DNA from: Flavobacterium sp. ASW18X
GTDB lineage: Bacteria; Bacteroidota; Bacteroidia; Flavobacteriales; Flavobacteriaceae
NCBI RefSeq assembly: GCF_005144745.1
Contig: NZ_SWKK01000011.1
Span: forward strand, 124,001-188,000
Direction: 5' to 3'
Length of the DNA: 64,000 bases
Below the pieces are notes generated by a model. That model did no database searches and was not told the origin of the DNA. It saw only the letters and a list, made by a program, of their open reading frames with translations. The position numbers were made by a program, and so were the translations under genes. Within the stretch, counting starts at the first letter, position 1; the number at the start of each line of letters is the position of its first letter. Shown here in pieces: positions 1-64,000 of this stretch.

Positions 1-2086
1 CTTTGGTTAAATTTGCATCTAGTAGTGCTAATTCATTAAAACCTAAATTAAAACTAATAGTTTTTGTTTCTCCCGGAGCTAAAGCTACGCGTTCAAAACC
101 CTTTAAAAGTTTAATGTACCTGCCGACGGATGCAAAATCGTCCCTTATATACATTTGTATAACTTCATCTCCTGCAACTTTTCCAGTATTAGTAATTGTT
201 ACTGAAACTTTGGTACTGTCGGTATTTGAAATGGTTTTTTGAGCTAAGATGGGTTCACTGATATCGAAAGTGGTATAACTAAGACCAAATCCAAATGGAA
301 AAAGAGGTGATTTATCATTGTCTTTATATAAACCTTTTCCTGAACCAACAAAGTCTGGTCTTTCAAGGTATGTAACAGGTAATTGACCAACAGAACGCGG
401 AAAAGAAACTGTTAATTTACCTCCAGGATTTACATCACCAAACAAAGCATCAGCTATAGCATCACCCGAGTGCATACCTAAATACCAAGTTTCTAGAATG
501 GATGGAATATTCTCCGCAATATAATTAATGGTCAATGGCCTACCATTTATTAAAACCACTATAATTGGTTTACCTGTTTTATGTATAGCTTCGACTAACT
601 CATTTTGTACACCATACAAATCCAAATCAGAACGATCTACACCTTCGCCACCCGTTTTGCGTGACCCTCCAACCACTAAAACCACGGCATCAGATTTTTT
701 AGCGGCTGTAATAGCTTCTGTAAAACCATCTTTAGAATTACTCAATAAGTCACAGCCTTTGGCATAATTAATTTTGATGTCATCCCCAACCTTCTTTTGA
801 ATACCCTCCAATGCAGAGACATAATAGGGTGGTAGTCCAGAATAACCGCCCAATAGAGAATAAGTGCCTTTCTCAGGCCTTTCTTCGGTAGCATTCGGTC
901 CTATAACTGCGAGTGAAGAAATCTTTGACTTATCTAAAGGCAATAGATTGTTTTCATTTTTTAATAAGATGATGGCCTTTTGTGCCATTTCATAGGCAAA
1001 ATCTTGATGTTCTTTTTTACCAACATCAACAGTTTTCGGGTCAATCTTTTTGGGTTCCGTATCAAACAACCCTAATTTATATTTTGCGGTGAGAATACGT
1101 GATGTTGCTTTATCGATATACTTTACCAATTCAGGGTTCTTTGTTAGCGTATCCAGTAATACATTTGAATGATACGATGAAAGGTCAATACTCTTGCCAA
1201 TGACCAAATCCATATCAACACCGGCTTTTAGTCCTAAGATAGCTGACTCGGCTCTTGATTCAGAAATAAAGTGCATCGTTTCTAAACGTGCAACATCATT
1301 ATTGTCTGAAACTATAAAACCGTCGAAACCTAATTCATCTCGTAAAATATCTTTAAGCAACCAGGTATTCATATGATTTGGTACTCCATTATAATCTTGA
1401 TGACCCGGCATCACGGAACCTACTTTAGCTTCCTTTATTGCTGCTTCGAAAGGTGGTAAATACACTTCGCGTAAACGTCGCTCTGACATATCACTAAAAC
1501 CACCGTTAATACCACGTCGGTTTTCAGGATAGCCAATAAAATGTTTGGCGGTAGCTATAACATGATTCTCATCAAATTGCTCATCACCAGTACCTTGCAA
1601 ACCCTCTATAAATGCAACGCCCATTCTAGACACCAGATAAGGGTCTTCGGCGTAAGATTCTTCTACTCTGCCATATCTAGGATCACCAGATATTACATCT
1701 AAATTAGGGGAATAACAGTGCGTAACACCTAAAGCACGCGCCTCTAATGCTGTTTGGGAAGCCATTTTTTTAATTAGCTTAGGTTCCCAAGTAGAACCAG
1801 CAGCAATAGCTTGGGGATAAACTGTTGTATTACCATAATAATCTAGAACTAGCCACATTCCATGTAATGCTTCTGCATACTTCATGTACGGAATACCTAA
1901 ACGCTCATTAGCTGGTGCGTCTTGGGTCATTTCTGCAATTTTTTCCTCAAGCGTCATTTTATTAAGCAGATTTGAAACTTTAAAATCTACTTCAGAGGCA
2001 TTATCATCAGCGGTTTGGTCTACTTGACTATGCGTAAAAAGGGTAATTAAAATCGAACCTAAAAAGAAAATTATATTCTTCTTCAT
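1..2086 (-). CDS. Glycoside hydrolase family 3 enzyme (beta-glucosidase/xylosidase type), partial
   Basis: The start (ATG at 2084-2086) is inside the window but the reading frame runs open off the left edge, so only the first 695 residues are seen and no stop codon is present. The N-terminus is a signal peptide (MKKNIIFFLGSILITLF). The family 3 barrel follows, with the block VSDNND; Asp261 in it is the expected nucleophile of the retaining mechanism. A second alpha/beta domain (with FPFGFGLSYTTF near its end) and part of the C-terminal fibronectin-III-like domain follow, so perhaps 50-60 residues are missing. It probably removes beta-linked glucose or xylose from oligosaccharides in the periplasm. 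It lies 146 bases downstream of SusD in the same direction. The family is clear; the sugar specificity is not. Confidence 0.93.
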   Translation of the reverse strand, partial: MKKNIIFFLGSILITLFTHSQVDQTADDNASEVDFKVSNLLNKMTLEEKIAEMTQDAPANERLGIPYMKYAEALHGMWLVLDYYGNTTVYPQAIAAGSTWEPKLIKKMASQTALEARALGVTHCYSPNLDVISGDPRYGRVEESYAEDPYLVSRMGVAFIEGLQGTGDEQFDENHVIATAKHFIGYPENRRGINGGFSDMSERRLREVYLPPFEAAIKEAKVGSVMPGHQDYNGVPNHMNTWLLKDILRDELGFDGFIVSDNNDVARLETMHFISESRAESAILGLKAGVDMDLVIGKSIDLSSYHSNVLLDTLTKNPELVKYIDKATSRILTAKYKLGLFDTEPKKIDPKTVDVGKKEHQDFAYEMAQKAIILLKNENNLLPLDKSKISSLAVIGPNATEERPEKGTYSLLGGYSGLPPYYVSALEGIQKKVGDDIKINYAKGCDLLSNSKDGFTEAITAAKKSDAVVLVVGGSRKTGGEGVDRSDLDLYGVQNELVEAIHKTGKPIIVVLINGRPLTINYIAENIPSILETWYLGMHSGDAIADALFGDVNPGGKLTVSFPRSVGQLPVTYLERPDFVGSGKGLYKDNDKSPLFPFGFGLSYTTFDISEPILAQKTISNTDSTKVSVTITNTGKVAGDEVIQMYIRDDFASVGRYIKLLKGFERVALAPGETKTISFNLGFNELALLDANLTK

Positions 2087-2144
2087 AATGTTAAAGTAAA
2101 AACGATGAAAAATAAAAATATGAACTAACAAGATTATCCCGTAG

Positions 2145-2153
2145 CATCCTGTA
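2145..2153 (-). promoter_or_regulatory. Motif shared with susC upstream region (TACAGGATG)
   Basis: On the minus strand TACAGGATG lies 59-67 bases before the GH3 start. The same nine bases occur at 6923-6931, 65-73 bases before the susC start. Both are followed downstream by a TATTTTTC box resembling the Bacteroidota -7 element (GH3: 2107-2114; susC: 6895-6902). The gaps are 30 and 20 bases, which differ by about one helical turn. It may be an operator for a regulator of this locus (inference). Confidence 0.35.
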
Positions 2154-2164
2154 TTAAAATGAAA

Positions 2165-2185
2165 AGGGCAAAATAAATTTGCCCT
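2165..2185 (-). terminator. Hairpin between susD and the GH3 gene
   Basis: An 8-base perfect stem (AGGGCAAA / TTTGCCCT) with a 5-base loop lies 48 bases after the susD stop. On the minus strand it is followed by a short T-rich run (TTTTC). It may terminate or attenuate susCD transcripts before the GH3 gene, which has its own promoter-like sequence further down. Confidence 0.55.
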
Positions 2186-2232
2186 CTTCTAACTAAACTG
2201 AACTATAACTAAAAACAAAAAATACTGCCATT

Positions 2233-3801
2233 TTAACGATATCCATTATTTGTTGGGTCTGACTCCAACAAAGCGGGGTTCTGCTCCAATTCTTGCAATG
2301 GTATAGGTAACAACACGTGCCATGGTTTAATATTCTGGGCAGGGTTCCAAAACCTGTATTCAATATTTTCCATAACGTCAAACAAAATTCCCCATCTAAT
2401 TAAATCATATCTTCTGTGGGCCTCACCAGCCAACTCCCATTTACGCTCATCATAAATAGCCTCTCTAAAGCCCTGTTGATCTAATCCTGTTAAATCCCAT
2501 TCTTCTTCAGTTTCATAAGCTCTTTGGCGAATTGGATTTAAATATTGAAAAGCATTTGCTGGACCATTCAATTCATTTTCACATTCTGCAGCCATCAAAT
2601 ACACATCCGCTAAACGAAATACCATTCTATTGTCCTCATGGTTGAATCGTGGTGATGTTGCAAGATCCAAATTCCAGAATTTAGCCATGTAAGGAAAGTT
2701 TAATTCAAAGCCCAAATAATTATTAACAATGTTCAAAGGTCTTCTTAAATCATTTAATGGAAATTTTTCAGCAAAATCTTTTGCCGCTACTTGTAAGCCC
2801 GTACCGTTAAAAGCCTCGCCTCTTGCCCTTAATGCATCACCCAAAGCACCTCTTTCGTCCGAATTAGCAGGTTCGTCCCTTAAGCGAGGGTTGAACATAC
2901 TGGGTCTCCAATTACTATTACCTGCAAAAGCTGCACCTGGAAATGCCGGATCAAATTGCCCAGTGATATCTCGCGCAAAATCTAAAGACCATATAATTTC
3001 AGCATTATATTCATTTAACGGGTCAAATACCTCTTCATAAGTCGGTAATAACATATGTGGTGATTGGTTGATAATCTCAAGGCATTTAGTCAATCCTGCT
3101 TGCCAGTCTTGCTGTTTCATATATATTTTTGCTTCGATAATGGCAGCTGCCCATCTTGAAGCACGACCTCTTTGGTCATCTGCATATGCTGACGGTAAAA
3201 TTGCTTGTGCAAATTGCAAATCTTCAATTATACCGTCAATGATGATGTTTTCATCTGTTCTGCCTAAAACCCTTACTTCGTCAAGCGTTAAAGCCTCGGT
3301 ATAATACGGTGCATTACCCCAAAGATTGGTAATATGCCAATAGGCTAATGCTCGCAAAAATCTACATTCTGCGATAACCTCTGTACGTACGTCTTCCGTT
3401 ATAGACTCATTATCCGTTACTCGATCAATAATGAAGTTTGAATTAAATACAACTCTATACAGGTCTTTCCATGTATCGGAAACACTCATTTTTTGAACAG
3501 ATACATCGGCCAATGCCTCGTCTAAACTGTAATCGCCAATGGGCTGTACAAAATTTGCAGGGCGGTTTGGCTCTATGATATCAGCACCATTATCATAAAA
3601 ATGGTCAAGGCCCACCTGACCATAAATAGAATTATTCTTTAAAATGGCATAAGTACCCTGCACAGCTTGTCGCGCATCATTATCCGAAGCAAAGAAGCTT
3701 TCTGGAGCAATGATTGCTCTTGGGTCTTCTTCCAAGAAATCTTCACAACCAATACAAGTGAAGATTATGAGTATAAGTATATATAATTTTTTTGTTTTCA
3801 T
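2233..3801 (-). CDS. SusD/RagB family outer-membrane glycan-binding lipoprotein
   Basis: A 522-residue lipoprotein that should sit on the cell surface, bind oligosaccharides and act as the lid of the adjacent SusC transporter. The N-terminus is a lipoprotein signal with Cys19, followed by EDFLEEDPR, a typical SusD start. The body has the usual SusD features: the LRALAYWHITNLWGNAPYY region, TPR-like helices, and a C-terminal half with NPIRQRAY and DERKWELAGEAHRRYDLIRW. Length is normal for the family. It starts 9 bases after the susC stop, so the pair is co-transcribed. The glycan cannot be read from SusD itself; the neighbouring rhamnosidase and sulfatase suggest a sulfated rhamnose-containing one. 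Confidence 0.96.
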   Translation of the reverse strand: MKTKKLYILILIIFTCIGCEDFLEEDPRAIIAPESFFASDNDARQAVQGTYAILKNNSIYGQVGLDHFYDNGADIIEPNRPANFVQPIGDYSLDEALADVSVQKMSVSDTWKDLYRVVFNSNFIIDRVTDNESITEDVRTEVIAECRFLRALAYWHITNLWGNAPYYTEALTLDEVRVLGRTDENIIIDGIIEDLQFAQAILPSAYADDQRGRASRWAAAIIEAKIYMKQQDWQAGLTKCLEIINQSPHMLLPTYEEVFDPLNEYNAEIIWSLDFARDITGQFDPAFPGAAFAGNSNWRPSMFNPRLRDEPANSDERGALGDALRARGEAFNGTGLQVAAKDFAEKFPLNDLRRPLNIVNNYLGFELNFPYMAKFWNLDLATSPRFNHEDNRMVFRLADVYLMAAECENELNGPANAFQYLNPIRQRAYETEEEWDLTGLDQQGFREAIYDERKWELAGEAHRRYDLIRWGILFDVMENIEYRFWNPAQNIKPWHVLLPIPLQELEQNPALLESDPTNNGYR

Positions 3802-3810
3802 ATCTATTTT

Positions 3811-6800
3811 TTAAAAAGTTACGTTTAGACCTAATGTAATAACTCTTGGGTTGGGATAATTCGCATTTAAGAATCCTAGTGCTATATTACCAAATTGATT
3901 GTTCCCTTCATTAAAGCTATTAGCCTCAGGCTCTATTAAACGAGTTTTAGAGAATAATAACAAGTTAGTTCCAGATAAATAAACCTGTGCATTCTTTACA
4001 CCATCCAAGCCTATTTTTTCAGTTGGAAAATTATAGGCCAAGCGCACTGCTTTAAGACGTATGTGTGAGCCATCTTCCACGTATTCAGAATTTATTGGTG
4101 TATTTGTCACGGAGTCCGCCCCTGCTCTTGGTATATTGGAAGTTGGATTGTCAGGAGTCCATCGGTCTCGTAAATCACCAAACTTTACCGTTTCTCCGCG
4201 ATTAAAATAGTGATTTCGCATTCTTAGGTTGAACACCTCATTACCCGTAGTACCTTGAAAGAAAAATGAAAAATCAAGATTCTTATACGAGAATGAGTTT
4301 TCGAGACCAAAAATCAAATCTGGAAAAGGGCTACCTAGAACCACATTGTCTTCAGTCGAAATAATTCCATCTCCATTTAAATCTTCAAATCTTGGTCCAC
4401 CAACAACTTGTGATGATAAGCCAGAAGCATCAATTTCTTCCTGACTTTTCCAAGTACCTAAATAATTTACTCCTGTGAAAACAGGAACCGATTCACCAAC
4501 AATTAATCGTGTATTACCCGAACCTATGATAGGATCTACAACAAGGTCAATGAATTCTTGACCGCCTAAATCTAATATTTCATTCTTATTACTAGCTAAG
4601 GTTAAGGTAGAGTTCCAACTAAAATCTTCGTTAGATATATTCGTGGAATTCAACAATAGTTCCCAGCCCTTGTTTTTAAGAGCACCAACGTTTTGCAATT
4701 GACTTGTAAAACCCGTTTGTCTTGGAATGGTAACATCCAACAACAGGTCGTTGGTCTCTTTATAATAATAATTGAATTCGGTAAAGATTCTACCCCCGAA
4801 TAATGATGCTTCAAGTGCAAGGTCAAAAGAGGTGGTAGTTTCCCATTGCAAGTTTGGATTTGAAGGTCTGCCCAAGGTTAAACCAGGAACCTCAGCCCCA
4901 TTTAAGGTTGTATTTGCTTCAGTTAAAACACCTAATGTTCTATAGGGACCAATAGCCTGATTACCAGAACGTCCCCAACTAGCTCTTAGTTTTAAATCTT
5001 TGAATACTTCTTGGTTTTGCATGAAATTCTCTTCACTGATTTTCCAGGCAGCGGCGACAGAGGGATAAAATTCATATTTATTGCCAGGTGCGAAAACCGA
5101 ACTTCCATCTGTTCTACCGACCAAGGTTAAGAGATATTTATCTTTATAGCTATAGTTTATTCGGCCGAAAAACGATGCTATCTGAAATCCACTAAAACCA
5201 CTACTAACAACTGATCTAATGGGATCTGAATTACCTAAATTATTAAACCCAGTGGCATCACTTGTAATACCAAAGGCTTCTGCCTCTGTAATTTCTGTTT
5301 CTACTTTTTGAAAAGAAGCTCCTCCTAAAACAGTCAAACTATTGTCTTCATCAATATCTTTTTGATATTGAATTGTATTTTCATTATTCCAACCTACACT
5401 AGCTACAGTTCTTACGCTTGCATTACCACCATCCGTAATACCAACAGCAAGGTTACCTGGTAATTGACTAGAATTAAATCTATTGCGCTTAACATTATTA
5501 AACTCTGGACTGAAGGTAGAACGAATTATCCAACCAGCTGCTGGTTTGTATTCCAAATAAGCTGTTGCCAATAAGTTATTGGTAAAGGTCTCATTGGTAT
5601 TCAACTCAAAATTGGCTAGCGGATTATTGAAGGGCGCACCTACAACGTCATCAAATCCATTGAAAGTACCATCATCATTAAATGCAGGTTGTGTACGCAA
5701 GGTTCCAAAGAGATTGGCACCAAAATTAGTAAGACCATTATCTTGGTTTAATCTAGAGTAATTTATACGAAATCCGGTTTTCAACTTATCACTTAGATTG
5801 ATATCTAAATTAGATCTAAAAATAAATCTTTCGAGTCCAGAAGTCTTTACAACACCTTCTTGATTAAAATAATTGAAGGAGTTGTAATAATTGACATTTT
5901 CTGAAGCCCCTGAAACGGATAAATCTACATTATAAATTGGAGCCGGCCCCGTAGTTAAATCAACCCAATCGTTATTGGGGTAGCTAGATGGGTCATCTGG
6001 AAAAGGTATTGCCACTCCTCTAAAAGTGTTATGTTCATTTGTAAAGGCAATCTGTTCTTCTTGAGTTAATACATCGGGCAGTTCAGGAAGCATTTGCATG
6101 CTTGTAAATACGTTAACACTCACTTCAGGTTTTGAGGCTCCTGAACCACGACCACTTTTGGTCGTAACCAAAACAACACCGTTTGCACCTCTAGAACCAT
6201 AAATAGCAATGGAAGAAGCATCCTTTAGAATTTCAAGAGATTGAATATCGCTAGGATTTATATTGTTCAAGTTGAAGTTGGTCCCAACCACAATACCATC
6301 AACTACAAAAAGAGGTTCGTTGCTACCTGTTATAGAGTTACCACCTCTTACTCTAATAGTTGTCCCTGCACCAGGAGCGCCGTTTGCTTGGGTTACTTGA
6401 ACACCCGCAGCCCTACCTTGCAGAACCTGATCGACACGAGAGGCTGGTACCTGGGTAATATCTTCGGAACTTACCGAAGCGACTGATCCTGTTAAATCAG
6501 ATTTACGCTGTGTACCGTAACCAATAATTACTACTTCATCTAATTGATTACCTGCCTCTAAAACAATTCTTAGTTGGTTTTGATTACCTACTTTAATCTC
6601 TTTTGGATTATAACCAATGTAAGAAATTACAAGTACATCATCCGGTTTTGCGATTACACTAAAATTACCGTCAAAATCCGTGGACACACCATTGGTTGTT
6701 CCTTTAATAATTACTGATGCTCCTGCCAATGGACCATCCGAATCGGATACAATTCCAGTTACGGTCTGTTGTGACCAAACTGTAAATAAATTGAAGAATA

Positions 6801-6858
6801 ATAGAAGAACTACTACTTCTACCCTTCGTTTGTTAGAATTTAATTTAGTTTTTTTCAT
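3811..6858 (-). CDS. SusC/RagA family TonB-linked outer-membrane transporter
   Basis: A 1015-residue TonB-dependent receptor that imports oligosaccharides across the outer membrane together with SusD. In order it shows a signal peptide (about residues 1-29), a carboxypeptidase-D-like regulatory domain (VTGIVSDSDGPLAGASVIIK), the linker LDEVVIIGYGTQRKSDLTGS, the plug domain with GANGVVLVTTKSGR, and a 22-strand barrel ending in the aromatic residue of LGLNVTF. There is no extra N-terminal signalling (STN) domain, so direct sigma/anti-sigma control through this receptor is not expected. It is the first gene of the susC-susD unit and has 536 noncoding bases upstream with repeated motifs. Confidence 0.97.
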   Translation of the reverse strand: MKKTKLNSNKRRVEVVVLLLFFNLFTVWSQQTVTGIVSDSDGPLAGASVIIKGTTNGVSTDFDGNFSVIAKPDDVLVISYIGYNPKEIKVGNQNQLRIVLEAGNQLDEVVIIGYGTQRKSDLTGSVASVSSEDITQVPASRVDQVLQGRAAGVQVTQANGAPGAGTTIRVRGGNSITGSNEPLFVVDGIVVGTNFNLNNINPSDIQSLEILKDASSIAIYGSRGANGVVLVTTKSGRGSGASKPEVSVNVFTSMQMLPELPDVLTQEEQIAFTNEHNTFRGVAIPFPDDPSSYPNNDWVDLTTGPAPIYNVDLSVSGASENVNYYNSFNYFNQEGVVKTSGLERFIFRSNLDINLSDKLKTGFRINYSRLNQDNGLTNFGANLFGTLRTQPAFNDDGTFNGFDDVVGAPFNNPLANFELNTNETFTNNLLATAYLEYKPAAGWIIRSTFSPEFNNVKRNRFNSSQLPGNLAVGITDGGNASVRTVASVGWNNENTIQYQKDIDEDNSLTVLGGASFQKVETEITEAEAFGITSDATGFNNLGNSDPIRSVVSSGFSGFQIASFFGRINYSYKDKYLLTLVGRTDGSSVFAPGNKYEFYPSVAAAWKISEENFMQNQEVFKDLKLRASWGRSGNQAIGPYRTLGVLTEANTTLNGAEVPGLTLGRPSNPNLQWETTTSFDLALEASLFGGRIFTEFNYYYKETNDLLLDVTIPRQTGFTSQLQNVGALKNKGWELLLNSTNISNEDFSWNSTLTLASNKNEILDLGGQEFIDLVVDPIIGSGNTRLIVGESVPVFTGVNYLGTWKSQEEIDASGLSSQVVGGPRFEDLNGDGIISTEDNVVLGSPFPDLIFGLENSFSYKNLDFSFFFQGTTGNEVFNLRMRNHYFNRGETVKFGDLRDRWTPDNPTSNIPRAGADSVTNTPINSEYVEDGSHIRLKAVRLAYNFPTEKIGLDGVKNAQVYLSGTNLLLFSKTRLIEPEANSFNEGNNQFGNIALGFLNANYPNPRVITLGLNVTF

Positions 6859-7394
6859 ACAGTTTCTCTTAAAGAGCTAGTTAATTTATATTAAGAAAAA
6901 TAACATTAAGGATATTCTATTACATCCTGTACTGTACTGTACTGGTTAAATAAACAGATCAAGAAATAACATTAAAATGACCGTAATTAATGGCTTTAGC
7001 AATTTTCAAGTTCACAACATATCCTTGTTTAATTTTTAATATCATTTAAATATTAACAGAAATTAATGTTATTTACTAATTACGACACTAGTATATGAAT
7101 TTGCAATTTGTCTTATTTGCGAGTTTAATTATTGTACACAACAAACGATTTAGGAAATCAGCTACAAGCCTAGTGGTAATCACTATGCTTAAAAATTTTG
7201 AATTGAAATGAAGTAGTATTTCTTTAAAAGGGGAAAATTACTTTTGTAGTACATCCAAAAGAGTAACACCATCGGCCTAGATGCCTTTTAAATAAAACTT
7301 ATCTGATTATTACTTGAAAAATAAAATCATTAGTATCCTAAATTCTGAACTGAAATTTTAAGTTAAAAAAAGAAGAAATAAACATAAAATGCTA
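6859..7394. other. Noncoding region upstream of susC
   Basis: This AT-rich stretch has no convincing reading frame. It holds the leader and promoter of susC (minus strand) and the region after the sulfatase stop. Visible structure: the motif at 6923-6931; a triple CTGTA repeat at 6927-6941; three copies of ATAACATTAA (6900-6909, 6966-6975, and inverted at 7063-7072); a hairpin TAGTG/CACTA at 7171-7185; and an inverted repeat CTTTTG/CAAAAG at 7241-7261. No strong GC-rich terminator was found after the sulfatase gene. Confidence 0.6.
6900..7072. repeat. Three copies of the 10-mer ATAACATTAA upstream of susC
   Basis: Two direct copies (6900-6909 and 6966-6975) and one inverted copy (7063-7072) are exact. 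An 8-base core of it (TAATGTTA) also lies directly upstream of the GH3 start, around 2087. The sequence is AT-rich, so chance cannot be excluded, but three exact 10-mers within 175 bases upstream of a regulated transporter could be binding sites. Confidence 0.4.
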
Positions 7395-8738
7395 TTAGTT
7401 CTCTAGCCAAGAAGATTCTATTTTCATTTTGAGTTCAGAAACAACTTCTGGATGCTCGTTGGCCAAGTTGTTTTCTTCCTTTGGATCCATGTAGATATTG
7501 TAGAGTTCTATTTCTTTTTTAATTTGGGGATTTTCCTGATTCGGAAGAATTAATTTATATGGGTTGGTCATAACCATTCTATACTGCAAGCTACTATCTA
7601 CTGTATTAAAATCGTGGTCATAAATTTCACCGTAAATAGCCTTTCTAGATTTTAATTTCTTTTCGTTTAAAACACTAATACCATCTAAATCTTTAGGTTT
7701 ACTTATGCCTACTAAATCTAAAACTGTAGGAACCATATCTAAACTACTTGTTAATGTGATACTATCTCTAAGTGGGTTAATTTTTCCCTTCCACTTATAC
7801 ATTATTGGTGTTCGGAGTCCAAAATCATAAGGGGAGCGCTTGGAGTTTTTATCATAACTTGAATTATCTTCATTTTGAATCCATCCATTATCACATACAT
7901 ATACGAATAACGTATTTTCTGTTTCTCCTTTTTCTTCAATATAATTCATTAAATCACCACAGGTCTTGTCGAACCATTCGCACATTGCCCAATATTTAGC
8001 TACATATGGTGTTGGAGCTTTAGGAAGATATTTTTGTAATAAACTGTCTGGTGGTGTATGGGGGGCATGAGGTAGAAAAGGAGCGTACCACATAAAAAAT
8101 GGTTTCTTTTTTTCAAGAGCCAAGTCTATATAATTGTAAAGGGTATCCATACCCTTGCGACCAATTTCTAGTCCGTAGTCGCCATGGCGTCCACCACGAT
8201 TAGGGTCACCATGTGTCATCCCATAATCAAAACCTCCATTTTTATAATTTCCTATCCACCATTTTCCCGTTTGAAAAGAAAGGTAACCTTTATTTTTTAA
8301 TAGTTTAGGTAGCGTCTCTAGCGTATTAAAATGGTTGATAACTGCTTCATAATTTTTAGGCCTCCATGAAGAACGCCATGGTTGTGGACTAGATCTATCG
8401 TCTCCCGGTAGCACCCGATCGTTGCCCAAAACCATGTGCGTACGGGGATACACTCCCGTTATAATCGATGCCAATGAAGGTGAACATAATGAAGTAGGCA
8501 CATAACCTCGTTCAAACGTAAGGCTCTCTCCCGCCAACTTGTCTAGATTTGGCGTCTCTATGTGTTCATGACCCATGAAACCGTAATCTGTCCACGCTTG
8601 GTCATCCGATAGGATAAAAACAATATTCGGTGGTCGTTCCTCCACTTTGGCGGTTTCGTTGTTTTGCTTATTTTCCTTACAGGAAGCAAAACAAACCAAC
8701 ACTGTCCACAATAAAATAGTTAGGTTGCGTATTTTCAT
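7395..8738 (-). CDS. S1-family sulfatase, lipoprotein, with altered active-site signature
   Basis: A 447-residue sulfatase that should remove sulfate esters from a glycan. The start at 8738 gives a lipoprotein signal with Cys20; a longer frame to 8792 adds 18 residues without signal character and would overlap the preceding gene. Metal-binding SDDQAW follows the signal. The signature is CSPSL at residues 85-89: Cys85 is the residue normally oxidised to formylglycine, but the usual Arg of C-x-P-x-R is Leu89. Downstream ASIITG, PFLPHAPHTPP and CDNGW (metal site) match the family. It begins 10 bases after the rhamnosidase stop and is likely co-transcribed with it. Alkaline-phosphatase-superfamily fold and sulfatase assignment are secure; the substrate is not. 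Confidence 0.93.
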   Translation of the reverse strand: MKIRNLTILLWTVLVCFASCKENKQNNETAKVEERPPNIVFILSDDQAWTDYGFMGHEHIETPNLDKLAGESLTFERGYVPTSLCSPSLASIITGVYPRTHMVLGNDRVLPGDDRSSPQPWRSSWRPKNYEAVINHFNTLETLPKLLKNKGYLSFQTGKWWIGNYKNGGFDYGMTHGDPNRGGRHGDYGLEIGRKGMDTLYNYIDLALEKKKPFFMWYAPFLPHAPHTPPDSLLQKYLPKAPTPYVAKYWAMCEWFDKTCGDLMNYIEEKGETENTLFVYVCDNGWIQNEDNSSYDKNSKRSPYDFGLRTPIMYKWKGKINPLRDSITLTSSLDMVPTVLDLVGISKPKDLDGISVLNEKKLKSRKAIYGEIYDHDFNTVDSSLQYRMVMTNPYKLILPNQENPQIKKEIELYNIYMDPKEENNLANEHPEVVSELKMKIESSWLEN

Positions 8739-8748
8739 TTTGAGTGTT

Positions 8749-11520
8749 TTAACGTAAAGTTTGTATGCTGTAGTTACCTGATGGTACTTCAATGGTTATG
8801 ATGCCGTCTTCATTTTCTATGACTTGACCATTTTTAAAGTCTTTTAAAGACGCTCCATTTACAATAACACTTTGTACATTATCTGAAATAATCGACAACA
8901 AGGCTGTCGTATTCGGCGGAACGGTTGCATCGTGATAAAAGGTATCACCCTCAATCTTCCAGGTGGATTTAATTTCGCCATAGGGAGAGTCATAAGTGGC
9001 TTCCGCAGAAGTCAATCCGCCACCGGGTACGGGCGCAATCTGTATTTTTTTATAACCTGGTTCAAGGGGTTTTATTCCAGCAATACGCTCATACATCCAT
9101 TCACCAACAGCACCATAGGCGTAATGGTTTAGACTATTCATTGATTCTGGATTATAGCCTTCTAAACGGCTGTAGCTATTCCATCTTTCCCACATAGTAG
9201 TAGCACCTTGATTTATAGAATAAAACCATGAAGGATAAGTTTCCTTTAATAAGATTTGGTACATCAAGTCCGTTTCACCCATAGCATCCAAAACTCTTGG
9301 CAAAAGAGGTGTACCCAAAAATCCTGTTCTCAAATGATTGTCAGCTTCTTCAATCTTATGCAACAAATGTTGCTCAGCTTTTTTGGTAAGAGTATCCGAT
9401 AACAAATCAAAATGTAGGGCCAATAAATATGCTGTTTGAGTAGCCTTGCCATTTTTAATTTTCCCTTCGTTATCAAAAAACTCACTTTCAAAAGCGTTAG
9501 CCACAGTTTGATAAAGTTTTTGATATTCTTCTTTTTCTTCTTTCAAACCCAACACTTCTGCTGCCTTTGATGTAAGATGAGCGGCATGGGCAAAAAACGC
9601 GGTGCCTATCAACTTTTTTGATGTATCACCTCGTTTATTGCTCTCCTTAGCTTGAAAGGGCTGTAACCAATCACCAAAAGAATTCATCTGAGAAATGTAA
9701 TTCTCTGAAATGGATTGATGATGTGAAACCCATTTCTTCATCATTTCATAATTTTCGTATAGAACAGTAGTATCTGCTGTTCGGGTGTAGATATCCCATG
9801 GTATTATTACTGCTGCATCTCCCCAACCAGAGCTAACCTTATTATTTTCTAATACATCTGGGGCGACGAAAGGAATTCCTCCATCTACATATTGAGACTC
9901 TCTTAGTGTTTGCAACCAACTTGCCCAAAATGCATGAACATTGTTATTGAAAATGGATGTCGGAGAAATTACTTGTGCATCCCCTGTCCAACCCAATCTT
10001 TCATCACGTTGGGGACAGTCAGTAGGAATATCAAAAAAGTTTCCCCTTAAACCCCAATTGATATTACTCTGAAGTTGATTTAGTTTATCATGTGAAGAAG
10101 AAAAGTACCCAGTTTTATCAAAGTCGGAGTACTGAACTAAACCCGTAACCCATTCTTTTTTAGGGGTTTTTGAGGTATCAAAACCGCTAAGTTCTACATA
10201 TTGAAAGCCGTGAAAGGTAAAGGTGGGATGCCAATCTATCCTACCATCTTCAGCTGCTATATAATAATCGGTTGATTCTGCTGAACGGTAATTATCTGTA
10301 TAAAAAGAACCGTCTGGATCTAACATTTCAGAAAAACGGACTTTTAAGGTATCTCCCTTTTTCATGGGAACCCGAAGTCTTGGCACACCTAACATATTCT
10401 GTTTTAGATTGAATATGACACCACTACCATCTTTCGGTGTGATGATTTCTTTGGTATCTAAAGTTGTTTTTTGCCTAACTGAATGATGCCTTTTTGGTCG
10501 TATGGATATAGCATTCTCCAACGGAGCGACTTCAACCTTGCTCCATTCTTTTACCTCAAAATCGGAAGTGGCCCACCCTTGCATTTGAAAATTGGCATCA
10601 TAGATTTCCCCATCGTATATCTCTGCAAAACGAATAGGGCCTCTGGTCGTACCTTGCCAACTGTCGTCTGAAACAATGGTTTTTTTGGTTCCATCTTTAT
10701 AAAGCAATTCCAGTTGGCTCAACACTTTGGGGGAACCGTTTTGCCCCCAAATCAATTTATTCCATAATAGGCGTCCAAAATGCCACCCTGAAGCCAATTG
10801 AAACCCGATAGCATTATCCCCTTCTTTCAGCAAATCGGTTACATCATAGGTGAGCGATTCTATGCGTTTTTGATAGGGTGTCCACCCTGGCGACATTACA
10901 TCCTCACTGATAGTCTTACCGTTGATAAATCCTTTAAAAACCCCTTTAGCTGTCACATACAATTTTGCAGATACAAGTTGCTTGTTGACCTCAAATTCTT
11001 TTCTTAGGTATTGCGGGGTATGAATTATGATATTACTTTTTCCTTTGATACTATCCTTTCTGGTATCCAACCCAATCCATTTTGCTTGCCAGTCTTCATT
11101 TTGTAATAATCCTAGCTCCATCTGGGCAATCTCGCTCCATGTTGAGGGTTGGTCTTCTGCATTCCAAAATCGTACTTTCCAATACATCTTATCTCGTGAT
11201 AACAAAGGTTTTCCTTTATAAGAAATATATAAAGATTGACCTAATCTGACTTTGCCCGTATCCCACAAATCTGGGTCTTCTGATAAGAGTTCTGGTGAAG
11301 AAGCCACAACCAAATGATATGCTGTTTGTTTTTGTATTTCTTGTGGTAATTTCCACGAAAAGGAAGGCGTAGCGTCATAAAAACCTATAGGGTTCACAAA
11401 ACCTTCATTTAAGGTAAGGTCTTGAGCGGGTTTCAACGTAGGTTCGGTCCGGCAACTCAAAAGGAAACAACCCAATAAACTAATCGTAAAGGTGGTTCTA
11501 ATATCATGAATCAGTTTCAT
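8749..11520 (-). CDS. Glycoside hydrolase family 78 alpha-L-rhamnosidase, lipoprotein
   Basis: A 923-residue enzyme that should release terminal alpha-L-rhamnose by the inverting mechanism. It has a lipoprotein signal with Cys23, an N-terminal beta-sandwich region (WNAEDQPSTWSE, AKWIGLD), the family's rhamnosidase N domain (KGVFKGFINGKTISEDVMSPGWTPY is split across this part), and an (alpha/alpha)6 catalytic domain. That domain carries the hallmark block DCPQRDERLGWTGD near residue 500, with the general acid, and MWERWNSY near residue 780 with the likely general base. The C-terminal beta-sandwich ends SIQTLR. It is first in a two-gene unit with the sulfatase, which fits desulfation and rhamnose removal from one glycan. 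Confidence 0.96.
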   Translation of the reverse strand: MKLIHDIRTTFTISLLGCFLLSCRTEPTLKPAQDLTLNEGFVNPIGFYDATPSFSWKLPQEIQKQTAYHLVVASSPELLSEDPDLWDTGKVRLGQSLYISYKGKPLLSRDKMYWKVRFWNAEDQPSTWSEIAQMELGLLQNEDWQAKWIGLDTRKDSIKGKSNIIIHTPQYLRKEFEVNKQLVSAKLYVTAKGVFKGFINGKTISEDVMSPGWTPYQKRIESLTYDVTDLLKEGDNAIGFQLASGWHFGRLLWNKLIWGQNGSPKVLSQLELLYKDGTKKTIVSDDSWQGTTRGPIRFAEIYDGEIYDANFQMQGWATSDFEVKEWSKVEVAPLENAISIRPKRHHSVRQKTTLDTKEIITPKDGSGVIFNLKQNMLGVPRLRVPMKKGDTLKVRFSEMLDPDGSFYTDNYRSAESTDYYIAAEDGRIDWHPTFTFHGFQYVELSGFDTSKTPKKEWVTGLVQYSDFDKTGYFSSSHDKLNQLQSNINWGLRGNFFDIPTDCPQRDERLGWTGDAQVISPTSIFNNNVHAFWASWLQTLRESQYVDGGIPFVAPDVLENNKVSSGWGDAAVIIPWDIYTRTADTTVLYENYEMMKKWVSHHQSISENYISQMNSFGDWLQPFQAKESNKRGDTSKKLIGTAFFAHAAHLTSKAAEVLGLKEEKEEYQKLYQTVANAFESEFFDNEGKIKNGKATQTAYLLALHFDLLSDTLTKKAEQHLLHKIEEADNHLRTGFLGTPLLPRVLDAMGETDLMYQILLKETYPSWFYSINQGATTMWERWNSYSRLEGYNPESMNSLNHYAYGAVGEWMYERIAGIKPLEPGYKKIQIAPVPGGGLTSAEATYDSPYGEIKSTWKIEGDTFYHDATVPPNTTALLSIISDNVQSVIVNGASLKDFKNGQVIENEDGIITIEVPSGNYSIQTLR

Positions 11521-11904
11521 CGTTATTACATTCTAGAAAGCCACTAGCACACTATTTGTTAAGCTAAAATGCATTAAACAATTGCTACAGCTTTAAACCA
11601 AATATATCTAACTCTTAATTGGAAAGTGTCCTGCTGTGTTTGGTTTGAATTATAGTTTTAAAAACACAAATTTCAGGCTAAATATTTAAGTGTTATTGGT
11701 CATTGTGCAAGCTATAGAATAAGTGCTCGAATGGCTAATAGCATAGCCTAATTAATTGGTCTGAATACGAACAAATATCGAACAAACTTCATTAGGCATA
11801 AATATAATATATTTAAAACAAACACTTTAATTTATATTTTATGATATTCAGAACGTATATCATACCATGCAAGAGTAATAGAAAAGTATACATGTACGCT
11901 TACT
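11521..11904. other. Noncoding region upstream of the rhamnosidase gene
   Basis: No credible gene is visible. A TATATTTG box (minus strand, 11599-11606) is the best promoter candidate for the rhamnosidase-sulfatase unit. An inverted repeat ATGATAT/ATATCAT with a 9-base spacer lies at 11841-11863 and could be a binding site. The rest is AT-rich without clear structure. Confidence 0.5.
11599..11606 (-). promoter_or_regulatory. Candidate -7 box for the rhamnosidase-sulfatase unit
   Basis: TATATTTG on the minus strand matches the Bacteroidota TAnnTTTG consensus and lies 79 bases before the rhamnosidase ATG. No TTTG is found at the expected -33 position, which would fit a promoter needing an activator. 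Confidence 0.4.
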
Positions 11905-11932
11905 AAAAAAGACCGCAGTTGCGGTCTTTTTT
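11905..11932. terminator. Rho-independent terminator after the acyltransferase gene
   Basis: A 7-base GC-rich stem (GACCGCA/TGCGGTC) with a 2-base loop is flanked by six A and six T bases, so it works in both directions. It ends 4 bases before the acyltransferase stop codon and closes the minus-strand kdsB-to-acyltransferase unit. Confidence 0.9.
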
Positions 11933-11936
11933 GGTT

Positions 11937-12500
11937 TCAAATAGTAGTCACATCTCCATTAAAACTATTTTCTGAGACTTTTCCCGTTACGCCATCATAG
12001 TACTCAAAAATGAGTTTAAAATCAGCTATAATGTCTGAGGTTGGATAAAAAGGATCCCTAATCCTAACAGCTTTGTTCCTAAAATCAAAAGCGACCATGA
12101 CTATAGGCACCCCTGCTTTTTTTGCAATGTGATAAAAGCCTGTTTTTAAACTTGTAACTTTTTTACGAGTACCTTCTGGGGCTAGCGCTAGCCTAAATTC
12201 ATCCTTTTCATCAAAAAGAGCAACAATGGCATCTACCGTATTATTGTTTTTATTACGGTCTACTGGTGTACCTCCTGTCCACCTAAAAAACCAACCAAAA
12301 GGCGGCTTAAAAAGTGCTTTCTTGGCAATATAATGCATATCTAGCCCCACAATCTTACGTACAAAAACGCCCAACGGAAAATCTAACCAATGGGTATGTG
12401 GTATAACTATAATAACGTACTTTTTAAGCTTAGAAAAGTTACCTTCTAGTTTCCATCCCAGTAAACGGAATAAAATAAATTTAGATAGGCTCCTTAGCAT
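11937..12500 (-). CDS. PlsC-like lysophospholipid acyltransferase family protein
   Basis: A 187-residue protein of the glycerolipid acyltransferase family. The catalytic motif HTHWLD (H35-x4-D40) and the glycerophosphate-binding motif PEGTR (108-112) are both present. It is shorter than most PlsC proteins and has one hydrophobic stretch near the N-terminus, so it is probably membrane-associated. The ATG at 12500 overlaps the kdnB stop by one base (TGATG); a TTG one codon upstream is less likely. Its place after kdsB and kdnB suggests a lipid A or other envelope-lipid role rather than bulk phospholipid synthesis, but that is inference. Confidence 0.88.
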   Translation of the reverse strand: MLRSLSKFILFRLLGWKLEGNFSKLKKYVIIVIPHTHWLDFPLGVFVRKIVGLDMHYIAKKALFKPPFGWFFRWTGGTPVDRNKNNNTVDAIVALFDEKDEFRLALAPEGTRKKVTSLKTGFYHIAKKAGVPIVMVAFDFRNKAVRIRDPFYPTSDIIADFKLIFEYYDGVTGKVSENSFNGDVTTI

Positions 12501-13627
12501 CAAATCTTTTTATAAATAGCGATTAGCTTTTCTTTAGAAATTTTAGAAGTCCAATCTGCTCCAAGTGCGTTCTCCCAAAGCGGTGCCATAGACAAAGAAA
12601 TGGTTGCCATAGTATCTAATTGTTCTACAGTACAATTGGCACAAACACCTTTTGGTAGCGTAATCTGATGTTTTTGCATCATTTGGTTAAATAATGTGAC
12701 ACCTTCTGGATAATATTCTTCTAAAAATTGAAAAACCAGACAATTTCCTATCCCGTGTTTTGTGCCCAACACATAAGAAAGGCCATAACTCATGGCGTGC
12801 GCTACACCAACTTGCGAGTATGCTATACTCATACCTCCGTGCCACGAAGCCATCATCAATTTTTCTTCGGCTTCTTTTTGGTCTATATCACCTAAAAATA
12901 CTTCTTTACAAAGGTCATATGCCTTTTCTCCATAACTCTGACTAAAAGCATTTAAATAAGTACCTTCTAACGACTCTACACAATGTATAAAACAATCCAT
13001 TCCTGTATAAAACCACTGGTCTTTAGGCACTGTAGTCAAAAAATCTGGGTCTAACACTACCTGGTCGTAGGTGGTATAATCTGAGTTTAAGCCTAGTTTT
13101 TTCTCAGGCCCCATAAGTACCGCCGTTCTAGAAACTTCTGCTCCTGTACCGCTTATGGTTGGGATACCCACGTGGTAAAGTCCTTGCTTTTGAATTAAAT
13201 CCCATCCCTGATATAAAGAAGATGAGCCTGCATTAGTCATTAACAATGCTACTGCCTTGGCTAAATCTAAAAGTGTACCCCCACCTATCCCAACAATACC
13301 AGAAGGTTCTTCTGTGTAATCTGATTTTAATTTTTGAACTAATGCATCTACTTGTGCTGTCTTAGGCTCTTCTTCTGCAGAAACATATATTACTTGGTCG
13401 TTAAACAACAAAGGCAATCTGTTTTCCAAATCTGACCCTTCAAAAAAAGCATCGACTAGAAAGATAAATGGAGCATCAGAATTTCTACGTTTTGGCAGTA
13501 AAATACTACCCAAGCTGCTAAAACTTCCCCTGCCAAATACCACTCTAGGGACCATTGGAAAATTCTTATGTTGATTTAAGTGTTCCAGTGTTTTTATATT
13601 TAGTTGTGCGTTGTTTTCTTTTGTCAT
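12500..13627 (-). CDS. kdnB: KdnB-like 3-deoxy-D-manno-octulosonate 8-oxidase (iron-type alcohol dehydrogenase)
   Basis: A 375-residue member of the iron-containing alcohol dehydrogenase family. It has the nucleotide-binding GIGGGTLLDLAKA block, PTISGTGAEVSRT, and metal-site regions GMDCFIHCVE and HAMSYGLSYVLGTKHGIGN. The stretches YQGWDL, KLGLNSDYT, DQWFYTGMDC and SWHGGMSIAYSQVGVAHAMS closely match my recollection of KdnB of Shewanella, which oxidises C8 of Kdo so that KdnA can add an amino group (8-amino-Kdo). It sits two genes from kdsB, as expected. No kdnA is in the window, so the pathway is incomplete here. The start overlaps the preceding stop (TAATG). Confidence 0.82.
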   Translation of the reverse strand: MTKENNAQLNIKTLEHLNQHKNFPMVPRVVFGRGSFSSLGSILLPKRRNSDAPFIFLVDAFFEGSDLENRLPLLFNDQVIYVSAEEEPKTAQVDALVQKLKSDYTEEPSGIVGIGGGTLLDLAKAVALLMTNAGSSSLYQGWDLIQKQGLYHVGIPTISGTGAEVSRTAVLMGPEKKLGLNSDYTTYDQVVLDPDFLTTVPKDQWFYTGMDCFIHCVESLEGTYLNAFSQSYGEKAYDLCKEVFLGDIDQKEAEEKLMMASWHGGMSIAYSQVGVAHAMSYGLSYVLGTKHGIGNCLVFQFLEEYYPEGVTLFNQMMQKHQITLPKGVCANCTVEQLDTMATISLSMAPLWENALGADWTSKISKEKLIAIYKKI

Positions 13628-14334
13628 TAATCCAGATACTTCAATAAATCCTTTATAGAATTCAACTTTAGATAGTCATTTTCTTGTTCTTCCTTCTCAG
13701 ACACAGTCTCGTGTACCCAAGTGGTATGAAATGGAATATGGATGGCCTGTGCACCAATATTTAATAAGGGTATAACATCTGATTTAAGGGAATTCCCTAC
13801 CATCAAAAATTCATTTACATCAATTTCTAAATGCTCTAGTAAGTTTTTATAGTTGCTTTCTTTTTTATCACTTAGCACCTCCACATGGTGAAAGTACTTA
13901 GACAATCCAGACTTTTCTAATTTACGCTCTTGGTCTAACAAATCTCCTTTAGTAAGCACAATTAAACGGTAGCCTTTTTGTTCTAATCTCTGCAACACTT
14001 CTTCTACCCCATCTAACAATTCTACCGGCTGCCTTAGCATAGTTTTTCCTAGGTCTAAAATTTTAGAAAGTATTTCTTGTGGTAGTTTATTGTTAGATAA
14101 ATCTAAAGCTGATTCTATCATAGAAAGCACAAACCCTTTTATACCATAACCGTATAATTCTAGGTTCTTAATTTCCATTTTAAAAAGCTCTTGGTCTATT
14201 TTATTTTTGGTTTCATAACCTTCTAACAATGATGCAAAATGTTCTTCTGTTTCTCTAAAATATGTTTCATTTATCCACAGGGTATCATCTGCATCAAAAC
14301 CAATAACTTTTATTTTACTGTAGTCTACTTCCAT
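13627..14334 (-). CDS. HAD-superfamily hydrolase, YjjG/pyrimidine-nucleotidase-like
   Basis: A 235-residue HAD subfamily IA phosphatase. Motif I is FDADDTLW (nucleophile and acid/base aspartates near residues 14 and 16), motif II is the Thr of VLTKGD, and the acidic motif IV is VGNSLKSD. A helical cap lies between motifs I and II. The start overlaps kdsB by 10 bases and the stop overlaps kdnB by one base, so translation is likely coupled. Position between kdsB and kdnB suggests a sugar phosphate of the Kdo pathway as substrate, but the subfamily differs from KdsC and the assignment remains open. Confidence 0.88.
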
Positions 14335-15053
14335 TCTCTCCTAGCTCTTTCTAAATCTTCTGGAGTATCTATTTCTACACCAGAGACCGTAGTTTCTACC
14401 ATCTTAATTTTTTTGCCATATTCTAAAAATCGAATAGCTTCTATTTTTTCTGTTGCCTCTAAAGAAAGCATGGGTAAATTAGTAAAATCTGATAGAGCTC
14501 TTTTTCTAAAAGCATAGATGCCTTTGTGTTTGTAATAGGTTGCACCCACTTCTTTATCTCTAGGATAAGGAATAGGCGACCTTGAAAAATATAAGGCAAA
14601 ATCTTCTTGATCAACTATAACTTTTACAGTATTTGGGTTTTCTATTTCTTCCCAATCTGTAATAGGAGTCATTAAAGATGCTAAATCAATAACCTTTTCC
14701 GGGTCCTTTTTAAATACTTGTATTACCTTTTCTAAACTAGCTGCATCTATAAAGGGTTCATCTCCTTGAACATTAACCACAATATCTACATCTAAATTTA
14801 ATACAGCTTCTGCTATTCTATCGCTACCACTTTCGTGCTCTTTTTTACTACGTATCACCTTACCGCCATTAGCTGCAATTAATTCTTCTATTTCTTGGCT
14901 ATCTGTTACCACGTAAACAGCATCAAACAACTGAGTATTTACTGCAGCCTCATAGGTACGCAATATCACGGGTTTACCTGCTAAATCTTGCATTAATTTG
15001 GCAGGAAATCTAGAAGCCTTGTAACGGGCAGGAATCATGGAAATTACCTTCAT
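14325..15053 (-). CDS. kdsB: 3-deoxy-manno-octulosonate cytidylyltransferase
   Basis: A 242-residue cytoplasmic enzyme that activates Kdo (or 8-amino-Kdo) with CTP before its transfer to lipid A. Visible family motifs are the nucleotide-binding [16 protein letters not shown] at the N-terminus, [36 protein letters not shown], and [13 protein letters not shown] at the C-terminus. Length is normal. It is followed with overlap by the HAD gene and then kdnB. Given kdnB next door, the true sugar may be 8-amino-Kdo; sequence inspection alone cannot decide. Confidence 0.96.
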
Positions 15054-15081
15054 AATAGGTAGTCTGTTATTTTTTTGGTTG

Positions 15082-15645
15082 TTATACTCTAGGTCTTAGC
15101 TTTCTGTAAATCCTAAAAATGATAACCAAAATTAAGATAACTAAAACAACTGCCAACAGAGGAGCAAAAATAGATGCGGTAGAAACCACCATAGCGGTTC
15201 CCGTTTCTACAGTAGATACCAATGGGTTTGCCAAACCACCAGTTGTTGCTGTTGAAGTTAATCTACCTGCTGCATTTGCGCCTTTGATAGCGGAGGCAGT
15301 ACCACCACCTGCAATTATAGCCAGCGACCAAGTTATTACAGGGTCTAAATCTGCCATTGTAGATACCATTACCGCTGTACCAGCAATAGCAGCTAGCGGA
15401 ATTGCAATACTATCTAACGCATTATCTACCCAAGGTATAAAATAAGCAAACACTTCAAAAACAGTTGCAGCACCCAAAGTAAGTACAGCAGCTAAACTAC
15501 CAATCCATTGCCAAGAATCATTAAGTTCCCATATATTAAAATAAGCAGCTAAGCTTAAAGCAAAAAGCGGAAGAAAGACCCTAAAACCTGCAGATGCCGC
15601 AAGGCCTACTCCTAAAAATATACTAATTATAGTTTCCGTAGTCAT
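15082..15645 (-). CDS. DUF4126 family membrane protein
   Basis: A 187-residue integral membrane protein with about five hydrophobic segments and a short basic tail ([10 protein letters not shown]). The [15 protein letters not shown] start, the [19 protein letters not shown] segment and the glycine/alanine-rich [18 protein letters not shown] segment fit DUF4126. Its function is unknown. It lies 28 bases upstream of kdsB and 25 bases after the helicase stop on the same strand, so it may share their transcript. Confidence 0.85.
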
Positions 15646-15670
15646 AGTTAATGGTTTGGACTAAAATAGC

Positions 15671-17110
15671 CTATTCATTCTCAAGAAAAAAATCCTTCTT
15701 AAAACCAATAAGATACAATTTATTTTTGGCCCTTGTAACAGCTGTATACAACCACCTTAAGTAGTCTTTATCTAAACCATTGGGCAAGTAGGGCTGTTCC
15801 ACAAAAACGGTATCCCACTGCCCCCCTTGTGATTTATGACAAGTGATAGCGTATGAAAATTTTACCTGCAAAGCATTGAAATACTTATTGTTTTTAACCC
15901 CAAGAAAACGTTTATATTTAGAGGTTTCGTGAGCATAATCTTTATTGACCTCTTGGTACAAACGATTACCATCTTCATAACTTAAAGAGGGTGTTTCTGC
16001 TGTAATTGTATCTAAAAGTAGAACTGTTTCAAATGGTTTTTGATTAGGATAATCTACCATTTGCACTTTAACTTCTGCAAATTTAAATCCATAAAGTTCT
16101 TTAATGGCAAATAATTCTAAGATTTCTATGATATCCCCATTGGCTATAAATCCAGCTTCTGTGGTAGGTTTAAGCCAATAATAATTATTTTTAACCACCA
16201 TCATAAAATCTCCAACAGAAATCTCATTCTCTAAAAACAAGATACGTTGCCTAATGTTTTCGTTATATAAATTTGCTCTTTTATTAGAGCGTACAATTAT
16301 CGTCGTTTCTTCTTTACCATTGGTAGCGTAACTATTATCTATCGCTTCCTGTATCTCATGACCATCAATCAATCTTACAATATCTTTAAAACCTGCTAAA
16401 GCAAATTTAAAATCATCAAAATAGTCGTTTTGCAACTGCTCCCTTAAATTAGTAGCATTGAATAAAATACCAGATTCTGAAGACTGCCGCATTACTTCAT
16501 CCAACTCAATCTTAGTAACCTCTTTATTATAGTTTAGTCCCAAAGTATTTTCATTTAAAGCAGGACTCAAATCTAATTTCACGGGTGGTAATTGCGCTGT
16601 GTCTCCAATCAAAATAAGCTTACACCTAAATCCCGAATAGACATAATATATTAAATCGTCTAAAAGAGAACCATTTTCAAACAACTTAGAATCAGACGGG
16701 GCATCTGGTATCATAGAAGCTTCATCTACAATAAAAACAGTATTTCTGTGTTTATTTGGTGCTAATGTAAATTGAACACCACCTCCCTGTTGTTTTTTAG
16801 GAAAATAAATCTTTTTATGTATTGTAAAGGCTTGGTTATTAGAGTAATTGGTCATCACTTTTGCTGCCCTACCTGTTGGAGCTAACAAAACTGCAGTTTT
16901 CTTTACTTTCCATAAACTTTTTACAACACTACCAATTATGGTTGTTTTACCTGTCCCGGCATATCCCTTTAAAAGAAATAAACGCTCATTATTCTTAGAT
17001 AAAATAAAGTCTGCTAATTGCTGTAACGTTAAGGCTTGCAACGAAGTAGGCTCGTGAGGAAACTTTTCTTTTAAAAATTTTAGAAAAACCTGCGGTGTTA
17101 TGCTATCCAT
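15671..17110 (-). CDS. RecD-like ATP-dependent DNA helicase
   Basis: A 479-residue superfamily 1 helicase. The Walker A motif GYAGTGKTT is at about residues 49-57, followed by LLAPTGRAAKVM (motif Ia), VDEASM (motif II), GDTAQLPPV (motif III), and at the C-terminus the UvrD-type block YAITCHKSQGGQWDTVFVEQP and LYTAVTRAKNKLYLIG. It is the short RecD/Dda-like type without RecD2 N-terminal domains. The ATG at 17110 is chosen because it begins a family-like sequence and lies 7 bases after a TATCTTTG promoter box; an upstream TTG at 17161 would cross that box. It probably acts in DNA repair or recombination. Confidence 0.92.
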   Translation of the reverse strand: MDSITPQVFLKFLKEKFPHEPTSLQALTLQQLADFILSKNNERLFLLKGYAGTGKTTIIGSVVKSLWKVKKTAVLLAPTGRAAKVMTNYSNNQAFTIHKKIYFPKKQQGGGVQFTLAPNKHRNTVFIVDEASMIPDAPSDSKLFENGSLLDDLIYYVYSGFRCKLILIGDTAQLPPVKLDLSPALNENTLGLNYNKEVTKIELDEVMRQSSESGILFNATNLREQLQNDYFDDFKFALAGFKDIVRLIDGHEIQEAIDNSYATNGKEETTIIVRSNKRANLYNENIRQRILFLENEISVGDFMMVVKNNYYWLKPTTEAGFIANGDIIEILELFAIKELYGFKFAEVKVQMVDYPNQKPFETVLLLDTITAETPSLSYEDGNRLYQEVNKDYAHETSKYKRFLGVKNNKYFNALQVKFSYAITCHKSQGGQWDTVFVEQPYLPNGLDKDYLRWLYTAVTRAKNKLYLIGFKKDFFLENE

Positions 17111-17117
17111 AGATGTC

Positions 17118-17125
17118 CAAAGATA
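17118..17125 (-). promoter_or_regulatory. -7 box for the helicase gene, close to the start codon
   Basis: TATCTTTG on the minus strand matches TAnnTTTG exactly and ends 7 bases before the ATG at 17110. Transcription would begin at or very near the start codon, giving a leaderless or nearly leaderless message. Confidence 0.5.
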
Positions 17126-17170
17126 GCTATCATTTTTAGGACAAAAACTTTCATCATTCAAAAAAAATTG

Positions 17171-17178
17171 TAGATTTG
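17171..17178 (+). promoter_or_regulatory. -7 box for the plus-strand unit beginning at 17214
   Basis: TAGATTTG matches TAnnTTTG, 35 bases before the ATG. A TTTC at 17149-17152, 18 bases upstream, is a near match to the -33 TTTG element. Confidence 0.5.
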
Positions 17179-17213
17179 CTTCTAACCACTAAATGTAATT
17201 AATACTATATAAA

Positions 17214-17864
17214 ATGAAGACCATCTTACAAATTGTTCTTTGGATTGTATGCGGGGTATTGGCTTATATGATTTACCAATCCATTAATGCACCGATTGAA
17301 TTCAACAAAGTCCGTGAAGAACGTTTTTCTGCAGTAATTGCTAAACTTAAGGATATCAGAGATTCACAAGAAGCTCACAAAAAAGTAACTGGCACATATG
17401 CAAAAGACTTTAACAGCCTTGTACAGTTTATAGACACCGCAAGTTTTACCATTACCCAGCAAAGAGATTCTTCTTTTATGCGTTATGACAAAACTTATCA
17501 AATTGACTTACAGGTAGACACCGTAGTAATTGATACTTTAGGTTTTGAAAAAGTAAAAGAAAAATTATTCGGCACAGACGACCGTTATAAAACTATGATG
17601 AACGTGCCTTACGCTGAGGGTGATGTTAAGTTTGACATGAAAGCAGGGCAAGTGGATAAAAGTGGTTATAAAGCTCCAGTTTTTGAAGCCAAGATTAAAA
17701 AGGATGCTTTATTATACGATCAGCCTAAAGATTTAGTTGCTAGAGAAAACGCGCACGTAAGTGTAGAAGAGGTTAATGGAACTGAAATTAAAGTTGGTTC
17801 TTTAACAGAAGTTAGCACCAACGGTAACTGGCCTCCTATTTATGATAGAAAGACAGAAAATTAA
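17214..17864 (+). CDS. Membrane-anchored protein of unknown function
   Basis: I do not recognise a named family. The 216-residue product has one N-terminal transmembrane segment (about residues 5-22, LQIVLWIVCGVLAYMIY) with a short cytoplasmic end, then a mostly polar domain likely in the periplasm. Residues after the anchor (SAVIAKLKDIRDSQEAHKKV) look like the helix of a pilin- or secretin-accessory-type protein, but there is no prepilin peptidase site. It shares a unit with the DUF3822 gene (overlap 23 bases) and rsmD, an arrangement I associate with flavobacteria. Confidence 0.85.
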   Translation: MKTILQIVLWIVCGVLAYMIYQSINAPIEFNKVREERFSAVIAKLKDIRDSQEAHKKVTGTYAKDFNSLVQFIDTASFTITQQRDSSFMRYDKTYQIDLQVDTVVIDTLGFEKVKEKLFGTDDRYKTMMNVPYAEGDVKFDMKAGQVDKSGYKAPVFEAKIKKDALLYDQPKDLVARENAHVSVEEVNGTEIKVGSLTEVSTNGNWPPIYDRKTEN

Positions 17865-18669
17865 TGGGGTGAACAATCCTAACACAACTTTTAAAAAATT
17901 GTCCATTCAGGTAAGCTTGAATGGACTTTCTTTTTGTATTCAAGACACCGTTTCTTTACAATTAGAAGAAATGGAACAAAAGTTCTTTAAAACAGAACTT
18001 ACTCCCTACTTAGTACTTAAAGAACTTAAAGCTCTTGTAGAGCACCATAAGTTAGCAGAGCGAGAATTTACAGAAGTGGTAGTGCTACATAGAAATAATT
18101 TATACAGCTTAGTCCCCGTAGCTTTGTTTGATAAAAATGAACTTGCCAATTATTTAAAGTTCAATACTAAGATTTTAGCTACAGACCAGATTGTACACGA
18201 CCAGATTCCAAACACAGAAATGGTATGTGTTTATGTGCCATTTACTAACATCAATAACTATCTTTTTACTCTCTTTGGAGAATTTGAGTATAAACATGCT
18301 AGCGTTTCGCTTTTACAGACTTTATTACAAAATAGTAGTGCAACTACCACTTGTTATGTTCATGTAACACCAACTCAACTAGAAATGGCAGTTCTAGAGC
18401 AAAAAAATTTAATACTTTATAATCAATTTACCTATCAAGTAAAAGAGGATTTCTTGTACTATATCCTATTTACTTATGAGCAATTAGGACTAAATGTAGC
18501 GTCTACACCTTTAAAATTATTCGGTGCCATAACCACAGAAGATAACAACTACAAACTTTGTTATGAATACATTAAGGACGTTACTGTATTTAGACCAGAA
18601 GAAGGCACCTACAATATAGCTGAAGCAAAAGCCCATCTGTTAGATTATTCGCTTTTAAGCACATTATAA
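17842..18669 (+). CDS. DUF3822 family protein
   Basis: A 275-residue cytoplasmic protein. The opening (KLSIQVSLNGLSFCIQD) and the later MVCVYVPFTNINNYLFTLFG and YYILFTYEQLGLNV segments fit DUF3822, which has an actin/ASKHA-like fold in predictions but no known role. The ATG at 17842 overlaps the previous gene by 23 bases; a GTG at 17869, five bases after that gene's stop, is an equally good start. It ends 2 bases before rsmD, so it is translated with it. Confidence 0.85.
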   Translation: MIERQKINGVNNPNTTFKKLSIQVSLNGLSFCIQDTVSLQLEEMEQKFFKTELTPYLVLKELKALVEHHKLAEREFTEVVVLHRNNLYSLVPVALFDKNELANYLKFNTKILATDQIVHDQIPNTEMVCVYVPFTNINNYLFTLFGEFEYKHASVSLLQTLLQNSSATTTCYVHVTPTQLEMAVLEQKNLILYNQFTYQVKEDFLYYILFTYEQLGLNVASTPLKLFGAITTEDNNYKLCYEYIKDVTVFRPEEGTYNIAEAKAHLLDYSLLSTL

Positions 18670-18671
18670 TT

Positions 18672-19214
18672 ATGAGAATTATCTCTGGATCCCATAAAGG
18701 CAGGCGCATTACTGCCCCAAAAAAATTACCTGTAAGGCCTACTACAGATATGGCTAAAGAGGGGATTTTTAATATTTTGAAAAACCGATATTATTTAGAA
18801 GATTTACGTGTGCTTGACTTATTCTCAGGTACAGGTAATATAAGTTTTGAGATGGCTTCTAGAGGTGTGCAAGGTATTACCGCTGTAGACCAGCATGCAG
18901 GTTGCACCAAATTTATTCATAATACCGCCCAAGAATTTGATTTTGATATAAGTGTTATTAAAAGCGATGTATTCAAATTCTTAGAACGGACCAAAGCACA
19001 ATACGATTTAATTTTTGCTGACCCTCCTTACGACATGCCTTTGGAAAAGTTTGAGCAAATACCCGCATTAATTTTTGAAAATAACCTATTAGCTCCAGAA
19101 GGTTTACTAATTGTAGAACATAGCCCACAAACCAACTTAGAAAACCTTCCATTTTTTCAAGAAAACAGAAAGTACGGTAGCAATGTCTTTAGCTTTTTTG
19201 AAGCTATTACCTAA
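18672..19214 (+). CDS. rsmD: 16S rRNA (guanine(966)-N2)-methyltransferase
   Basis: A 180-residue Rossmann methyltransferase that modifies G966 of 16S rRNA on the small subunit. The N-terminus MRIISGSHKGRRI and RPTTDMAKEGIFNIL are diagnostic of RsmD. The SAM-binding loop is LDLFSGTGNISFEMASRG, and the catalytic motif IV is DPPY at residues 117-120. Length is normal. The last four bases overlap the end of the pseudogene on the opposite strand. Confidence 0.96.
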   Translation: MRIISGSHKGRRITAPKKLPVRPTTDMAKEGIFNILKNRYYLEDLRVLDLFSGTGNISFEMASRGVQGITAVDQHAGCTKFIHNTAQEFDFDISVIKSDVFKFLERTKAQYDLIFADPPYDMPLEKFEQIPALIFENNLLAPEGLLIVEHSPQTNLENLPFFQENRKYGSNVFSFFEAIT

Positions 19215-19650
19215 GGAAAATAGCATTGTTTACTACCCGTTTCTAGATAGGACATTGCTTTTTCTGCATCTACTGTAACTACAAATATATAATCAAGGTA
19301 ATACACCGCTATAACATTGCAAATTAGAGGGTTCCTAGGTAGTTCAATAGAAAAAATTGCTGTTAAATCCACAGCATCCTAAAAAGAATGTAGGGTAAGA
19401 GTTATCCAAGATGCAATAAAACTATAAGGCAAACTTGATTCATCTGCTTTCGTTTTTTCTATGATTATAGTAGCTTCTGCCTCCTTAAATTCGCACACAG
19501 TATTACTACTACTTCTTCTATCAATTCCTTTTAAAATTGTAATTGTCGAAAAAACGTATTCTCTTGAGTTTAATTCTGGTTACAATCCCTTTAATAATTC
19601 CTTAATATTGACTTTACCGGGTATGGGAGTATAGCTGTTGATTAGAATTT
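19211..19650 (-). pseudogene. Decayed ACT-domain protein (COG3602 / DUF2241 type)
   Basis: One continuous minus-strand frame with two in-frame stops reads as a near complete member of this family. From the N-terminus it gives GKVNIKELLKGL, a TAA stop (19580-19582, where Lys would fit), PELNSREYVFSTITILKGI, EFKEAEATIIIEKTKADESS, LPYSFIASWITLTLHSF, a TAG stop (19379-19381, where Leu would fit), DAVDLTAIFSIELP, CNVIAVYYLDYIFV and DAEKAMSYL. These match the family pattern as I remember it. No start codon is visible at the N-terminal end. Both stops could come from single substitutions. It fills most of the gap between rsmD and rnpB. Confidence 0.78.
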
Positions 19651-19748
19651 AATTTACACCTAAAAAATCTATAAAAGAATAACGTAATCAAAATAAAGCC
19701 TATTAAATTACTCTTATTATGAAGTGCACGGTACCTTAAAGTATTATA

Positions 19749-20064
19749 AAAGCAGGCCATAAGCCGGATTCTGTACCCAAAAATGGGGCCTTATCATTTA
19801 TCTAGGCACAAAGTTACCTTTGTGCTCTAACCGCCTACCCTCCAGCTTGGACGTGCCGCCCTTTTCTGTTGCCAGAACACTGGTATACATGACGTTGCAC
19901 CACATAGAGTTTACCGGATTTCACTACAGCCTAACTGTACTTGCTTTCTGTTGCACTGGTCCTCACCTTTCGGCGGACGGGCGTTACCCGCTATGTTGCA
20001 CTATGGTGTCCGGACTTTCCTCTCCTGCGCAAAAACGCAGCAGCGATAAGGTGGCCTGCAAGCC
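19749..20064 (-). ncRNA. rnpB: RNase P RNA, bacterial class A
   Basis: The catalytic RNA that trims the 5' leader of tRNA precursors. On the minus strand the conserved 5' block GAGGAAAGTCCGGAC and the 3' block ACAGAATCCGGCTTAT are present, with GCAGGCC near the 5' end pairing with GGCCTGC near the 3' end to form helix P1. Conserved AGGGTAGGCGGTTAG lies between them. Length of about 316 bases is normal. The 5' end is placed from the promoter box just upstream; ends are good to a few bases. Confidence 0.95.
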
Positions 20065-20065
20065 G

Positions 20066-20073
20066 CAAATATA
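20066..20073 (-). promoter_or_regulatory. -7 box of rnpB
   Basis: TATATTTG on the minus strand matches TAnnTTTG and ends 2 bases before the inferred RNA region. The true 5' end is then expected a few bases downstream, near 20060. Confidence 0.6.
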
Positions 20074-20139
20074 CTTTAATTGTTAATAAATATTAGGTAA
20101 CCTAAAAGCAAATACAATAAGTAACACAGAGGCTATTTT

Positions 20140-20147
20140 TATATTTG
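20140..20147 (+). promoter_or_regulatory. -7 box of dnaX
   Basis: TATATTTG lies 21 bases before the GTG start of dnaX. No TTTG is seen at the -33 position. Confidence 0.5.
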
Positions 20148-20168
20148 TAATCGGCTTAAATTTTACGC

Positions 20169-21929
20169 GTGGAACCATTTATAGTATCAGCAAGAAAATA
20201 CAGACCTAAAACTTTTAAGGATGTTGTTGGGCAACAAGCTATTACCAACACCTTAGAAAATGCCATTGCCAACAACCATTTGGCACAGGCATTACTTTTT
20301 TGTGGTCCTAGAGGAGTGGGTAAAACCACCTGTGCTCGTATCCTAGCCAAAAAAATAAATGAAGACGGTACAGAGCGTGAAGATGAAGATTTTGCCTTTA
20401 ATATTTTTGAGTTAGATGCGGCATCTAACAACTCCGTAGATGACATTAGAAACTTAATAGATCAAGTTCGGATACCACCACAGGTAGGGAAATATAAAGT
20501 TTATATTATTGATGAGGTACACATGTTGTCTCAATCTGCTTTTAATGCTTTTTTAAAAACTTTAGAGGAGCCTCCAAAACACGCTATTTTTATTTTAGCA
20601 ACTACGGAAAAACACAAGATAATCCCAACCATCTTATCTCGATGTCAAATATTTGATTTTAAAAGAATTACTATAAAGGATGCTGCAGATTATCTTAAGT
20701 ACATTGCCGAAGAACAAGGTATTGCTGCAGAAGATGATGCATTGCATATTATTGCTCAAAAAGCAGATGGCGCTATGCGAGATGCACTATCTATTTTTGA
20801 TAGAGTAGTTAGTTTTTCTGGCAAAGAACTTACACGTAAAGCGGTAACGGAAAACCTTAACGTCTTAGATTACGATACCTTTTTTAAGACAACAGACTTG
20901 ATGCTAGCTAATGCTATTCCAGATTTGTTATTACTGTTTAACCAAACCCTTTCATTAGGTTTTGATGGTCATCATTTTATTGCTGGCTTGGCTTCACATT
21001 TTAGAGATTTGCTGGTATGTCAACATCCTCAAACACATTCGCTCTTAGAAGTTGGGGAAGATGCCAAAACCAAGTATTTGGAGCAGGCCAAGAAAATAAA
21101 TCGAGATGTACTACTTAAAGGGTTAGATTTAGCCAATGACTGTGATTTAAAATATAAAGGCAGTAAAAATCAACGTTTGCTGGTAGAATTAACCCTAATG
21201 AAATTAGCTTCGCTAAGTTTTGAGGGCGAAAAAAAAAAGCCTGATTTTATAATTCCGGCCACACATTTTAGAGGACAACCTTTTGTAAAGGCACCTAAAT
21301 CGTACTCCATTACAGACGAAACGGTAGTTAATACTACAGCAACATCAACCAGTAGTGCAGCAGCAGTGCCCAGTTCTAAGACCAATGTAAACCAATCTAT
21401 AGCTACCAGTAAAGTTGAAAAGACTCCGCAAGAACCAATAAAACCCATCAACCTAAAAAATAGAGTAAAAAGAGTTTCTGGCTTATCCCTATCTAGTATT
21501 AAGGCAAAAAAAGAACACCTAGAGTCTAAAAAAGGGGAAGAAATAGACGAGAAAGACTTACCGCAAAAGCCTTTTACAGAAGAGGCTATGTTAGCTCACT
21601 GGAATTTCTTTGTGAATAAGTTAGAAAACGAAGGAAAAAAAATATTATCAAGTAATTTGCAAGCAGACACTCCTAGACTAAGAGGTACACATACGCTATG
21701 GATGGAACTCCCTAATAGCACCATGAAAAAAGAAGTGGAAAGAGAACAGGGACCGCTTATACGTTATCTAAGAGAAAAGTTACAAAACTATTCTATTGAA
21801 TTGAAAATAGATGTAAACGAAGCATCAGCTAAAAAATATGCCTTTACACCTCAGGAAAAATTCGAAAAATTAAGAGAGAAAAATCCAGCAATAGATATCT
21901 TAAGAAAAGAGTTCGATTTGGATTTTTAG
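20169..21929 (+). CDS. dnaX: DNA polymerase III subunit gamma/tau
   Basis: A 586-residue clamp-loader ATPase of the replisome. The start is GTG, giving MEPFIVSARKYRPKTFKDVVGQ, the standard opening. Walker A is GPRGVGKT (46-53), Walker B IDEVHMLS, sensor 1 ATTEKHKI with LSRCQIFDFKRI after it. The cysteines of the usual zinc module after Walker A are missing, replaced by an acidic stretch, which I recall as normal for flavobacteria. The C-terminal third is a low-complexity linker followed by a tau-like tail. The stop overlaps the end of the convergent TMEM220-like gene by 4 bases. Confidence 0.96.
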   Translation: MEPFIVSARKYRPKTFKDVVGQQAITNTLENAIANNHLAQALLFCGPRGVGKTTCARILAKKINEDGTEREDEDFAFNIFELDAASNNSVDDIRNLIDQVRIPPQVGKYKVYIIDEVHMLSQSAFNAFLKTLEEPPKHAIFILATTEKHKIIPTILSRCQIFDFKRITIKDAADYLKYIAEEQGIAAEDDALHIIAQKADGAMRDALSIFDRVVSFSGKELTRKAVTENLNVLDYDTFFKTTDLMLANAIPDLLLLFNQTLSLGFDGHHFIAGLASHFRDLLVCQHPQTHSLLEVGEDAKTKYLEQAKKINRDVLLKGLDLANDCDLKYKGSKNQRLLVELTLMKLASLSFEGEKKKPDFIIPATHFRGQPFVKAPKSYSITDETVVNTTATSTSSAAAVPSSKTNVNQSIATSKVEKTPQEPIKPINLKNRVKRVSGLSLSSIKAKKEHLESKKGEEIDEKDLPQKPFTEEAMLAHWNFFVNKLENEGKKILSSNLQADTPRLRGTHTLWMELPNSTMKKEVEREQGPLIRYLREKLQNYSIELKIDVNEASAKKYAFTPQEKFEKLREKNPAIDILRKEFDLDF

Positions 21930-22279
21930 CGCTTATTAAAAAAAGTAGCTATACCGTAAATAAAGAGAACAATTGCTGCGATTAAGGAACCTAAAGATTC
22001 TCTCCCTTTTTCTATATTTTCGGTTTTCATTCCTTGGTCTAACTGTACACCTTCAAATGCCTCTGGCCAATACATATAACACAGCACAAGGAAAAAACCT
22101 CCTAAAATAAAGTAAGTAAAAGCCTTTAATTGTTTCAACAGAAATAAAATAGAAGCCAAGGTAGCCATACCATAATATCCAATCCATTTAAATGCATCCG
22201 GGTCGTTAAATTGTACTACCATAGCATATCCAAATAAGATGGTAAATAAGCCTGCAAAAATTTTTAAAAATAATCTCAT
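21926..22279 (-). CDS. TMEM220-like membrane protein, seventh gene of the ebo unit
   Basis: A 117-residue protein with about four transmembrane segments. The opening MRLFLKIFAGLFTILFGYAM and VVQFNDPDAFKWIGYYG resemble the TMEM220 family (Pfam TMEM220), whose function is unknown. The ATG at 22279 follows the eboF stop by only 2 bases, so it is almost certainly translated with the ebo genes; a TTG two codons earlier would overlap eboF. It is convergent with dnaX and shares 4 bases with it. Confidence 0.85.
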   Translation of the reverse strand: MRLFLKIFAGLFTILFGYAMVVQFNDPDAFKWIGYYGMATLASILFLLKQLKAFTYFILGGFFLVLCYMYWPEAFEGVQLDQGMKTENIEKGRESLGSLIAAIVLFIYGIATFFNKR

Positions 22280-22281
22280 AT

Positions 22282-23649
22282 TCAATGCGTTACAATTTGT
22301 TTTAATTGACTGTATACTTGGGTACTAGAAATAACCGTTTCTTTAAAAGCATGTTTACTCATAAAAATTGGCCAGTCGTCACGGTCTTCTGGTACTCTAC
22401 CGTGAGAGCCTTTAATCAATTCTGCTTTTAATGGAATTACGTCCATAACAGTTCTAAAACCAAGTTTCTTTTTAAGTAGTTTACCAACAATTTTGGGCAC
22501 CACAAATGGGTTTTTTGGGTCGGTTAACATCTCCACAGGATCATATCCCGGTTTTTTATGAATGTCTACCATTCTAGCATAATCTGGCGCTTTAGCATCA
22601 TCTTCCCAAAAGTAATAGGTAAACCAACTTTTGGAATCGGCTACTAGAACAATATCACCGGCACGCTCATGGGCCATTCCTAAAGTTTCTTTGTCATTTC
22701 CTTTAATAACCTGATCTACTCCATCTATTTCTTTTAAATAAGCCGCTACTTCTTCTATTCTAGCTTTGTTTTTAATATAGACATGCGCAATTTGATGGTC
22801 CGCAACAGCAAAAACCTCGCTTGCACCAGCATCTAACAATTCCAAACCGCGCTCTACCCGGATACCCAACCATCCTTTTTTTCTTAAATATCTATTAATG
22901 TGAACAGGATTATTCACGTTTGTTATACCGTATTCTGATAAAACAACAACAGACGCTTGCCGAGCCTCGTAATAGGATACTAATTGCTTTACAACCGTGT
23001 CTATTTCTGATAAGTCTTTACCTATTTTTGAGAAATCTAATCCATACCGTTGAATGTTATAATCCAAATGCGGCAAGTAGACCAAAGTGAGTGTAGGATT
23101 GTGTAATTGGTCTGTTTTTATAGTGGCATCTGCTATCCATTGACTAGATTTTATAGATGTTTTAGGACCCCAGAAGTTAAATAATGGAAAGGTACCTAAT
23201 TGATTTTGCAAGGTATCTCTTAACTCAGCAGGATGCGAATAAATATCTGGAATTTTCCTGCCGTCCGCTAAATAATTCGGTCTTGGAGTAACACTAAAAT
23301 CTACCGTAGAATACATGTTATACCACCAAAACATATTGGCACAGGTAAAATTTGGATTGGTTTTTTTTAGCTCATCCCATAGTTTTGGCACCTGTACCAA
23401 CTTATTACTTTGCCGCCAAAACTTTACCTCACACTCCTCCTTAAAATACCATCCATTCCCAATTATTCCATGATTAGTTGGGAGTTTTCCTGTTAGGTAA
23501 TTACTCTGTGCTGTACAGGTTACCGCCGGGAACGCTGGCTGAATAAATTGCTGCTTAGATGAGGCCAAAAAAGTAGTAAGAAAGGGTGTATGCGCTCCAA
23601 GTAACCTTTTGGTAAGGCCAACTACATTAATAACTACAGTTTTATTCAT
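22282..23649 (-). CDS. eboF: EboF-type phosphodiesterase / nucleotide pyrophosphatase family protein
   Basis: A 455-residue member of the alkaline-phosphatase superfamily, nucleotide pyrophosphatase/phosphodiesterase branch. Recognisable blocks are VVINVVGLTKRLLG near the N-terminus, FPAVTCTAQSNYLTGKLPTNHGIIGNGW, YLPHLDYNIQRYG, VVVLSEYGI, and KGSHGRVPED near the C-terminus. Where many relatives have SDHG this protein has SEYG, which may be usual for the ebo branch. No signal peptide is visible. The ATG overlaps the eboE stop by 4 bases (ATGA). Its substrate in ebo clusters is unknown. Confidence 0.88.
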   Translation of the reverse strand: MNKTVVINVVGLTKRLLGAHTPFLTTFLASSKQQFIQPAFPAVTCTAQSNYLTGKLPTNHGIIGNGWYFKEECEVKFWRQSNKLVQVPKLWDELKKTNPNFTCANMFWWYNMYSTVDFSVTPRPNYLADGRKIPDIYSHPAELRDTLQNQLGTFPLFNFWGPKTSIKSSQWIADATIKTDQLHNPTLTLVYLPHLDYNIQRYGLDFSKIGKDLSEIDTVVKQLVSYYEARQASVVVLSEYGITNVNNPVHINRYLRKKGWLGIRVERGLELLDAGASEVFAVADHQIAHVYIKNKARIEEVAAYLKEIDGVDQVIKGNDKETLGMAHERAGDIVLVADSKSWFTYYFWEDDAKAPDYARMVDIHKKPGYDPVEMLTDPKNPFVVPKIVGKLLKKKLGFRTVMDVIPLKAELIKGSHGRVPEDRDDWPIFMSKHAFKETVISSTQVYSQLKQIVTH

Positions 23650-24839
23650 TCCAAACGCGATTTCATCCAATTTAATTCTCTAACTATAGAATCTGCAATA
23701 GGGAGTTTTAAATCTTTAGGCAATACATCCCAAGTATAGGTCTCCACTTCTAAATGCCCGCTTACTGGGTTTTCTTTGAGCACTTGTAACGTTTTTAAAA
23801 TATGGTCTTGGGTAGATTGTAATACCCCATAATCTTCTAAAAAAATAGGTACATGAAAATGTGAACGTAATTCTGTAAAGGCTTTTTTTTCTTTTAGGAC
23901 GATGGGCAAATCATTGTATGTTTTAACCTTTCCTTCTACCCTTTCCGTTACCTGATGTAAATATACTGGTTCGTTAAATTTGGCTAACTCCTCCCATATT
24001 TGATTCTCCTTGCCAGCCTGATGCACTACTTTCAGTGCCGCACTAATTTGTATTTTACCTATTTGTATTCCCGCTGTCCTTAATTGCCCTAAAGTATCTT
24101 CTGGCTCTTCAAAAGCTAAAGCAAAATGGCAAACATCATAACAAATTGTCAAATATCGTTTGAGTAATTGAATAGCTTTTTTTTCTGTAATGTTTAAATA
24201 AGAAAATGCGGCAATGCCTTGTGGAATTACATATGTTTTATACCAATGAAGCACCTCTTCTGTGTTTTCTAAAAAACCGTCTGGTTCTGGCTCTACATCT
24301 AAATGCAAATATCTACCTGTGGTTTGTTCTATATTGTATAGCTCTAAAACCACTTTAAGCATATTTTCTGTTCCCTTAGCAAAGGCATCAACTCGCTCTT
24401 TACCGCTGGAATACCAATGTTTATAACTAATAGGCGAAGTAGAAACACCCGCGTCTTGCCCTTCCGGGGCCAATACATGTAATTGATTAAAAAGCCTTAG
24501 CGTATAGGTAACTCTCTCATCTGTTGTCCAATCAGGAACGTGAACTTGATCCTTAACAGGTTCTCCATGAAAGTTACCGTAAGGAAATCCATTCATTGTA
24601 AAAACGTAACAATTTAAAGACGCTAAATACGACTTAAATCTGTTGAGATTATCTGCCTGATTTAATTCTAAGCTGGCTTTATTTGATAGCCGTAAGCCAA
24701 GCCCAAATGAGCTATCTGGAGCTACCTTTGTTTTTATTGTAGGTAAATTTTCTTTAAGACTATTTAAAGTTTGTAGCCAATCGCCACCTGCATGAATGTT
24801 GGTGCAATATGTAAGGTGAAATGTATCTTTTATTAACAT
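23646..24839 (-). CDS. eboE: EboE, metabolite traffic protein (xylose-isomerase-like barrel)
   Basis: A 397-residue soluble protein with a TIM-barrel pattern like sugar-phosphate isomerases/epimerases. It shows YCTNIHAGGDW at the N-terminus, LNCYVFTMNGFPYGNFHG, LHLDVEPEPDGFLE, and TICYDVCHFALAFE, typical of EboE. These carry likely metal ligands (His, Glu, Asp, His), but the reaction is unknown. It starts 4 bases after eboD ends and overlaps eboF. Identification rests on both sequence and its position in the conserved ebo order. Confidence 0.92.
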   Translation of the reverse strand: MLIKDTFHLTYCTNIHAGGDWLQTLNSLKENLPTIKTKVAPDSSFGLGLRLSNKASLELNQADNLNRFKSYLASLNCYVFTMNGFPYGNFHGEPVKDQVHVPDWTTDERVTYTLRLFNQLHVLAPEGQDAGVSTSPISYKHWYSSGKERVDAFAKGTENMLKVVLELYNIEQTTGRYLHLDVEPEPDGFLENTEEVLHWYKTYVIPQGIAAFSYLNITEKKAIQLLKRYLTICYDVCHFALAFEEPEDTLGQLRTAGIQIGKIQISAALKVVHQAGKENQIWEELAKFNEPVYLHQVTERVEGKVKTYNDLPIVLKEKKAFTELRSHFHVPIFLEDYGVLQSTQDHILKTLQVLKENPVSGHLEVETYTWDVLPKDLKLPIADSIVRELNWMKSRLE

Positions 24840-24843
24840 CCTT

Positions 24844-26001
24844 TTACGCCACTTTTTGATTTAAAACTCTAATAGCATCCTTCATCACCAAGTAATCTAT
24901 AGTATGAACATCATGCTTCTTACCAATTTCTGAAATTAAGGTGATGGTTAATTCTCCGCCTAAATGCTCTCTAAATTCTTCAATTCCTTTAAGAAGTACA
25001 CTAAGTTCTACTTCGGTTTGAACAGGAACTTTTAGATTAAAGCCTATTTGCTGCAAAACTTTTAGAATGGTTTCTAACGTTTGCAAATCTATAAGTTCAA
25101 CCAAATACGCATAAGTTAAATCTAGCGCCATACCAATAGCCACGGCTTCTCCGTGCCTTAATTGATAATGTGTCATTTGTTCCAATTTATGAGCCGCCCA
25201 GTGTCCAAAATCTAATGGTCTAGAAGAGCCACTCTCAAATGGATCACCGCCTAACGCAATGTGCTGCATGTGTAATTCTGCACAACGGTGAATTACATAA
25301 CTCATACTTTCCATTTCTCTAGCAGCTAAATTTTGTGCTTTATTCTTTATAAATTGAAAGAAGTCTGCATCTTTAATTAACGCCACTTTAACTGCCTCTG
25401 CCACGCCAGAAATCCAATCTCGCTGCTCTAAAGTTTCCAAAAACTGAAAATCATTGATAATGGCATAGGGTAGAGCAAACGTACCTAAGAAATTTTTTTT
25501 TCCGAAGGCATTAATACTATTTTTCACGCCAACAGCAGCATCGTTCTGTGCTAATACTGTGGTTGGAACACGAATTAGCTTTACACTTCTATGTGCAATG
25601 GCGGCAGCGTATCCTACCATATCTATCACCGCCCCACCACCTATTGCAATAACAAAAGAATGACGGCAAATAGCGTAATCATTAATCCCTTTCAACACCT
25701 GCTGAACAGCTGCATCATCTTTCTTACTCGCCTCTCCACCAGGTACAACTAAAGTATGTGTGTATTTAATAGCATCTCCACTTTGATTACAATACGTTTT
25801 AATTGCATTTATTAGATTGGGATGAAACTCTAATACTTTATCGTCTAAAACAAAAAAACACTTTACCTCACCTGCAGGTTTATACTGCCTTAAAATTGCT
25901 CTAAGCAGCGTATTATCCAAGGAAAACAATCCATTAGTAAACAACAATTGATATTGATAGTTGACTGTAAAACTTTGCGTTATCGGCATTAACTCTTTCA
26001 T
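24844..26001 (-). CDS. eboD: EboD, 3-dehydroquinate-synthase-like enzyme
   Basis: A 385-residue protein of the dehydroquinate synthase-like fold, related to AroB and sugar-phosphate cyclases. NAD-binding VVPGGEASKKD and IAIGGGAVIDMVGYAAA, and RVPTTVLAQNDAAVGVKNSIN are clear. Metal ligands are the Glu of SGVAEAVKVALIKD and the two His in HWAAHKLEQ and LRHGEAVAIGM. Within an ebo cluster it is EboD rather than the shikimate-pathway AroB; the substrate is not established. It may start at the ATG at 26001 or four codons later. It follows eboC by 9 bases. Confidence 0.93.
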   Translation of the reverse strand: MKELMPITQSFTVNYQYQLLFTNGLFSLDNTLLRAILRQYKPAGEVKCFFVLDDKVLEFHPNLINAIKTYCNQSGDAIKYTHTLVVPGGEASKKDDAAVQQVLKGINDYAICRHSFVIAIGGGAVIDMVGYAAAIAHRSVKLIRVPTTVLAQNDAAVGVKNSINAFGKKNFLGTFALPYAIINDFQFLETLEQRDWISGVAEAVKVALIKDADFFQFIKNKAQNLAAREMESMSYVIHRCAELHMQHIALGGDPFESGSSRPLDFGHWAAHKLEQMTHYQLRHGEAVAIGMALDLTYAYLVELIDLQTLETILKVLQQIGFNLKVPVQTEVELSVLLKGIEEFREHLGGELTITLISEIGKKHDVHTIDYLVMKDAIRVLNQKVA

Positions 26002-26010
26002 GCATTCAAT

Positions 26011-26910
26011 TTAAGTTACCGCAAATCTTTTTGCAAGGAATATGGATAAGGGAAGTAAAAGAAGTACTAAAAGTCCGAAAATTATATTTGTATACGCAAC
26101 AGCAAAAGCAGCATCTAATATAATAATAGCAATTACCCCTGATTTTACTGCCTTCTTTATATTTTCTGGGCTATTAATCTTATACGCTTTTAACAAGGGT
26201 AAATAAACCATTATAGCAAATAGTATTACAAATATTAAATACCACCAACTGTACTTTGCAAATGTGTAGTGCAAGCCAACGATAGCAGAAACAACTAATG
26301 CATACAGCCCTGCCGCAATAACAATATTTGTTTTGTTATTTCCATGAACCTCACCCCTACTAATCATAGTAATAGCAAAAATAAAGGCCACAGGAATCAG
26401 CGTATAAGGCCAGTGTTCTAAAGTATTTAAATATAGAATACCCATTAGTAAATTCAACCCTCTACACACACCCATATTTAATGGACCAATAAAGGGGTGG
26501 TGCTTAGCATACTTATCATAAGAGAGTATGGCTGTTGCTAATGCAATGGCAACAATGCCACATACAGATTGAGCTAAAAATGCCGAAATAACACCTAGAC
26601 TTAAAAGACTATACCCTAAGATTTGTGCTTGCTTAATACTCACACTACCTCTAGGTATTGGTCTTTCTGGACGCTCCACAGCATCCAAATCTGCATCAAA
26701 AACATCATTAAGCGTTACTCCCCCTGCATACAAGAAAATTGACGACAAAACGAGCAATATCGGCCTCCAAGAATACAAAAATGGAAATTGCCACGAACCC
26801 AGTTGGTAGAAAACACCAGAAATAGCAAGACCTGCTAAAATATCGGCTGCAGCAGTTGGTAAGTTAGCAGGTCTACAAAGTTGTAAATAGGCTTTTAGTT
26901 TTTGCGCCAT
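26011..26910 (-). CDS. eboC: EboC, UbiA-like membrane prenyltransferase
   Basis: A 299-residue integral membrane protein with about eight to nine transmembrane helices. The first aspartate-rich UbiA motif is NDVFDADLD (residues 68-76), and the N-terminal LQLCRPANLPTAAADILAG is typical of EboC. UbiA enzymes join a prenyl chain to an acceptor in the membrane, so EboC may attach a lipid carrier to the cluster's metabolite (inference). The ATG overlaps the eboB stop by one base (TAATG). Confidence 0.93.
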   Translation of the reverse strand: MAQKLKAYLQLCRPANLPTAAADILAGLAISGVFYQLGSWQFPFLYSWRPILLVLSSIFLYAGGVTLNDVFDADLDAVERPERPIPRGSVSIKQAQILGYSLLSLGVISAFLAQSVCGIVAIALATAILSYDKYAKHHPFIGPLNMGVCRGLNLLMGILYLNTLEHWPYTLIPVAFIFAITMISRGEVHGNNKTNIVIAAGLYALVVSAIVGLHYTFAKYSWWYLIFVILFAIMVYLPLLKAYKINSPENIKKAVKSGVIAIIILDAAFAVAYTNIIFGLLVLLLLPLSIFLAKRFAVT

Positions 26911-27818
26911 TAGATTATTTTATTATTCCCCACTTTGGGTTCTTGGCCACGCAAAACGCTATTATCATTAAATAATTTACGTTGATCTATAGCTTCTGGA
27001 TTTAACCAATGTTGATCTTTCATTTTTCCAGAACGCCCAAAGAAATCTAAAGCATTTTGATAACATGTTTTTACCACATCTTCTTTAGCCACTCCGTTTT
27101 GAAGCATTAAGTTAGCAGTTTTAGGCACTGCTAAAGGATCAGACACACCCCAATCCGCAGAGCTATCTACAATAATATTGGTACTGCCATACTTCTTGAC
27201 TACCTCTACCATTCTTTGGTTACCCATTTTGGTCTTTGGGTAAATAGTGAAAGCTGCTATGAACCCCTTATCCAAAACATCCTTTACCGTTTCTTCATTG
27301 TTGTGATCAATAACTACCATCCCTGGGTCCAAACCATGTTCTAGACACACCTCCATACTTTTTAATGTTCCTGCTTTTTTGTCTCGGTGCGGTGTATGCA
27401 CTTGGACCATCATATTAAAGGTCTTGGCTAGCTCTAATTGAGCTCTAAAAAAACGGTCCTCAGCTTCGGTTTGGTCATCATATCCAATTTCACCTATAGC
27501 AACTACATTTTCTTTATGTAAATAAAGCGGTAGCAATTCCATTACTTCTTCTGCCAAGGGCACGTTATTCGCCTCTTTAGAATTTAAACCAATAGTACAG
27601 TAGTGCTTTATACCAAATTGCGATGCTCTAAAGGGCTCCCACCCAACGAGACTACTAAAATAATCTTGAAAGGAGCCCACTTGTGTTCTAGGCTGTCCCA
27701 ACCAGAAAGAAGGCTCAATTACGGCCACAACACCTGCCGCGGCCATAGCTTCGTAATCATCAGTAGTTCTAGCACTCATGTGCACATGTGGGTCAATTAT
27801 CATTAATTTGTCTTCCAT
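26910..27818 (-). CDS. eboB: EboB, TatD-type metal-dependent hydrolase
   Basis: A 302-residue amidohydrolase-like barrel of the TatD group. The metal-binding motif DPHVHM is at residues 9-14; further sites are GEIGYDDQTEAE, VQVHTPHRDKKAGT, VVIDHNNEET and IIVDSSADWG, which together give the expected metal-ligand set. The ATG at 27818 is preferred because it starts directly before the DPHVHM strand and lies 4 bases after the eboA stop; an ATG at 27851 would overlap eboA by 29 bases. The substrate is unknown. Confidence 0.92.
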   Translation of the reverse strand: MEDKLMIIDPHVHMSARTTDDYEAMAAAGVVAVIEPSFWLGQPRTQVGSFQDYFSSLVGWEPFRASQFGIKHYCTIGLNSKEANNVPLAEEVMELLPLYLHKENVVAIGEIGYDDQTEAEDRFFRAQLELAKTFNMMVQVHTPHRDKKAGTLKSMEVCLEHGLDPGMVVIDHNNEETVKDVLDKGFIAAFTIYPKTKMGNQRMVEVVKKYGSTNIIVDSSADWGVSDPLAVPKTANLMLQNGVAKEDVVKTCYQNALDFFGRSGKMKDQHWLNPEAIDQRKLFNDNSVLRGQEPKVGNNKII

Positions 27819-27822
27819 AGGA

Positions 27823-28659
27823 CTATAAGTTTTGCCAAGTAAGAGTGCCATTCTTAGCCTCTTCTAGGTATTCTATATTTATTTGCAATAGCTGTTGTGC
27901 TGCCTTTTTCTTAGAATGATAACAAACTAATGTCGCTGCTCTACGCTCTTTTGCATCTTTACTCTTAAATAGTCGTTCGATATCATCTATAAGAGTTCCG
28001 TCTAAAAAATTGGATACAGGCCTCCAAAATGCGGGGTCAATTGTCCTAGACGCTGCCCATCTTTCGTGGGCATAATCTGAAATAATGCGTGCTAAATCTG
28101 CATTCGCCATTTCATCAACTCCGATAATTTTGGTCAAATCTTGTTGCATGAAGGCCGATTTTAAATACATCTGGTTATATTCCGCTGATGTAAAATATGC
28201 TGACGGGTATGGATTATTTTGAGAAATAGCGTTGAAAACCGTAGCTATATTGGTACGTAAAGCCTCTACAGCAACAAATTTGTAATTTTCTGGTTTAGGC
28301 AGTAATACTAGAAATTTTAAAAAGGTTTCTAATTCGGTGATATCTGCAACTTGGATTAATTTTTGTACTGCACCTTCCATCTTTGGTTCTGCCTCTAAAA
28401 TAGACCTCAACAAAACAATTCTAGATAACTCTAAAAAATTTATTTCTTGAGAAGATAACCATGATGCTTTATCACCTGGGAAAATGTCATATTCTTTAAC
28501 AGTTTCGGCATGTATTTTAGTAGCACATAAGCTGTAAGCTATGTAAAGTTTTTGCTTATTTTGAGTGGCTACTACTTCTGCGATAGCTGTTTGCAACCAG
28601 TTATATTCTTCTGTGGAAAGGCATTTTTTTAAAAGTGTAGTATATACTTCCGTGGTCAA
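27823..28659 (-). CDS. eboA: EboA domain protein
   Basis: A 278-residue, mostly helical, soluble protein that heads the ebo unit. The family has no known activity. The RTIDPAFWRPVSNFLDGTLI segment and the closing KKKAAQQLLQINIEYLEEAKNGTL fit EboA as I recall it. No in-frame ATG exists near the N-terminus and a TAA lies seven codons upstream, so the TTG at 28659 is the likely start. A TATATTTG promoter box is 36 bases upstream. Confidence 0.88.
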   Translation of the reverse strand: MTTEVYTTLLKKCLSTEEYNWLQTAIAEVVATQNKQKLYIAYSLCATKIHAETVKEYDIFPGDKASWLSSQEINFLELSRIVLLRSILEAEPKMEGAVQKLIQVADITELETFLKFLVLLPKPENYKFVAVEALRTNIATVFNAISQNNPYPSAYFTSAEYNQMYLKSAFMQQDLTKIIGVDEMANADLARIISDYAHERWAASRTIDPAFWRPVSNFLDGTLIDDIERLFKSKDAKERRAATLVCYHSKKKAAQQLLQINIEYLEEAKNGTLTWQNL

Positions 28660-28695
28660 TTGGTAGCGTTTTTTGGTTTAATTCTGTTTGTCTTA

Positions 28696-28703
28696 CAAAT
28701 ATA
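28696..28703 (-). promoter_or_regulatory. -7 box of the ebo unit
   Basis: TATATTTG on the minus strand, 36 bases before the TTG start of eboA, fits TAnnTTTG. It lies in the divergent gap with miaE; no consensus TTTG is seen at -33. Confidence 0.5.
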
Positions 28704-28769
28704 ACGAGGGTCTACTTAAAATATTTAATTCTATACAATTATCTTTATCATCCAAAAAAAATGTGATTG

Positions 28770-29351
28770 ATGCTAGGTTTAAAACTCCCTACGGACCCAC
28801 GATGGGTTAACATTGTGGAAATGAATATTGAAGAAATTCTAACGGATCATGCCTATTGTGAACAAAAGGCTGCCAGCATGGCTATTTCCTTAATTGTCGG
28901 ATTTCCAGACCGAACGGAATTGGTAAAAGAAATGATTGCCTTGTCTAGAGAGGAAATGGGTCATTTTAACATGGTACATGAAAAAATTTTAGAACGGAAC
29001 TTAAAATTAGGTAGAGAACGTAAGGATGAGTATGTAATCAAACTGATGCAATTCTTTCCAAAAGGGGGCAGCAAAACCACTCATTTGGTTCATAAATTGT
29101 TATATGCTGCTATGATTGAAGCTCGTAGTTGTGAACGATTTAGGCTACTCTCTGAAAATATTTCTGATACAGATTTAGCGGAATTTTACAGAAAGTTGAT
29201 GGTTAGTGAAGCAAACCATTATACCATGTTTTTAAAGTTTGCAAGACATTATGGCAATCGAGAAGAGGTAGACCAAAAATGGCAAGATTTACTAGATTAT
29301 GAAGCCGAAATAATGAAAGATTTAGGTACCAAGGAAACTATGCATGGCTAG
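28770..29351 (+). CDS. miaE: tRNA-(ms2io6A)-hydroxylase
   Basis: A 193-residue non-heme diiron enzyme that hydroxylates the isopentenyl-modified adenosine at tRNA position 37. The carboxylate-bridged diiron ligands lie in EILTDHAYCEQKA, SREEMGHF, EARSCERF and SEANHYTMF. The ATG at 28770 is preferred over the TTG one codon before it. It is divergent from the ebo unit, with a TATCTTTA box close upstream, and its end overlaps the convergent ppx gene by 14 bases. Confidence 0.95.
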   Translation: MLGLKLPTDPRWVNIVEMNIEEILTDHAYCEQKAASMAISLIVGFPDRTELVKEMIALSREEMGHFNMVHEKILERNLKLGRERKDEYVIKLMQFFPKGGSKTTHLVHKLLYAAMIEARSCERFRLLSENISDTDLAEFYRKLMVSEANHYTMFLKFARHYGNREEVDQKWQDLLDYEAEIMKDLGTKETMHG

Positions 29352-30240
29352 TTTCGCGCTTATAAAGCGTTTTTATCATACCGTCTGACAATCCTATTTT
29401 AGGAACATGAATTTTTTTAGCGCCTGACCACTTAGCCGTATTCAAGAATATTTTTGTAGCCGGCACAATGACATCTGCTCTATCTTGATTAAGTCCAAGT
29501 TCCGATACCCTATCTTCATAACTCATAGCGTCTAAAAAATGATATTGGGCGTTTAACCAAATATAAGATAAAGGCTGTCCCATTTTACGACCAGACATTT
29601 TATGCAACTTATTAATATTACCACCAGAACCTATAATTTCTACATTATCTTTTGCTGCCAAATGTTCTTTTACCCAAGCTTTAACGCCATCCCACACGGA
29701 GTCTATTACTTGGTCATTCAATAAACGTACTGTTCCTATTTTAAAAGATTTAGAAACCACCACTTGATCCCCGTTAAAAACCGTAAATTCTGTGCTCCCC
29801 CCACCAACGTCTACATACAAATAGGTTTTTCCTTTTTGCAATAATTCTTTTAAATCTGTAGATGCAATTATCTTAGCTTCAATTTTACCATCTATTATAT
29901 CTATAGCAACACCCGTTTCTTGTCTAATTTTATCTACCACCTCTAGGCCATTGTTAGCTTCTCTCATGGCAGAAGTAGCACAAGCCCAATAATTTTCTAC
30001 CCCGTATACATCCATCAAAAGTTTAAAAGACTGCATAGCTTTGACCATACGAGCCTGGTTTTTCTCTGAAATTTCGCCTAAAACAAAAGCATCTTCTCCT
30101 AATCTAATAGGCACCCTAATAAGCTCACTTTTTTTAAACTGAACTAATTTTCCCTTTCGTTCTATCACATTTTGCACTAATAAACGTACTGCGTTAGAAC
30201 CAATGTCTATAGCAGCAAATTTTCTAATGTTTATGGCCAT
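29338..30240 (-). CDS. ppx: Ppx/GppA-type exopolyphosphatase
   Basis: A 300-residue protein of the actin-like ASKHA fold that releases phosphate from polyphosphate or hydrolyses pppGpp. The phosphate-binding FAAIDIGSNAVRLLV opens the protein; later GKTYLYVDVGGGSTEFTVF and EIIGSGGNINKL match the family. It is the short form, without the C-terminal HD domain of E. coli Ppx. The ATG directly follows the ppk1 stop, so polyphosphate synthesis and breakdown genes are co-transcribed. Confidence 0.93.
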   Translation of the reverse strand: MAINIRKFAAIDIGSNAVRLLVQNVIERKGKLVQFKKSELIRVPIRLGEDAFVLGEISEKNQARMVKAMQSFKLLMDVYGVENYWACATSAMREANNGLEVVDKIRQETGVAIDIIDGKIEAKIIASTDLKELLQKGKTYLYVDVGGGSTEFTVFNGDQVVVSKSFKIGTVRLLNDQVIDSVWDGVKAWVKEHLAAKDNVEIIGSGGNINKLHKMSGRKMGQPLSYIWLNAQYHFLDAMSYEDRVSELGLNQDRADVIVPATKIFLNTAKWSGAKKIHVPKIGLSDGMIKTLYKRETSHA

Positions 30241-32325
30241 TTATTCTTCTTCTAATTTCTTTTGATAATACTCATAGGTAGCAAATTGAGAGCGAACACG
30301 TGGTTGGTCATCGTCTTTGTAGGCGTTGTCTTGTTTTTCTGAGAATACACGGGCTTTTACGTTATCTTTCCACGAAAGTTCAAATGTATCTATCAATTCT
30401 TGCTTAATATCTTCATCATAAATAGGACAACCAACTTCTACCCTAAATTCAATATTACGAGTCATCCAATCCGCAGAAGAAATATACACCTTTGGGTCTC
30501 CATTATTTCCAAAAATAAATAACCTTGGATGCTCTAAAAATTTATCAACAACACTAATAGCCTCAATATTTTCACTCATTCCTTCCACTCCTGGAATTAA
30601 GCAACAAATACCTCTAATAATCAACTGTACTTTAACCCCTGCTCTACTCGCTTCATACAACTTATCTACCATCTTATAAGAGGTAAAACTGTTCATCTTA
30701 ATACGGATATAGGCCTTTTTACCTGCTTTTGCATTTGCAATTTCGTTATCTATTAATTTAGAAAACTTACTTTGCGTATAGTGAGGTGAAACAATTAAAT
30801 GTTTGTATTTATTTATTTTATAAGTGGTCTCAAAAAATCCAAATACCTTATCTATTTCTTTTAAAATAGCATCGTGAGCGGTAAATAGTGTGTAATCCGT
30901 ATAAATTCTAGCTGTGCTTTCATTAAAATTACCCGTACTTATAAAACCATAAAATTTAACACCAGTCTCCTCTTCTCTTTCTACAAGACAAATTTTACTG
31001 TGTACTTTTAAACCAGGCACCCCAAAGATGAGCTTAATACCTTCATCTTGAAGTTTATTGGCGTAATCTATGTTGGCTCGCTCATCAAAACGGGCTTGCA
31101 ATTCTATCTGAACTGTAACTTCCTTACCATTTTTGACGGCATTAATTAATGCAGCCGCTACTTGACTATTCTTAGCTAAACGATAAATAGTAATCTTAAT
31201 ACTCCTAACATATGGATCTAATGCCGCTTCTTTTAAGAATTTAACCACATAGGAATAGGTGTGATAAGGTGCATAAATCATGTAATCCTTTTGCGCAATC
31301 TTTTCAAAAATACTCCCTTCTAAACTTAGACCTTTTACCGGTAGCGGTTTTATCTTATCGTACAACAAATCTGTTCTACCTAAGCTAGGAAAGCCCATAT
31401 AATCTCTACGATTATGGTATCTACCCCCAGGGATGACACTATCCGTTTCTTCTATCTCCATTTTCTCTTTTAGAAAACGAAGGGTATCTACCTTTATCTT
31501 TTTGTCATAGACAAAACGTACGGGGTCACTAATTTTTCTATGCTCTACACTAGAAGATATTTTCTGTATAAAACTTTTACTTAAATCATTATCAATATCT
31601 AACTCTGCATCCCTAGTAATTTTAATCATATGTGCAGAGATTTCTTTATACTGAAACATGGTAAAAATGCTATCCATACAAAAACGGATAACATCATCTA
31701 ACATAATTATATAGTTTTTACCGTCTTGTTCTGGCAACACCACAAAGCGGTCAATACCTTTTGGAATCTCAATTAACGCATATTGCACCTCATTTCTACG
31801 GTTTAAAAAATTACCTACTTGGTCATTTAAAACCATACGTACCGCTAAATATGCTGCTGTATCTTTTAGTAAAGGAAACTGCCTTAAATTGTTTAAGATA
31901 ATGGTGGTTAAATCTGGGTTTACCTTTTTTAGAAAATACTCCTTTACGAATGGCGCAAGCGCTTCTGGCACCTGCGTTTCATTAATTATGAATATATTTT
32001 CTGTAGCTAACTCGCGTTGTATTTTATTTAGTATTTCTAAACTTTTGGTCTGTTGTTTAATTACAATACGCGTAATTTCTTCTAACAAATCCTTCGCTTT
32101 TTCTCCACCTAAAACGCTTTTACCACTTTTACCTGCATCTACAATACGCTTTACTGTGGCGTAGCGTACTTTAAAAAACTCGTCTAGGTTGTTACTAAAA
32201 ATTCCTAAAAACCGAAGTCTTTCTATTAAAGGCACATCTTTGTCTGCACTTTCTTGCAGCACGCGGTCATTAAAATGTAGCCAGCTAATTTCTCTATTTA
32301 CGTAGTCGTTTTTTGGTTTTGCCAT
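30241..32325 (-). CDS. ppk1: Polyphosphate kinase 1
   Basis: A 694-residue enzyme that makes polyphosphate from ATP. The four-domain layout is visible: N-terminal YVNREISWLHFNDRVLQE, head domain, and two phospholipase-D-like catalytic domains with GLKVHSKICLV (autophosphorylated His) and the second site with FIFGNNGDPKVYISSADWMTRN. YGFISTGNFNESTARIYTD lies between. Length is normal. It sits between sixA and ppx on the same strand, with the stop and start codons of its neighbours adjoining. Confidence 0.97.
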   Translation of the reverse strand: MAKPKNDYVNREISWLHFNDRVLQESADKDVPLIERLRFLGIFSNNLDEFFKVRYATVKRIVDAGKSGKSVLGGEKAKDLLEEITRIVIKQQTKSLEILNKIQRELATENIFIINETQVPEALAPFVKEYFLKKVNPDLTTIILNNLRQFPLLKDTAAYLAVRMVLNDQVGNFLNRRNEVQYALIEIPKGIDRFVVLPEQDGKNYIIMLDDVIRFCMDSIFTMFQYKEISAHMIKITRDAELDIDNDLSKSFIQKISSSVEHRKISDPVRFVYDKKIKVDTLRFLKEKMEIEETDSVIPGGRYHNRRDYMGFPSLGRTDLLYDKIKPLPVKGLSLEGSIFEKIAQKDYMIYAPYHTYSYVVKFLKEAALDPYVRSIKITIYRLAKNSQVAAALINAVKNGKEVTVQIELQARFDERANIDYANKLQDEGIKLIFGVPGLKVHSKICLVEREEETGVKFYGFISTGNFNESTARIYTDYTLFTAHDAILKEIDKVFGFFETTYKINKYKHLIVSPHYTQSKFSKLIDNEIANAKAGKKAYIRIKMNSFTSYKMVDKLYEASRAGVKVQLIIRGICCLIPGVEGMSENIEAISVVDKFLEHPRLFIFGNNGDPKVYISSADWMTRNIEFRVEVGCPIYDEDIKQELIDTFELSWKDNVKARVFSEKQDNAYKDDDQPRVRSQFATYEYYQKKLEEE

Positions 32326-32811
32326 TTATCTTAATTCTTTTGGAAAGATAAGTTTTTCAGTTCTTCCCTTAGTTAGGTCAGTCCACTTTTCTACATCAAA
32401 TGTTATTATTGCCATGCCTGCTGTAGGAAGGTTATCTATATTACTATTTCCCAGAGTGTTTACAAGATGGGTAAAGGCATGGTTGTGTCCAAACAACAGT
32501 ACTGTTTCTAGTTTATTATCTAGTGATTTCACAAAACTAAGTACCTCTTCCCCAGCAAAATCATATAGGTTTTTAACCACCTTAAAATCATTTAAGTTTG
32601 CCTGCATCGTATGCAAAACAATCATTGCTGTGTGTAAAGCCCTATTTGCAGGGCTAGAGAATGCAAAATCTATTGGTAAATCCATCTTTGCCAAAGCTAC
32701 CCCAATATTATTAGCATCAGTGATGCCTCTTTCTTTAAGTGGTCTGTCTTTGTCCGCAACGTCGTAATCCCAAGAGGATTTACCATGGCGTATAAAAATG
32801 ATGCTTTTCAT
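32326..32811 (-). CDS. sixA: SixA-like phosphohistidine phosphatase
   Basis: A 161-residue histidine phosphatase of the phosphoglycerate-mutase-like fold. The catalytic triplet is R8-H9-G10 in IFIRHGKSSWD, with a second His in GHNHAFTHLVNTL. SixA proteins remove phosphate from histidine-containing phosphotransfer domains; the family is broader, so the true substrate here is open. It lies 1 base upstream of the ppk1 start and 3 bases after pdxH, forming one unit with them. Confidence 0.9.
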   Translation of the reverse strand: MKSIIFIRHGKSSWDYDVADKDRPLKERGITDANNIGVALAKMDLPIDFAFSSPANRALHTAMIVLHTMQANLNDFKVVKNLYDFAGEEVLSFVKSLDNKLETVLLFGHNHAFTHLVNTLGNSNIDNLPTAGMAIITFDVEKWTDLTKGRTEKLIFPKELR

Positions 32812-32814
32812 TAT

Positions 32815-33462
32815 TTACGGTTGAAGTCGGTCTATTTTCCAATCATAATCTTTTTGTAACTCAAAACGAATGCGATCATGCAAACGGTTAGGCCTCCCTT
32901 GCCAAAACTCTAGAGAAACTGGCCGCACTAAATACCCTCCCCAATGCTCTGGACGATTTATTTCTTGACCGTCATATTCTTGTTCTAATTGCTGTAACCT
33001 TTCTTCTAATACATCTCTAGAGGTTACAGGTTCACTTTGTTCAGAAACCAAAGCTCCTAATTGGCTACCCCTGGGACGCGACTCAAAATAACCGTCGGAT
33101 AAATTTTCTGCTAGTTTTTCTGCTGTACCCTTAATAATTACTTGACGTTCCAAATTTGGCCAAAAAAAAGAAAGACAAAGATTTGGATTTACAGCAATCG
33201 CTTTACCCTTTTCACTTTTGTAATTGGTGTAAAAAATAAATCCTTCGTGAGTAAACCGCTTCATGAGAACTACCCTACTCTTAGGAAAACCATCTAAACC
33301 AATGGTTGCTACAGTCATGGCGTTAGGCTCATCAACGCCATCGGATGCTTCTACCTCATAAAACCATTGTTGAAATAGTTGCATAGGATTATCACCAATT
33401 TCAGCTTCTGTTAGCTGACTTTTCTGATATGATTTTCTGTAATTACTTAAGTCTTGCTGCAT
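32815..33462 (-). CDS. pdxH: Pyridoxamine/pyridoxine 5'-phosphate oxidase
   Basis: A 215-residue FMN enzyme that makes pyridoxal 5'-phosphate in the last step of vitamin B6 synthesis and salvage. Family blocks are PNAMTVATIGLDGFPKSRVVLMK, GFIFYTNYKSEKGKA, ESRPRGSQLGALVSEQS, and the C-terminal EFWQGRPNRLHDR, which binds FMN and the substrate phosphate. Length is normal. It opens the pdxH-sixA-ppk1-ppx unit. Confidence 0.96.
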   Translation of the reverse strand: MQQDLSNYRKSYQKSQLTEAEIGDNPMQLFQQWFYEVEASDGVDEPNAMTVATIGLDGFPKSRVVLMKRFTHEGFIFYTNYKSEKGKAIAVNPNLCLSFFWPNLERQVIIKGTAEKLAENLSDGYFESRPRGSQLGALVSEQSEPVTSRDVLEERLQQLEQEYDGQEINRPEHWGGYLVRPVSLEFWQGRPNRLHDRIRFELQKDYDWKIDRLQP

Positions 33463-33501
33463 ACTACAAAGTTGGTGAAAAGCATGCAGATTTAAAAGGA
33501 A

Positions 33502-34410
33502 TCAGTTAACAACAAAAGACTTACCGTCTTCTGCCAAAACCACGTTACCAAAAACTGTCTCTGCTTCTTCTTTAAATAGAGTAATAGATTTATAACGCGT
33601 AGAATAATGCCCTAAGACCAATTTTTCAACTTGAGCCATATAAGCTATAGTAGCAGCTTGTTTTGCGGTACTATGTTTAGTTTTTTCTGCTAGATGTGCT
33701 TCTGTTTCTAAAAACGTAGCCTCATGATATAGTAAGTTTACCTTTTTCAATTGTGGCACTATGGCTTCATTATATTTTGTATCACTACAAAAAGCATAAC
33801 TTTTTGGTTTCGGAGGATCAAAAGTAAGTAATTTATTCGCCACTATTTCTCCAGTTTCTAAAACTACGTCTTTGCCTGCCTTAATATTATGGTATTGACT
33901 GCGGTCTACATTATATGACTGTGCTGCTTCGGCATTCAAAGTACGGGCACCTTCCTTCTCTTCAAATAAAAAACCATTGGTATAAATTCTATGTTGCAAT
34001 GGAATTGTAGTTACTTTTACTTTATCATCTTCAAAGATGAGTTGTGGTTCTTTAGACTCTAACTCATGAAAATAAAGTGGGTAATTGGTCCAAGAATCAC
34101 CTAATTTTAATAAAAGTGTTATCGCCTCCTTAATCCCCTTTGGACCATAGATGTGCAATTCTGATTCTCTCCCTAATAGCCTAAAAGTGGACACCAGGCC
34201 TGGCAGACCAAAAAAATGGTCTCCATGTAAATGAGAGATAAAGATGTGTTTTATTCTAGAAAATTTAAGCTTACTCTTTCTTAGCTGCACTTGTGTACCT
34301 TCTCCACAATCAATTAAAAACAAATGATTTTTAATTTCTAATACCTGTGCTGTAGGATTGTTTAAAGTTCGTGGGGTGGCAGAATAACAGCCTAAGATGG
34401 TTAATTTCAT
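33502..34410 (-). CDS. rnz: Ribonuclease Z
   Basis: A 302-residue metallo-beta-lactamase-fold endonuclease that cuts tRNA precursors at the 3' end. The zinc-binding HLHGDH is at residues 60-65; further sites are FCSDTKYNE, LYHEATFLE and LVLGHYSTRY. Length is normal for bacterial RNase Z. The ATG overlaps the preceding gene's stop by 4 bases (ATGA), so its translation is coupled with the STAS-like gene. Confidence 0.96.
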   Translation of the reverse strand: MKLTILGCYSATPRTLNNPTAQVLEIKNHLFLIDCGEGTQVQLRKSKLKFSRIKHIFISHLHGDHFFGLPGLVSTFRLLGRESELHIYGPKGIKEAITLLLKLGDSWTNYPLYFHELESKEPQLIFEDDKVKVTTIPLQHRIYTNGFLFEEKEGARTLNAEAAQSYNVDRSQYHNIKAGKDVVLETGEIVANKLLTFDPPKPKSYAFCSDTKYNEAIVPQLKKVNLLYHEATFLETEAHLAEKTKHSTAKQAATIAYMAQVEKLVLGHYSTRYKSITLFKEEAETVFGNVVLAEDGKSFVVN

Positions 34411-34739
34411 AAATCTAAATCGCGCTCAATTTCTTCCATCTCAATAATATCTTTTGCCTCTTGTAGTGTTGGCACTAAACAGATTTCATCTGGAATTTCT
34501 TCAAAACTTACCTTATTACTCACCAACACAAAAGACTTTTTACGTGCTCTGTGTGTATTAGACAGTTCTAGAAACTCTAAAACATCATCGGGAGACAACT
34601 TGGCAAAAGAAAAAAGATTAATGATCAAATGATCATGTTGTAACTTATCGTAAGCCGATTTTAAATTGTTTAAAAAAGTAGCTAAAGATGCATTTTCTTG
34701 CAAAACAATGGTAGTATTACCTTCTTTATCAAATATCAT
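34407..34739 (-). CDS. STAS-like small protein
   Basis: A 110-residue acidic protein with the alternating strand-helix pattern of a STAS or anti-sigma-antagonist-like domain: LIINLFSFAKLSPDDVLEFL, then SFVLVSNKVSFEEIP. There is no obvious phosphorylatable Ser or Thr in the usual place. In flavobacteria this gene is typically found just before rnz. The ATGA overlap with rnz and the 2-base gap after pyrB show it is part of the pyrR-pyrB-rnz unit. Function unknown. Confidence 0.82.
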   Translation of the reverse strand: MIFDKEGNTTIVLQENASLATFLNNLKSAYDKLQHDHLIINLFSFAKLSPDDVLEFLELSNTHRARKKSFVLVSNKVSFEEIPDEICLVPTLQEAKDIIEMEEIERDLDL

Positions 34740-34741
34740 GG

Positions 34742-35668
34742 CTATTTAATTTTGGAGGCCAAAAGATAGATTACTGCCATCCTTACGGCCACACCGTTTT
34801 CTACTTGATCTAAGATAATGGATTGTCCGGAATCTGCGACATCTGTAGTAATTTCTACCCCCCTGTTAATTGGGCCTGGGTGCATTATAACTATTTCTTT
34901 ATCCAGACTATCTAACAAAGCCTTATTTACGCCATATTGTTGGGTATATTCTCTAGTAGTTGGGAAATAACTAATATCTAGGCGTTCATTTTGTATGCGT
35001 AACATATTGGCCACATCACACCATTCTAAGGCTTTTCTTAAATTGGTTTCTACTTCTACCCCTAAAGACTCTATGTATTTTGGCAGCAATGTTTTAGGCC
35101 CACAAACCTTAACTTCTGCACCTTGTAATTTTAAGGCAAAAATATTGGATAAGGCTACTCTAGAGTGTAAAATATCACCAACAATAACCACCTTTTTACC
35201 CCCAACATCTCCCAGTCTTTCTCTAATTGAATAAGAATCTAACAATGCTTGCGTAGGATGCTCGTGTGCACCATCACCCGCATTTACGATTGCTGCATTT
35301 ACGTGTTTAGATAAAAAGATACCAGCACCGGGATTAGGATGGCGCATGACCACCATATCCACCTTCATGCTCAAGATATTATTTACTGTATCTATTAGTG
35401 TTTCTCCCTTTTTGACAGAAGATTGAGAAGCAGAGAAATTAACTACATCTGCGGATAACCTTTTTTGTGCTAATTCAAAAGAAAGTTTTGTCCTAGTACT
35501 ATTTTCAAAAAAGATGTTGGCTATTGTAATATCTCTAAGCGTAGGGACTTTTTTTATAGACCTATTAATTACTTCTTTAAAATGGTCTGCTGTCTCAAAT
35601 ATCAGGTCTATATCTTTCTTTTTAAGATATTTTATGCCCAATAAATGATTTACAGTTAATTCACTCAT
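34742..35668 (-). CDS. pyrB: Aspartate carbamoyltransferase catalytic subunit
   Basis: A 308-residue enzyme of pyrimidine synthesis that joins carbamoyl phosphate and aspartate. The carbamoyl-phosphate-binding motif STRT is at residues 57-60, followed by GDGAHEHPTQALLDSYSI and MRIQNERLD and MHPGPINRGVEI. There is no regulatory-subunit gene beside it. The ATG overlaps the pyrR stop by 4 bases (ATGA). Confidence 0.97.
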   Translation of the reverse strand: MSELTVNHLLGIKYLKKKDIDLIFETADHFKEVINRSIKKVPTLRDITIANIFFENSTRTKLSFELAQKRLSADVVNFSASQSSVKKGETLIDTVNNILSMKVDMVVMRHPNPGAGIFLSKHVNAAIVNAGDGAHEHPTQALLDSYSIRERLGDVGGKKVVIVGDILHSRVALSNIFALKLQGAEVKVCGPKTLLPKYIESLGVEVETNLRKALEWCDVANMLRIQNERLDISYFPTTREYTQQYGVNKALLDSLDKEIVIMHPGPINRGVEITTDVADSGQSIILDQVENGVAVRMAVIYLLASKIK

Positions 35669-36207
35669 ACTTTTTCTACTAGATAAACGGCATCCTCCCC
35701 ATCATTCTCTTGCCACATTACCTTTACTTTCTCATTATTAATTGCATCAACCTGTCTACCTCTATAATTAGGTTGTATAGGTAAATGTCTACTAAATCTG
35801 CGATCTATAAGCGTTAATAGTTCTATTTGCTTTGGTCTACCAAAAGACTGCACGGCTGTTAGTGCAGACCGTATACTTCTACCTGTATATAAAACGTCAT
35901 CTATAAATACAACACTTTTGTCCTCCACTATAAAATCTATTTTGGTAGAGTTGGCTTCTAATGTTTTATTACCTCTTCTAAAATCGTCTCTATAAAAAGT
36001 AATGTCTAAGAAACCAATTTTTACATTTTTAACCTTGTATTCTTCTTTAAGAATTTTAGCCAATCTTTCTGCAAGATAGGTGCCTCTTGGCTGTATACCG
36101 ATTAGAACTGTTTCTGAAAAATCTAAATGATTTTCTAACAATTGGCAAGCCAAACGATGTAGAATGATGTTTATTTCTTTAGCGGAAAGCAGTATTTTTT
36201 GACTCAT
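35665..36207 (-). CDS. pyrR: PyrR, pyrimidine regulator / uracil phosphoribosyltransferase
   Basis: A 180-residue phosphoribosyltransferase-fold protein. The PRPP-binding loop VVFIDDVLYTGRS is at about residues 99-111 and IQPRGTYLAERLA matches PyrR. In Gram-positive bacteria PyrR controls pyr attenuation; here only the enzymatic or an unknown regulatory role can be inferred, as no attenuator is seen upstream. The ATG at 36207 is used; a GTG at 36225 would lengthen it by 6 residues and lie close to the promoter box. Confidence 0.94.
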   Translation of the reverse strand: MSQKILLSAKEINIILHRLACQLLENHLDFSETVLIGIQPRGTYLAERLAKILKEEYKVKNVKIGFLDITFYRDDFRRGNKTLEANSTKIDFIVEDKSVVFIDDVLYTGRSIRSALTAVQSFGRPKQIELLTLIDRRFSRHLPIQPNYRGRQVDAINNEKVKVMWQENDGEDAVYLVEKV

Positions 36208-36231
36208 TGGCAATTTTTCCAACACTTATTA

Positions 36232-36239
36232 CAAAAGTA
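36232..36239 (-). promoter_or_regulatory. -7 box of the pyrR unit
   Basis: TACTTTTG on the minus strand fits TAnnTTTG and ends 24 bases before the pyrR ATG. It sits between the rpsA terminator and pyrR. The leader would be under 20 bases, too short for a PyrR-type attenuator. Confidence 0.5.
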
Positions 36240-36266
36240 CACATTTCTAAGTAACGATGATAAATG

Positions 36267-36296
36267 AAAAAGCCCCGAACTTACGTTCGAGGCTTT
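36267..36296 (-). terminator. Rho-independent terminator of rpsA
   Basis: On the minus strand a stem AAAGCCTCGAAC / GTTCGGGGCTTT with a 4-base loop and one mismatch is followed by a T-run. It is 22 bases after the rpsA stop and separates rpsA from the pyrR promoter. Confidence 0.88.
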
Positions 36297-36318
36297 CTAT
36301 TTTAAATACAAGCGATGC

Positions 36319-38139
36319 TTATTTTTTAGCGTCTGCTTCCATTTTCTCTTTCAATGCTTGCAACTGAGCGTTAGCATCACCTAAAGTAGGTGCATTTTCC
36401 TCTGCAGATGCAGCAGCTTTACGCTTGGCAGTTTTAATGTTATTTTCCTCTTGCTCACGGAAAATAGCAGTATGGCTAGCAACAACTCTCTTAAAGTCTT
36501 TATTGAATTCTATTACTTTAAATTCAATTTCTTCACCTTTTTTGATTTTACTGCCATCTTCTTTCTCCATGTGTCTAGAAGGAACAAATGCAGTAATATC
36601 GTCATTCAATACAATAGTTGCACCTTTATCTACGATGTCTGTTACTGTAGCTTTGTGTACAGAACCTTCACCAAAGTCAGCTGCGTACTTATCCCAAGGG
36701 TTTTCAGTAGTTTGCTTGTGACCAAGGCTTAATTTTCTACCGTCTACATCTAGTTCAAGTACCTCAACCTCTAATTCGTCACCTACGTTAACAAATTCTG
36801 ATGGGTGCTTAATTTTCTTAGTCCAAGAAAGGTCAGAGATATAGATAAGACCATCAATACCTTCTTCCATTTCTACAAACACACCAAAGTTAGTAAAGTT
36901 ACGTACAATACCTTTGTGTCTAGAACCTACTGGGTACTTAGAAGTAATATCTGTCCATGGGTCTGGAGTCAATTGCTTAATACCTAAGCTCATTTTTCTT
37001 TCCTCTCTGTCCAAAGTCAATACTACAGCCTCTACCTCATCACCAACTTTTACAAAATCTTGAGCAGAACGCAAGTGCGTGGACCAAGACATTTCTGATA
37101 CGTGAATAAGACCTTCTACACCTTCCGCAACCTCGATAAATGCACCGTAATCAGCGATTACAACTACTTTACCTTTAACTTTTTCGCCTACCTGGATGTT
37201 TTCTCCTAACGCATCCCATGGGTGCTTCTCTAATTGCTTAAGACCTAATTGAATTCTTGACTTGTTATCATCAAAGTCTAAGATTACAACGTTAAGTTTC
37301 TGGTCTAGTTCAACAACCTCATTCGGGTGGTTAATACGGCTCCAAGAAAGGTCTGTAATGTGGATAAGACCATCTACACCTCCTAAGTCGATGAATACAC
37401 CGTAAGAAGTGATGTTCTTAACAACACCTTCTAATACCTGACCTTTTTCTAATTGGCCGATGATTTCTTTCTTCTGCTCTTCAATATCCGCCTCGATAAG
37501 TGCTTTATGCGAAACAACTACGTTTTTAAATTCGTGATTAATCTTAACCACTTTAAATTCCATAGTTTTACCAACATACTGATCGTAATCACGGATTGGT
37601 TTAACATCTATCTGAGAACCTGGCAAGAAAGCTTCGATACCGAATACGTCTACAATCATACCACCTTTGGTACGACATTTAACGAATCCTGTAACAATCT
37701 CTTCTTTGTCATGGGCAGCGTTAACACGATCCCAAGCCATGATTGTTCTAGCTTTTCTATGAGATAATACTAATTGTCCTGTTTTGTCCTCACGGATGTC
37801 AATCAATACTTCAACCTTGTCCCCTACTTTAAGGTCTGGGTTGTATCTGAACTCGTTTAAAGAGATAACTCCTTCAGATTTAGCATTGATGTCAATGATT
37901 GCCTCTCTGTCCGTCATGTGTACAACGGTACCCTCTACAACCTCTTCATCTGCAGTATCTACAAAGTTTTCTTCAACTAACTTTTCAAACTCGTTAAGTT
38001 TGCTGTCTTCTACTTTTTCAATACCTTCTTCGTACTTGTCCCAATCAAAGTTTTCTAAAAATTCTTTAGGGTCTTTTTGAGACACAACTGGTGCCGTAGC
38101 TTGTTCAGTTACTTCGGCAGCGTTTTTTTCTTCAGCCAT
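36319..38139 (-). CDS. rpsA: 30S ribosomal protein S1
   Basis: A 606-residue protein with six S1 (OB-fold) RNA-binding repeats, seen at VVEGTVVHMTDREA, VTGFVKCRTKGG, LEGVVKNITSYGVF, KVKGKVVVIADYGAF, HKGIVRNFTNFGVF and VHKATVTDIVDKGA. Repeats 3-5 carry the conserved GLIHISDLSW-like ending. The N-terminal region is acidic, as in Bacteroidota. It helps place mRNA on the 30S subunit; this matters in a phylum that makes little use of Shine-Dalgarno sequences. It has its own promoter and terminator. Confidence 0.97.
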   Translation of the reverse strand: MAEEKNAAEVTEQATAPVVSQKDPKEFLENFDWDKYEEGIEKVEDSKLNEFEKLVEENFVDTADEEVVEGTVVHMTDREAIIDINAKSEGVISLNEFRYNPDLKVGDKVEVLIDIREDKTGQLVLSHRKARTIMAWDRVNAAHDKEEIVTGFVKCRTKGGMIVDVFGIEAFLPGSQIDVKPIRDYDQYVGKTMEFKVVKINHEFKNVVVSHKALIEADIEEQKKEIIGQLEKGQVLEGVVKNITSYGVFIDLGGVDGLIHITDLSWSRINHPNEVVELDQKLNVVILDFDDNKSRIQLGLKQLEKHPWDALGENIQVGEKVKGKVVVIADYGAFIEVAEGVEGLIHVSEMSWSTHLRSAQDFVKVGDEVEAVVLTLDREERKMSLGIKQLTPDPWTDITSKYPVGSRHKGIVRNFTNFGVFVEMEEGIDGLIYISDLSWTKKIKHPSEFVNVGDELEVEVLELDVDGRKLSLGHKQTTENPWDKYAADFGEGSVHKATVTDIVDKGATIVLNDDITAFVPSRHMEKEDGSKIKKGEEIEFKVIEFNKDFKRVVASHTAIFREQEENNIKTAKRKAAASAEENAPTLGDANAQLQALKEKMEADAKK

Positions 38140-38251
38140 TTGCTGATTTTAATTTGTATCCTACGGATTTACAGGAGCTAACGCTTACCGTAGAAGTGAT
38201 TATATATATAAATTAACCCTTTTTTCTCCTGTCTCTCGTTAAAAAGGTGTG

Positions 38252-38282
38252 CAAAAATACAATTAATTCCTTGTTTTACAAA
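38252..38282 (-). promoter_or_regulatory. Full Bacteroidota-type promoter of rpsA
   Basis: On the minus strand TTTG (38279-38282), a 19-base spacer and TATTTTTG (38252-38259) match both elements of the known Bacteroidota consensus (TTTG, then TAnnTTTG). It lies about 113 bases before the rpsA ATG, leaving a fairly long leader. Confidence 0.75.
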
Positions 38283-38395
38283 GCTTTATTTTATCTTAAA
38301 ACAAAACTGAAAAACAATTAAAGTTAATTTATACTTAGGTGTGACTTTTATAGTTATCTTGTTTCTTATTAGTAACCATTAAAAAATTTTACACT

Positions 38396-38776
38396 ATGAG
38401 CGTTAAAGCAAAATACCAACCTGTTTTAGATTTAGGCGAAGAATTAGCTATTAAAAATGGAGACGTTTCTGAAGAAGGTGGCGTTTTAAAAATAAAAGGT
38501 GAAGCAAACACCCAGTATGAAAAAAACTTACTTTGGGATAAAATAAAAGAAATAGGTGGCGATAGCCCTACAGACGTTAAAGCTAATATTACTGTTGCTG
38601 ATGACTCTGTTTATCATAGACATACGGTTAAAAGTGGTGAATCTTTAAGTTTAATTGCAAAACACTACTACGGTGACCCCATGAAGTACAAGCAAATTTT
38701 TGAAGCAAACACTGGGGTGTTGAGCAATCCAGATGTTATTCACCCAGACCAAGAATTGGTAATTCCAAATCTATAA
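38396..38776 (+). CDS. BON/LysM-type peptidoglycan-binding protein
   Basis: A 126-residue soluble protein without a signal peptide. The N-terminal two thirds resemble a BON domain (residues 10-70); a LysM domain (HTVKSGESLSLIAKHYYG, then ANTGVLSNPDVIHPDQELVIP) fills the rest. The layout is like E. coli YgaU/Kbp, a potassium-binding protein, so a cytoplasmic or periplasmic role is uncertain. It stands alone between rpsA and a bidirectional terminator. Confidence 0.9.
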   Translation: MSVKAKYQPVLDLGEELAIKNGDVSEEGGVLKIKGEANTQYEKNLLWDKIKEIGGDSPTDVKANITVADDSVYHRHTVKSGESLSLIAKHYYGDPMKYKQIFEANTGVLSNPDVIHPDQELVIPNL

Positions 38777-38796
38777 TAAGATTAAGTAAATTTGAT

Positions 38797-38826
38797 AAAA
38801 AAGCCACTCAAGAGTGGCTTTTTTTT
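38797..38826. terminator. Bidirectional terminator between the LysM gene and cmk
   Basis: A 7-base stem (GCCACTC/GAGTGGC) with a 2-base loop is flanked by A and T runs. It ends the LysM gene on the plus strand and can end cmk on the minus strand; the cmk stop lies inside the T-run end. Confidence 0.92.
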
Positions 38827-39514
38827 ATTTATTTATTAGGCGTAAAGCAAATTGATGTATCCGTTCAAACTGCTCATCAAGACCCATATCAGAGTTATCA
38901 AACTCAATTGCATCTGCTGCTTTTTTTAAAGGTGAAGTTTTTCTGGTGCTATCTATATGGTCTCTTTCTTGCACATTTTTAAGTACAGCATCATAAGACA
39001 CCTCTTCTCCACGTTCTAAGAGCTCTTTATATCTTCTATTGGCTCTTTTCTCTGCGGAGGCAGTCATGAATAATTTAAGTTCTGCGTTAGGGAAGACCAC
39101 TGTACCAATATCCCTACCATCCATAACTACACCTTTATCCTCGCCCATTTTTTGCTGTAAGGCTACTAATTTATTTCTTACCTCTGGTATGGCAGCTATT
39201 TTACTCACCTTTCTACTCACTCGTAGGTTTCTAATCTTACCTTCTACATTAGCGCCATTAAGGTGAATTTCGCCTTGTTGGGTATCTAGATTTAAAACAA
39301 AATTGAGCTTTAGTTTTTCTACAGCATTAACAACACCTTGTACATCTAAATGCTCATCTGTAATTAAATTTTGGTCTAGAGCATACAACGTCACAGCACG
39401 GTACATTGCACCTGTATCTACATAAATGTAATTAAGCGCTTTTGCCAAACGCTTGGCCACAGTACTTTTGCCTGTAGAAGAATACCCGTCTATTGCTATC
39501 GTAATCTGCTTCAT
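38825..39514 (-). CDS. cmk: Cytidylate kinase
   Basis: A 229-residue nucleoside monophosphate kinase that phosphorylates CMP and dCMP. The P-loop IAIDGYSSTGKSTVAKRLA opens the protein; YVDTGAMYRAVT and VVMDGRDIGTVVFPNAELK bind CMP, and MTASAEKRANRRYKEL is the lid region. Length is typical. It is 31 bases downstream of lon on the same strand. Confidence 0.97.
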   Translation of the reverse strand: MKQITIAIDGYSSTGKSTVAKRLAKALNYIYVDTGAMYRAVTLYALDQNLITDEHLDVQGVVNAVEKLKLNFVLNLDTQQGEIHLNGANVEGKIRNLRVSRKVSKIAAIPEVRNKLVALQQKMGEDKGVVMDGRDIGTVVFPNAELKLFMTASAEKRANRRYKELLERGEEVSYDAVLKNVQERDHIDSTRKTSPLKKAADAIEFDNSDMGLDEQFERIHQFALRLINK

Positions 39515-39545
39515 ACCCTAAAGTTAATCAAGAAATTAAGCTTAC

Positions 39546-41996
39546 TTACAACTTCTTGGCATTCTTAACCTTTTGTTTTGTTACCGCTATTTCTACCACT
39601 TCTAACATATCAGAAACATAATGGAAAGTAAGCCCTTTTAAATATTCTGCTTTTATCTCTTCTATATCTCTACGGTTTTCCTCACAAAGGATGATTTCTT
39701 TAATTCTAGCTCTTTTCGCTGCAAGAATTTTTTCTTTTATTCCGCCTACAGGCAATACCTTACCACGTAAAGTAATTTCTCCTGTCATAGCCAAGCTCTT
39801 TTTAACCTTTTTCTGAGTAAACAGAGAAACTAAAGAAGTTAGCATGGTAATACCTGCACTAGGACCATCTTTTGGAGTCGCTCCTTCTGGTACGTGAATG
39901 TGTACGTTGTATTTTTCAAAAACAGCAGGGTCTATATCAAATTCTTCTGCATTGCTCTTTATGTACTCCATGGCAATGGTGGCAGACTCCTTCATTACTT
40001 TACCAAGGTTACCTGTAATATTCATAGCCCCTTTACCTTTAGATAAGATAGATTCTATAAATAAAATATCGCCCCCAACGCTGGTCCATGCCAAACCAGT
40101 TACTACACCAGCTACATCATTGTTTTCATACTTATCTCGCTCTAAACGTGCCGGACCAAGAACTTTCTCTACAATTTCATTACTTACCTTAACCTCGTAC
40201 TCTTCTTCTGTGGCAATATTCTTAGCCGCATAACGAACCATTTTGGCTAGTTGCTTTTCTAAAGTACGCACCCCAGATTCTCGTGTGTAGCCTTCTACAA
40301 TCTTTTCTAATTGAGGCTTACCAATCTTAAGGTCATTCCCTGTTAGTCCATGTTCTTTTAATTGCTTAGGAAGTAAATGTTTCTTAGCAATTTCTACTTT
40401 CTCTTCTATGGTATAACCTGTTACATTTATAATTTCCATTCGGTCTCTTAAAGCAGGTTGAATGGTAGAGAGGTTATTGGCGGTAGCAATGAACATCACT
40501 TTAGACAAATCGTACCCCATTTCCAAGAAATTATCGTAAAACTCCTCGTTTTGTTCGGGGTCTAATACTTCTAACATGGCAGAAGACGGGTCTCCTTGAT
40601 GGCTGTTACTTAACTTATCTATTTCGTCTAAAATAAAAACAGGATTACTGGTCCCTGCCTTTTTAATACTTTGAATTATTCTACCCGGCATAGCGCCTAT
40701 ATAGGTTTTACGGTGTCCACGTATTTCAGCTTCGTCTCGTAAACCACCTAAAGACATCCGTACGTATTCTCTACCCAATGCTTCTGCTACAGATTTACCT
40801 AAAGAGGTTTTACCTACCCCAGGAGGGCCGTACAAGCATAGGATAGGAGATTTCATATCATTACGGAGTTTTAGCACCGCTAGATATTCCACAATACGTT
40901 TTTTAACGTCTTCTAAACCGTAGTGATCTCTATCTAATATTTTTTCTGCTCGTTTTAAATCGAACTTATCTTTAGAAAATTCGTTCCAAGGCAATTCTAA
41001 AAATAAATCCAAATAATTACGCTGAATTGAATATTCTGCCACTTGCGGATTCATTCGTTGCATTTTGGCAACTTCTTTATCAAAATGCTCTTTTACCTTT
41101 TTACTCCACTTCTTATCTTTAGCTTTCTGGCGCATTTCTTCCACTTCTTCTTCATAAGAAACGCCACCTAACTCCTCCTGAATAGTTTTCATCTGCTGGT
41201 GCAAGTAATATTCCCGCTGTTGCTGGTCCATATCACTCTTAACCTTAGATTGAATATCATTCTTAAGCTCCAACTTTTGAAGCTCAGTATTCATATATTT
41301 TAATGTAGCCAGAGCTCTCTCTTGCAAGTCTCCTATTTGCAATAACTTTTGTTTGTCTGCCACATCTAAGTTTAGATTAGAAGACACAAAATTTATTAGG
41401 AAAGAATTACTCTGTATATTTTTTATGGCAAAGGTTGCCTCACTAGGAATGTTCGGATTATCTCTAATAATGCGGAACGCTAACTCTTTAATAGATTCTA
41501 TAATGGCCAAAAACTCCTCACTATCTTCCTCCGGTCTAGATTCAAAAGCCTCCTTAATATTTGCAGTAATGAAAGGTTCTTCTGTAACGATGTTATCTAT
41601 TTCAAAACGCTTTTTACCCTGAATTATAATTGTAGTATTCCCATCTGGCATTTGTAATACTCTAAGTATACGAGCAACCGTACCAATAGTATTAATATCC
41701 TTTGCTGCAGGATTTTCTATATTTTCATCCTTCTGAGAAACCACCCCAATAACCTTACTACCATTGTTAGCTTCTTTTATTAGGTTAATAGACTTATCCC
41801 TACCTGCAGTAATTGGGATTACAACACCTGGAAACAATACGGTATTACGCAATGGTAAAATAGGCAAAGTTTCTGGCAAACTTTCCCTGTTCATCTGCTC
41901 CTCATCTTCTGGAGTTAGTAAAGGAATTAATTCCGCATCTTCATCCAATCCTTGAAGAGACATATTGTCAAAATTTGTAAATTTTATATTACCCAT
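39546..41996 (-). CDS. lon: ATP-dependent protease Lon
   Basis: An 816-residue quality-control protease. The order is N-terminal substrate-binding domain ([19 protein letters not shown]), coiled coil, AAA+ module with Walker [14 protein letters not shown] and Walker [12 protein letters not shown], then the protease domain with DGPSAGITM. Catalytic Ser713 and Lys756 form the expected dyad. The start at 41996 is used; an internal ATG 11 codons on (MSLQGLDED) is an alternative. Confidence 0.97.
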
Positions 41997-42217
41997 ATCA
42001 ATTTTTAAGTCATTCTGTCATTAACCCTTGACAGCCGTATTATATTCTTTACCCCGTCAGATTCTTAAAGCTCCCAGTTATACTGCTTGTTAACGACGAT
42101 TTACTACATTTATGTTCCTTTCTAAAACAATAGTTATGCCAATGCATTATAAAAAAATTATGCAAAAGTGTAACAATGGTTAAATTACCTCATCTATAAG
42201 ACAAACCAATCACATTT

Positions 42218-42778
42218 TTGAGCCACAATAGTGAACATATAAATTTGTTGTTACAGCAATGTTTAAAAGGACAACAGAGTGCCCAGTTAAAAATATACAA
42301 CCTGTATTATAAGGCAATGTATAACACGGCACTCCGCATTGTAAAACATACTGCAGAGGCAGAAGATGTTATGCAAGAATCCTTCTTAAGCGCTTTTACC
42401 AAGTTACAAAGTTTTAAAGGAGACGTCACCTTTGGGGCTTGGTTAAAACGGATAGTAATCAACAACAGTATACACCACTATAGAAAAAACCAAAAAACAA
42501 GTACGGTAGACTTGGAAGATATAATGTACAGGGTTGAAGAAAGCAGCGATGTTGCTTTAGAAACAAGTGGTTTTACAGAACTGAAGGCTCAAAAAGTGAT
42601 GGATACCATGAAAAGTCTTAAAGACAATTACCGTCTTTCTTTGACCTTACATTTAATAGAGGGTTATGATTATGATGAAATATGTGACATTATGAATATA
42701 AGTTACGCCAATTGCAGAACTACAATTAGTAGGGCAAAAGAGAGTCTTAGAAAAAAATTAATAACTGTAAATATATAG
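42218..42778 (+). CDS. ECF-type RNA polymerase sigma factor
   Basis: A 186-residue sigma-70 family protein of the extracytoplasmic-function group. Region 2 (YNLYYKAMYNTALRIV, AEDVMQESFLSAFTKL) and region 4 (LSLTLHLIEGYDYDEICDIM, then NISYANCRTTISRAKESLR) are clear. No in-frame ATG lies near the N-terminus, so the TTG at 42218 is the likely start. The next gene begins 2 bases after the stop and encodes a membrane protein that may be its anti-sigma partner. Confidence 0.93.
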   Translation: MSHNSEHINLLLQQCLKGQQSAQLKIYNLYYKAMYNTALRIVKHTAEAEDVMQESFLSAFTKLQSFKGDVTFGAWLKRIVINNSIHHYRKNQKTSTVDLEDIMYRVEESSDVALETSGFTELKAQKVMDTMKSLKDNYRLSLTLHLIEGYDYDEICDIMNISYANCRTTISRAKESLRKKLITVNI

Positions 42779-42780
42779 CC

Positions 42781-43341
42781 ATGAAGAAGGATACCATAGA
42801 GGAGCTATTTAACAGACTAGATGGGCAATTAGATATTGCGGAACCCACAGCGGGTCATGAACTACGTTTTTTAAATAAATTAAATACTAGCAAAGGAGTT
42901 GCAACCTTACCTAAAAAAGAACGTAATTTTTGGAAACCACTTTCTATTGCAGCTAGTATTGCTTTGGTTTGTGTACTAGGATTTCAATACCTAAACACTC
43001 CTAGTAGTATAGAAGAACAAGTGGTAAAAATTGCCCCAGAAGCGCAACAAACAGCATTTTATTTTACAAGTCTAATAGACGAGCAGGTGGTAGAATTGCA
43101 AGAAGCCAAATCTCCTGAAACTGCCAAACTTGTAGATGATACCTTGTTGCAACTGCAAAAACTAGAAAAGGATTATAAAGCGTTGGAGCAGGAATTGATA
43201 AATGTCGGAAACAGCAAATTTATTTTAAACGCTATGATAATCAACTTTGAAACCCGAATAGCCTTAGTAAAAGAGGTTTTAGAAAATATAGAACAGATTA
43301 AAAATATAAACACAGTAAATGATGCGAACTTTACTATTTAA
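42781..43341 (+). CDS. Single-pass membrane protein, possible anti-sigma factor
   Basis: A 186-residue protein with a cytoplasmic part of about 50 residues, one transmembrane segment (about residues 52-69, LSIAASIALVCVLGFQYL) and a periplasmic part with coiled-coil character (LQKLEKDYKALEQELINVG). The layout and the close spacing after the sigma-factor gene suggest an anti-sigma factor, but the zinc-binding HxxxCxxC motif of ZAS domains is absent. The function is therefore inferred from context only. Its end overlaps the next gene by 23 bases. Confidence 0.85.
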   Translation: MKKDTIEELFNRLDGQLDIAEPTAGHELRFLNKLNTSKGVATLPKKERNFWKPLSIAASIALVCVLGFQYLNTPSSIEEQVVKIAPEAQQTAFYFTSLIDEQVVELQEAKSPETAKLVDDTLLQLQKLEKDYKALEQELINVGNSKFILNAMIINFETRIALVKEVLENIEQIKNINTVNDANFTI

Positions 43342-44419
43342 AATTTTATTACTCCTATTGGTAGCAGCACCGCCTAGCGCTAAGGCTGCTCCAAATGATA
43401 CACATTGGAGCGGTAAACACACCAAAGAAAAAACCATAAAAAAGGAATTCACTGTAAATATGGATGCCTTACTGCGGGTAAAAAATAGCTACGGTAATTT
43501 AAACATCTCTTCTTGGGACCAAAACAAAGTTTTAATAGAAGTACATATTAAAACCAATGGCAATGATGAAGAACGTGTAAAAGAGCGTTTGGCAGAAATA
43601 GATGTAGATTTTGAAAACACCGCTAGCATGGTTTCTGCTATTACCAGATTCACAGAAAAGAAAAGCAGTTGGGGATGGAACTGGGGTGGCAAACACAATG
43701 TGAACGTACAAGTGAACTACACCATAAAAGTACCCGTAAAAAACAGTGTAAATCTAGGCAATGACTATGGTTCTATTTTTTTAGATAGAATTGATGGGCA
43801 TGCCAAAATTAGTTGCGACTACGGTAAAATGGAAATTGGGGAATTAAGAGGTAGAAATAATGAATTGCGATTTGATTACACTTCTAAATCCACCTTTGAG
43901 TACGTAAACAGTGCTGAAATTTTTGCCAACTATTCTGGTTTTACTATAGAAAAAGCAGGTAACCTTATCATAAGAGCAGATTACACCCACTCCAACATAG
44001 AAAAAATGGAGCATCTAGATTATGTTAGTGATTACGGTTCTATAGATGTTGGTTACGCCAAAAATGTACAAGGCAGAGGCAGTTACATAAGTGTAAAACT
44101 TGGCGATGTAGAAGGTAATGTGGATATCAATGCAGATTACGGTTCTGTAAAGATTAATAGAATGATGCCGAATGCTGGTAATATTGACATCAACTCAGAT
44201 TACACAGGAATAAAAATTGGATATGATTCTGATTATCAATTTACTTTTGAAATCAATACCGAATACGCTGGGGTCAGTGGTAAGGAAGATTTTGAAATTA
44301 ATTACAGTAATGAAAAATCTACAAGAAAATATTATAAAGGTTTTCACGGTAATGCTAATGCACCCAATACCGTAACTATAAATAGCGAATATGGAGGCAT
44401 ATCTTTCTTTAATAACTAA
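43319..44419 (+). CDS. Exported beta-repeat protein, DUF4097-like
   Basis: A 366-residue protein with a signal peptide (residues 1-24, ending PPSAKA). The rest is a repetitive parallel beta-strand protein: short motifs with Gly-Ser and Asp-Tyr-Gly (NDYGSIF, CDYGKME, SDYGSID, ADYGSVK, SEYGGIS) recur every 20-40 residues, as in a beta-helix. This resembles DUF4097 adhesin-like proteins. It probably acts in the periplasm or on the surface. Two adjacent ATG codons open the gene; either may be used. Confidence 0.85.
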   Translation: MMRTLLFKILLLLLVAAPPSAKAAPNDTHWSGKHTKEKTIKKEFTVNMDALLRVKNSYGNLNISSWDQNKVLIEVHIKTNGNDEERVKERLAEIDVDFENTASMVSAITRFTEKKSSWGWNWGGKHNVNVQVNYTIKVPVKNSVNLGNDYGSIFLDRIDGHAKISCDYGKMEIGELRGRNNELRFDYTSKSTFEYVNSAEIFANYSGFTIEKAGNLIIRADYTHSNIEKMEHLDYVSDYGSIDVGYAKNVQGRGSYISVKLGDVEGNVDINADYGSVKINRMMPNAGNIDINSDYTGIKIGYDSDYQFTFEINTEYAGVSGKEDFEINYSNEKSTRKYYKGFHGNANAPNTVTINSEYGGISFFNN

Positions 44420-44438
44420 CAATCAAAAAACGAACATC

Positions 44439-45164
44439 ATGAAAAACGGAATTTTAGTAGCACTAACTTGTATTTTCACCTTAAGCGCACACGCCCAATG
44501 GGGAAAACGAATAAAAGGAAACGGAAACGTAGTAACCTTGGAACGCTCTGTAAATGATTATGACGGAATAGCTATTAGCGGCTGGTTCGATGTTAAATTG
44601 GTAAGCGGCAGTGAGGGCGAATTAACCTTAAAAGGCGAAGAAAACTTATTAGACTATATCATTACAGAGGTAGACAATGGGGTGCTTGTAATTAAAACAG
44701 AAAAAGGAGTAAATCTAAAACCTTCTAGCTACAAAAACGGTATTTACATCACAGTTCCTGTAGAAGAAATAGATGAATTGAGTTTATCTGGTTCTGGAGA
44801 TATCACCAGCAGTACTACCCTTAAAGGCGCTAGTTTAGAAACACGTGTATCTGGCTCTGGAGACGTGACCTTAGATGTAGATGTTAATCATTTAGAAGCA
44901 AGATTATCCGGCTCTGGAGATATGGACTTAAGTGGGCAAGCTTCTAACTTTGAGGTGACTATTTCTGGATCTGGGGACATTTCCGCATATGATTTAACTG
45001 CGAAAAATGTAGAGGCTACCGTTTCTGGCTCTGCAGATATAGAAATCACTGTAGAAAAAAGTTTAAATGCTAGAGTTTCTGGTTCTGGCAACATTACATA
45101 TAAGGGCAATCCTTCTAAAGTAAAAAGCAAAAGCTCTGGTTCTGGAGATGTAAGTAGGGCGTAA
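44439..45164 (+). CDS. Exported GIN domain protein (DUF2807)
   Basis: A 241-residue protein with a signal peptide (MKNGILVALTCIFTLSAHAQ) and a DUF2807 body. The N-terminal half has FDVKLVSGSEGELTLKG, the family's usual opening. The C-terminal half has seven SGSGD-like repeats spaced 18-21 residues (two vary: SGSAD, SGSGN), one per rung of a predicted beta-helix. The ATG at 44439 gives a clean signal peptide and leaves 19 bases after the previous stop; longer frames start inside the previous gene. Function unknown; adhesin-like or cell-envelope stress roles are guesses. Confidence 0.88.
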   Translation: MKNGILVALTCIFTLSAHAQWGKRIKGNGNVVTLERSVNDYDGIAISGWFDVKLVSGSEGELTLKGEENLLDYIITEVDNGVLVIKTEKGVNLKPSSYKNGIYITVPVEEIDELSLSGSGDITSSTTLKGASLETRVSGSGDVTLDVDVNHLEARLSGSGDMDLSGQASNFEVTISGSGDISAYDLTAKNVEATVSGSADIEITVEKSLNARVSGSGNITYKGNPSKVKSKSSGSGDVSRA

Positions 45165-45187
45165 CAACTCCTGTTCAGAACTAAAAT

Positions 45188-45230
45188 TGATTTACAACTT
45201 AAAACCTATGGCGTTCCTTGTTGTAAATCA
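45188..45230. terminator. 11-base perfect inverted repeat between convergent genes
   Basis: TGATTTACAAC (45188-45198) and GTTGTAAATCA (45220-45230) are perfect inverse copies with a 21-base loop. The right arm lies inside the last codons of the spermidine-synthase-like gene. It is the only hairpin between these convergent genes and may terminate both, though it is AT-rich and lacks a strong T-run. Confidence 0.45.
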
Positions 45231-46732
45231 GTTTTCCATTTTGCCCAATCATCTAAATAATAATTTAAGATTACTGGGCTATCCATGGTATTCACCTTAG
45301 TTTCTACAATCTCTAAATCTGTGGGTAAATTAAACATATTACCATATTGCGTGGCAGTTAAAAATTTATTGGTTTTAGGGAATTTGCCTGGTACGCTTTG
45401 TAGTGGTAAGTCATGGTCTGCAGCCATAACAAAACCCCAATCACCAAAAGATGGAATATAGGTATGGTAAGCATGGGTGGTTTTAAAAACCTCTTTTAAG
45501 GTAGTATTAATGCAACTAAAAACCGTATTGGAAAAGTAAATTTCTCCTGCCTGTGTAACAAACACTCCATTTTTAGAAAGTTTTGATTTTGCAAGAAGAA
45601 AAAATTGCCTGCTGTAGAGCCTCGCAATAGCTTCATTCACAGGATCTGGTAAATCTGCTATGACTACGTCATAAACTTCTGTGGTATTTGCTAAATAACT
45701 AAAAGCATCTGCTGTAATCAGATTTACCTTAGCATGCACAGCAGCATTTTGGTTTATCTTTTTAAATATGGGATGCTCTTTTGCTAAATAAAACATAGTA
45801 CTATCAATATCTACCACATCTATGCTTTCTACTGTTGCATGCTTAAGAACTTCTCTACTAGCTAAATTTTCGCCCCCACCTAATATTAATATTTTTTTTG
45901 GGTTTTCGTGAGCCCCTATAGGAATGTGTACTAATGACTCGTGATAGCGGTGCTCATCTAAAGAAGAAAATTGAATAACTCTATTTAAATACAAACGTAC
46001 ATCTTCTAGTTTTTTTGTCACTACTATTTTTTGATAAGGCGTTTGCTCATTTAAAACAATAGGACTCTTGTAAATAGCATTATCCCATACCTTTAACAAT
46101 CTACCTCCACAACCTACTAATACCAATAACCCAATAAGAGTAGTAATACCAAAGGCGAAAGTTTTCTTAGAAAAGTCTAAAAATTTAAAACTGATGACTA
46201 AACCCAACACAATATTGAGAATCCCAAAGATGAGCGACGAATAATACAACCCCACAAAAGGCAATAGAATAAATGGAAAAATTAGCGTTGCCAATAGGCC
46301 ACCTATGTAATCTAAAGACAATACGTTAGACAAATCGTTCTTTACGTTTACCCCATCAAAAGCAAATGTTAGCAACGGCACTTCCATGCCGGTGAGTAGG
46401 CCAATTACAAATATGATTACCAAACAAAGAATTTGCAAGGTTAGCGGACTTACCTGTACAAACAAAAAATAAAGCAAGGGAACAGAAATACCTCCTATAA
46501 ATCCCAATAAAAATTCAACATGCACAAAAAACCGAATAGGTAATTTAGAAAGGTATTTAGATAAAAAAGCGCCAATCCCCATGGAAAATAAATAAACACC
46601 TATAATTATGCTAAACTGCCTTACCCCATCACCTAAAAAATAGGTCGCCGTTGTACTCACCAAAAGTTCATAAATTATAGAGCACAATCCTGCAATAAAT
46701 ACGGCAATGGATAAAAGAATTTTGTTTCTCAT
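45206..46732 (-). CDS. Membrane-embedded spermidine-synthase-like protein
   Basis: A 508-residue protein with about seven transmembrane helices (residues 1-215) and a C-terminal Rossmann domain of the aminopropyltransferase family (about 225-480). YHESLVHIP and IADLPDP match spermidine synthases, but the SAM-type loop GGGDG is GGGENLASREVLKH here, with Glu and no second Gly pair. It may make a polyamine at the membrane or act on a different substrate. It is divergent from the YgiB-like gene, 49 bases apart, and close to speD and the ATP-grasp gene. Confidence 0.88.
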   Translation of the reverse strand: MRNKILLSIAVFIAGLCSIIYELLVSTTATYFLGDGVRQFSIIIGVYLFSMGIGAFLSKYLSKLPIRFFVHVEFLLGFIGGISVPLLYFLFVQVSPLTLQILCLVIIFVIGLLTGMEVPLLTFAFDGVNVKNDLSNVLSLDYIGGLLATLIFPFILLPFVGLYYSSLIFGILNIVLGLVISFKFLDFSKKTFAFGITTLIGLLVLVGCGGRLLKVWDNAIYKSPIVLNEQTPYQKIVVTKKLEDVRLYLNRVIQFSSLDEHRYHESLVHIPIGAHENPKKILILGGGENLASREVLKHATVESIDVVDIDSTMFYLAKEHPIFKKINQNAAVHAKVNLITADAFSYLANTTEVYDVVIADLPDPVNEAIARLYSRQFFLLAKSKLSKNGVFVTQAGEIYFSNTVFSCINTTLKEVFKTTHAYHTYIPSFGDWGFVMAADHDLPLQSVPGKFPKTNKFLTATQYGNMFNLPTDLEIVETKVNTMDSPVILNYYLDDWAKWKTDLQQGTP

Positions 46733-46750
46733 AAAATTTAGCTAGGTTTG
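46721..46750 (+). promoter_or_regulatory. Promoter of the YgiB-like lipoprotein gene
   Basis: TTTG (46721-46724), an 18-base spacer and TAGGTTTG (46743-46750) closely match the Bacteroidota consensus, 31 bases before the ATG. The -33 element lies at the start of the divergent spermidine-synthase-like gene. Confidence 0.65.
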
Positions 46751-46781
46751 ATAACGTTACGTATAAACAATCCTTTCAAAG

Positions 46782-47339
46782 ATGAATAAAAAAACATTAA
46801 ACGGGCGAGCATTTGGTAGAAAATTGATGCTTGCCAGTACCTTATCTGCGGGTATCATAGCAAGCAGCTGTGGTGGTAATGGCGAGCCAAAGCTTAAAGA
46901 CTTTAAAGAAGAAACCATTTACGAAGCTACGAAAGGTACTATTACAGAGGTAGAAGAAGTTGAGCCAGGCGATGAATACAAAATTATTGACGAGCGCTTA
47001 ATAGATAAGAAAGAAAATTCCATAGCCATTGTTCATACACTAGAAGGAAAGGTAGATACGCTCTCTTTAGCCAAAATAGAAAATAATGAAAGTGAACAGC
47101 GCTACGGTAGAGGATTAAGAAGTGTATTATACTATTCTTTAGCAGCTTCTTATTTTAATAGAAGATTAGGTAATGTAGCACCAAACTCTAGTTACTACAA
47201 GGATGCTACAGCTTATAACAAATCTACCGGGCTACAAAACGAATTAAAGAGTACGGCTACAAGCAGAAAAGTAAAAGTTCCAGGAAGTTCATCTAAAGGT
47301 TATGGGTCAGGAAAATCATTCCGTTCTTTTGGAGGATAA
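46782..47339 (+). CDS. YgiB-like lipoprotein with Gly/Ser-rich tail
   Basis: A 185-residue lipoprotein with a long signal and lipid-attachment Cys at residue 30 (IIASSC). The middle is acidic and polar. The tail is basic and rich in Gly and Ser (SSSKGYGSGKSFRSFGG). E. coli YgiB, which precedes the glutathionylspermidine-synthase-like YgiC, has a comparable tail, so this looks like a YgiB counterpart, though overall similarity is weak. It overlaps the next gene by 38 bases. Confidence 0.8.
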   Translation: MNKKTLNGRAFGRKLMLASTLSAGIIASSCGGNGEPKLKDFKEETIYEATKGTITEVEEVEPGDEYKIIDERLIDKKENSIAIVHTLEGKVDTLSLAKIENNESEQRYGRGLRSVLYYSLAASYFNRRLGNVAPNSSYYKDATAYNKSTGLQNELKSTATSRKVKVPGSSSKGYGSGKSFRSFGG

Positions 47340-48474
47340 TCGTTTTAAAACCATTAAACGATTAAAAAAGAAAGATTTACCACACCAGCTTTATTGGTAC
47401 CTAAAGCAAGATTATTTCTCTGAAGAGCTTTTAGGCCTTTACTGGGAAGAGGTTGATACGTTTAACAAAACAGCTACTGTGGCTTTTGAATTATTTCAAA
47501 GCGCCACACAAAAGGTTATCAATGACCAAAAATTGGGTGATTTTGGTATTCCTAAGTTTTTTTGGGATTGTATACATTACACTTGGGAGCATCGTAAGGA
47601 ACATCCATTTTTATATGGCCGGTTTGATGTCAACGGAGGTTTTGGAAATACAGCTGCAAAGGTGATAGAATTTAATGCAGATACGTGCAGCACGCTACCT
47701 GAAACGATTCTTTGGCAAAAAGCACAATTAAACCTACTTACCGGTGCAAGTCAGTTCAATACACTAGCAGAGGACATAGGACATACTTTAGCATACTTAA
47801 AAACAAAAATACCCCATGACCAACCTTTTATTTTAGGGTCTTCTTTTGGTTATGAGGAAGATGTACTCAATGTTAATGCGATTTTAGACATTGGCTATGA
47901 ACAAGGCTATAAAGTGTTTTATACGCACCTAGAAGATGTTATATTCTCTCATGAGAATGGCATTTTGTATGAGATAAATGGGGAGTACCAAATTGCAGAT
48001 ATATGGTTTAAAATGATACCTTGGGATTGGATGTTTACGGACGAACCAGAATTAGCCAAGGATTTAGCGACCATCATACAAAAGGATTTATGCACGGTAT
48101 TAAATCCGCCAATTACGGCTTTATGGCAAAACAAAAAATTCTTGGCGTACCTTACAGAAAACTACCCCAATGATTGTATTGCCAATACTTATTTAACTCC
48201 AGCAAGGCTTAGTAATTATGTTGCAAAACCAATATTTGGCCGTTTAGGAGAAAATATAGAAATACATACTTCTAAAAAAACCACCTCTAAAGGCGATTAT
48301 GCACATCAAGAAAAGATTCATCAAGAGTACATTCCGTTAGCAAAAGACTCACAAAAATATGCCTACCAAACGGGAGTATTTTATACCCATAAAGCTTCAG
48401 CAATTAATTTAAGAACAGAAGATAACACAATTATTACGGATGATTGTGAGTTTATGACACATTACATTATCTAA
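47302..48474 (+). CDS. Glutathionylspermidine-synthase-like ATP-grasp protein (YgiC-like)
   Basis: A 390-residue member of the glutathionylspermidine synthase family, which forms an amide bond between a peptide carboxylate and an amine using ATP. Blocks VIEFNADTCSTLPETILW, FGYEEDVLNVNAILDIGYEQGY, FKMIPWDW, and VAKPIFGRLGENIEI (ATP-grasp) are clear. The amidase domain of E. coli Gsp is absent, as in YgiC. Flavobacteria are not generally known to use glutathionylspermidine, so the real product is unknown. The ATG lies within the previous gene's tail; the end overlaps speD by 8 bases. Confidence 0.88.
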   Translation: MGQENHSVLLEDNRFKTIKRLKKKDLPHQLYWYLKQDYFSEELLGLYWEEVDTFNKTATVAFELFQSATQKVINDQKLGDFGIPKFFWDCIHYTWEHRKEHPFLYGRFDVNGGFGNTAAKVIEFNADTCSTLPETILWQKAQLNLLTGASQFNTLAEDIGHTLAYLKTKIPHDQPFILGSSFGYEEDVLNVNAILDIGYEQGYKVFYTHLEDVIFSHENGILYEINGEYQIADIWFKMIPWDWMFTDEPELAKDLATIIQKDLCTVLNPPITALWQNKKFLAYLTENYPNDCIANTYLTPARLSNYVAKPIFGRLGENIEIHTSKKTTSKGDYAHQEKIHQEYIPLAKDSQKYAYQTGVFYTHKASAINLRTEDNTIITDDCEFMTHYII

Positions 48475-48841
48475 GAACTTTTTGTACGTTTTTTACCATT
48501 TCTAAACTACCTCTATTTAAAATTGTAGTTTTAACTTGGTTAGATAACAACTCTTTTTTAATAATTTCTGTAACTAAATCCGCATCAAAAGCCTTACAAG
48601 AGAAGACATCTATCGCCGCATAGTTATGCTCTGGCCATGTATGGATGCTTATATGACTTTCTTCTAATAAAATAACTCCGGTTACCCCAACAGGCTCAAA
48701 TTGTTTAAAAGAACCATTTACTTCTTTTAAATCTAAGGTATCTGTAATTACATGCAAAACTCCTTCTACTTTATCTACAAAAGAAATTGCATGTGCATTG
48801 CAGTTATAGGCGTCCCAAGTGGCATGTATACCAATATGCAT
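48467..48841 (-). CDS. speD: S-adenosylmethionine decarboxylase proenzyme, short form
   Basis: A 124-residue pyruvoyl enzyme that makes the aminopropyl donor for spermidine. Self-cleavage is expected before Ser62 in EESHISIHTWPE, with the Ser becoming the pyruvoyl group; His67 and Cys81-type residues further along match the bacterial class 1B. The ATG at 48841 is preferred to a GTG at 48868, which would run into the end of the previous gene. Its end overlaps the ATP-grasp gene by 8 bases on the opposite strand. Confidence 0.94.
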   Translation of the reverse strand: MHIGIHATWDAYNCNAHAISFVDKVEGVLHVITDTLDLKEVNGSFKQFEPVGVTGVILLEESHISIHTWPEHNYAAIDVFSCKAFDADLVTEIIKKELLSNQVKTTILNRGSLEMVKNVQKVLR

Positions 48842-48851
48842 AATTCTTGGA

Positions 48852-49394
48852 TTATTCCGCTCCAGCACTTTGTTGAACCATTTCTATAAATTCTGTAGGA
48901 CTAAGCAGCTTTTTTAAAATAGTGTAGTTTTCTCCAGACTCTACTTGTACCATTTCTGGTAATTTTTCTCTAGGTCCGTAGTCCCAAGTTACTGTATTGA
49001 TAAGTTTATCTACCACATCATAGTTACCCTCAAACTCAATACCCATATAATTGACAGTTTTGGAGCTAAATTTACTTGTCATTTCATAAGAACTATAAAA
49101 TGCATCGCTACCATAATATTCTTCCATCAACAAATATTCGTTCAAGGTAGGGTTTATCATATACAAGGATTGATCAAAGTTATGTTTAACCAAACTATCG
49201 TTCTGTAGTGTTAACTCATGGTCACCTTTACCCATTTCTACCCATACAACTTCGTTAGCAGGTATCTCTACCTCTAAATCATCTAACTTAATAAAAACAG
49301 GTTGATCCGTAGGATTATCTATGGCTAAATCTACATTACTACTGCATGAAGCCAATAAAATACAGATTAATAAAGGAGTTATAATAAATTTCAT
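48852..49394 (-). CDS. Lipoprotein of unknown function
   Basis: A 180-residue lipoprotein with a signal ending LLASC (Cys17). The next part (VDLAIDNPTDQPVFIKLDDLEVEIP) looks like a beta-sandwich domain. No family is recognised with confidence. It lies 10 bases before speD on the same strand and may be part of the polyamine-type unit. Confidence 0.85.
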   Translation of the reverse strand: MKFIITPLLICILLASCSSNVDLAIDNPTDQPVFIKLDDLEVEIPANEVVWVEMGKGDHELTLQNDSLVKHNFDQSLYMINPTLNEYLLMEEYYGSDAFYSSYEMTSKFSSKTVNYMGIEFEGNYDVVDKLINTVTWDYGPREKLPEMVQVESGENYTILKKLLSPTEFIEMVQQSAGAE

Positions 49395-49500
49395 AATTGT
49401 GGGTGATTGGTTAGTGTATTGTGCTTTGCATTTGTATTTAGAACGGTAAGTTACTAAACTAATTGTAAGGAATCCATAATAATAACCGTTATTTTAACAG

Positions 49501-50832
49501 TTACTTAGCCCGTTCCACTCTAGCTAATAAAAAAGCCCCTATTAAAAAAAATAAACCCAAAAAAATAGTACTTAAACGCATACCCCCTGTCATTTGCGCA
49601 ATCAAACCGTAAATAAGCGTGCCGATTACAATGCCTATTTTTTCTGATACATCATAAAAACTAAAAAAGGAAGTAGTATCTGTGGTGTCTGGCAAATACT
49701 TAGAGTAAGTGGACCTACTCAACGCTTGTATCCCGCCCATCACTAAGCCTACTAAACCAGCTGCTATGTAAAAATCTAAAGGCGTTATTACAAAATAGGC
49801 ATATACACATAAGCCTAGCCACATTATGTTTATGGTTACTAAGGTCTTTATATTTCCGTACTTTTTAGAACACCAAGCGGTTACGGTTGCTCCTAAAACA
49901 GCAACAATTTGTATTACTAAGATACTGATTATTAGTCCCACGGTTCGCTCTTCATCTGTCCCCCATTGTATCTCTTCTTCACCAAAATAAGTAGCAATAA
50001 GCATTATTGTTTGTACCGCCATACTATATACAAAAAAAGCACCTAAATACCGTTTTAGTTGTGATTGTCCTTGCAGTTGTTTCCAAACAGTTTGCAACTC
50101 CTGAAAACCGTTCAACAATACATTTTTACGCTCACCTTCTTTTTTATAGCCTTTAGGTAGATGTTTAAAAGTATATTGGCTAAATAAAGCCCACCAAAAT
50201 CCCACGGTAATAAAAGAATACTTCATAGCCTTAATTTTGGCGCTATCTCCCCCTATTTCAGAAGCATCTGTAATGCCAAAGAAATCTGGCTTCATTACCA
50301 TTAGCAAATTAAAGAGCAATAAAAGTACGCTACCAATATAGCCTAAGGAAAAACCTTTGGCGCTAATACGGTCTTGTTGTTCTGGAAAGGCAATATCTGG
50401 TAAGTATGAATTATTGATAGCAAAACTTACCCAAAAGCCTACCAACCCAAAGAAGTAACACAAAAGACCTAGATAAATATTTTCTAAAGAAAACCAATAA
50501 AGTCCGGCGCAAGAAATAGCTCCTAAATAACAAAAGAACTTTAAAAAAAAACGCTTATTACCCAAATAATCTGCAATACCAGATATTAATGGTGTTATTA
50601 GTGCAATAAAAACAAATGCAGTTGAGGTTGTATAACTTATTAACGGAGCTCTGGCAATTTCAAAACCAAAAACCGAAACTTTTTCTATACCTGCAGTTCT
50701 AAATAATGCTCCATAAAAAATAGGAAATACAGCAGAAGAGATTACAAGACTATAGACCGAATTTGCCCAGTCATAAAAAGCCCAGGCATTCAGGAGTTTT
50801 TTTTCTCCTTTGAGCGCAAATGTTTGTGTCAT
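49501..50832 (-). CDS. MFS transporter, UMF1/Atg22-like
   Basis: A 443-residue integral membrane protein with about 12 helices. The opening WAFYDWANSVYSLVISSAVFP and GLVGFWVSFAINNSYLPDIA and GGIQALSRSTYSKYLPD fit the UMF1 (Atg22-like) group. Members are thought to move amino acids or other small molecules; the substrate is unknown here. It has no clear partner; the terminator that follows it upstream belongs to the M48 gene. Confidence 0.9.
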   Translation of the reverse strand: MTQTFALKGEKKLLNAWAFYDWANSVYSLVISSAVFPIFYGALFRTAGIEKVSVFGFEIARAPLISYTTSTAFVFIALITPLISGIADYLGNKRFFLKFFCYLGAISCAGLYWFSLENIYLGLLCYFFGLVGFWVSFAINNSYLPDIAFPEQQDRISAKGFSLGYIGSVLLLLFNLLMVMKPDFFGITDASEIGGDSAKIKAMKYSFITVGFWWALFSQYTFKHLPKGYKKEGERKNVLLNGFQELQTVWKQLQGQSQLKRYLGAFFVYSMAVQTIMLIATYFGEEEIQWGTDEERTVGLIISILVIQIVAVLGATVTAWCSKKYGNIKTLVTINIMWLGLCVYAYFVITPLDFYIAAGLVGLVMGGIQALSRSTYSKYLPDTTDTTSFFSFYDVSEKIGIVIGTLIYGLIAQMTGGMRLSTIFLGLFFLIGAFLLARVERAK

Positions 50833-50846
50833 ATAATTAAATAAAA

Positions 50847-50870
50847 AAAGCTGCTTGGTTAAGCAGCTTT
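50847..50870 (-). terminator. Rho-independent terminator after the M48 protease gene
   Basis: A 10-base stem (AAAGCTGCTT/AAGCAGCTTT) with a 4-base loop is followed on the minus strand by seven T bases. It is 24 bases after the M48 stop and 15 bases before the MFS start. Confidence 0.88.
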
Positions 50871-50893
50871 CAATATACTAAATCTATTTTTTT

Positions 50894-51703
50894 TTACTTA
50901 AAAGAAGTAACCCCAAACTTGGCTGCTTCTTGCTTAGCTTCTGGTGCCCACGACGTAAGATTGTTAATCCTAGTGTCATTAGACGGGTGTGTACTCATAA
51001 ATTCTGGTGGCGCCTGCCCCCCACTATTTGCCTTCATACGCTTCCAAAGCTCAGCGGCCTCATCTGGATTATACCCTGCAATAGCCATAATCTGAAGACC
51101 AATTTTATCAGCTTCCGTTTCATGACTTCTGCTAAATGGCAACATAACCCCTAACTGAGAACCAATACCGTATGCCTGATTAAACATATTTCTTTTCTGA
51201 GGGTCTTGGATAGCCACATTACCAGCAACTGCACCAATTTGTTGTAGGGTACCCGCACTCATACGTTGTGCTCCATGGTCCGCTAAGGCGTGTGCAACCT
51301 CGTGACCCATAACCACTGCAATACCAGCTTCACCTTGGCAAATTGGTAAAATACCTGTGTAAAAAACAATTTTACCACCTGGCATACACCACGCATTCAC
51401 CGTTTCATCTTTAACCAGATTATACTCCCATTTGTAATCATTTAAATATCCGGGAAATCCATTGGCGTCTAACCAACGTTCTGCAGCGGTTGCAATACGC
51501 TGACCAACATTTGTAATCATTTGTGCTTCTGTAGTACCTGTAATCACGTTGTTCTCTGATAAGAACTGATCGTACTGTGCAAAAGCCATGGGGAAAATTT
51601 GCTGATTGCCATAAAAGTTCAACGTCCTTTGCCCTGTAAATGGATTGGTTTTACACGCTACTACGCCTAAAAAAACCAAAAGGGATAATCCTAACTTTCT
51701 CAT
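50894..51703 (-). CDS. M48 family metalloprotease, lipoprotein
   Basis: A 269-residue zinc protease in the periplasm, anchored by a lipoprotein signal with Cys17 (GVVACK). The HEVAH zinc motif is near residue 133, and the third ligand Glu is in HETEADKIGLQIM. The family (BepA/LoiP-like, also Oma1) checks envelope proteins. The length is typical for the single-domain type. It is upstream of the terminator at 50847. Confidence 0.95.
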   Translation of the reverse strand: MRKLGLSLLVFLGVVACKTNPFTGQRTLNFYGNQQIFPMAFAQYDQFLSENNVITGTTEAQMITNVGQRIATAAERWLDANGFPGYLNDYKWEYNLVKDETVNAWCMPGGKIVFYTGILPICQGEAGIAVVMGHEVAHALADHGAQRMSAGTLQQIGAVAGNVAIQDPQKRNMFNQAYGIGSQLGVMLPFSRSHETEADKIGLQIMAIAGYNPDEAAELWKRMKANSGGQAPPEFMSTHPSNDTRINNLTSWAPEAKQEAAKFGVTSFK

Positions 51704-51739
51704 AATGGTAATTGTGTTTAAATCGTAAAATACAACTTT

Positions 51740-54139
51740 TTATTTACCGATTAAGTGTATGGCAGTAATGTCCTTGCTAACTTCAATAGTTCTATTACCA
51801 TCAAACTTAACCGATTCAAAAGTTACTTCTTCATTATCTATCTCTATAGTTTCTATTTTAAATGGCAACCCATGAAATTGTATTTTAAACGTTTCATAAC
51901 TAGTAGTATAGGTGCCATCCTTAAACTGTTGTATAATTAATTCATTAGGCTTACCTAAAAGTCTAAAGTTGCGCAAACTGTATCTTCCTTTTTTATAATC
52001 GAAACCTTCTTGCTGGTCTTCATAAATTACAGAATCTTCTTTACCTTCTTTAAAGTAAACATCTATCTTTAACTCAACCAATTCCTTTTCACCAACATAT
52101 TGTTGTACAGGATATTTGGGAATCATTGCGCCTTCTTTGATAAAGAGTGGAATTTTATCTAGTGGAGCAGACACCCATCTTTCTACACCGCCTTCCACAA
52201 GTTCATCTGTCCAATAATTATACCATTTCCCTTTTGGCACGTACATTCTGCGCCCTTGAGAATTGGGTTCTTGTACAGGACAAACTAAAATTTGTTCCCC
52301 AAAAATAAACTCGTCTGTTCTAAAATGAGTTTGTGTGTCCGCTTGGTCAAAATACACTAAAGATTGAAGCATGGGAACACCGTCTTCTACGTATTTATAA
52401 AAAGCTGTGTATAAGTATGGTAATAGCTCATACCGAAGTTCTATAAACTTACGAACAATATCGGTAATTTCTTTGCCAAAAGACCAAGGTTCTTGGTCCC
52501 CATGGTCTCCACTAGAATGCACCCTACAAAACGGATGAAAAACTCCTAATTGTACCCAGCGCGCAAACAATTCTCCGTTAGGCTGTTCGGCAAAACCACC
52601 AATATCTGACCCTACAAAAGAATAGCCACTCATACACATACGCTGCATTTGCACGTTTGCAATCCATAAATGCTCCCATGTAGCTACGTTATCTCCTGTC
52701 CAAGTTGCACAATATCTTTGTGTGCCAGAGTATGCCGCTCTTGTCAATACAAAAGGTCGCTTAGGGAATGTATATTTTTTAACTCCGTTATAGGTAGCAC
52801 GCACCATCTGCATACCATACACATTATGTGCTTTTCTATGGCTACAAGGATGCCCGTCATAATTGTGTCTTACATCTAGGTTAGCTGTTTTGGTAGGCAC
52901 TTCCATAATTGCAGGCTCATTCATATCATTCCATACACCATGCACACCCATTTCAGAAATCATTTCTTTATACAATGTAGCCCACCATTCTCTTACTTTA
53001 GGATCTGTAAAATCTGGAAACTTACAATCTCCTGGCCAAACCTTTCCTTTAAAATGTGGCCCATCTGCTCGTTTACAGAAAAAATCATTGTCCATAGCTT
53101 GTTGATAGACCCAATAATCCCGGTCTATTTTTAAGCCAGGGTCTATCATAGTTACGGTTTTAAAACCATCTGCCTCTAACTCGTCTATCATCCGTTTAGG
53201 GTCCGGAAACTTTTTATTATCCCAGGTAAAACACCTAAACCCTTCCATATAATCAATATCTAGGTAAATAGCGTCGCAGGGTATTCTTAGTTTTCTAAAC
53301 TTGGCGGCAATATCTTTTACTTTTTTTTCTGGATAATAGCTCCATTTTGATTGATGAAAGCCTAACGCCCACATGGGTGGTAATTCTGGCACTCCCGTTA
53401 AATCTGTATACGCTTCTACTACTTGCGAAATTTTTGGACCATAAAAGAAATAATAATTCATTTCTCCACCATCTGCCCAAAAACTGGTAAGATTTCTGCG
53501 TTCGTGTGCAAAGTCAAAATAAGTCCCGAAGGAATTATCAAAGAATATTCCGTATGCTTTTTCATTATGCAAGCCCACATAAAAAGGAATGGCCTTATAA
53601 AGTGGTGATTGATCCTTACCGTAGGCATAAGAATCTGTAACCCAATTAGAAACTCTTTTCCCTTTTAGATTGGTATGTGAAGCTTTGTCTCCCATACCAT
53701 AAAAACTTTCACCAGATTGCGTAACCTTGGTCATTTTTACAATGTTACCACCGTAATCAAAGTTTTCTTCCCAGTGAAAACCTAAATCGTCTTCATTAAT
53801 AACAGTACCCTCTAAATCTGTTATTTGTACTTTTAAATCTTTTTTTTGGACGTAAATGATGATTTTAGAAGTTTTTATAACAAACTCTGGAATCTCTTCT
53901 TTAACTGTTAAAGAATTGTATCCTGTATTTACGTCTGCACTAATGGCATAAGAAAAATCTGGTTCAAACGCGTGCTCAGTGGCGTACCTAAACCGAACCA
54001 TGGAATCTCTCATGATTGTAATTTCTAGTATTACCCCATTGTGTGTGGTAATCCATACTTTTTCGTTGTCGTGCTTAAAGTCAACAACATTGTTTGGAAA
54101 CTGATTTCCCCGTCTTTCGATTTCTGTATTGGTAATCAT
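51740..54139 (-). CDS. Glycoside hydrolase family 31 alpha-glucosidase
   Basis: A 799-residue enzyme, probably cytoplasmic as no signal peptide is seen. It has a family 31 N-terminal beta-sandwich, the barrel with VWNDMNEP (nucleophile Asp405) and TWTGDNVATWEHL (acid/base Asp), and C-terminal beta domains. It should act on alpha-glucosides from starch, glycogen or similar. It is followed upstream by glgB on the same strand, 100 bases away, which suggests glycogen or maltodextrin metabolism. Confidence 0.95.
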   Translation of the reverse strand: MITNTEIERRGNQFPNNVVDFKHDNEKVWITTHNGVILEITIMRDSMVRFRYATEHAFEPDFSYAISADVNTGYNSLTVKEEIPEFVIKTSKIIIYVQKKDLKVQITDLEGTVINEDDLGFHWEENFDYGGNIVKMTKVTQSGESFYGMGDKASHTNLKGKRVSNWVTDSYAYGKDQSPLYKAIPFYVGLHNEKAYGIFFDNSFGTYFDFAHERRNLTSFWADGGEMNYYFFYGPKISQVVEAYTDLTGVPELPPMWALGFHQSKWSYYPEKKVKDIAAKFRKLRIPCDAIYLDIDYMEGFRCFTWDNKKFPDPKRMIDELEADGFKTVTMIDPGLKIDRDYWVYQQAMDNDFFCKRADGPHFKGKVWPGDCKFPDFTDPKVREWWATLYKEMISEMGVHGVWNDMNEPAIMEVPTKTANLDVRHNYDGHPCSHRKAHNVYGMQMVRATYNGVKKYTFPKRPFVLTRAAYSGTQRYCATWTGDNVATWEHLWIANVQMQRMCMSGYSFVGSDIGGFAEQPNGELFARWVQLGVFHPFCRVHSSGDHGDQEPWSFGKEITDIVRKFIELRYELLPYLYTAFYKYVEDGVPMLQSLVYFDQADTQTHFRTDEFIFGEQILVCPVQEPNSQGRRMYVPKGKWYNYWTDELVEGGVERWVSAPLDKIPLFIKEGAMIPKYPVQQYVGEKELVELKIDVYFKEGKEDSVIYEDQQEGFDYKKGRYSLRNFRLLGKPNELIIQQFKDGTYTTSYETFKIQFHGLPFKIETIEIDNEEVTFESVKFDGNRTIEVSKDITAIHLIGK

Positions 54140-54239
54140 AGTATGTATGATTTTAGACTAACAAAAAAAGGACATTCCATTGATTTTTGGAAGTCCATAA
54201 CTGAATTGGTCCGTGATTAAAACGTTATTAGTTAATGTT

Positions 54240-56138
54240 TTACCTTTTATAGACCAAAATCCCCAGCGGTGGCAATGTTAGCACTACCGAATTTGGTCTG
54301 CCATTCCATGCCTTTTTGCTTGGTTTTATGGTCTTAGTACCCATTCCACTACCTCCATATTCTGTTGCATCACTTGTAAATAGCAGATTGAGTTTAGATC
54401 CTGTTGGAACCCCTACTCTATAATCTTCTCTTGGAACTGGTGTAAAATTACCAATGACAATAACATCGTCCTTGGGTTGCTCCCCTTTTCTGATGTAAGA
54501 GATTACAGAGTTTTCTGCATCATTCCATTCTATCCATTCAAATCCATCTGGACTAAATTGTTTTTGATACAATGCAGGCTCGGTTCTATACAGTTTATTT
54601 AAGTCTTTAATCAGTTTTTGTATTCCATTGTGAAAGCCGAATTGGGTAAGGTGCCAATCCAAACTTTGCTGAAAATTCCATTCAGATGTTTGCCCAAACT
54701 CACCCCCCATAAAAATTAAGTTAGCTCCAGGGTGGGTAAACATATAACCAAAAAGCAAGCGTAAGTTTGCAAAACGCTGCCATTCATCACCAGGCATACG
54801 GTAGATTAAAGAATTTTTTCCGTATACCACCTCATCATGAGAAAAAGGTAACATAAAATTTTCCGTAAAGGCATACGTCATGCTAAACGTAAGGTCATTT
54901 TGATGGTATTTTCTATGTACTGGTTCTTTTTTAAAATATTCCAAGGTATCATGCATCCACCCCATCATCCATTTCATACCAAACCCAAGTCCTCCAAAAT
55001 GTACGGGTTTAGAAACACCTGTGAAAGCTGTAGATTCTTCTGCTATGGTCTGTACTCCTTTAAAACTGGCATACACTTCTGTATTCATTTCTCTTATAAA
55101 AGAGATTGCCTCTAAATACTCATTATTGCCATACATATTTGGTTCCCACTCCCCATCTTCTCTAGAATAATCTAAATACAGCATAGATGCTACGGCATCT
55201 ACGCGTAAGCCGTCTATGTGGTATTGATCTAACCAAAAAATGGCATTACTAATCAAGAATGCACGTACTTCATTACGACTGTAATTAAATATGAGGCTTT
55301 TCCAATCTGGGTGATAGCCCTTACGCCTATCTGGATGTTCATACAAATGAGATCCATCAAAATAACCTAAACCGTGTGCATCTTCTGGAAAATGAGAAGG
55401 AACCCAGTCTAGGATTACTCCAATCCCTGCATTATGAAATGCATCTACCAAATATTTGAATTCCTCTGGCGTTCCAAATCTAGAAGTGGGTGCAAAATAT
55501 CCTGTTAACTGATACCCCCAAGAGGGATCAAAAGGATATTCCATTATGGGCATAAACTCTACATGGGTAAAACCCATTTCCTTTACGTAAGCAACCAAAT
55601 CATTTGCGAGTTCGGTATAACTCAAAAATTGATTATCTCCTTTCTTTTTCCAAGAGCCTAAATGCACCTCGTAAACCGAATAGGGTTGATCCAGACTATT
55701 GTGTGTTTCCCTGGTATCCATCCAATTCTGGTCTTTCCATTGATAAGCTGCATTCCAAACTACGGATGCGGTTTTAGGGGGATGTTCACAATACCGTGCA
55801 AAAGGGTCTGCCTTTTCTGTAAATATACCATCATGGTGAGAAGCTATTTTATACTTGTAAATAGCTCCGTGTTCCACGTTAGGTATAAAGCCTTCCCAAA
55901 TGCCACTACTATCCCAACGTACTAAAAGCTGGTGTTCATCTGCATTCCACTGATTAAAATCACCTACCACAGAAACCTGCTTTGCAGAGGGTGCCCAAAC
56001 CGCAAAATATACTCCTTTTACGCCATCTACCTCTGTAATATGGGAACCTAATTTATGGTACAACCTAAAGTGTTTACCTGCTTTAAAAAGATTAATATCA
56101 AACTCAGTAAAGAAACTATGCGGTATAACGTTGGCCAT
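54240..56138 (-). CDS. glgB: 1,4-alpha-glucan branching enzyme
   Basis: A 632-residue glycoside hydrolase family 13 enzyme that makes alpha-1,6 branches in glycogen. It has the N-terminal CBM48 domain (VYFAVWAPSAKQVSVVGDFNQW), the barrel with GLRVDAVASMLYLDY (nucleophile Asp314), IAEESTAF (acid/base Glu near residue 369), and FSHDEVVYGK, then the C-terminal all-beta domain. It lacks the longer N-terminal extension of E. coli GlgB. Confidence 0.97.
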   Translation of the reverse strand: MANVIPHSFFTEFDINLFKAGKHFRLYHKLGSHITEVDGVKGVYFAVWAPSAKQVSVVGDFNQWNADEHQLLVRWDSSGIWEGFIPNVEHGAIYKYKIASHHDGIFTEKADPFARYCEHPPKTASVVWNAAYQWKDQNWMDTRETHNSLDQPYSVYEVHLGSWKKKGDNQFLSYTELANDLVAYVKEMGFTHVEFMPIMEYPFDPSWGYQLTGYFAPTSRFGTPEEFKYLVDAFHNAGIGVILDWVPSHFPEDAHGLGYFDGSHLYEHPDRRKGYHPDWKSLIFNYSRNEVRAFLISNAIFWLDQYHIDGLRVDAVASMLYLDYSREDGEWEPNMYGNNEYLEAISFIREMNTEVYASFKGVQTIAEESTAFTGVSKPVHFGGLGFGMKWMMGWMHDTLEYFKKEPVHRKYHQNDLTFSMTYAFTENFMLPFSHDEVVYGKNSLIYRMPGDEWQRFANLRLLFGYMFTHPGANLIFMGGEFGQTSEWNFQQSLDWHLTQFGFHNGIQKLIKDLNKLYRTEPALYQKQFSPDGFEWIEWNDAENSVISYIRKGEQPKDDVIVIGNFTPVPREDYRVGVPTGSKLNLLFTSDATEYGGSGMGTKTIKPSKKAWNGRPNSVVLTLPPLGILVYKR

Positions 56139-56217
56139 ATGCTACTGTAAAGGGTTAATACAATATTAAACAACTTTGAGCAAGTAATCTTAATCTTACC
56201 GCATAAAGTATTTAGAT

Positions 56218-56225
56218 TATTTTTG
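56218..56225 (+). promoter_or_regulatory. -7 box upstream of the collagen-like lipoprotein gene
   Basis: TATTTTTG matches TAnnTTTG, 67 bases before the ATG. No TTTG is seen at the -33 spacing, so this is tentative. Confidence 0.4.
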
Positions 56226-56292
56226 GAACGCTTTTTGATTTAACCCTCTAGAAGATTATTTAGAAAGCAAAAAATCATAAAAACCATTGAAC

Positions 56293-56859
56293 ATGACAAA
56301 ATTAAAAACACTTTTAGGATTAGCCGTTTTAGCCATTGTTGTTGCCTGTGAAGGACCAGAAGGCCCGCAAGGACCTCCCGGGTTTGATGGTGAAGACGGT
56401 GTAAACATACTTGGCCAAGTGGTAGAAGTAGAAAATATAAACTTTGATTATTTAGAGGGTAATTTATGGACCTCTACTCCCATTTCTTTTGAAGAGGTTG
56501 GAATAACAGAAGTTTTTGAAAGCGATGCTGTTTTAGTTTACCGTTATGATGGTGAGGTAGAATTATCTGATGGTTCTACTGCAAGTGCGTGGAGCCAAAT
56601 ACCGCAAAACTTCTTTACCGCAGAAGGTACGTTACAGTATGTATTTGCACATACTTTTGTAGATTTTGAAATTTTTATTGACGGCAATTACGACCTATCT
56701 AATATTGATATAGACTTTACAGATAATCAATTATTTCGCATTGTTGTGGTACCCGCAGAATTTGCACAAAGTGCTGATTTTAATGCAAATGATTTTAACG
56801 CCGTAATGAGCAACTTAAAATTAGACGTAAGCAACATAGAAAAAATAAGTTTAAATTAA
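56293..56859 (+). CDS. Collagen-like lipoprotein
   Basis: A 188-residue lipoprotein with Cys19 (IVVAC) followed immediately by five collagen-type Gly-x-y triplets (residues 21-35, GPEGPQGPPGFDGED) and then a beta-rich domain (VNILGQVVEVENINFDY...). This GPx arrangement is a common lipoprotein stalk in Bacteroidota. The ATG at 56293 gives a clean signal; a TTG two codons upstream is possible. Function unknown. Confidence 0.9.
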   Translation: MTKLKTLLGLAVLAIVVACEGPEGPQGPPGFDGEDGVNILGQVVEVENINFDYLEGNLWTSTPISFEEVGITEVFESDAVLVYRYDGEVELSDGSTASAWSQIPQNFFTAEGTLQYVFAHTFVDFEIFIDGNYDLSNIDIDFTDNQLFRIVVVPAEFAQSADFNANDFNAVMSNLKLDVSNIEKISLN

Positions 56860-56883
56860 ATTTCTTTAGTTAGTTAAATAGAC

Positions 56884-56920
56884 ACCGTAGTCCAAATGTA
56901 TTGTTGGCTACGGTTTTTTT
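56884..56920 (+). terminator. Rho-independent terminator of the collagen-like lipoprotein gene
   Basis: A 7-base stem ACCGTAG/CTACGGT, extended by CCAA/TTGG across a one-base bulge, is followed by seven T bases. It is 25 bases after the stop codon. Confidence 0.88.
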
Positions 56921-56977
56921 AATTTTAGCCTAAAAATTGAAAGGTTAACCTAATTTAATCGACAAAAAAGAAAAAAG

Positions 56978-57466
56978 ATGGGGAAAAATATTGCTATACT
57001 TTTAATGGTCTTGTTCTCTTCTTGCAAGGGCAATTCTCAAAAGACCGAAACTAAAAAAGAAGAAACCTTTGAAATTACCAAGTCTGATGCAGAGTGGAAA
57101 TCCACACTTACAGAATTAGAGTATTATGTATTGCGTAAAGCAGGTACAGAAAGAGCTTTTACGAGTGATTTACTCACTAATAAGGAGGCCGGCACTTATG
57201 TATGTGCAGCTTGTGGCACTCCTTTGTTTAAAAGCGAGCACAAGTATAAATCTGGAACAGGATGGCCTAGTTTTTACCAAGAGATAGAAGGGAATGTTGC
57301 TTTTGATGTTGACTATAACATTGGTTATGCCAGAACAGAAGAGCATTGTGCTACCTGTGGGGGGCATTTAGGACATGTTTTTGATGATGGCCCAGAACCA
57401 ACTGGTAAAAGGCACTGTATTAATGGCGTAGCTTTAAATTTTATTCCAAACGTAGAAAACCAGTAA
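56978..57466 (+). CDS. msrB: Peptide-methionine (R)-S-oxide reductase, exported lipoprotein
   Basis: A 162-residue MsrB with a lipoprotein signal (Cys16, VLFSSCKGN). Zinc cysteines are in CAAC and CATC, and the catalytic Cys is in [26 protein letters not shown] binds the substrate. It should repair oxidised methionine in periplasmic or outer-membrane proteins. It is followed after one base by a second msrB without a signal. Confidence 0.95.
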
Positions 57467-57467
57467 T

Positions 57468-57875
57468 ATGAGCACAAGCGATAAAAACAAATCTGATGCG
57501 GCGTGGAAAGAGCAGCTAAGTCCAGAAGAATATTATGTGCTACGCCAAAAAGGAACAGAAAGACCTTTTACGGGTGAGTATAACCTACATTTTGAAAAAG
57601 GAGATTACCATTGTAAAGCCTGCAATGCTAAATTATTTCATAGTAACACTAAATTTGAGAGTGGTTGTGGCTGGCCTTCTTTTGACCAAGCTATAGAAGG
57701 TGCAATAGAGTACAAAAGAGATACGTCTCATGGTATGTTACGTACCGAAACCTTATGTGCAAATTGCGGTAGCCACTTAGGGCATGTATTTGATGACGGC
57801 CCTAGAGAGACTACAGGACAACGCTACTGCATAAATTCTGTTAGTTTGGATTTTAAGAAGCAAAAAAATCACTAA
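57468..57875 (+). CDS. msrB: Peptide-methionine (R)-S-oxide reductase, cytosolic
   Basis: A 135-residue MsrB paralogue without a signal peptide. CKAC and CANC are the zinc sites and the catalytic Cys is in [21 protein letters not shown] is the substrate loop. The ATG is at 57468 directly after the first gene's stop. The pair looks like a tandem duplication that serves two compartments. Confidence 0.95.
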
Positions 57876-57916
57876 TAATTATTTATTTTCCTTAACATTT
57901 GTAAGAATATTCTTGG

Positions 57917-57924
57917 TATTTTTG
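57917..57924 (+). promoter_or_regulatory. -7 box upstream of the histidine kinase gene
   Basis: TATTTTTG matches TAnnTTTG, 36 bases before the ATG. TTTG lies 15 bases further upstream (57898-57901), shorter than the usual 19-base gap. Confidence 0.5.
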
Positions 57925-57960
57925 AGTTAGATAAGTATAGTTTTATCTAACTCAAAACCA

Positions 57961-59919
57961 ATGACCGCAGCGTTTTTAAAAGAAAAGGCCAAAATTTTAG
58001 GCATGGGTATTGCCATGCTTTTTTTAGTTTTTATACTGTTTGGTTGGATTTTGCAATTTGATTTTATCCTTAGGTATGCGGGGGATAATTATACCATGAA
58101 ATTCAATACAGCTCTTTGTTTTCTATGCCTTTTAGTAGCACTAATTCTATCGGAAGAAAAAGCAGAATCTCCATTCAACGCTATTGTTGTTGTAATTTGT
58201 TTATTTGTATTTAGCGTTGCGTTTTACACGCTTACTAGTTACTACTTTAGTTTCCCCTTGGAAATAGACAATGTCTTTGCTAAAGATTATTACAATACCG
58301 TAAACCCTGGTAAAATGTCAAAGGGTACGGCAATTTGTTTTCAATTATCAGTAATTGCCATACTACTTAAAAGGCATACTAAAAATAAAGGTCCTAAAAT
58401 TGCGCAGCTTTTATTCATAAGTATATTCATCATAGCCTCCATCTCTATCATTTCCATAATTTTGGGTATTCCAGGAGAAAATAGAACTTCCTTTCTAGAA
58501 ACAATGGCTTTTTCCACAGCCTTTTTCTTTTTAGCCATTGCTATATCTTATCTCTATCAAGAAAGGACCTGGGGGCCAGCTGCATTATTCCATGGTAAAA
58601 ATTTAGGAAGCAAAATATTAAGAAGAACTACACCGTATATGATACTATTTACGTTAGGTGTTAGTTTTTTACATCAACTTTTAATAAAAAACCATCTTTT
58701 AGACCCTCAATTTGCAATCATTCTATTAACCATCATTCTACTTACCGCTGCTTTTGCTTTTTTAATGATTAGCAATCATTTTATTAACAAAACCAATAAA
58801 TCGCGTATTAAACTTCAAAAATCCTTAGAAAATTCCAACTCAGAATTAGAACAATTTCAACACGCCATAGATCAGGTCGCCATGATTTCTGTGATGGATA
58901 ATGAAGGAGTTATTACCTATGCTAATGATATGCTTTGCCAAGTGTCTGGTTATAGCAGAGAAGAACTCATTGGAGCAACGCACAGTCAACGATTAGATGC
59001 GCATAATCATAACCATTACTTTTTTGAACAGCTATGGGCAACCGTACGTAGTGGTCATATTTGGGTAAACGAAATTAAAAATCTGAGAAAAGACCTTACT
59101 ACCTTTTGGACCAATGCTGCCGTGATTCCAATTAAAGACATCAACGGTGTTCCTAAAAGATATTTGGTTATAAAAATAGATATTACACGTATTAAAAATG
59201 CAGAGGAAGAAATCTTAAAACTGAATAAATCACTGAAAGGGAAAAATCAAGAATTAAAAAATATGGTGTATATCGCCTCTCATGATTTGCAAGAGCCATT
59301 ACGTACCATATCCTCATTTGTAAATATTTTAGAAGAAGATTTTTCAGGTCAATTTCCAGAAGAAGCAAAAACATATTTAGACTTTATTTCTGCAAGCACT
59401 AACCGTATGAGAAATTTGGTAGGTGACTTAATGGAGTATGCCAAGTTTAATAAATCATTAGAAAAAAGCTATTGCGATTTAAACCAAATTGTAGACCATG
59501 TATTGGTAGATTTAAACGTAAAAATCACTCAAAGTTCAGCTTTTTTAGAAATTGCAAAACTTCCCAAGGTATATGGTAATGAAAATGCATTAAGGCAGCT
59601 ATTTCAGAATTTAATAAGCAACGCCTTAAAATTTAGAAGAGCAGACCAAGCACCTAAAATAACCATAGAATGTGTAGACAGACCACAGGACTATCTGTTT
59701 TCCGTTAAGGATAACGGCATAGGTATAGAAGAAAAATATAAGGAAAAAATCTTTGGTATTTTTCAGCGTCTCCATAGTTCAGAGACCTATTCTGGCACCG
59801 GAATTGGACTAGCGAGTTGCAAAAAAATAGTAGAAATCCATGGTGGAAAAATATGGGTTAGCTCTGCCTCTAAACAAGGCAGCACCTTCTTTTTTACCAT
59901 ACTTAAAACCACGACATGA
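57961..59919 (+). CDS. Sensor histidine kinase with membrane domain and PAS domain
   Basis: A 652-residue sensor kinase. The N-terminal half has about eight transmembrane segments (roughly residues 10-270). A PAS domain follows (about 295-415, ISVMDNEGVITYANDML), then HisKA with the phosphorylated His in YIASHDLQEPLRTISSF near residue 440, and the ATPase domain with NALKF, VKDNGIGIEEK and GTGIGLASCKKIVEIHGG. The cognate response regulator overlaps the stop by 4 bases (ATGA). The signal is unknown. Confidence 0.95.
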   Translation: MTAAFLKEKAKILGMGIAMLFLVFILFGWILQFDFILRYAGDNYTMKFNTALCFLCLLVALILSEEKAESPFNAIVVVICLFVFSVAFYTLTSYYFSFPLEIDNVFAKDYYNTVNPGKMSKGTAICFQLSVIAILLKRHTKNKGPKIAQLLFISIFIIASISIISIILGIPGENRTSFLETMAFSTAFFFLAIAISYLYQERTWGPAALFHGKNLGSKILRRTTPYMILFTLGVSFLHQLLIKNHLLDPQFAIILLTIILLTAAFAFLMISNHFINKTNKSRIKLQKSLENSNSELEQFQHAIDQVAMISVMDNEGVITYANDMLCQVSGYSREELIGATHSQRLDAHNHNHYFFEQLWATVRSGHIWVNEIKNLRKDLTTFWTNAAVIPIKDINGVPKRYLVIKIDITRIKNAEEEILKLNKSLKGKNQELKNMVYIASHDLQEPLRTISSFVNILEEDFSGQFPEEAKTYLDFISASTNRMRNLVGDLMEYAKFNKSLEKSYCDLNQIVDHVLVDLNVKITQSSAFLEIAKLPKVYGNENALRQLFQNLISNALKFRRADQAPKITIECVDRPQDYLFSVKDNGIGIEEKYKEKIFGIFQRLHSSETYSGTGIGLASCKKIVEIHGGKIWVSSASKQGSTFFFTILKTTT

Positions 59920-60335
59920 GTACAGACAACCTTTATGTTATTATGCTAATAGATGATGACGCACCCACAAATTTTTTAAATAAAAGAGCTTTGCTCAAAT
60001 CTGGAATGGTTAAGGATACGATAACCATGACTAGTGCTGAAAACGCTTTGGAATACCTGAAAAAATCTAATAATAACATTTTACCACACATGATTTTCCT
60101 AGACATCAACATGCCTGGGATGAATGGCTGGGAATTTTTAGATGAATATCAAGCATCAGAAGATTATTTTCAAATTCCTGTAGTGGTTATGCTTACAACT
60201 TCTTTAAATCCAGAAGATGAAAAAAAAGCAGCTACATACAGCGATGTTCAAGGATTTGAAAGAAAACCATTGACCCAAACAAAAATAAAGCAATTATTTG
60301 ACCATTACTTGGTAAATTTATCGGATGAGTCATGA
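59916..60335 (+). CDS. Response regulator (receiver domain only)
   Basis: A 139-residue receiver domain without an output domain. Acidic pocket residues are in LIDDDAPTNF; the phosphorylated Asp is in FLDINMPGMNGWEFL near residue 63; conserved Thr and Lys are in MLTTSL and ERKPLT. The last 11 bases overlap the next gene. It probably acts on a partner protein or a phosphorelay rather than DNA. Confidence 0.94.
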   Translation: MSTDNLYVIMLIDDDAPTNFLNKRALLKSGMVKDTITMTSAENALEYLKKSNNNILPHMIFLDINMPGMNGWEFLDEYQASEDYFQIPVVVMLTTSLNPEDEKKAATYSDVQGFERKPLTQTKIKQLFDHYLVNLSDES

Positions 60336-60846
60336 AGAATTTATCCATAGTCTAACATTTGAATTTAAACGATATAAAAAACTTGGAGATTACACACTAT
60401 CCGTTTTAACTCTAGAAGAATTATTATGGGAGCCTTATGTTGGTACTAATAGCATTGCCATTATCATAAAACATATGGCAGGCAACATGCGCAGTAGATT
60501 CACTAATTTCTTTACAGAAGATGGGGAAAAATCTTGGCGCAATAGGGATACTGAATTTATAACACCACCACAAACCAAAGAAGAACTCCATCAATTATGG
60601 GATGCTGGTTGGGCATGTTTATTTGGTGCTTTAGAAATGGTGAATGCTGATAATTTTAATAGTTTAATCTACATCAGAAAAGAACCACACACAGTAATAG
60701 CTGCGTTTCACCGTCAATTAGCACATTATGCCAATCATATAGGCCAAATGGTTTATTTAGCAAAACTAATTAAAAAAGAAGCTTGGATATCTCCTTCTAT
60801 CGCTAAAGGAAAAACACAAGAATTTAATGATAGGTTGATGTCTTAA
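60325..60846 (+). CDS. DinB-superfamily protein (DUF1572-like)
   Basis: A 173-residue four-helix-bundle protein. Possible metal-binding His residues are in IIIKHMAGNMRSR, AAFHRQLAHYANHIGQ, as in DinB proteins. The sequence SKIGTNSIAIIIKH-like region and LRSWRNRDTEF-like region fit DUF1572. The start overlaps the response regulator by 11 bases, so translation may be linked. Function unknown. Confidence 0.85.
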   Translation: MSHEEFIHSLTFEFKRYKKLGDYTLSVLTLEELLWEPYVGTNSIAIIIKHMAGNMRSRFTNFFTEDGEKSWRNRDTEFITPPQTKEELHQLWDAGWACLFGALEMVNADNFNSLIYIRKEPHTVIAAFHRQLAHYANHIGQMVYLAKLIKKEAWISPSIAKGKTQEFNDRLMS

Positions 60847-60897
60847 CTTCTAAAAAAGCGGTTTGGTTTTGGGCTACCAAAATCTTGTTGAGTTCAC

Positions 60898-60905
60898 TAT
60901 CTTTG
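60898..60905 (+). promoter_or_regulatory. -7 box of lpd
   Basis: TATCTTTG matches TAnnTTTG and ends 36 bases before the lpd ATG. A TTTG lies 26 bases upstream (60868-60871), a longer gap than usual. Confidence 0.55.
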
Positions 60906-60941
60906 CACTCGTTGTAAATACAAAACCTAAAAGAAAAAATA

Positions 60942-62333
60942 ATGAGCAAATTCGATGTAATTGTTTTGGGAAGTGGACCCGGTGGTTACGTTACCGCAAT
61001 CCGTGCCTCACAGCTAGGCTTAAAGACCGCAATAGTGGAAAAAGAAAGCCTTGGAGGTGTTTGTTTAAACTGGGGCTGTATCCCAACAAAAGCGTTGATC
61101 AAATCCGCTCAGGTATTTGAATATCTTAAGCACGCAGAAGACTACGGTTTAAGTGCAAAAAAAGTAGAGCACGATTTTGACAAGGTAATAGAACGTAGTA
61201 GAGATGTTGCCAACGGTATGTCTAAGGGTGTTCAGTTTTTAATGAAAAAGAACAAGATAGAAGTTCTTAACGGCTACGGAAAATTATTGCCAGGCAAAAA
61301 AGTGATAGTAAAAGGCCCAAACGGAGACCCTGCAGAATATAGCGCAGACCATATTATAGTTGCTACTGGTGCCAGAAGCAGAGAATTGCCTAGCTTACCG
61401 CAAGATGGTAAAAAAGTAATTGGTTACCGTGAAGCAATGACCCTAAAAAAACAACCTAAAAAGTTAATTGTTGTTGGTAGTGGTGCCATAGGTATGGAAT
61501 TTGCTTACGTATACAATTCTCTTGGTACGGAAGTAACCGTTGTGGAATATATGCCAAATGTGGTTCCTGTAGAAGATGAAGATATCTCTAAACAATTAGA
61601 ACGTAGCTTTAAAAAGGCAGGTATTAAGATAAAAACTAATGCAGAGGTTACCAAGGTAGATACTAGCGGTGAAGGCGTAAAAGCTACCGTAAAAACTGCA
61701 AAAGGAGAAGAAGTTTTAGAGGCAGACATTGTACTCTCTGCAGTAGGCATTAAAACCAACATAGAGAACATAGGTTTAGAAGATGTAGGTATTGCTACTG
61801 ATAGAGATAAAATATTGGTAAACGATTTTTACCAAACCAACATTCCGGGCTACTACGCTATTGGTGATGTTACCCCAGGACCAGCACTTGCACACGTTGC
61901 TTCTGCAGAAGGTATTCTTTGTGTAGAGAAAATAGCAGGCATGCATGTAGAAGCCTTGGACTATGGCAACATTCCAGGTTGTACGTATTGTATGCCAGAA
62001 GTGGCTTCTGTAGGTTTAACAGAGAAAAAAGCTAAAGAAGAAGGTTACGATATTAAGGTGGGTAAATTCCCATTCTCTGCCAGTGGAAAAGCAAAAGCAG
62101 GTGGTAATTCTGAAGGCTTTGTAAAAGTGATTTTTGATGCGAAGTATGGTGAATGGTTAGGCTGCCATATGATAGGAGCCGGGGTTACCGATATGATTGC
62201 AGAGGCTGTTGTAGCAAGAAAATTAGAAACTACTGGGCACGAAATCTTAAAAGCGGTGCATCCACACCCTACTATGAGTGAAGCTGTTATGGAAGCTGTT
62301 GCAGACGCTTATGATGAAGTCATCCACTTATAG
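60942..62333 (+). CDS. lpd: Dihydrolipoyl dehydrogenase
   Basis: A 463-residue FAD enzyme, the E3 component of 2-oxoacid dehydrogenase complexes and the glycine cleavage system. FAD-binding GSGPGGYVTAIRA, the redox pair Cys41 and Cys46 in GGVCLNWGCIPTK, NAD-binding VVGSGAIGMEFAYVYNSLG, and the catalytic HPHPTMSEAVMEA near the C-terminus are all present. It is a single gene here with its own promoter and terminator. Confidence 0.97.
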   Translation: MSKFDVIVLGSGPGGYVTAIRASQLGLKTAIVEKESLGGVCLNWGCIPTKALIKSAQVFEYLKHAEDYGLSAKKVEHDFDKVIERSRDVANGMSKGVQFLMKKNKIEVLNGYGKLLPGKKVIVKGPNGDPAEYSADHIIVATGARSRELPSLPQDGKKVIGYREAMTLKKQPKKLIVVGSGAIGMEFAYVYNSLGTEVTVVEYMPNVVPVEDEDISKQLERSFKKAGIKIKTNAEVTKVDTSGEGVKATVKTAKGEEVLEADIVLSAVGIKTNIENIGLEDVGIATDRDKILVNDFYQTNIPGYYAIGDVTPGPALAHVASAEGILCVEKIAGMHVEALDYGNIPGCTYCMPEVASVGLTEKKAKEEGYDIKVGKFPFSASGKAKAGGNSEGFVKVIFDAKYGEWLGCHMIGAGVTDMIAEAVVARKLETTGHEILKAVHPHPTMSEAVMEAVADAYDEVIHL

Positions 62334-62355
62334 TACTACTTAAGTAATATAAACT

Positions 62356-62390
62356 AAACCGCCATCAACCCTAGTTTTTGGCGGTTTCTT
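62356..62390 (+). terminator. Rho-independent terminator of lpd
   Basis: A 9-base stem (AAACCGCCA/TGGCGGTTT) with a 14-base loop is followed by CTTTT. It ends 13 bases before the next gene's start. Confidence 0.85.
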
Positions 62391-62402
62391 TTACAAAAAT
62401 TT

Positions 62403-62684
62403 ATGTTGAAACTTTTTAGACTTACTGCCATTTTAGAAGGCATATCTTACATAGCGATATTTGGATTTACCATGCCTCTAAAATATTGGGCAGGCCTTGG
62501 CTGTCCAAACAAACCTGTTGGCATGGCACATGGTGTTTTATTTATACTTTTTGTAGTCTTGGCAGGGATTCTTTGCTGGGAGAAAAAATGGGGTATTAAA
62601 CGTTTTTTCATCTTTTTTGTAGCCTCCCTACTTCCTTTTGGAACCTTCTACGTAGACAAAAAGTATTTAAGTAATTTAACCTAA
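62403..62684 (+). CDS. DUF3817 membrane protein
   Basis: A 93-residue membrane protein with three hydrophobic segments. FRLTAILEGISYIAIFGFTMPLKY is split over the first segment, and MAHGVLFILFVV is the second. The family has no known function. The last 9 bases overlap the convergent aroQ gene. Confidence 0.85.
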   Translation: MLKLFRLTAILEGISYIAIFGFTMPLKYWAGLGCPNKPVGMAHGVLFILFVVLAGILCWEKKWGIKRFFIFFVASLLPFGTFYVDKKYLSNLT

Positions 62685-63092
62685 AAAGCTTTGTATAGCC
62701 AAATCATAGCTTTGCAGTCCAAAGCCTAAAATTACACCTTTAGCCACTGGAGAAATAAAGGATTGGTGCCTAAATTCTTCCCTAGAAAAGGTATTAGAGA
62801 TATGTACCTCTATAACCGGTGTTTCTATCGCTTTAATAGCATCCCCAATCCCAACAGAAGTGTGCGTATACGCAGCAGCATTTAAAATAATGCCGTCATA
62901 ACTAAAGCCAACTTCTTGTATTTTATTAATCAACTCACCCTCAATATTACTCTGGTAATACTCCAATTGCGTATTTTTAAACTTAAACTGAAGTTCAGAA
63001 AAATAATCTTCAAATGTTTTGCTACCATAAACTTCTGGCTCACGTTTGCCCAGCAAGTTTAGATTAGGTCCGTTTAGGATAATTAATTTCAT
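62676..63092 (-). CDS. aroQ: 3-dehydroquinate dehydratase, type II
   Basis: A 138-residue enzyme of the shikimate pathway. The opening KLIILNGPNLNLLGKREPEVYG with the catalytic Tyr and Arg, NAAAYTHTSVGIGDAI and VEVHISNTFSREEFRHQS are typical. It forms a dodecamer in other species. The ATG overlaps the stop of the exported unknown gene by 4 bases (ATGA). Confidence 0.97.
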   Translation of the reverse strand: MKLIILNGPNLNLLGKREPEVYGSKTFEDYFSELQFKFKNTQLEYYQSNIEGELINKIQEVGFSYDGIILNAAAYTHTSVGIGDAIKAIETPVIEVHISNTFSREEFRHQSFISPVAKGVILGFGLQSYDLAIQSFLG

Positions 63093-63976
63093 TTATCTAA
63101 TTTATGTATAACAAGTTGCGTAGATTCTCCCTTTTTTAAGTTACTCAACATATCAATTTTTTTGGAACCTTCGCTTATTTCTATTTTAGCTGTATTAGGC
63201 ACTATTTCACCTTCGTTCTCCGCTACCACTCTTAGTGTTGTAACTTTATCTTTAAGAGGAATGGTAAAGATTCTTTTTTTCTTACCAACCACATGCTTCA
63301 CAACTAACGGCTCATTATTTACATACACACTAATTACATCACCGTCTATCTTACCAGCATCAAAAATGGTTAAGTGCAGATTATTTGCATTTATAAAAAT
63401 GGAGGTTTTTTCGTTGGCTTTAAGCATATTTAACCGTCTTTCTTCAATGGTCTTCGTCATACTTGTTTTTGCCTTAATACTATCTGGCACAACTTTAGCC
63501 TTTTGTATTTTTTTATCAATACGTTTAGCCTTGTTATAAATCTTAGCTATAGACTTTACATTTAATTCCCCATCCAAGCACGCAAAGCCATCATCATATC
63601 TACCAACAAACTGACCTTGAATAATATTCTCTTTAGGTAAGCTACTCACTTTGCCAGAAAAATGCACAAAGCAAAAATCATAGGTATCTACATCAGATTT
63701 GGTGTATTCTATACCATACTCTTGAAATTTTAGTGTATTACTTTCTGAATAATAATTTCCAGTAATATAAGATTTGGTTTCGTGAGCGCCACCTAAATCT
63801 GTAACAGAAAACCCTGAAACTTTTTCTCCCTTAAGCTCTAATTGTAAACGGTAGGCAACGTGTACTGTATCTTTTAGGGTTAAAACTCCTAAAAATTCAT
63901 GCTTTTGCGCCTGTAAAAGGCTCACAGCGCACAATAAAATGAATAGCGTTAAAAGGTTATTCTGAAATCTGTACAT
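63089..63976 (-). CDS. Exported protein of unknown function
   Basis: A 295-residue protein with a signal peptide (about residues 1-23, ending LLQAQ). The N-terminal half is beta-rich (lines such as GVLTLKDTVHVAYRLQLELKG are split here); the middle is charged and helical (KAKRIDKKIQKAKVV) and the end is another beta domain (DAGKIDGDVISVYVNNEPL). I do not recognise a family. It overlaps aroQ by 4 bases and is likely co-transcribed, but a functional link is not evident. Confidence 0.8.
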   Translation of the reverse strand: MYRFQNNLLTLFILLCAVSLLQAQKHEFLGVLTLKDTVHVAYRLQLELKGEKVSGFSVTDLGGAHETKSYITGNYYSESNTLKFQEYGIEYTKSDVDTYDFCFVHFSGKVSSLPKENIIQGQFVGRYDDGFACLDGELNVKSIAKIYNKAKRIDKKIQKAKVVPDSIKAKTSMTKTIEERRLNMLKANEKTSIFINANNLHLTIFDAGKIDGDVISVYVNNEPLVVKHVVGKKKRIFTIPLKDKVTTLRVVAENEGEIVPNTAKIEISEGSKKIDMLSNLKKGESTQLVIHKLDK

Positions 63977-64000
63977 TTATTTAATTAAAAACTAGTATTA

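Follow-up and report, generated by a model that had tools for sequence, protein, structure and literature searches.

The window analysed here, a 64,000-nucleotide stretch of the Flavobacterium sp. ASW18X genome, contains five adjacent genes encoding a membrane SpeE-type aminopropyltransferase, a lipoprotein (lipoprotein A), a PF03738 ATP-grasp ligase, SpeD and a second lipoprotein (lipoprotein B). The initial annotation had grouped the same genes, and its placement of all five was confirmed (Table 1). The cassette was found again in relatives, and in 8 of 9 congeners examined the site was empty, with the flanking genes adjoining. Because of this recurrence and the empty site the grouping is more than chance, and the five genes behave as one cassette, present or missing as a unit. 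In a defence-system search the sole finding was a similarity of the aminopropyltransferase to mad2 (44.8 bits), and promoter-like and terminator-like sites in the window were fewer than the shuffled mean.

Table 1. Features of the cassette and its flanks, in window coordinates.
Feature	Position	Strand	Basis
Left flank, DUF2807 gene	44391..45164	+	Family scan; adjoins ATG22 gene at empty site
Membrane polyamine aminopropyltransferase (SpeE-like)	45206..46732	-	Family scans; only PF01564 match found in genome
Lipoprotein A, proposed acceptor, 185 aa	46782..47339	+	ORF, alignment of 12 sequences, structure model
Codon of Cys30, lipobox-like IIASSC	46869..46871	+	Lipobox judged by eye; Cys30 invariant
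C-terminal tail of lipoprotein A, SSKGYGSGKSFRSFGG	47289..47336	+	KGYG motif, 10 residues; Gly-Gly free at the C-terminus
ATP-grasp amide ligase (PF03738), 390 aa	47302..48474	+	Family scans, residue alignment
SpeD, S-adenosylmethionine decarboxylase proenzyme	48467..48868	-	Family scans; only PF02675 match found in genome
Lipoprotein B, beta-rich model, acidic C-terminus	48852..49394	-	ORF, family scans without assignment, structure model; seen in 15/16 relatives
Right flank, ATG22/MFS-type transporter gene	49501..50832	-	Family scan; empty-site comparison

The aminopropyltransferase scored 143.9 bits against PF01564 (cut-off 22.9) and 526.3 bits against NF002956 (cut-off 472), the latter match covering residues 3–499, nearly the full length, which places the protein in that family. 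Its N-terminal half is hydrophobic, with membrane spans judged from the sequence by eye, and the C-terminal spermine/spermidine synthase domain occupies residues 260–437. SpeD gave 105.1 bits against PF02675 (cut-off 25) and 104.3 bits against TIGR03330 (cut-off 75.65), identifying it as a bacterial SpeD, and contained the processing region ESHISIHTWPE, aligned to 2iii. SpeD probably begins with the ATG near 48841 (MHIGIHATWD) rather than with the GTG at 48868, since by eye the starts of relatives fall near the former.

The ligase scored 235.9 bits against PF03738 (GSP_synth, cut-off 29.3) and belongs to this family. Residues R107, D109, E123, N125, K278, K309, R314 and R371, the ATP/Mg residues conserved in the family of YgiC and YjfC, were invariant in 16 sequences and aligned with R316, D318, E330, N332, K498, K533, R538 and R598 of E. 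coli Gss, residues with catalytic roles in that enzyme. The frames of the ligase and of lipoprotein A share 38 nt, and a frame overlap was likewise present in relatives. A Gss-type enzyme was ruled out, as the protein scored 70.3 bits against NF007801 (equivalog cut-off 882) and its 390 residues carry no fused amidase half. The statement of the initial annotation that there was no glutathione context holds for the two families scanned: the genome (99.6% complete) gave no match to GCS2 (PF04107) or Glu_cys_ligase (PF04262). Two PF02955 matches of 71.7 and 69.3 bits were located on different contigs and possibly represent further ATP-grasp enzymes. That no gamma-glutamylcysteine ligase was found agrees with the rejection of a Gss-type enzyme.

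Lipoprotein A has a signal peptide, judged by eye, and a cysteine at position 30 that was invariant in 12 aligned sequences. The middle of its structure model was the more confident part and residues 1–38 and 171–185 had pLDDT values under 50, so that the tail is predicted to be disordered. This tail is basic (...KGYG-SGKSFRSFGG), and its residues G173, G175, S179, R181, S182, G184 and G185 were invariant in the same 12 sequences; as with YgiC and YjfC, the ligase is accompanied by a Gly/Ser/Arg tail with a small last residue (...KGYGSGKSFRSFGG). The Gly/Ser-rich tail noted earlier lies on lipoprotein A and not on lipoprotein B, which ends acidic. The earlier description "YgiB-like" did not hold as family membership: lipoprotein A had no Pfam match at E ≤ 0.01, including PF06693 (DUF1190), the family to which YgiB and YjfM of E. 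coli gave matches, and the likeness is one of layout only. A fold search with the models of both lipoproteins gave no match at E ≤ 0.001. Lipoprotein B was present, by eye, in 15 of 16 relatives; a tail ending in (F/Y)GG was present in all 16. Lipoprotein B was rejected as an acceptor on the grounds of its acidic end, the lack of a tail motif and the failure to find it in Apibacter (L017). The idea that the genome encodes further proteins ending in [FY]GG was also rejected: the pattern occurred at 54 sites compared with 77 in a backwards control, and the 30 of these 54 that were read, lipoprotein A's own not among them, yielded a single ORF of 100 aa or more with such an end, which was not basic.

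The tail found beside ligases of this family is of a common type, comprising the motif [RK]G(G)[FY]G, about ten residues and a small last residue, often as Gly-Gly. It is carried by diverse, mostly membrane-anchored proteins from phages as well as from several bacterial phyla. A tail protein was present for 64 of 69 cellular ligases, none being found for L032, L039, L047, L075 and L040 (contig end), and on 74 of 79 viral contigs, none being found on L170 and L174 (both truncated), L184, L204 and L221. The 69 do not include L058–L061 (below the PF03738 cut-off), E. coli Gss or two over-threshold matches without a locus of their own in the set, G185 and G331 (= L111), and for L111 no tail protein was found. 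There was some redundancy: L055 and L057 appear to repeat L008 and L010, the named phages L146, L147 and L151 are the viral contigs L204, L153 and L179, and the 74 viral tails reduce to 62 distinct ones. Under a fixed rule the tail was detected on 58 of 79 viral contigs compared with 10 of 591 control ORFs, shared descent being ignored; a rule-positive tail in L184 was judged a chance ORF and removed before the count of 74. Rule-positive ORFs in L099 and L075 were likewise dismissed as chance and do not enter the tail counts. In a further viral scan 67 of 79 newly named loci repeated ligases already in the set. The other 12, which are not part of the viral tail counts (74/79, 62 distinct), gave a tail-like protein in eight cases, of which L258 ends GGE and L304 lacks the motif; the four without were L287 (truncated) and L305–L307 (partial ligase matches). 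When the Bacillus plasmid ligase was used as the query, no viral relative was detected.

When the ligases were grouped into clusters of less than 50% identity, a tail protein accompanied 23 of 27. These 23 tails all ended in G, S or A compared with 44 of 250 control ORFs, 14 ended in GG compared with none of the 250, and 15 had a terminal G compared with 4.8 expected from each tail's own composition (P = 3e-6), with shared descent ignored in all three comparisons. Companions were assigned by hand in 19 of 61 cases, partly with the tails already seen; picks made by position only ended in G, S or A in 44 of 55 cases and in GG in 33. The distance from motif to C-terminus was 9–12 residues in 41 of 55 distinct motif-bearing viral tails and 28 of 43 cellular ones, and the motif expression was unmatched in 12 of the 55 distinct tails from cells and in 7 of the 62 from viruses. 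The small-last-residue rule is not absolute, exceptions being the terminal Glu of four viral tails (L158, L159 and L201, among the 62 distinct tails, and L258) and the terminal Leu of a cellular one (L044).

The closest parallels are the YgiB-YgiC and YjfM-YjfC pairs of E. coli (PDB 7uk8, 7uk6), in which a PF03738 ligase adjoins an anchored, Gly-Gly-ending protein with an RGG(F/Y)G motif. YgiB ends ...SSRSMGG and YjfM ...RGHWGG, each encoded directly upstream of a RefSeq "peptide--spermidine ligase" gene. The window ligase shares the conserved family residues of YgiC and YjfC; however, it is only 23–24% identical to them and falls in a separate tree clade, lipoprotein A is not a DUF1190 protein, in YgiB the motif is followed by 23 residues rather than about ten, and no speD or speE occurs in the 18 kb around the E. 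coli pairs. E. coli Gss likewise has the ligase family and the invariant residues in common with the window ligase, but the latter lacks the amidase half and is 21% identical. In the available part of their report, Pederick et al. (2023) describe YgiC and YjfC as peptide-spermidine ligases, so that polyamine attachment, called unproven in the initial annotation, is no longer so as to activity. The natural acceptor was not named in the literature searched, a scope that does not extend to the text of Pederick et al. (2023). The accessible part of Ravi et al. (2024; PMC11237479) describes PspA/CesT-Tir operons with ATP-grasp, DUF350, DUF1190 and AdoMet decarboxylase genes, as well as a group of operons in which a membrane-fused spermine synthase occurs alongside a novel lipoprotein. 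These resemble the window in grouping an ATP-grasp ligase, a lipoprotein and polyamine genes, but no PspA, DUF350 or DUF2491 neighbour was present among the nine window genes scanned, which does not fit a PspA-linked polyamine operon, and SpeD, SpeE, ligase and tail lipoprotein stand in a single cassette.

Taken from sequence comparison, the cassette is probably, with moderate confidence, a polyamine-to-lipoprotein ligation system in which a polyamine is joined to the C-terminal carboxylate of lipoprotein A. SpeD would supply decarboxylated AdoMet, from which the membrane aminopropyltransferase would form a polyamine, probably spermidine. The ligase would recognise the KGYG motif (elsewhere RGGFG) some ten residues upstream of the C-terminus, activate the C-terminal Gly carboxylate as an acyl phosphate and then join it to an amine of the polyamine. 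As no signal peptide was seen by eye in the ligase and lipoprotein A has one, we infer that ligation would take place in the cytoplasm, before export of the tail, which is the last part to leave. This would yield an envelope protein anchored by lipid and carrying a polycationic C-terminus. The acceptor suggested in the initial annotation is strongly supported by comparison in so far as it was the lipoprotein tail, a tail type that accompanies the ligase in phages and across bacterial phyla, its motif at a narrow distance from a mostly small last residue; the site is likely to be the C-terminal carboxylate and not the basic side chains. Gss joins spermidine to the C-terminal glycine of glutathione, and the proposed ligation at the tail carboxylate parallels this reaction.

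The shared tail speaks for linkage and not for catalysis, and the amine could be other than a polyamine. The ligase might join the tail carboxylate to peptidoglycan, an amino-lipid or a protein lysine, giving a cross-linked lipoprotein, with SpeD and SpeE serving separate polyamine needs. Gly-Gly ends fit acyl transfer generally, and no window-like SpeD/SpeE was found in 46 of 48 loci outside Flavobacteriaceae (plasmid flanks 3 kb; the search missed even the ligase in 13). This is nevertheless unlikely given that the cassette holds the only SpeD and membrane SpeE found in the genome, that both recur in another family of the same class (L097, L098), that a homospermidine synthase directly adjoins the ligase-tail pair in phage Motura and that the available part of the 2023 report gives spermidine activity for YgiC/YjfC. 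A somewhat less likely alternative is that the product of the ligase is a small, free peptide-polyamine metabolite, comparable to glutathionylspermidine but built on a different peptide, and that the tailed lipoprotein binds or senses this product instead of serving as substrate; peptides may be accepted judging by what is available of the same report. The narrow spacing and the terminal-residue bias (G in 15/23 against 4.8 expected) point instead to the chain end as the recognised element, although Gss, the best studied relative, works on free glutathione. That a polyamine operon merely sits beside a Gly/Ser-rich lipoprotein, its tail a product of low-complexity drift conserved partly through the 38-nt overlap, is very unlikely, for although the frames do overlap, in relatives as in the window, the tail type occurs without such an overlap in E. 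coli YgiB and at many plasmid and viral loci and is rare in control ORFs (10/591).

With polyamine ligation to lipoprotein A as the preferred reading, the shared, spaced tail found across several bacterial phyla and phages provides a specific, testable acceptor protein and chemical group. If right, it would represent a protein modification by which envelope proteins acquire a polycation, and the auxiliary phage gene at present annotated as glutathionylspermidine synthase would be explained. More speculatively, and at low confidence, PF03738 ligases and RGGFG-tailed anchored proteins could form a general C-terminal tagging system of bacteria and phages, in which a transferable tail (motif, some ten residues, small last residue) on diverse proteins, a few perhaps Tat-exported, receives a polyamine at its end; the window aminopropyltransferase might then lengthen the attached polyamine in place to give a lipid-anchored long-chain polyamine, and phages might recharge the host envelope during infection with the two-gene form. 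The phage ligase and its YgiB-like tail lipoprotein resemble the window pair but are separate catalogue entries, PHROG 6215 ("glutathionylspermidine synthase") and phrog_3739 (unknown function), and no paper connecting the two was among the literature matches listed. A "YgiB-like lipoprotein" is mentioned for phage Moon in the available part of PMC4319498.

The five cassette genes named in the initial annotation were all found where it had placed them. The closest loci by ligase sequence indicate a species of Flavobacteriaceae as host. The basic Gly/Ser tail that it ascribed to a cassette lipoprotein was present on lipoprotein A and absent from lipoprotein B. A profile search of the genome found no SpeD or SpeE other than those of the cassette. 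Lipoprotein B was strongly conserved, with VDLAIDNPT and WDYGPRE invariant in 12 aligned sequences, and its model had a predicted beta-rich fold with no significant match in a PDB fold search.

Genes of the cassette, with positions in the window and results of family scans
Feature	Position	Strand	Family scan
Membrane polyamine aminopropyltransferase (SpeE)	45206-46732	-	clear family match
Lipoprotein A	46782-47339	+	no match among families searched; carries basic Gly/Ser tail
ATP-grasp ligase, PF03738	47302-48474	+	clear family match
SpeD	48467-48868	-	clear family match
Lipoprotein B	48852-49394	-	no match among families searched

The cassette is real and unitary. In the 16 named loci with the most similar ligases (47-66% identity), read by eye, SpeD was present in all 16 and the membrane SpeE in 15, the exception (L014) being truncated at its contig start; lipoprotein B was also present in 15, with none seen in L017. 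Two loci from another family of the same class (L097 and L098) group a membrane SpeE, a lipoprotein A-like protein, the ligase and SpeD. The cassettes of Maribacter and Cellulophaga (L004-L009) precede the same ATG22 and M48 genes, as judged by eye. The flanking genes of the cassette, DUF2807 and ATG22, were adjacent to each other in 8 of the 9 congeners examined, and none of the five cassette genes was found in the 1.5 kb examined in each of the nine. Given this recurrence in relatives and the bare flanking site in congeners, the cassette genes appear to come and go together, gained or lost as one unit. Few genomes of the host family carry such a ligase: PF03738 ligases over the cut-off were found in 4 of 397 of them and in 32 of 395 genomes across the phylum, the source genome being counted in both.

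The window ligase is of a known kind and divergent within it. Its closest relatives of solved structure in a sequence search were E. coli YjfC (7uk6) and YgiC (7uk8), followed by trypanothione synthetase and glutathionylspermidine synthetase (Gss). Residues R107, D109, E123, N125, K278, K309, R314 and R371 were invariant in 16 aligned ligases and align with Gss R316, D318, E330, N332, K498, K533, R538 and R598, which have catalytic roles in Gss. Gss Cys338 aligns with Thr131 of the window ligase. The tree placed the window ligase within a 15-row Bacteroidota clade, and the neighbouring clade of 20 rows holds YgiC, YjfC and Gss, the last on a long branch of unsure placement.

Lipoprotein A ends in SSKGYGSGKSFRSFGG, with its KGYG motif 10 residues from the C-terminus. 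Cys30 and the tail residues G173, G175, S179, R181, S182, G184 and G185 were invariant in 12 aligned sequences, and residues 171-185 were modelled with pLDDT <50 (whole-model mean 67). The E. coli proteins YgiB and YjfM similarly end in SSRSMGG and RGHWGG, and the genes directly after them are named peptide--spermidine ligase by RefSeq; the YgiB motif is an outlier, 23 residues from the C-terminus.

The cellular set comprised 69 ligases: that of the window, the 16 nearest, two from E. coli, 32 from the phylum and host-family surveys and 18 from plasmids, chosen by the author among 158 records. A companion bearing such a tail was assigned at first for 61, 19 of which had to be placed manually owing to differences in gene order or gene calling. 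Three more came from wider flanks (L031 via L091, L043 via L105 and L050 via L101), giving 64 of 69. A 70th ligase outside this set (L111) had no tail protein at its locus. The hosts include Bacteroidota and Pseudomonadota, and further Actinomycetota (L070), Deinococcota (L071), Bacillota (L076, L078) and Cyanobacteriota (L077). When nine companions other than that of the window were scanned, YgiB and YjfM matched DUF1190 and the remaining seven gave no significant Pfam family, so the tail occurs on diverse proteins, with remote kinship among them possible. In one branch of the phylum (L041, L042, L044, L046, L048) the tail is on a protein of ~460 amino acids with a Tat-like (S/T)RREAN start; a Pfam scan of the L042 copy gave no match, and L041 has a DUF350 protein near the tail protein. 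A tail protein on a Pseudarthrobacter plasmid (L070, 2501-2998) is annotated, probably wrongly, as tRNA-dihydrouridine synthase, and a Roseomonas plasmid (L074, 2926-6697) carries a tandem pair of PF03738-type ligase genes and after them a DUF350 and a DUF1190 tail protein, one of each.

Clustering of the ligases at 50% identity gave 27 clusters, 23 with a tail protein, whose last residue was G in 15, S in 6 and A in 2; GG ended 14 of the 23. The expectation from each tail's own composition was 4.8 for terminal G (P=3e-6) and 0.9 for terminal GG (P=1.5e-15), shared descent being ignored in both. Control ORFs from the same loci ended in GG in 0/250, in G in 11/250 and in G/S/A in 44/250. Choosing the upstream ORF by position only, with no hand picking, gave G/S/A ends in 44/55, including a chance case in L041 where the ORF is a DUF350 gene, and GG ends in 33/55; of the 11 loci that failed, 7 have the tail gene downstream. 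The motif lay 9-12 residues from the end in 28 of 43 cellular tails and exactly 10 in 19, counts weighted heavily toward close relatives of the window.

The phage test followed the discovery of the cellular pattern. Seven named phage loci were examined, from 136 YgiC-matched records and the Motura record, and in six a small lipobox-like protein with the tail adjoined the ligase or lay one gene off. The tail protein of Aeromonas phage 25 ends in SSGGFGKSGGFGSSGG and that of Motura, beside homospermidine synthase, in VRGGFGSTGSSFSAGG; DSS3_VP1 had no tail protein within the 4.5 kb examined. In a larger set of 79 IMG/VR loci, 3 of them already among the named phages, a rule set in advance (G, S or A at the very end, G or S at 7 or more of the final 16 positions, within 700 nt) was passed by 58 loci; among 591 other co-directional ORFs, 10 passed it. 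Adding a whole-locus motif search and removing one chance ORF gave a tail protein in 74 of 79. The 62 distinct viral tails ended in G (30), S (20), A (9) or E (3), and of the 55 that match the motif, 41 carry it 9-12 residues before the C-terminus. Eight of 12 further viral contigs had a tail-like protein, one Glu-ending; the Glu-ending tails (GGE in L158, L159 and L258, VGE in L201) break the small-residue rule.

The initial annotation had proposed the lipoprotein tail as the acceptor, and comparative support for this is strong, the tail type accompanying the ligase in bacteria and phages, which argues that the C-terminal tail of lipoprotein A is probably what the ligase modifies. Gss forms a polyamine amide on the glycine of glutathione. 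In the cassette, SpeD and the membrane SpeE would supply the polyamine, and the ligase would use ATP to activate the C-terminal carboxylate of lipoprotein A, which would then form an amide with the polyamine in the manner of Gss. The near-constant spacing from motif to C-terminus may reflect a need of the ligase to bind the motif and set the end in its active site. By eye the ligase has no signal peptide and lipoprotein A has one, so modification would be expected before export; the (S/T)RREAN start of the ~460-residue tail proteins, which resembles a Tat motif, would fit the same order. The product would add a polycation to the envelope.

Li et al. are said to have described a polyamine-independent role of AdoMet decarboxylase in 2019, and Iyer et al. 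reportedly wrote on amidoligases in 2009. Passages of Ravi et al. (2024; PMC11237479) place ATP-grasp ligases alongside DUF1190, DUF350, PspA and AdoMet decarboxylase; they put a membrane-fused spermine synthase in a separate operon and leave C-terminal tails unmentioned. An excerpt of PMC12506659 cites Sui et al. (2012) for YgiC lacking glutathionylspermidine synthase activity. Among the matches listed, in a search with subscription journals mostly outside it, no publication named the tail as acceptor, and the novelty of this claim hinges on whether Pederick et al., who in 2023 reportedly assigned peptide-spermidine ligase activity to E. coli YgiC and YjfC, used YgiB or YjfM peptides.

In Achromobacter phage Motura (L151, 1168-3993) the homospermidine synthase, tail lipoprotein and ligase genes are consecutive, and shortly after them comes a small membrane protein with an end that is DUF350-like by eye. 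In DSS3_VP1 (L146) and SYP (L150) a nicotinamide phosphoribosyltransferase gene lies close to the phage ligase gene.
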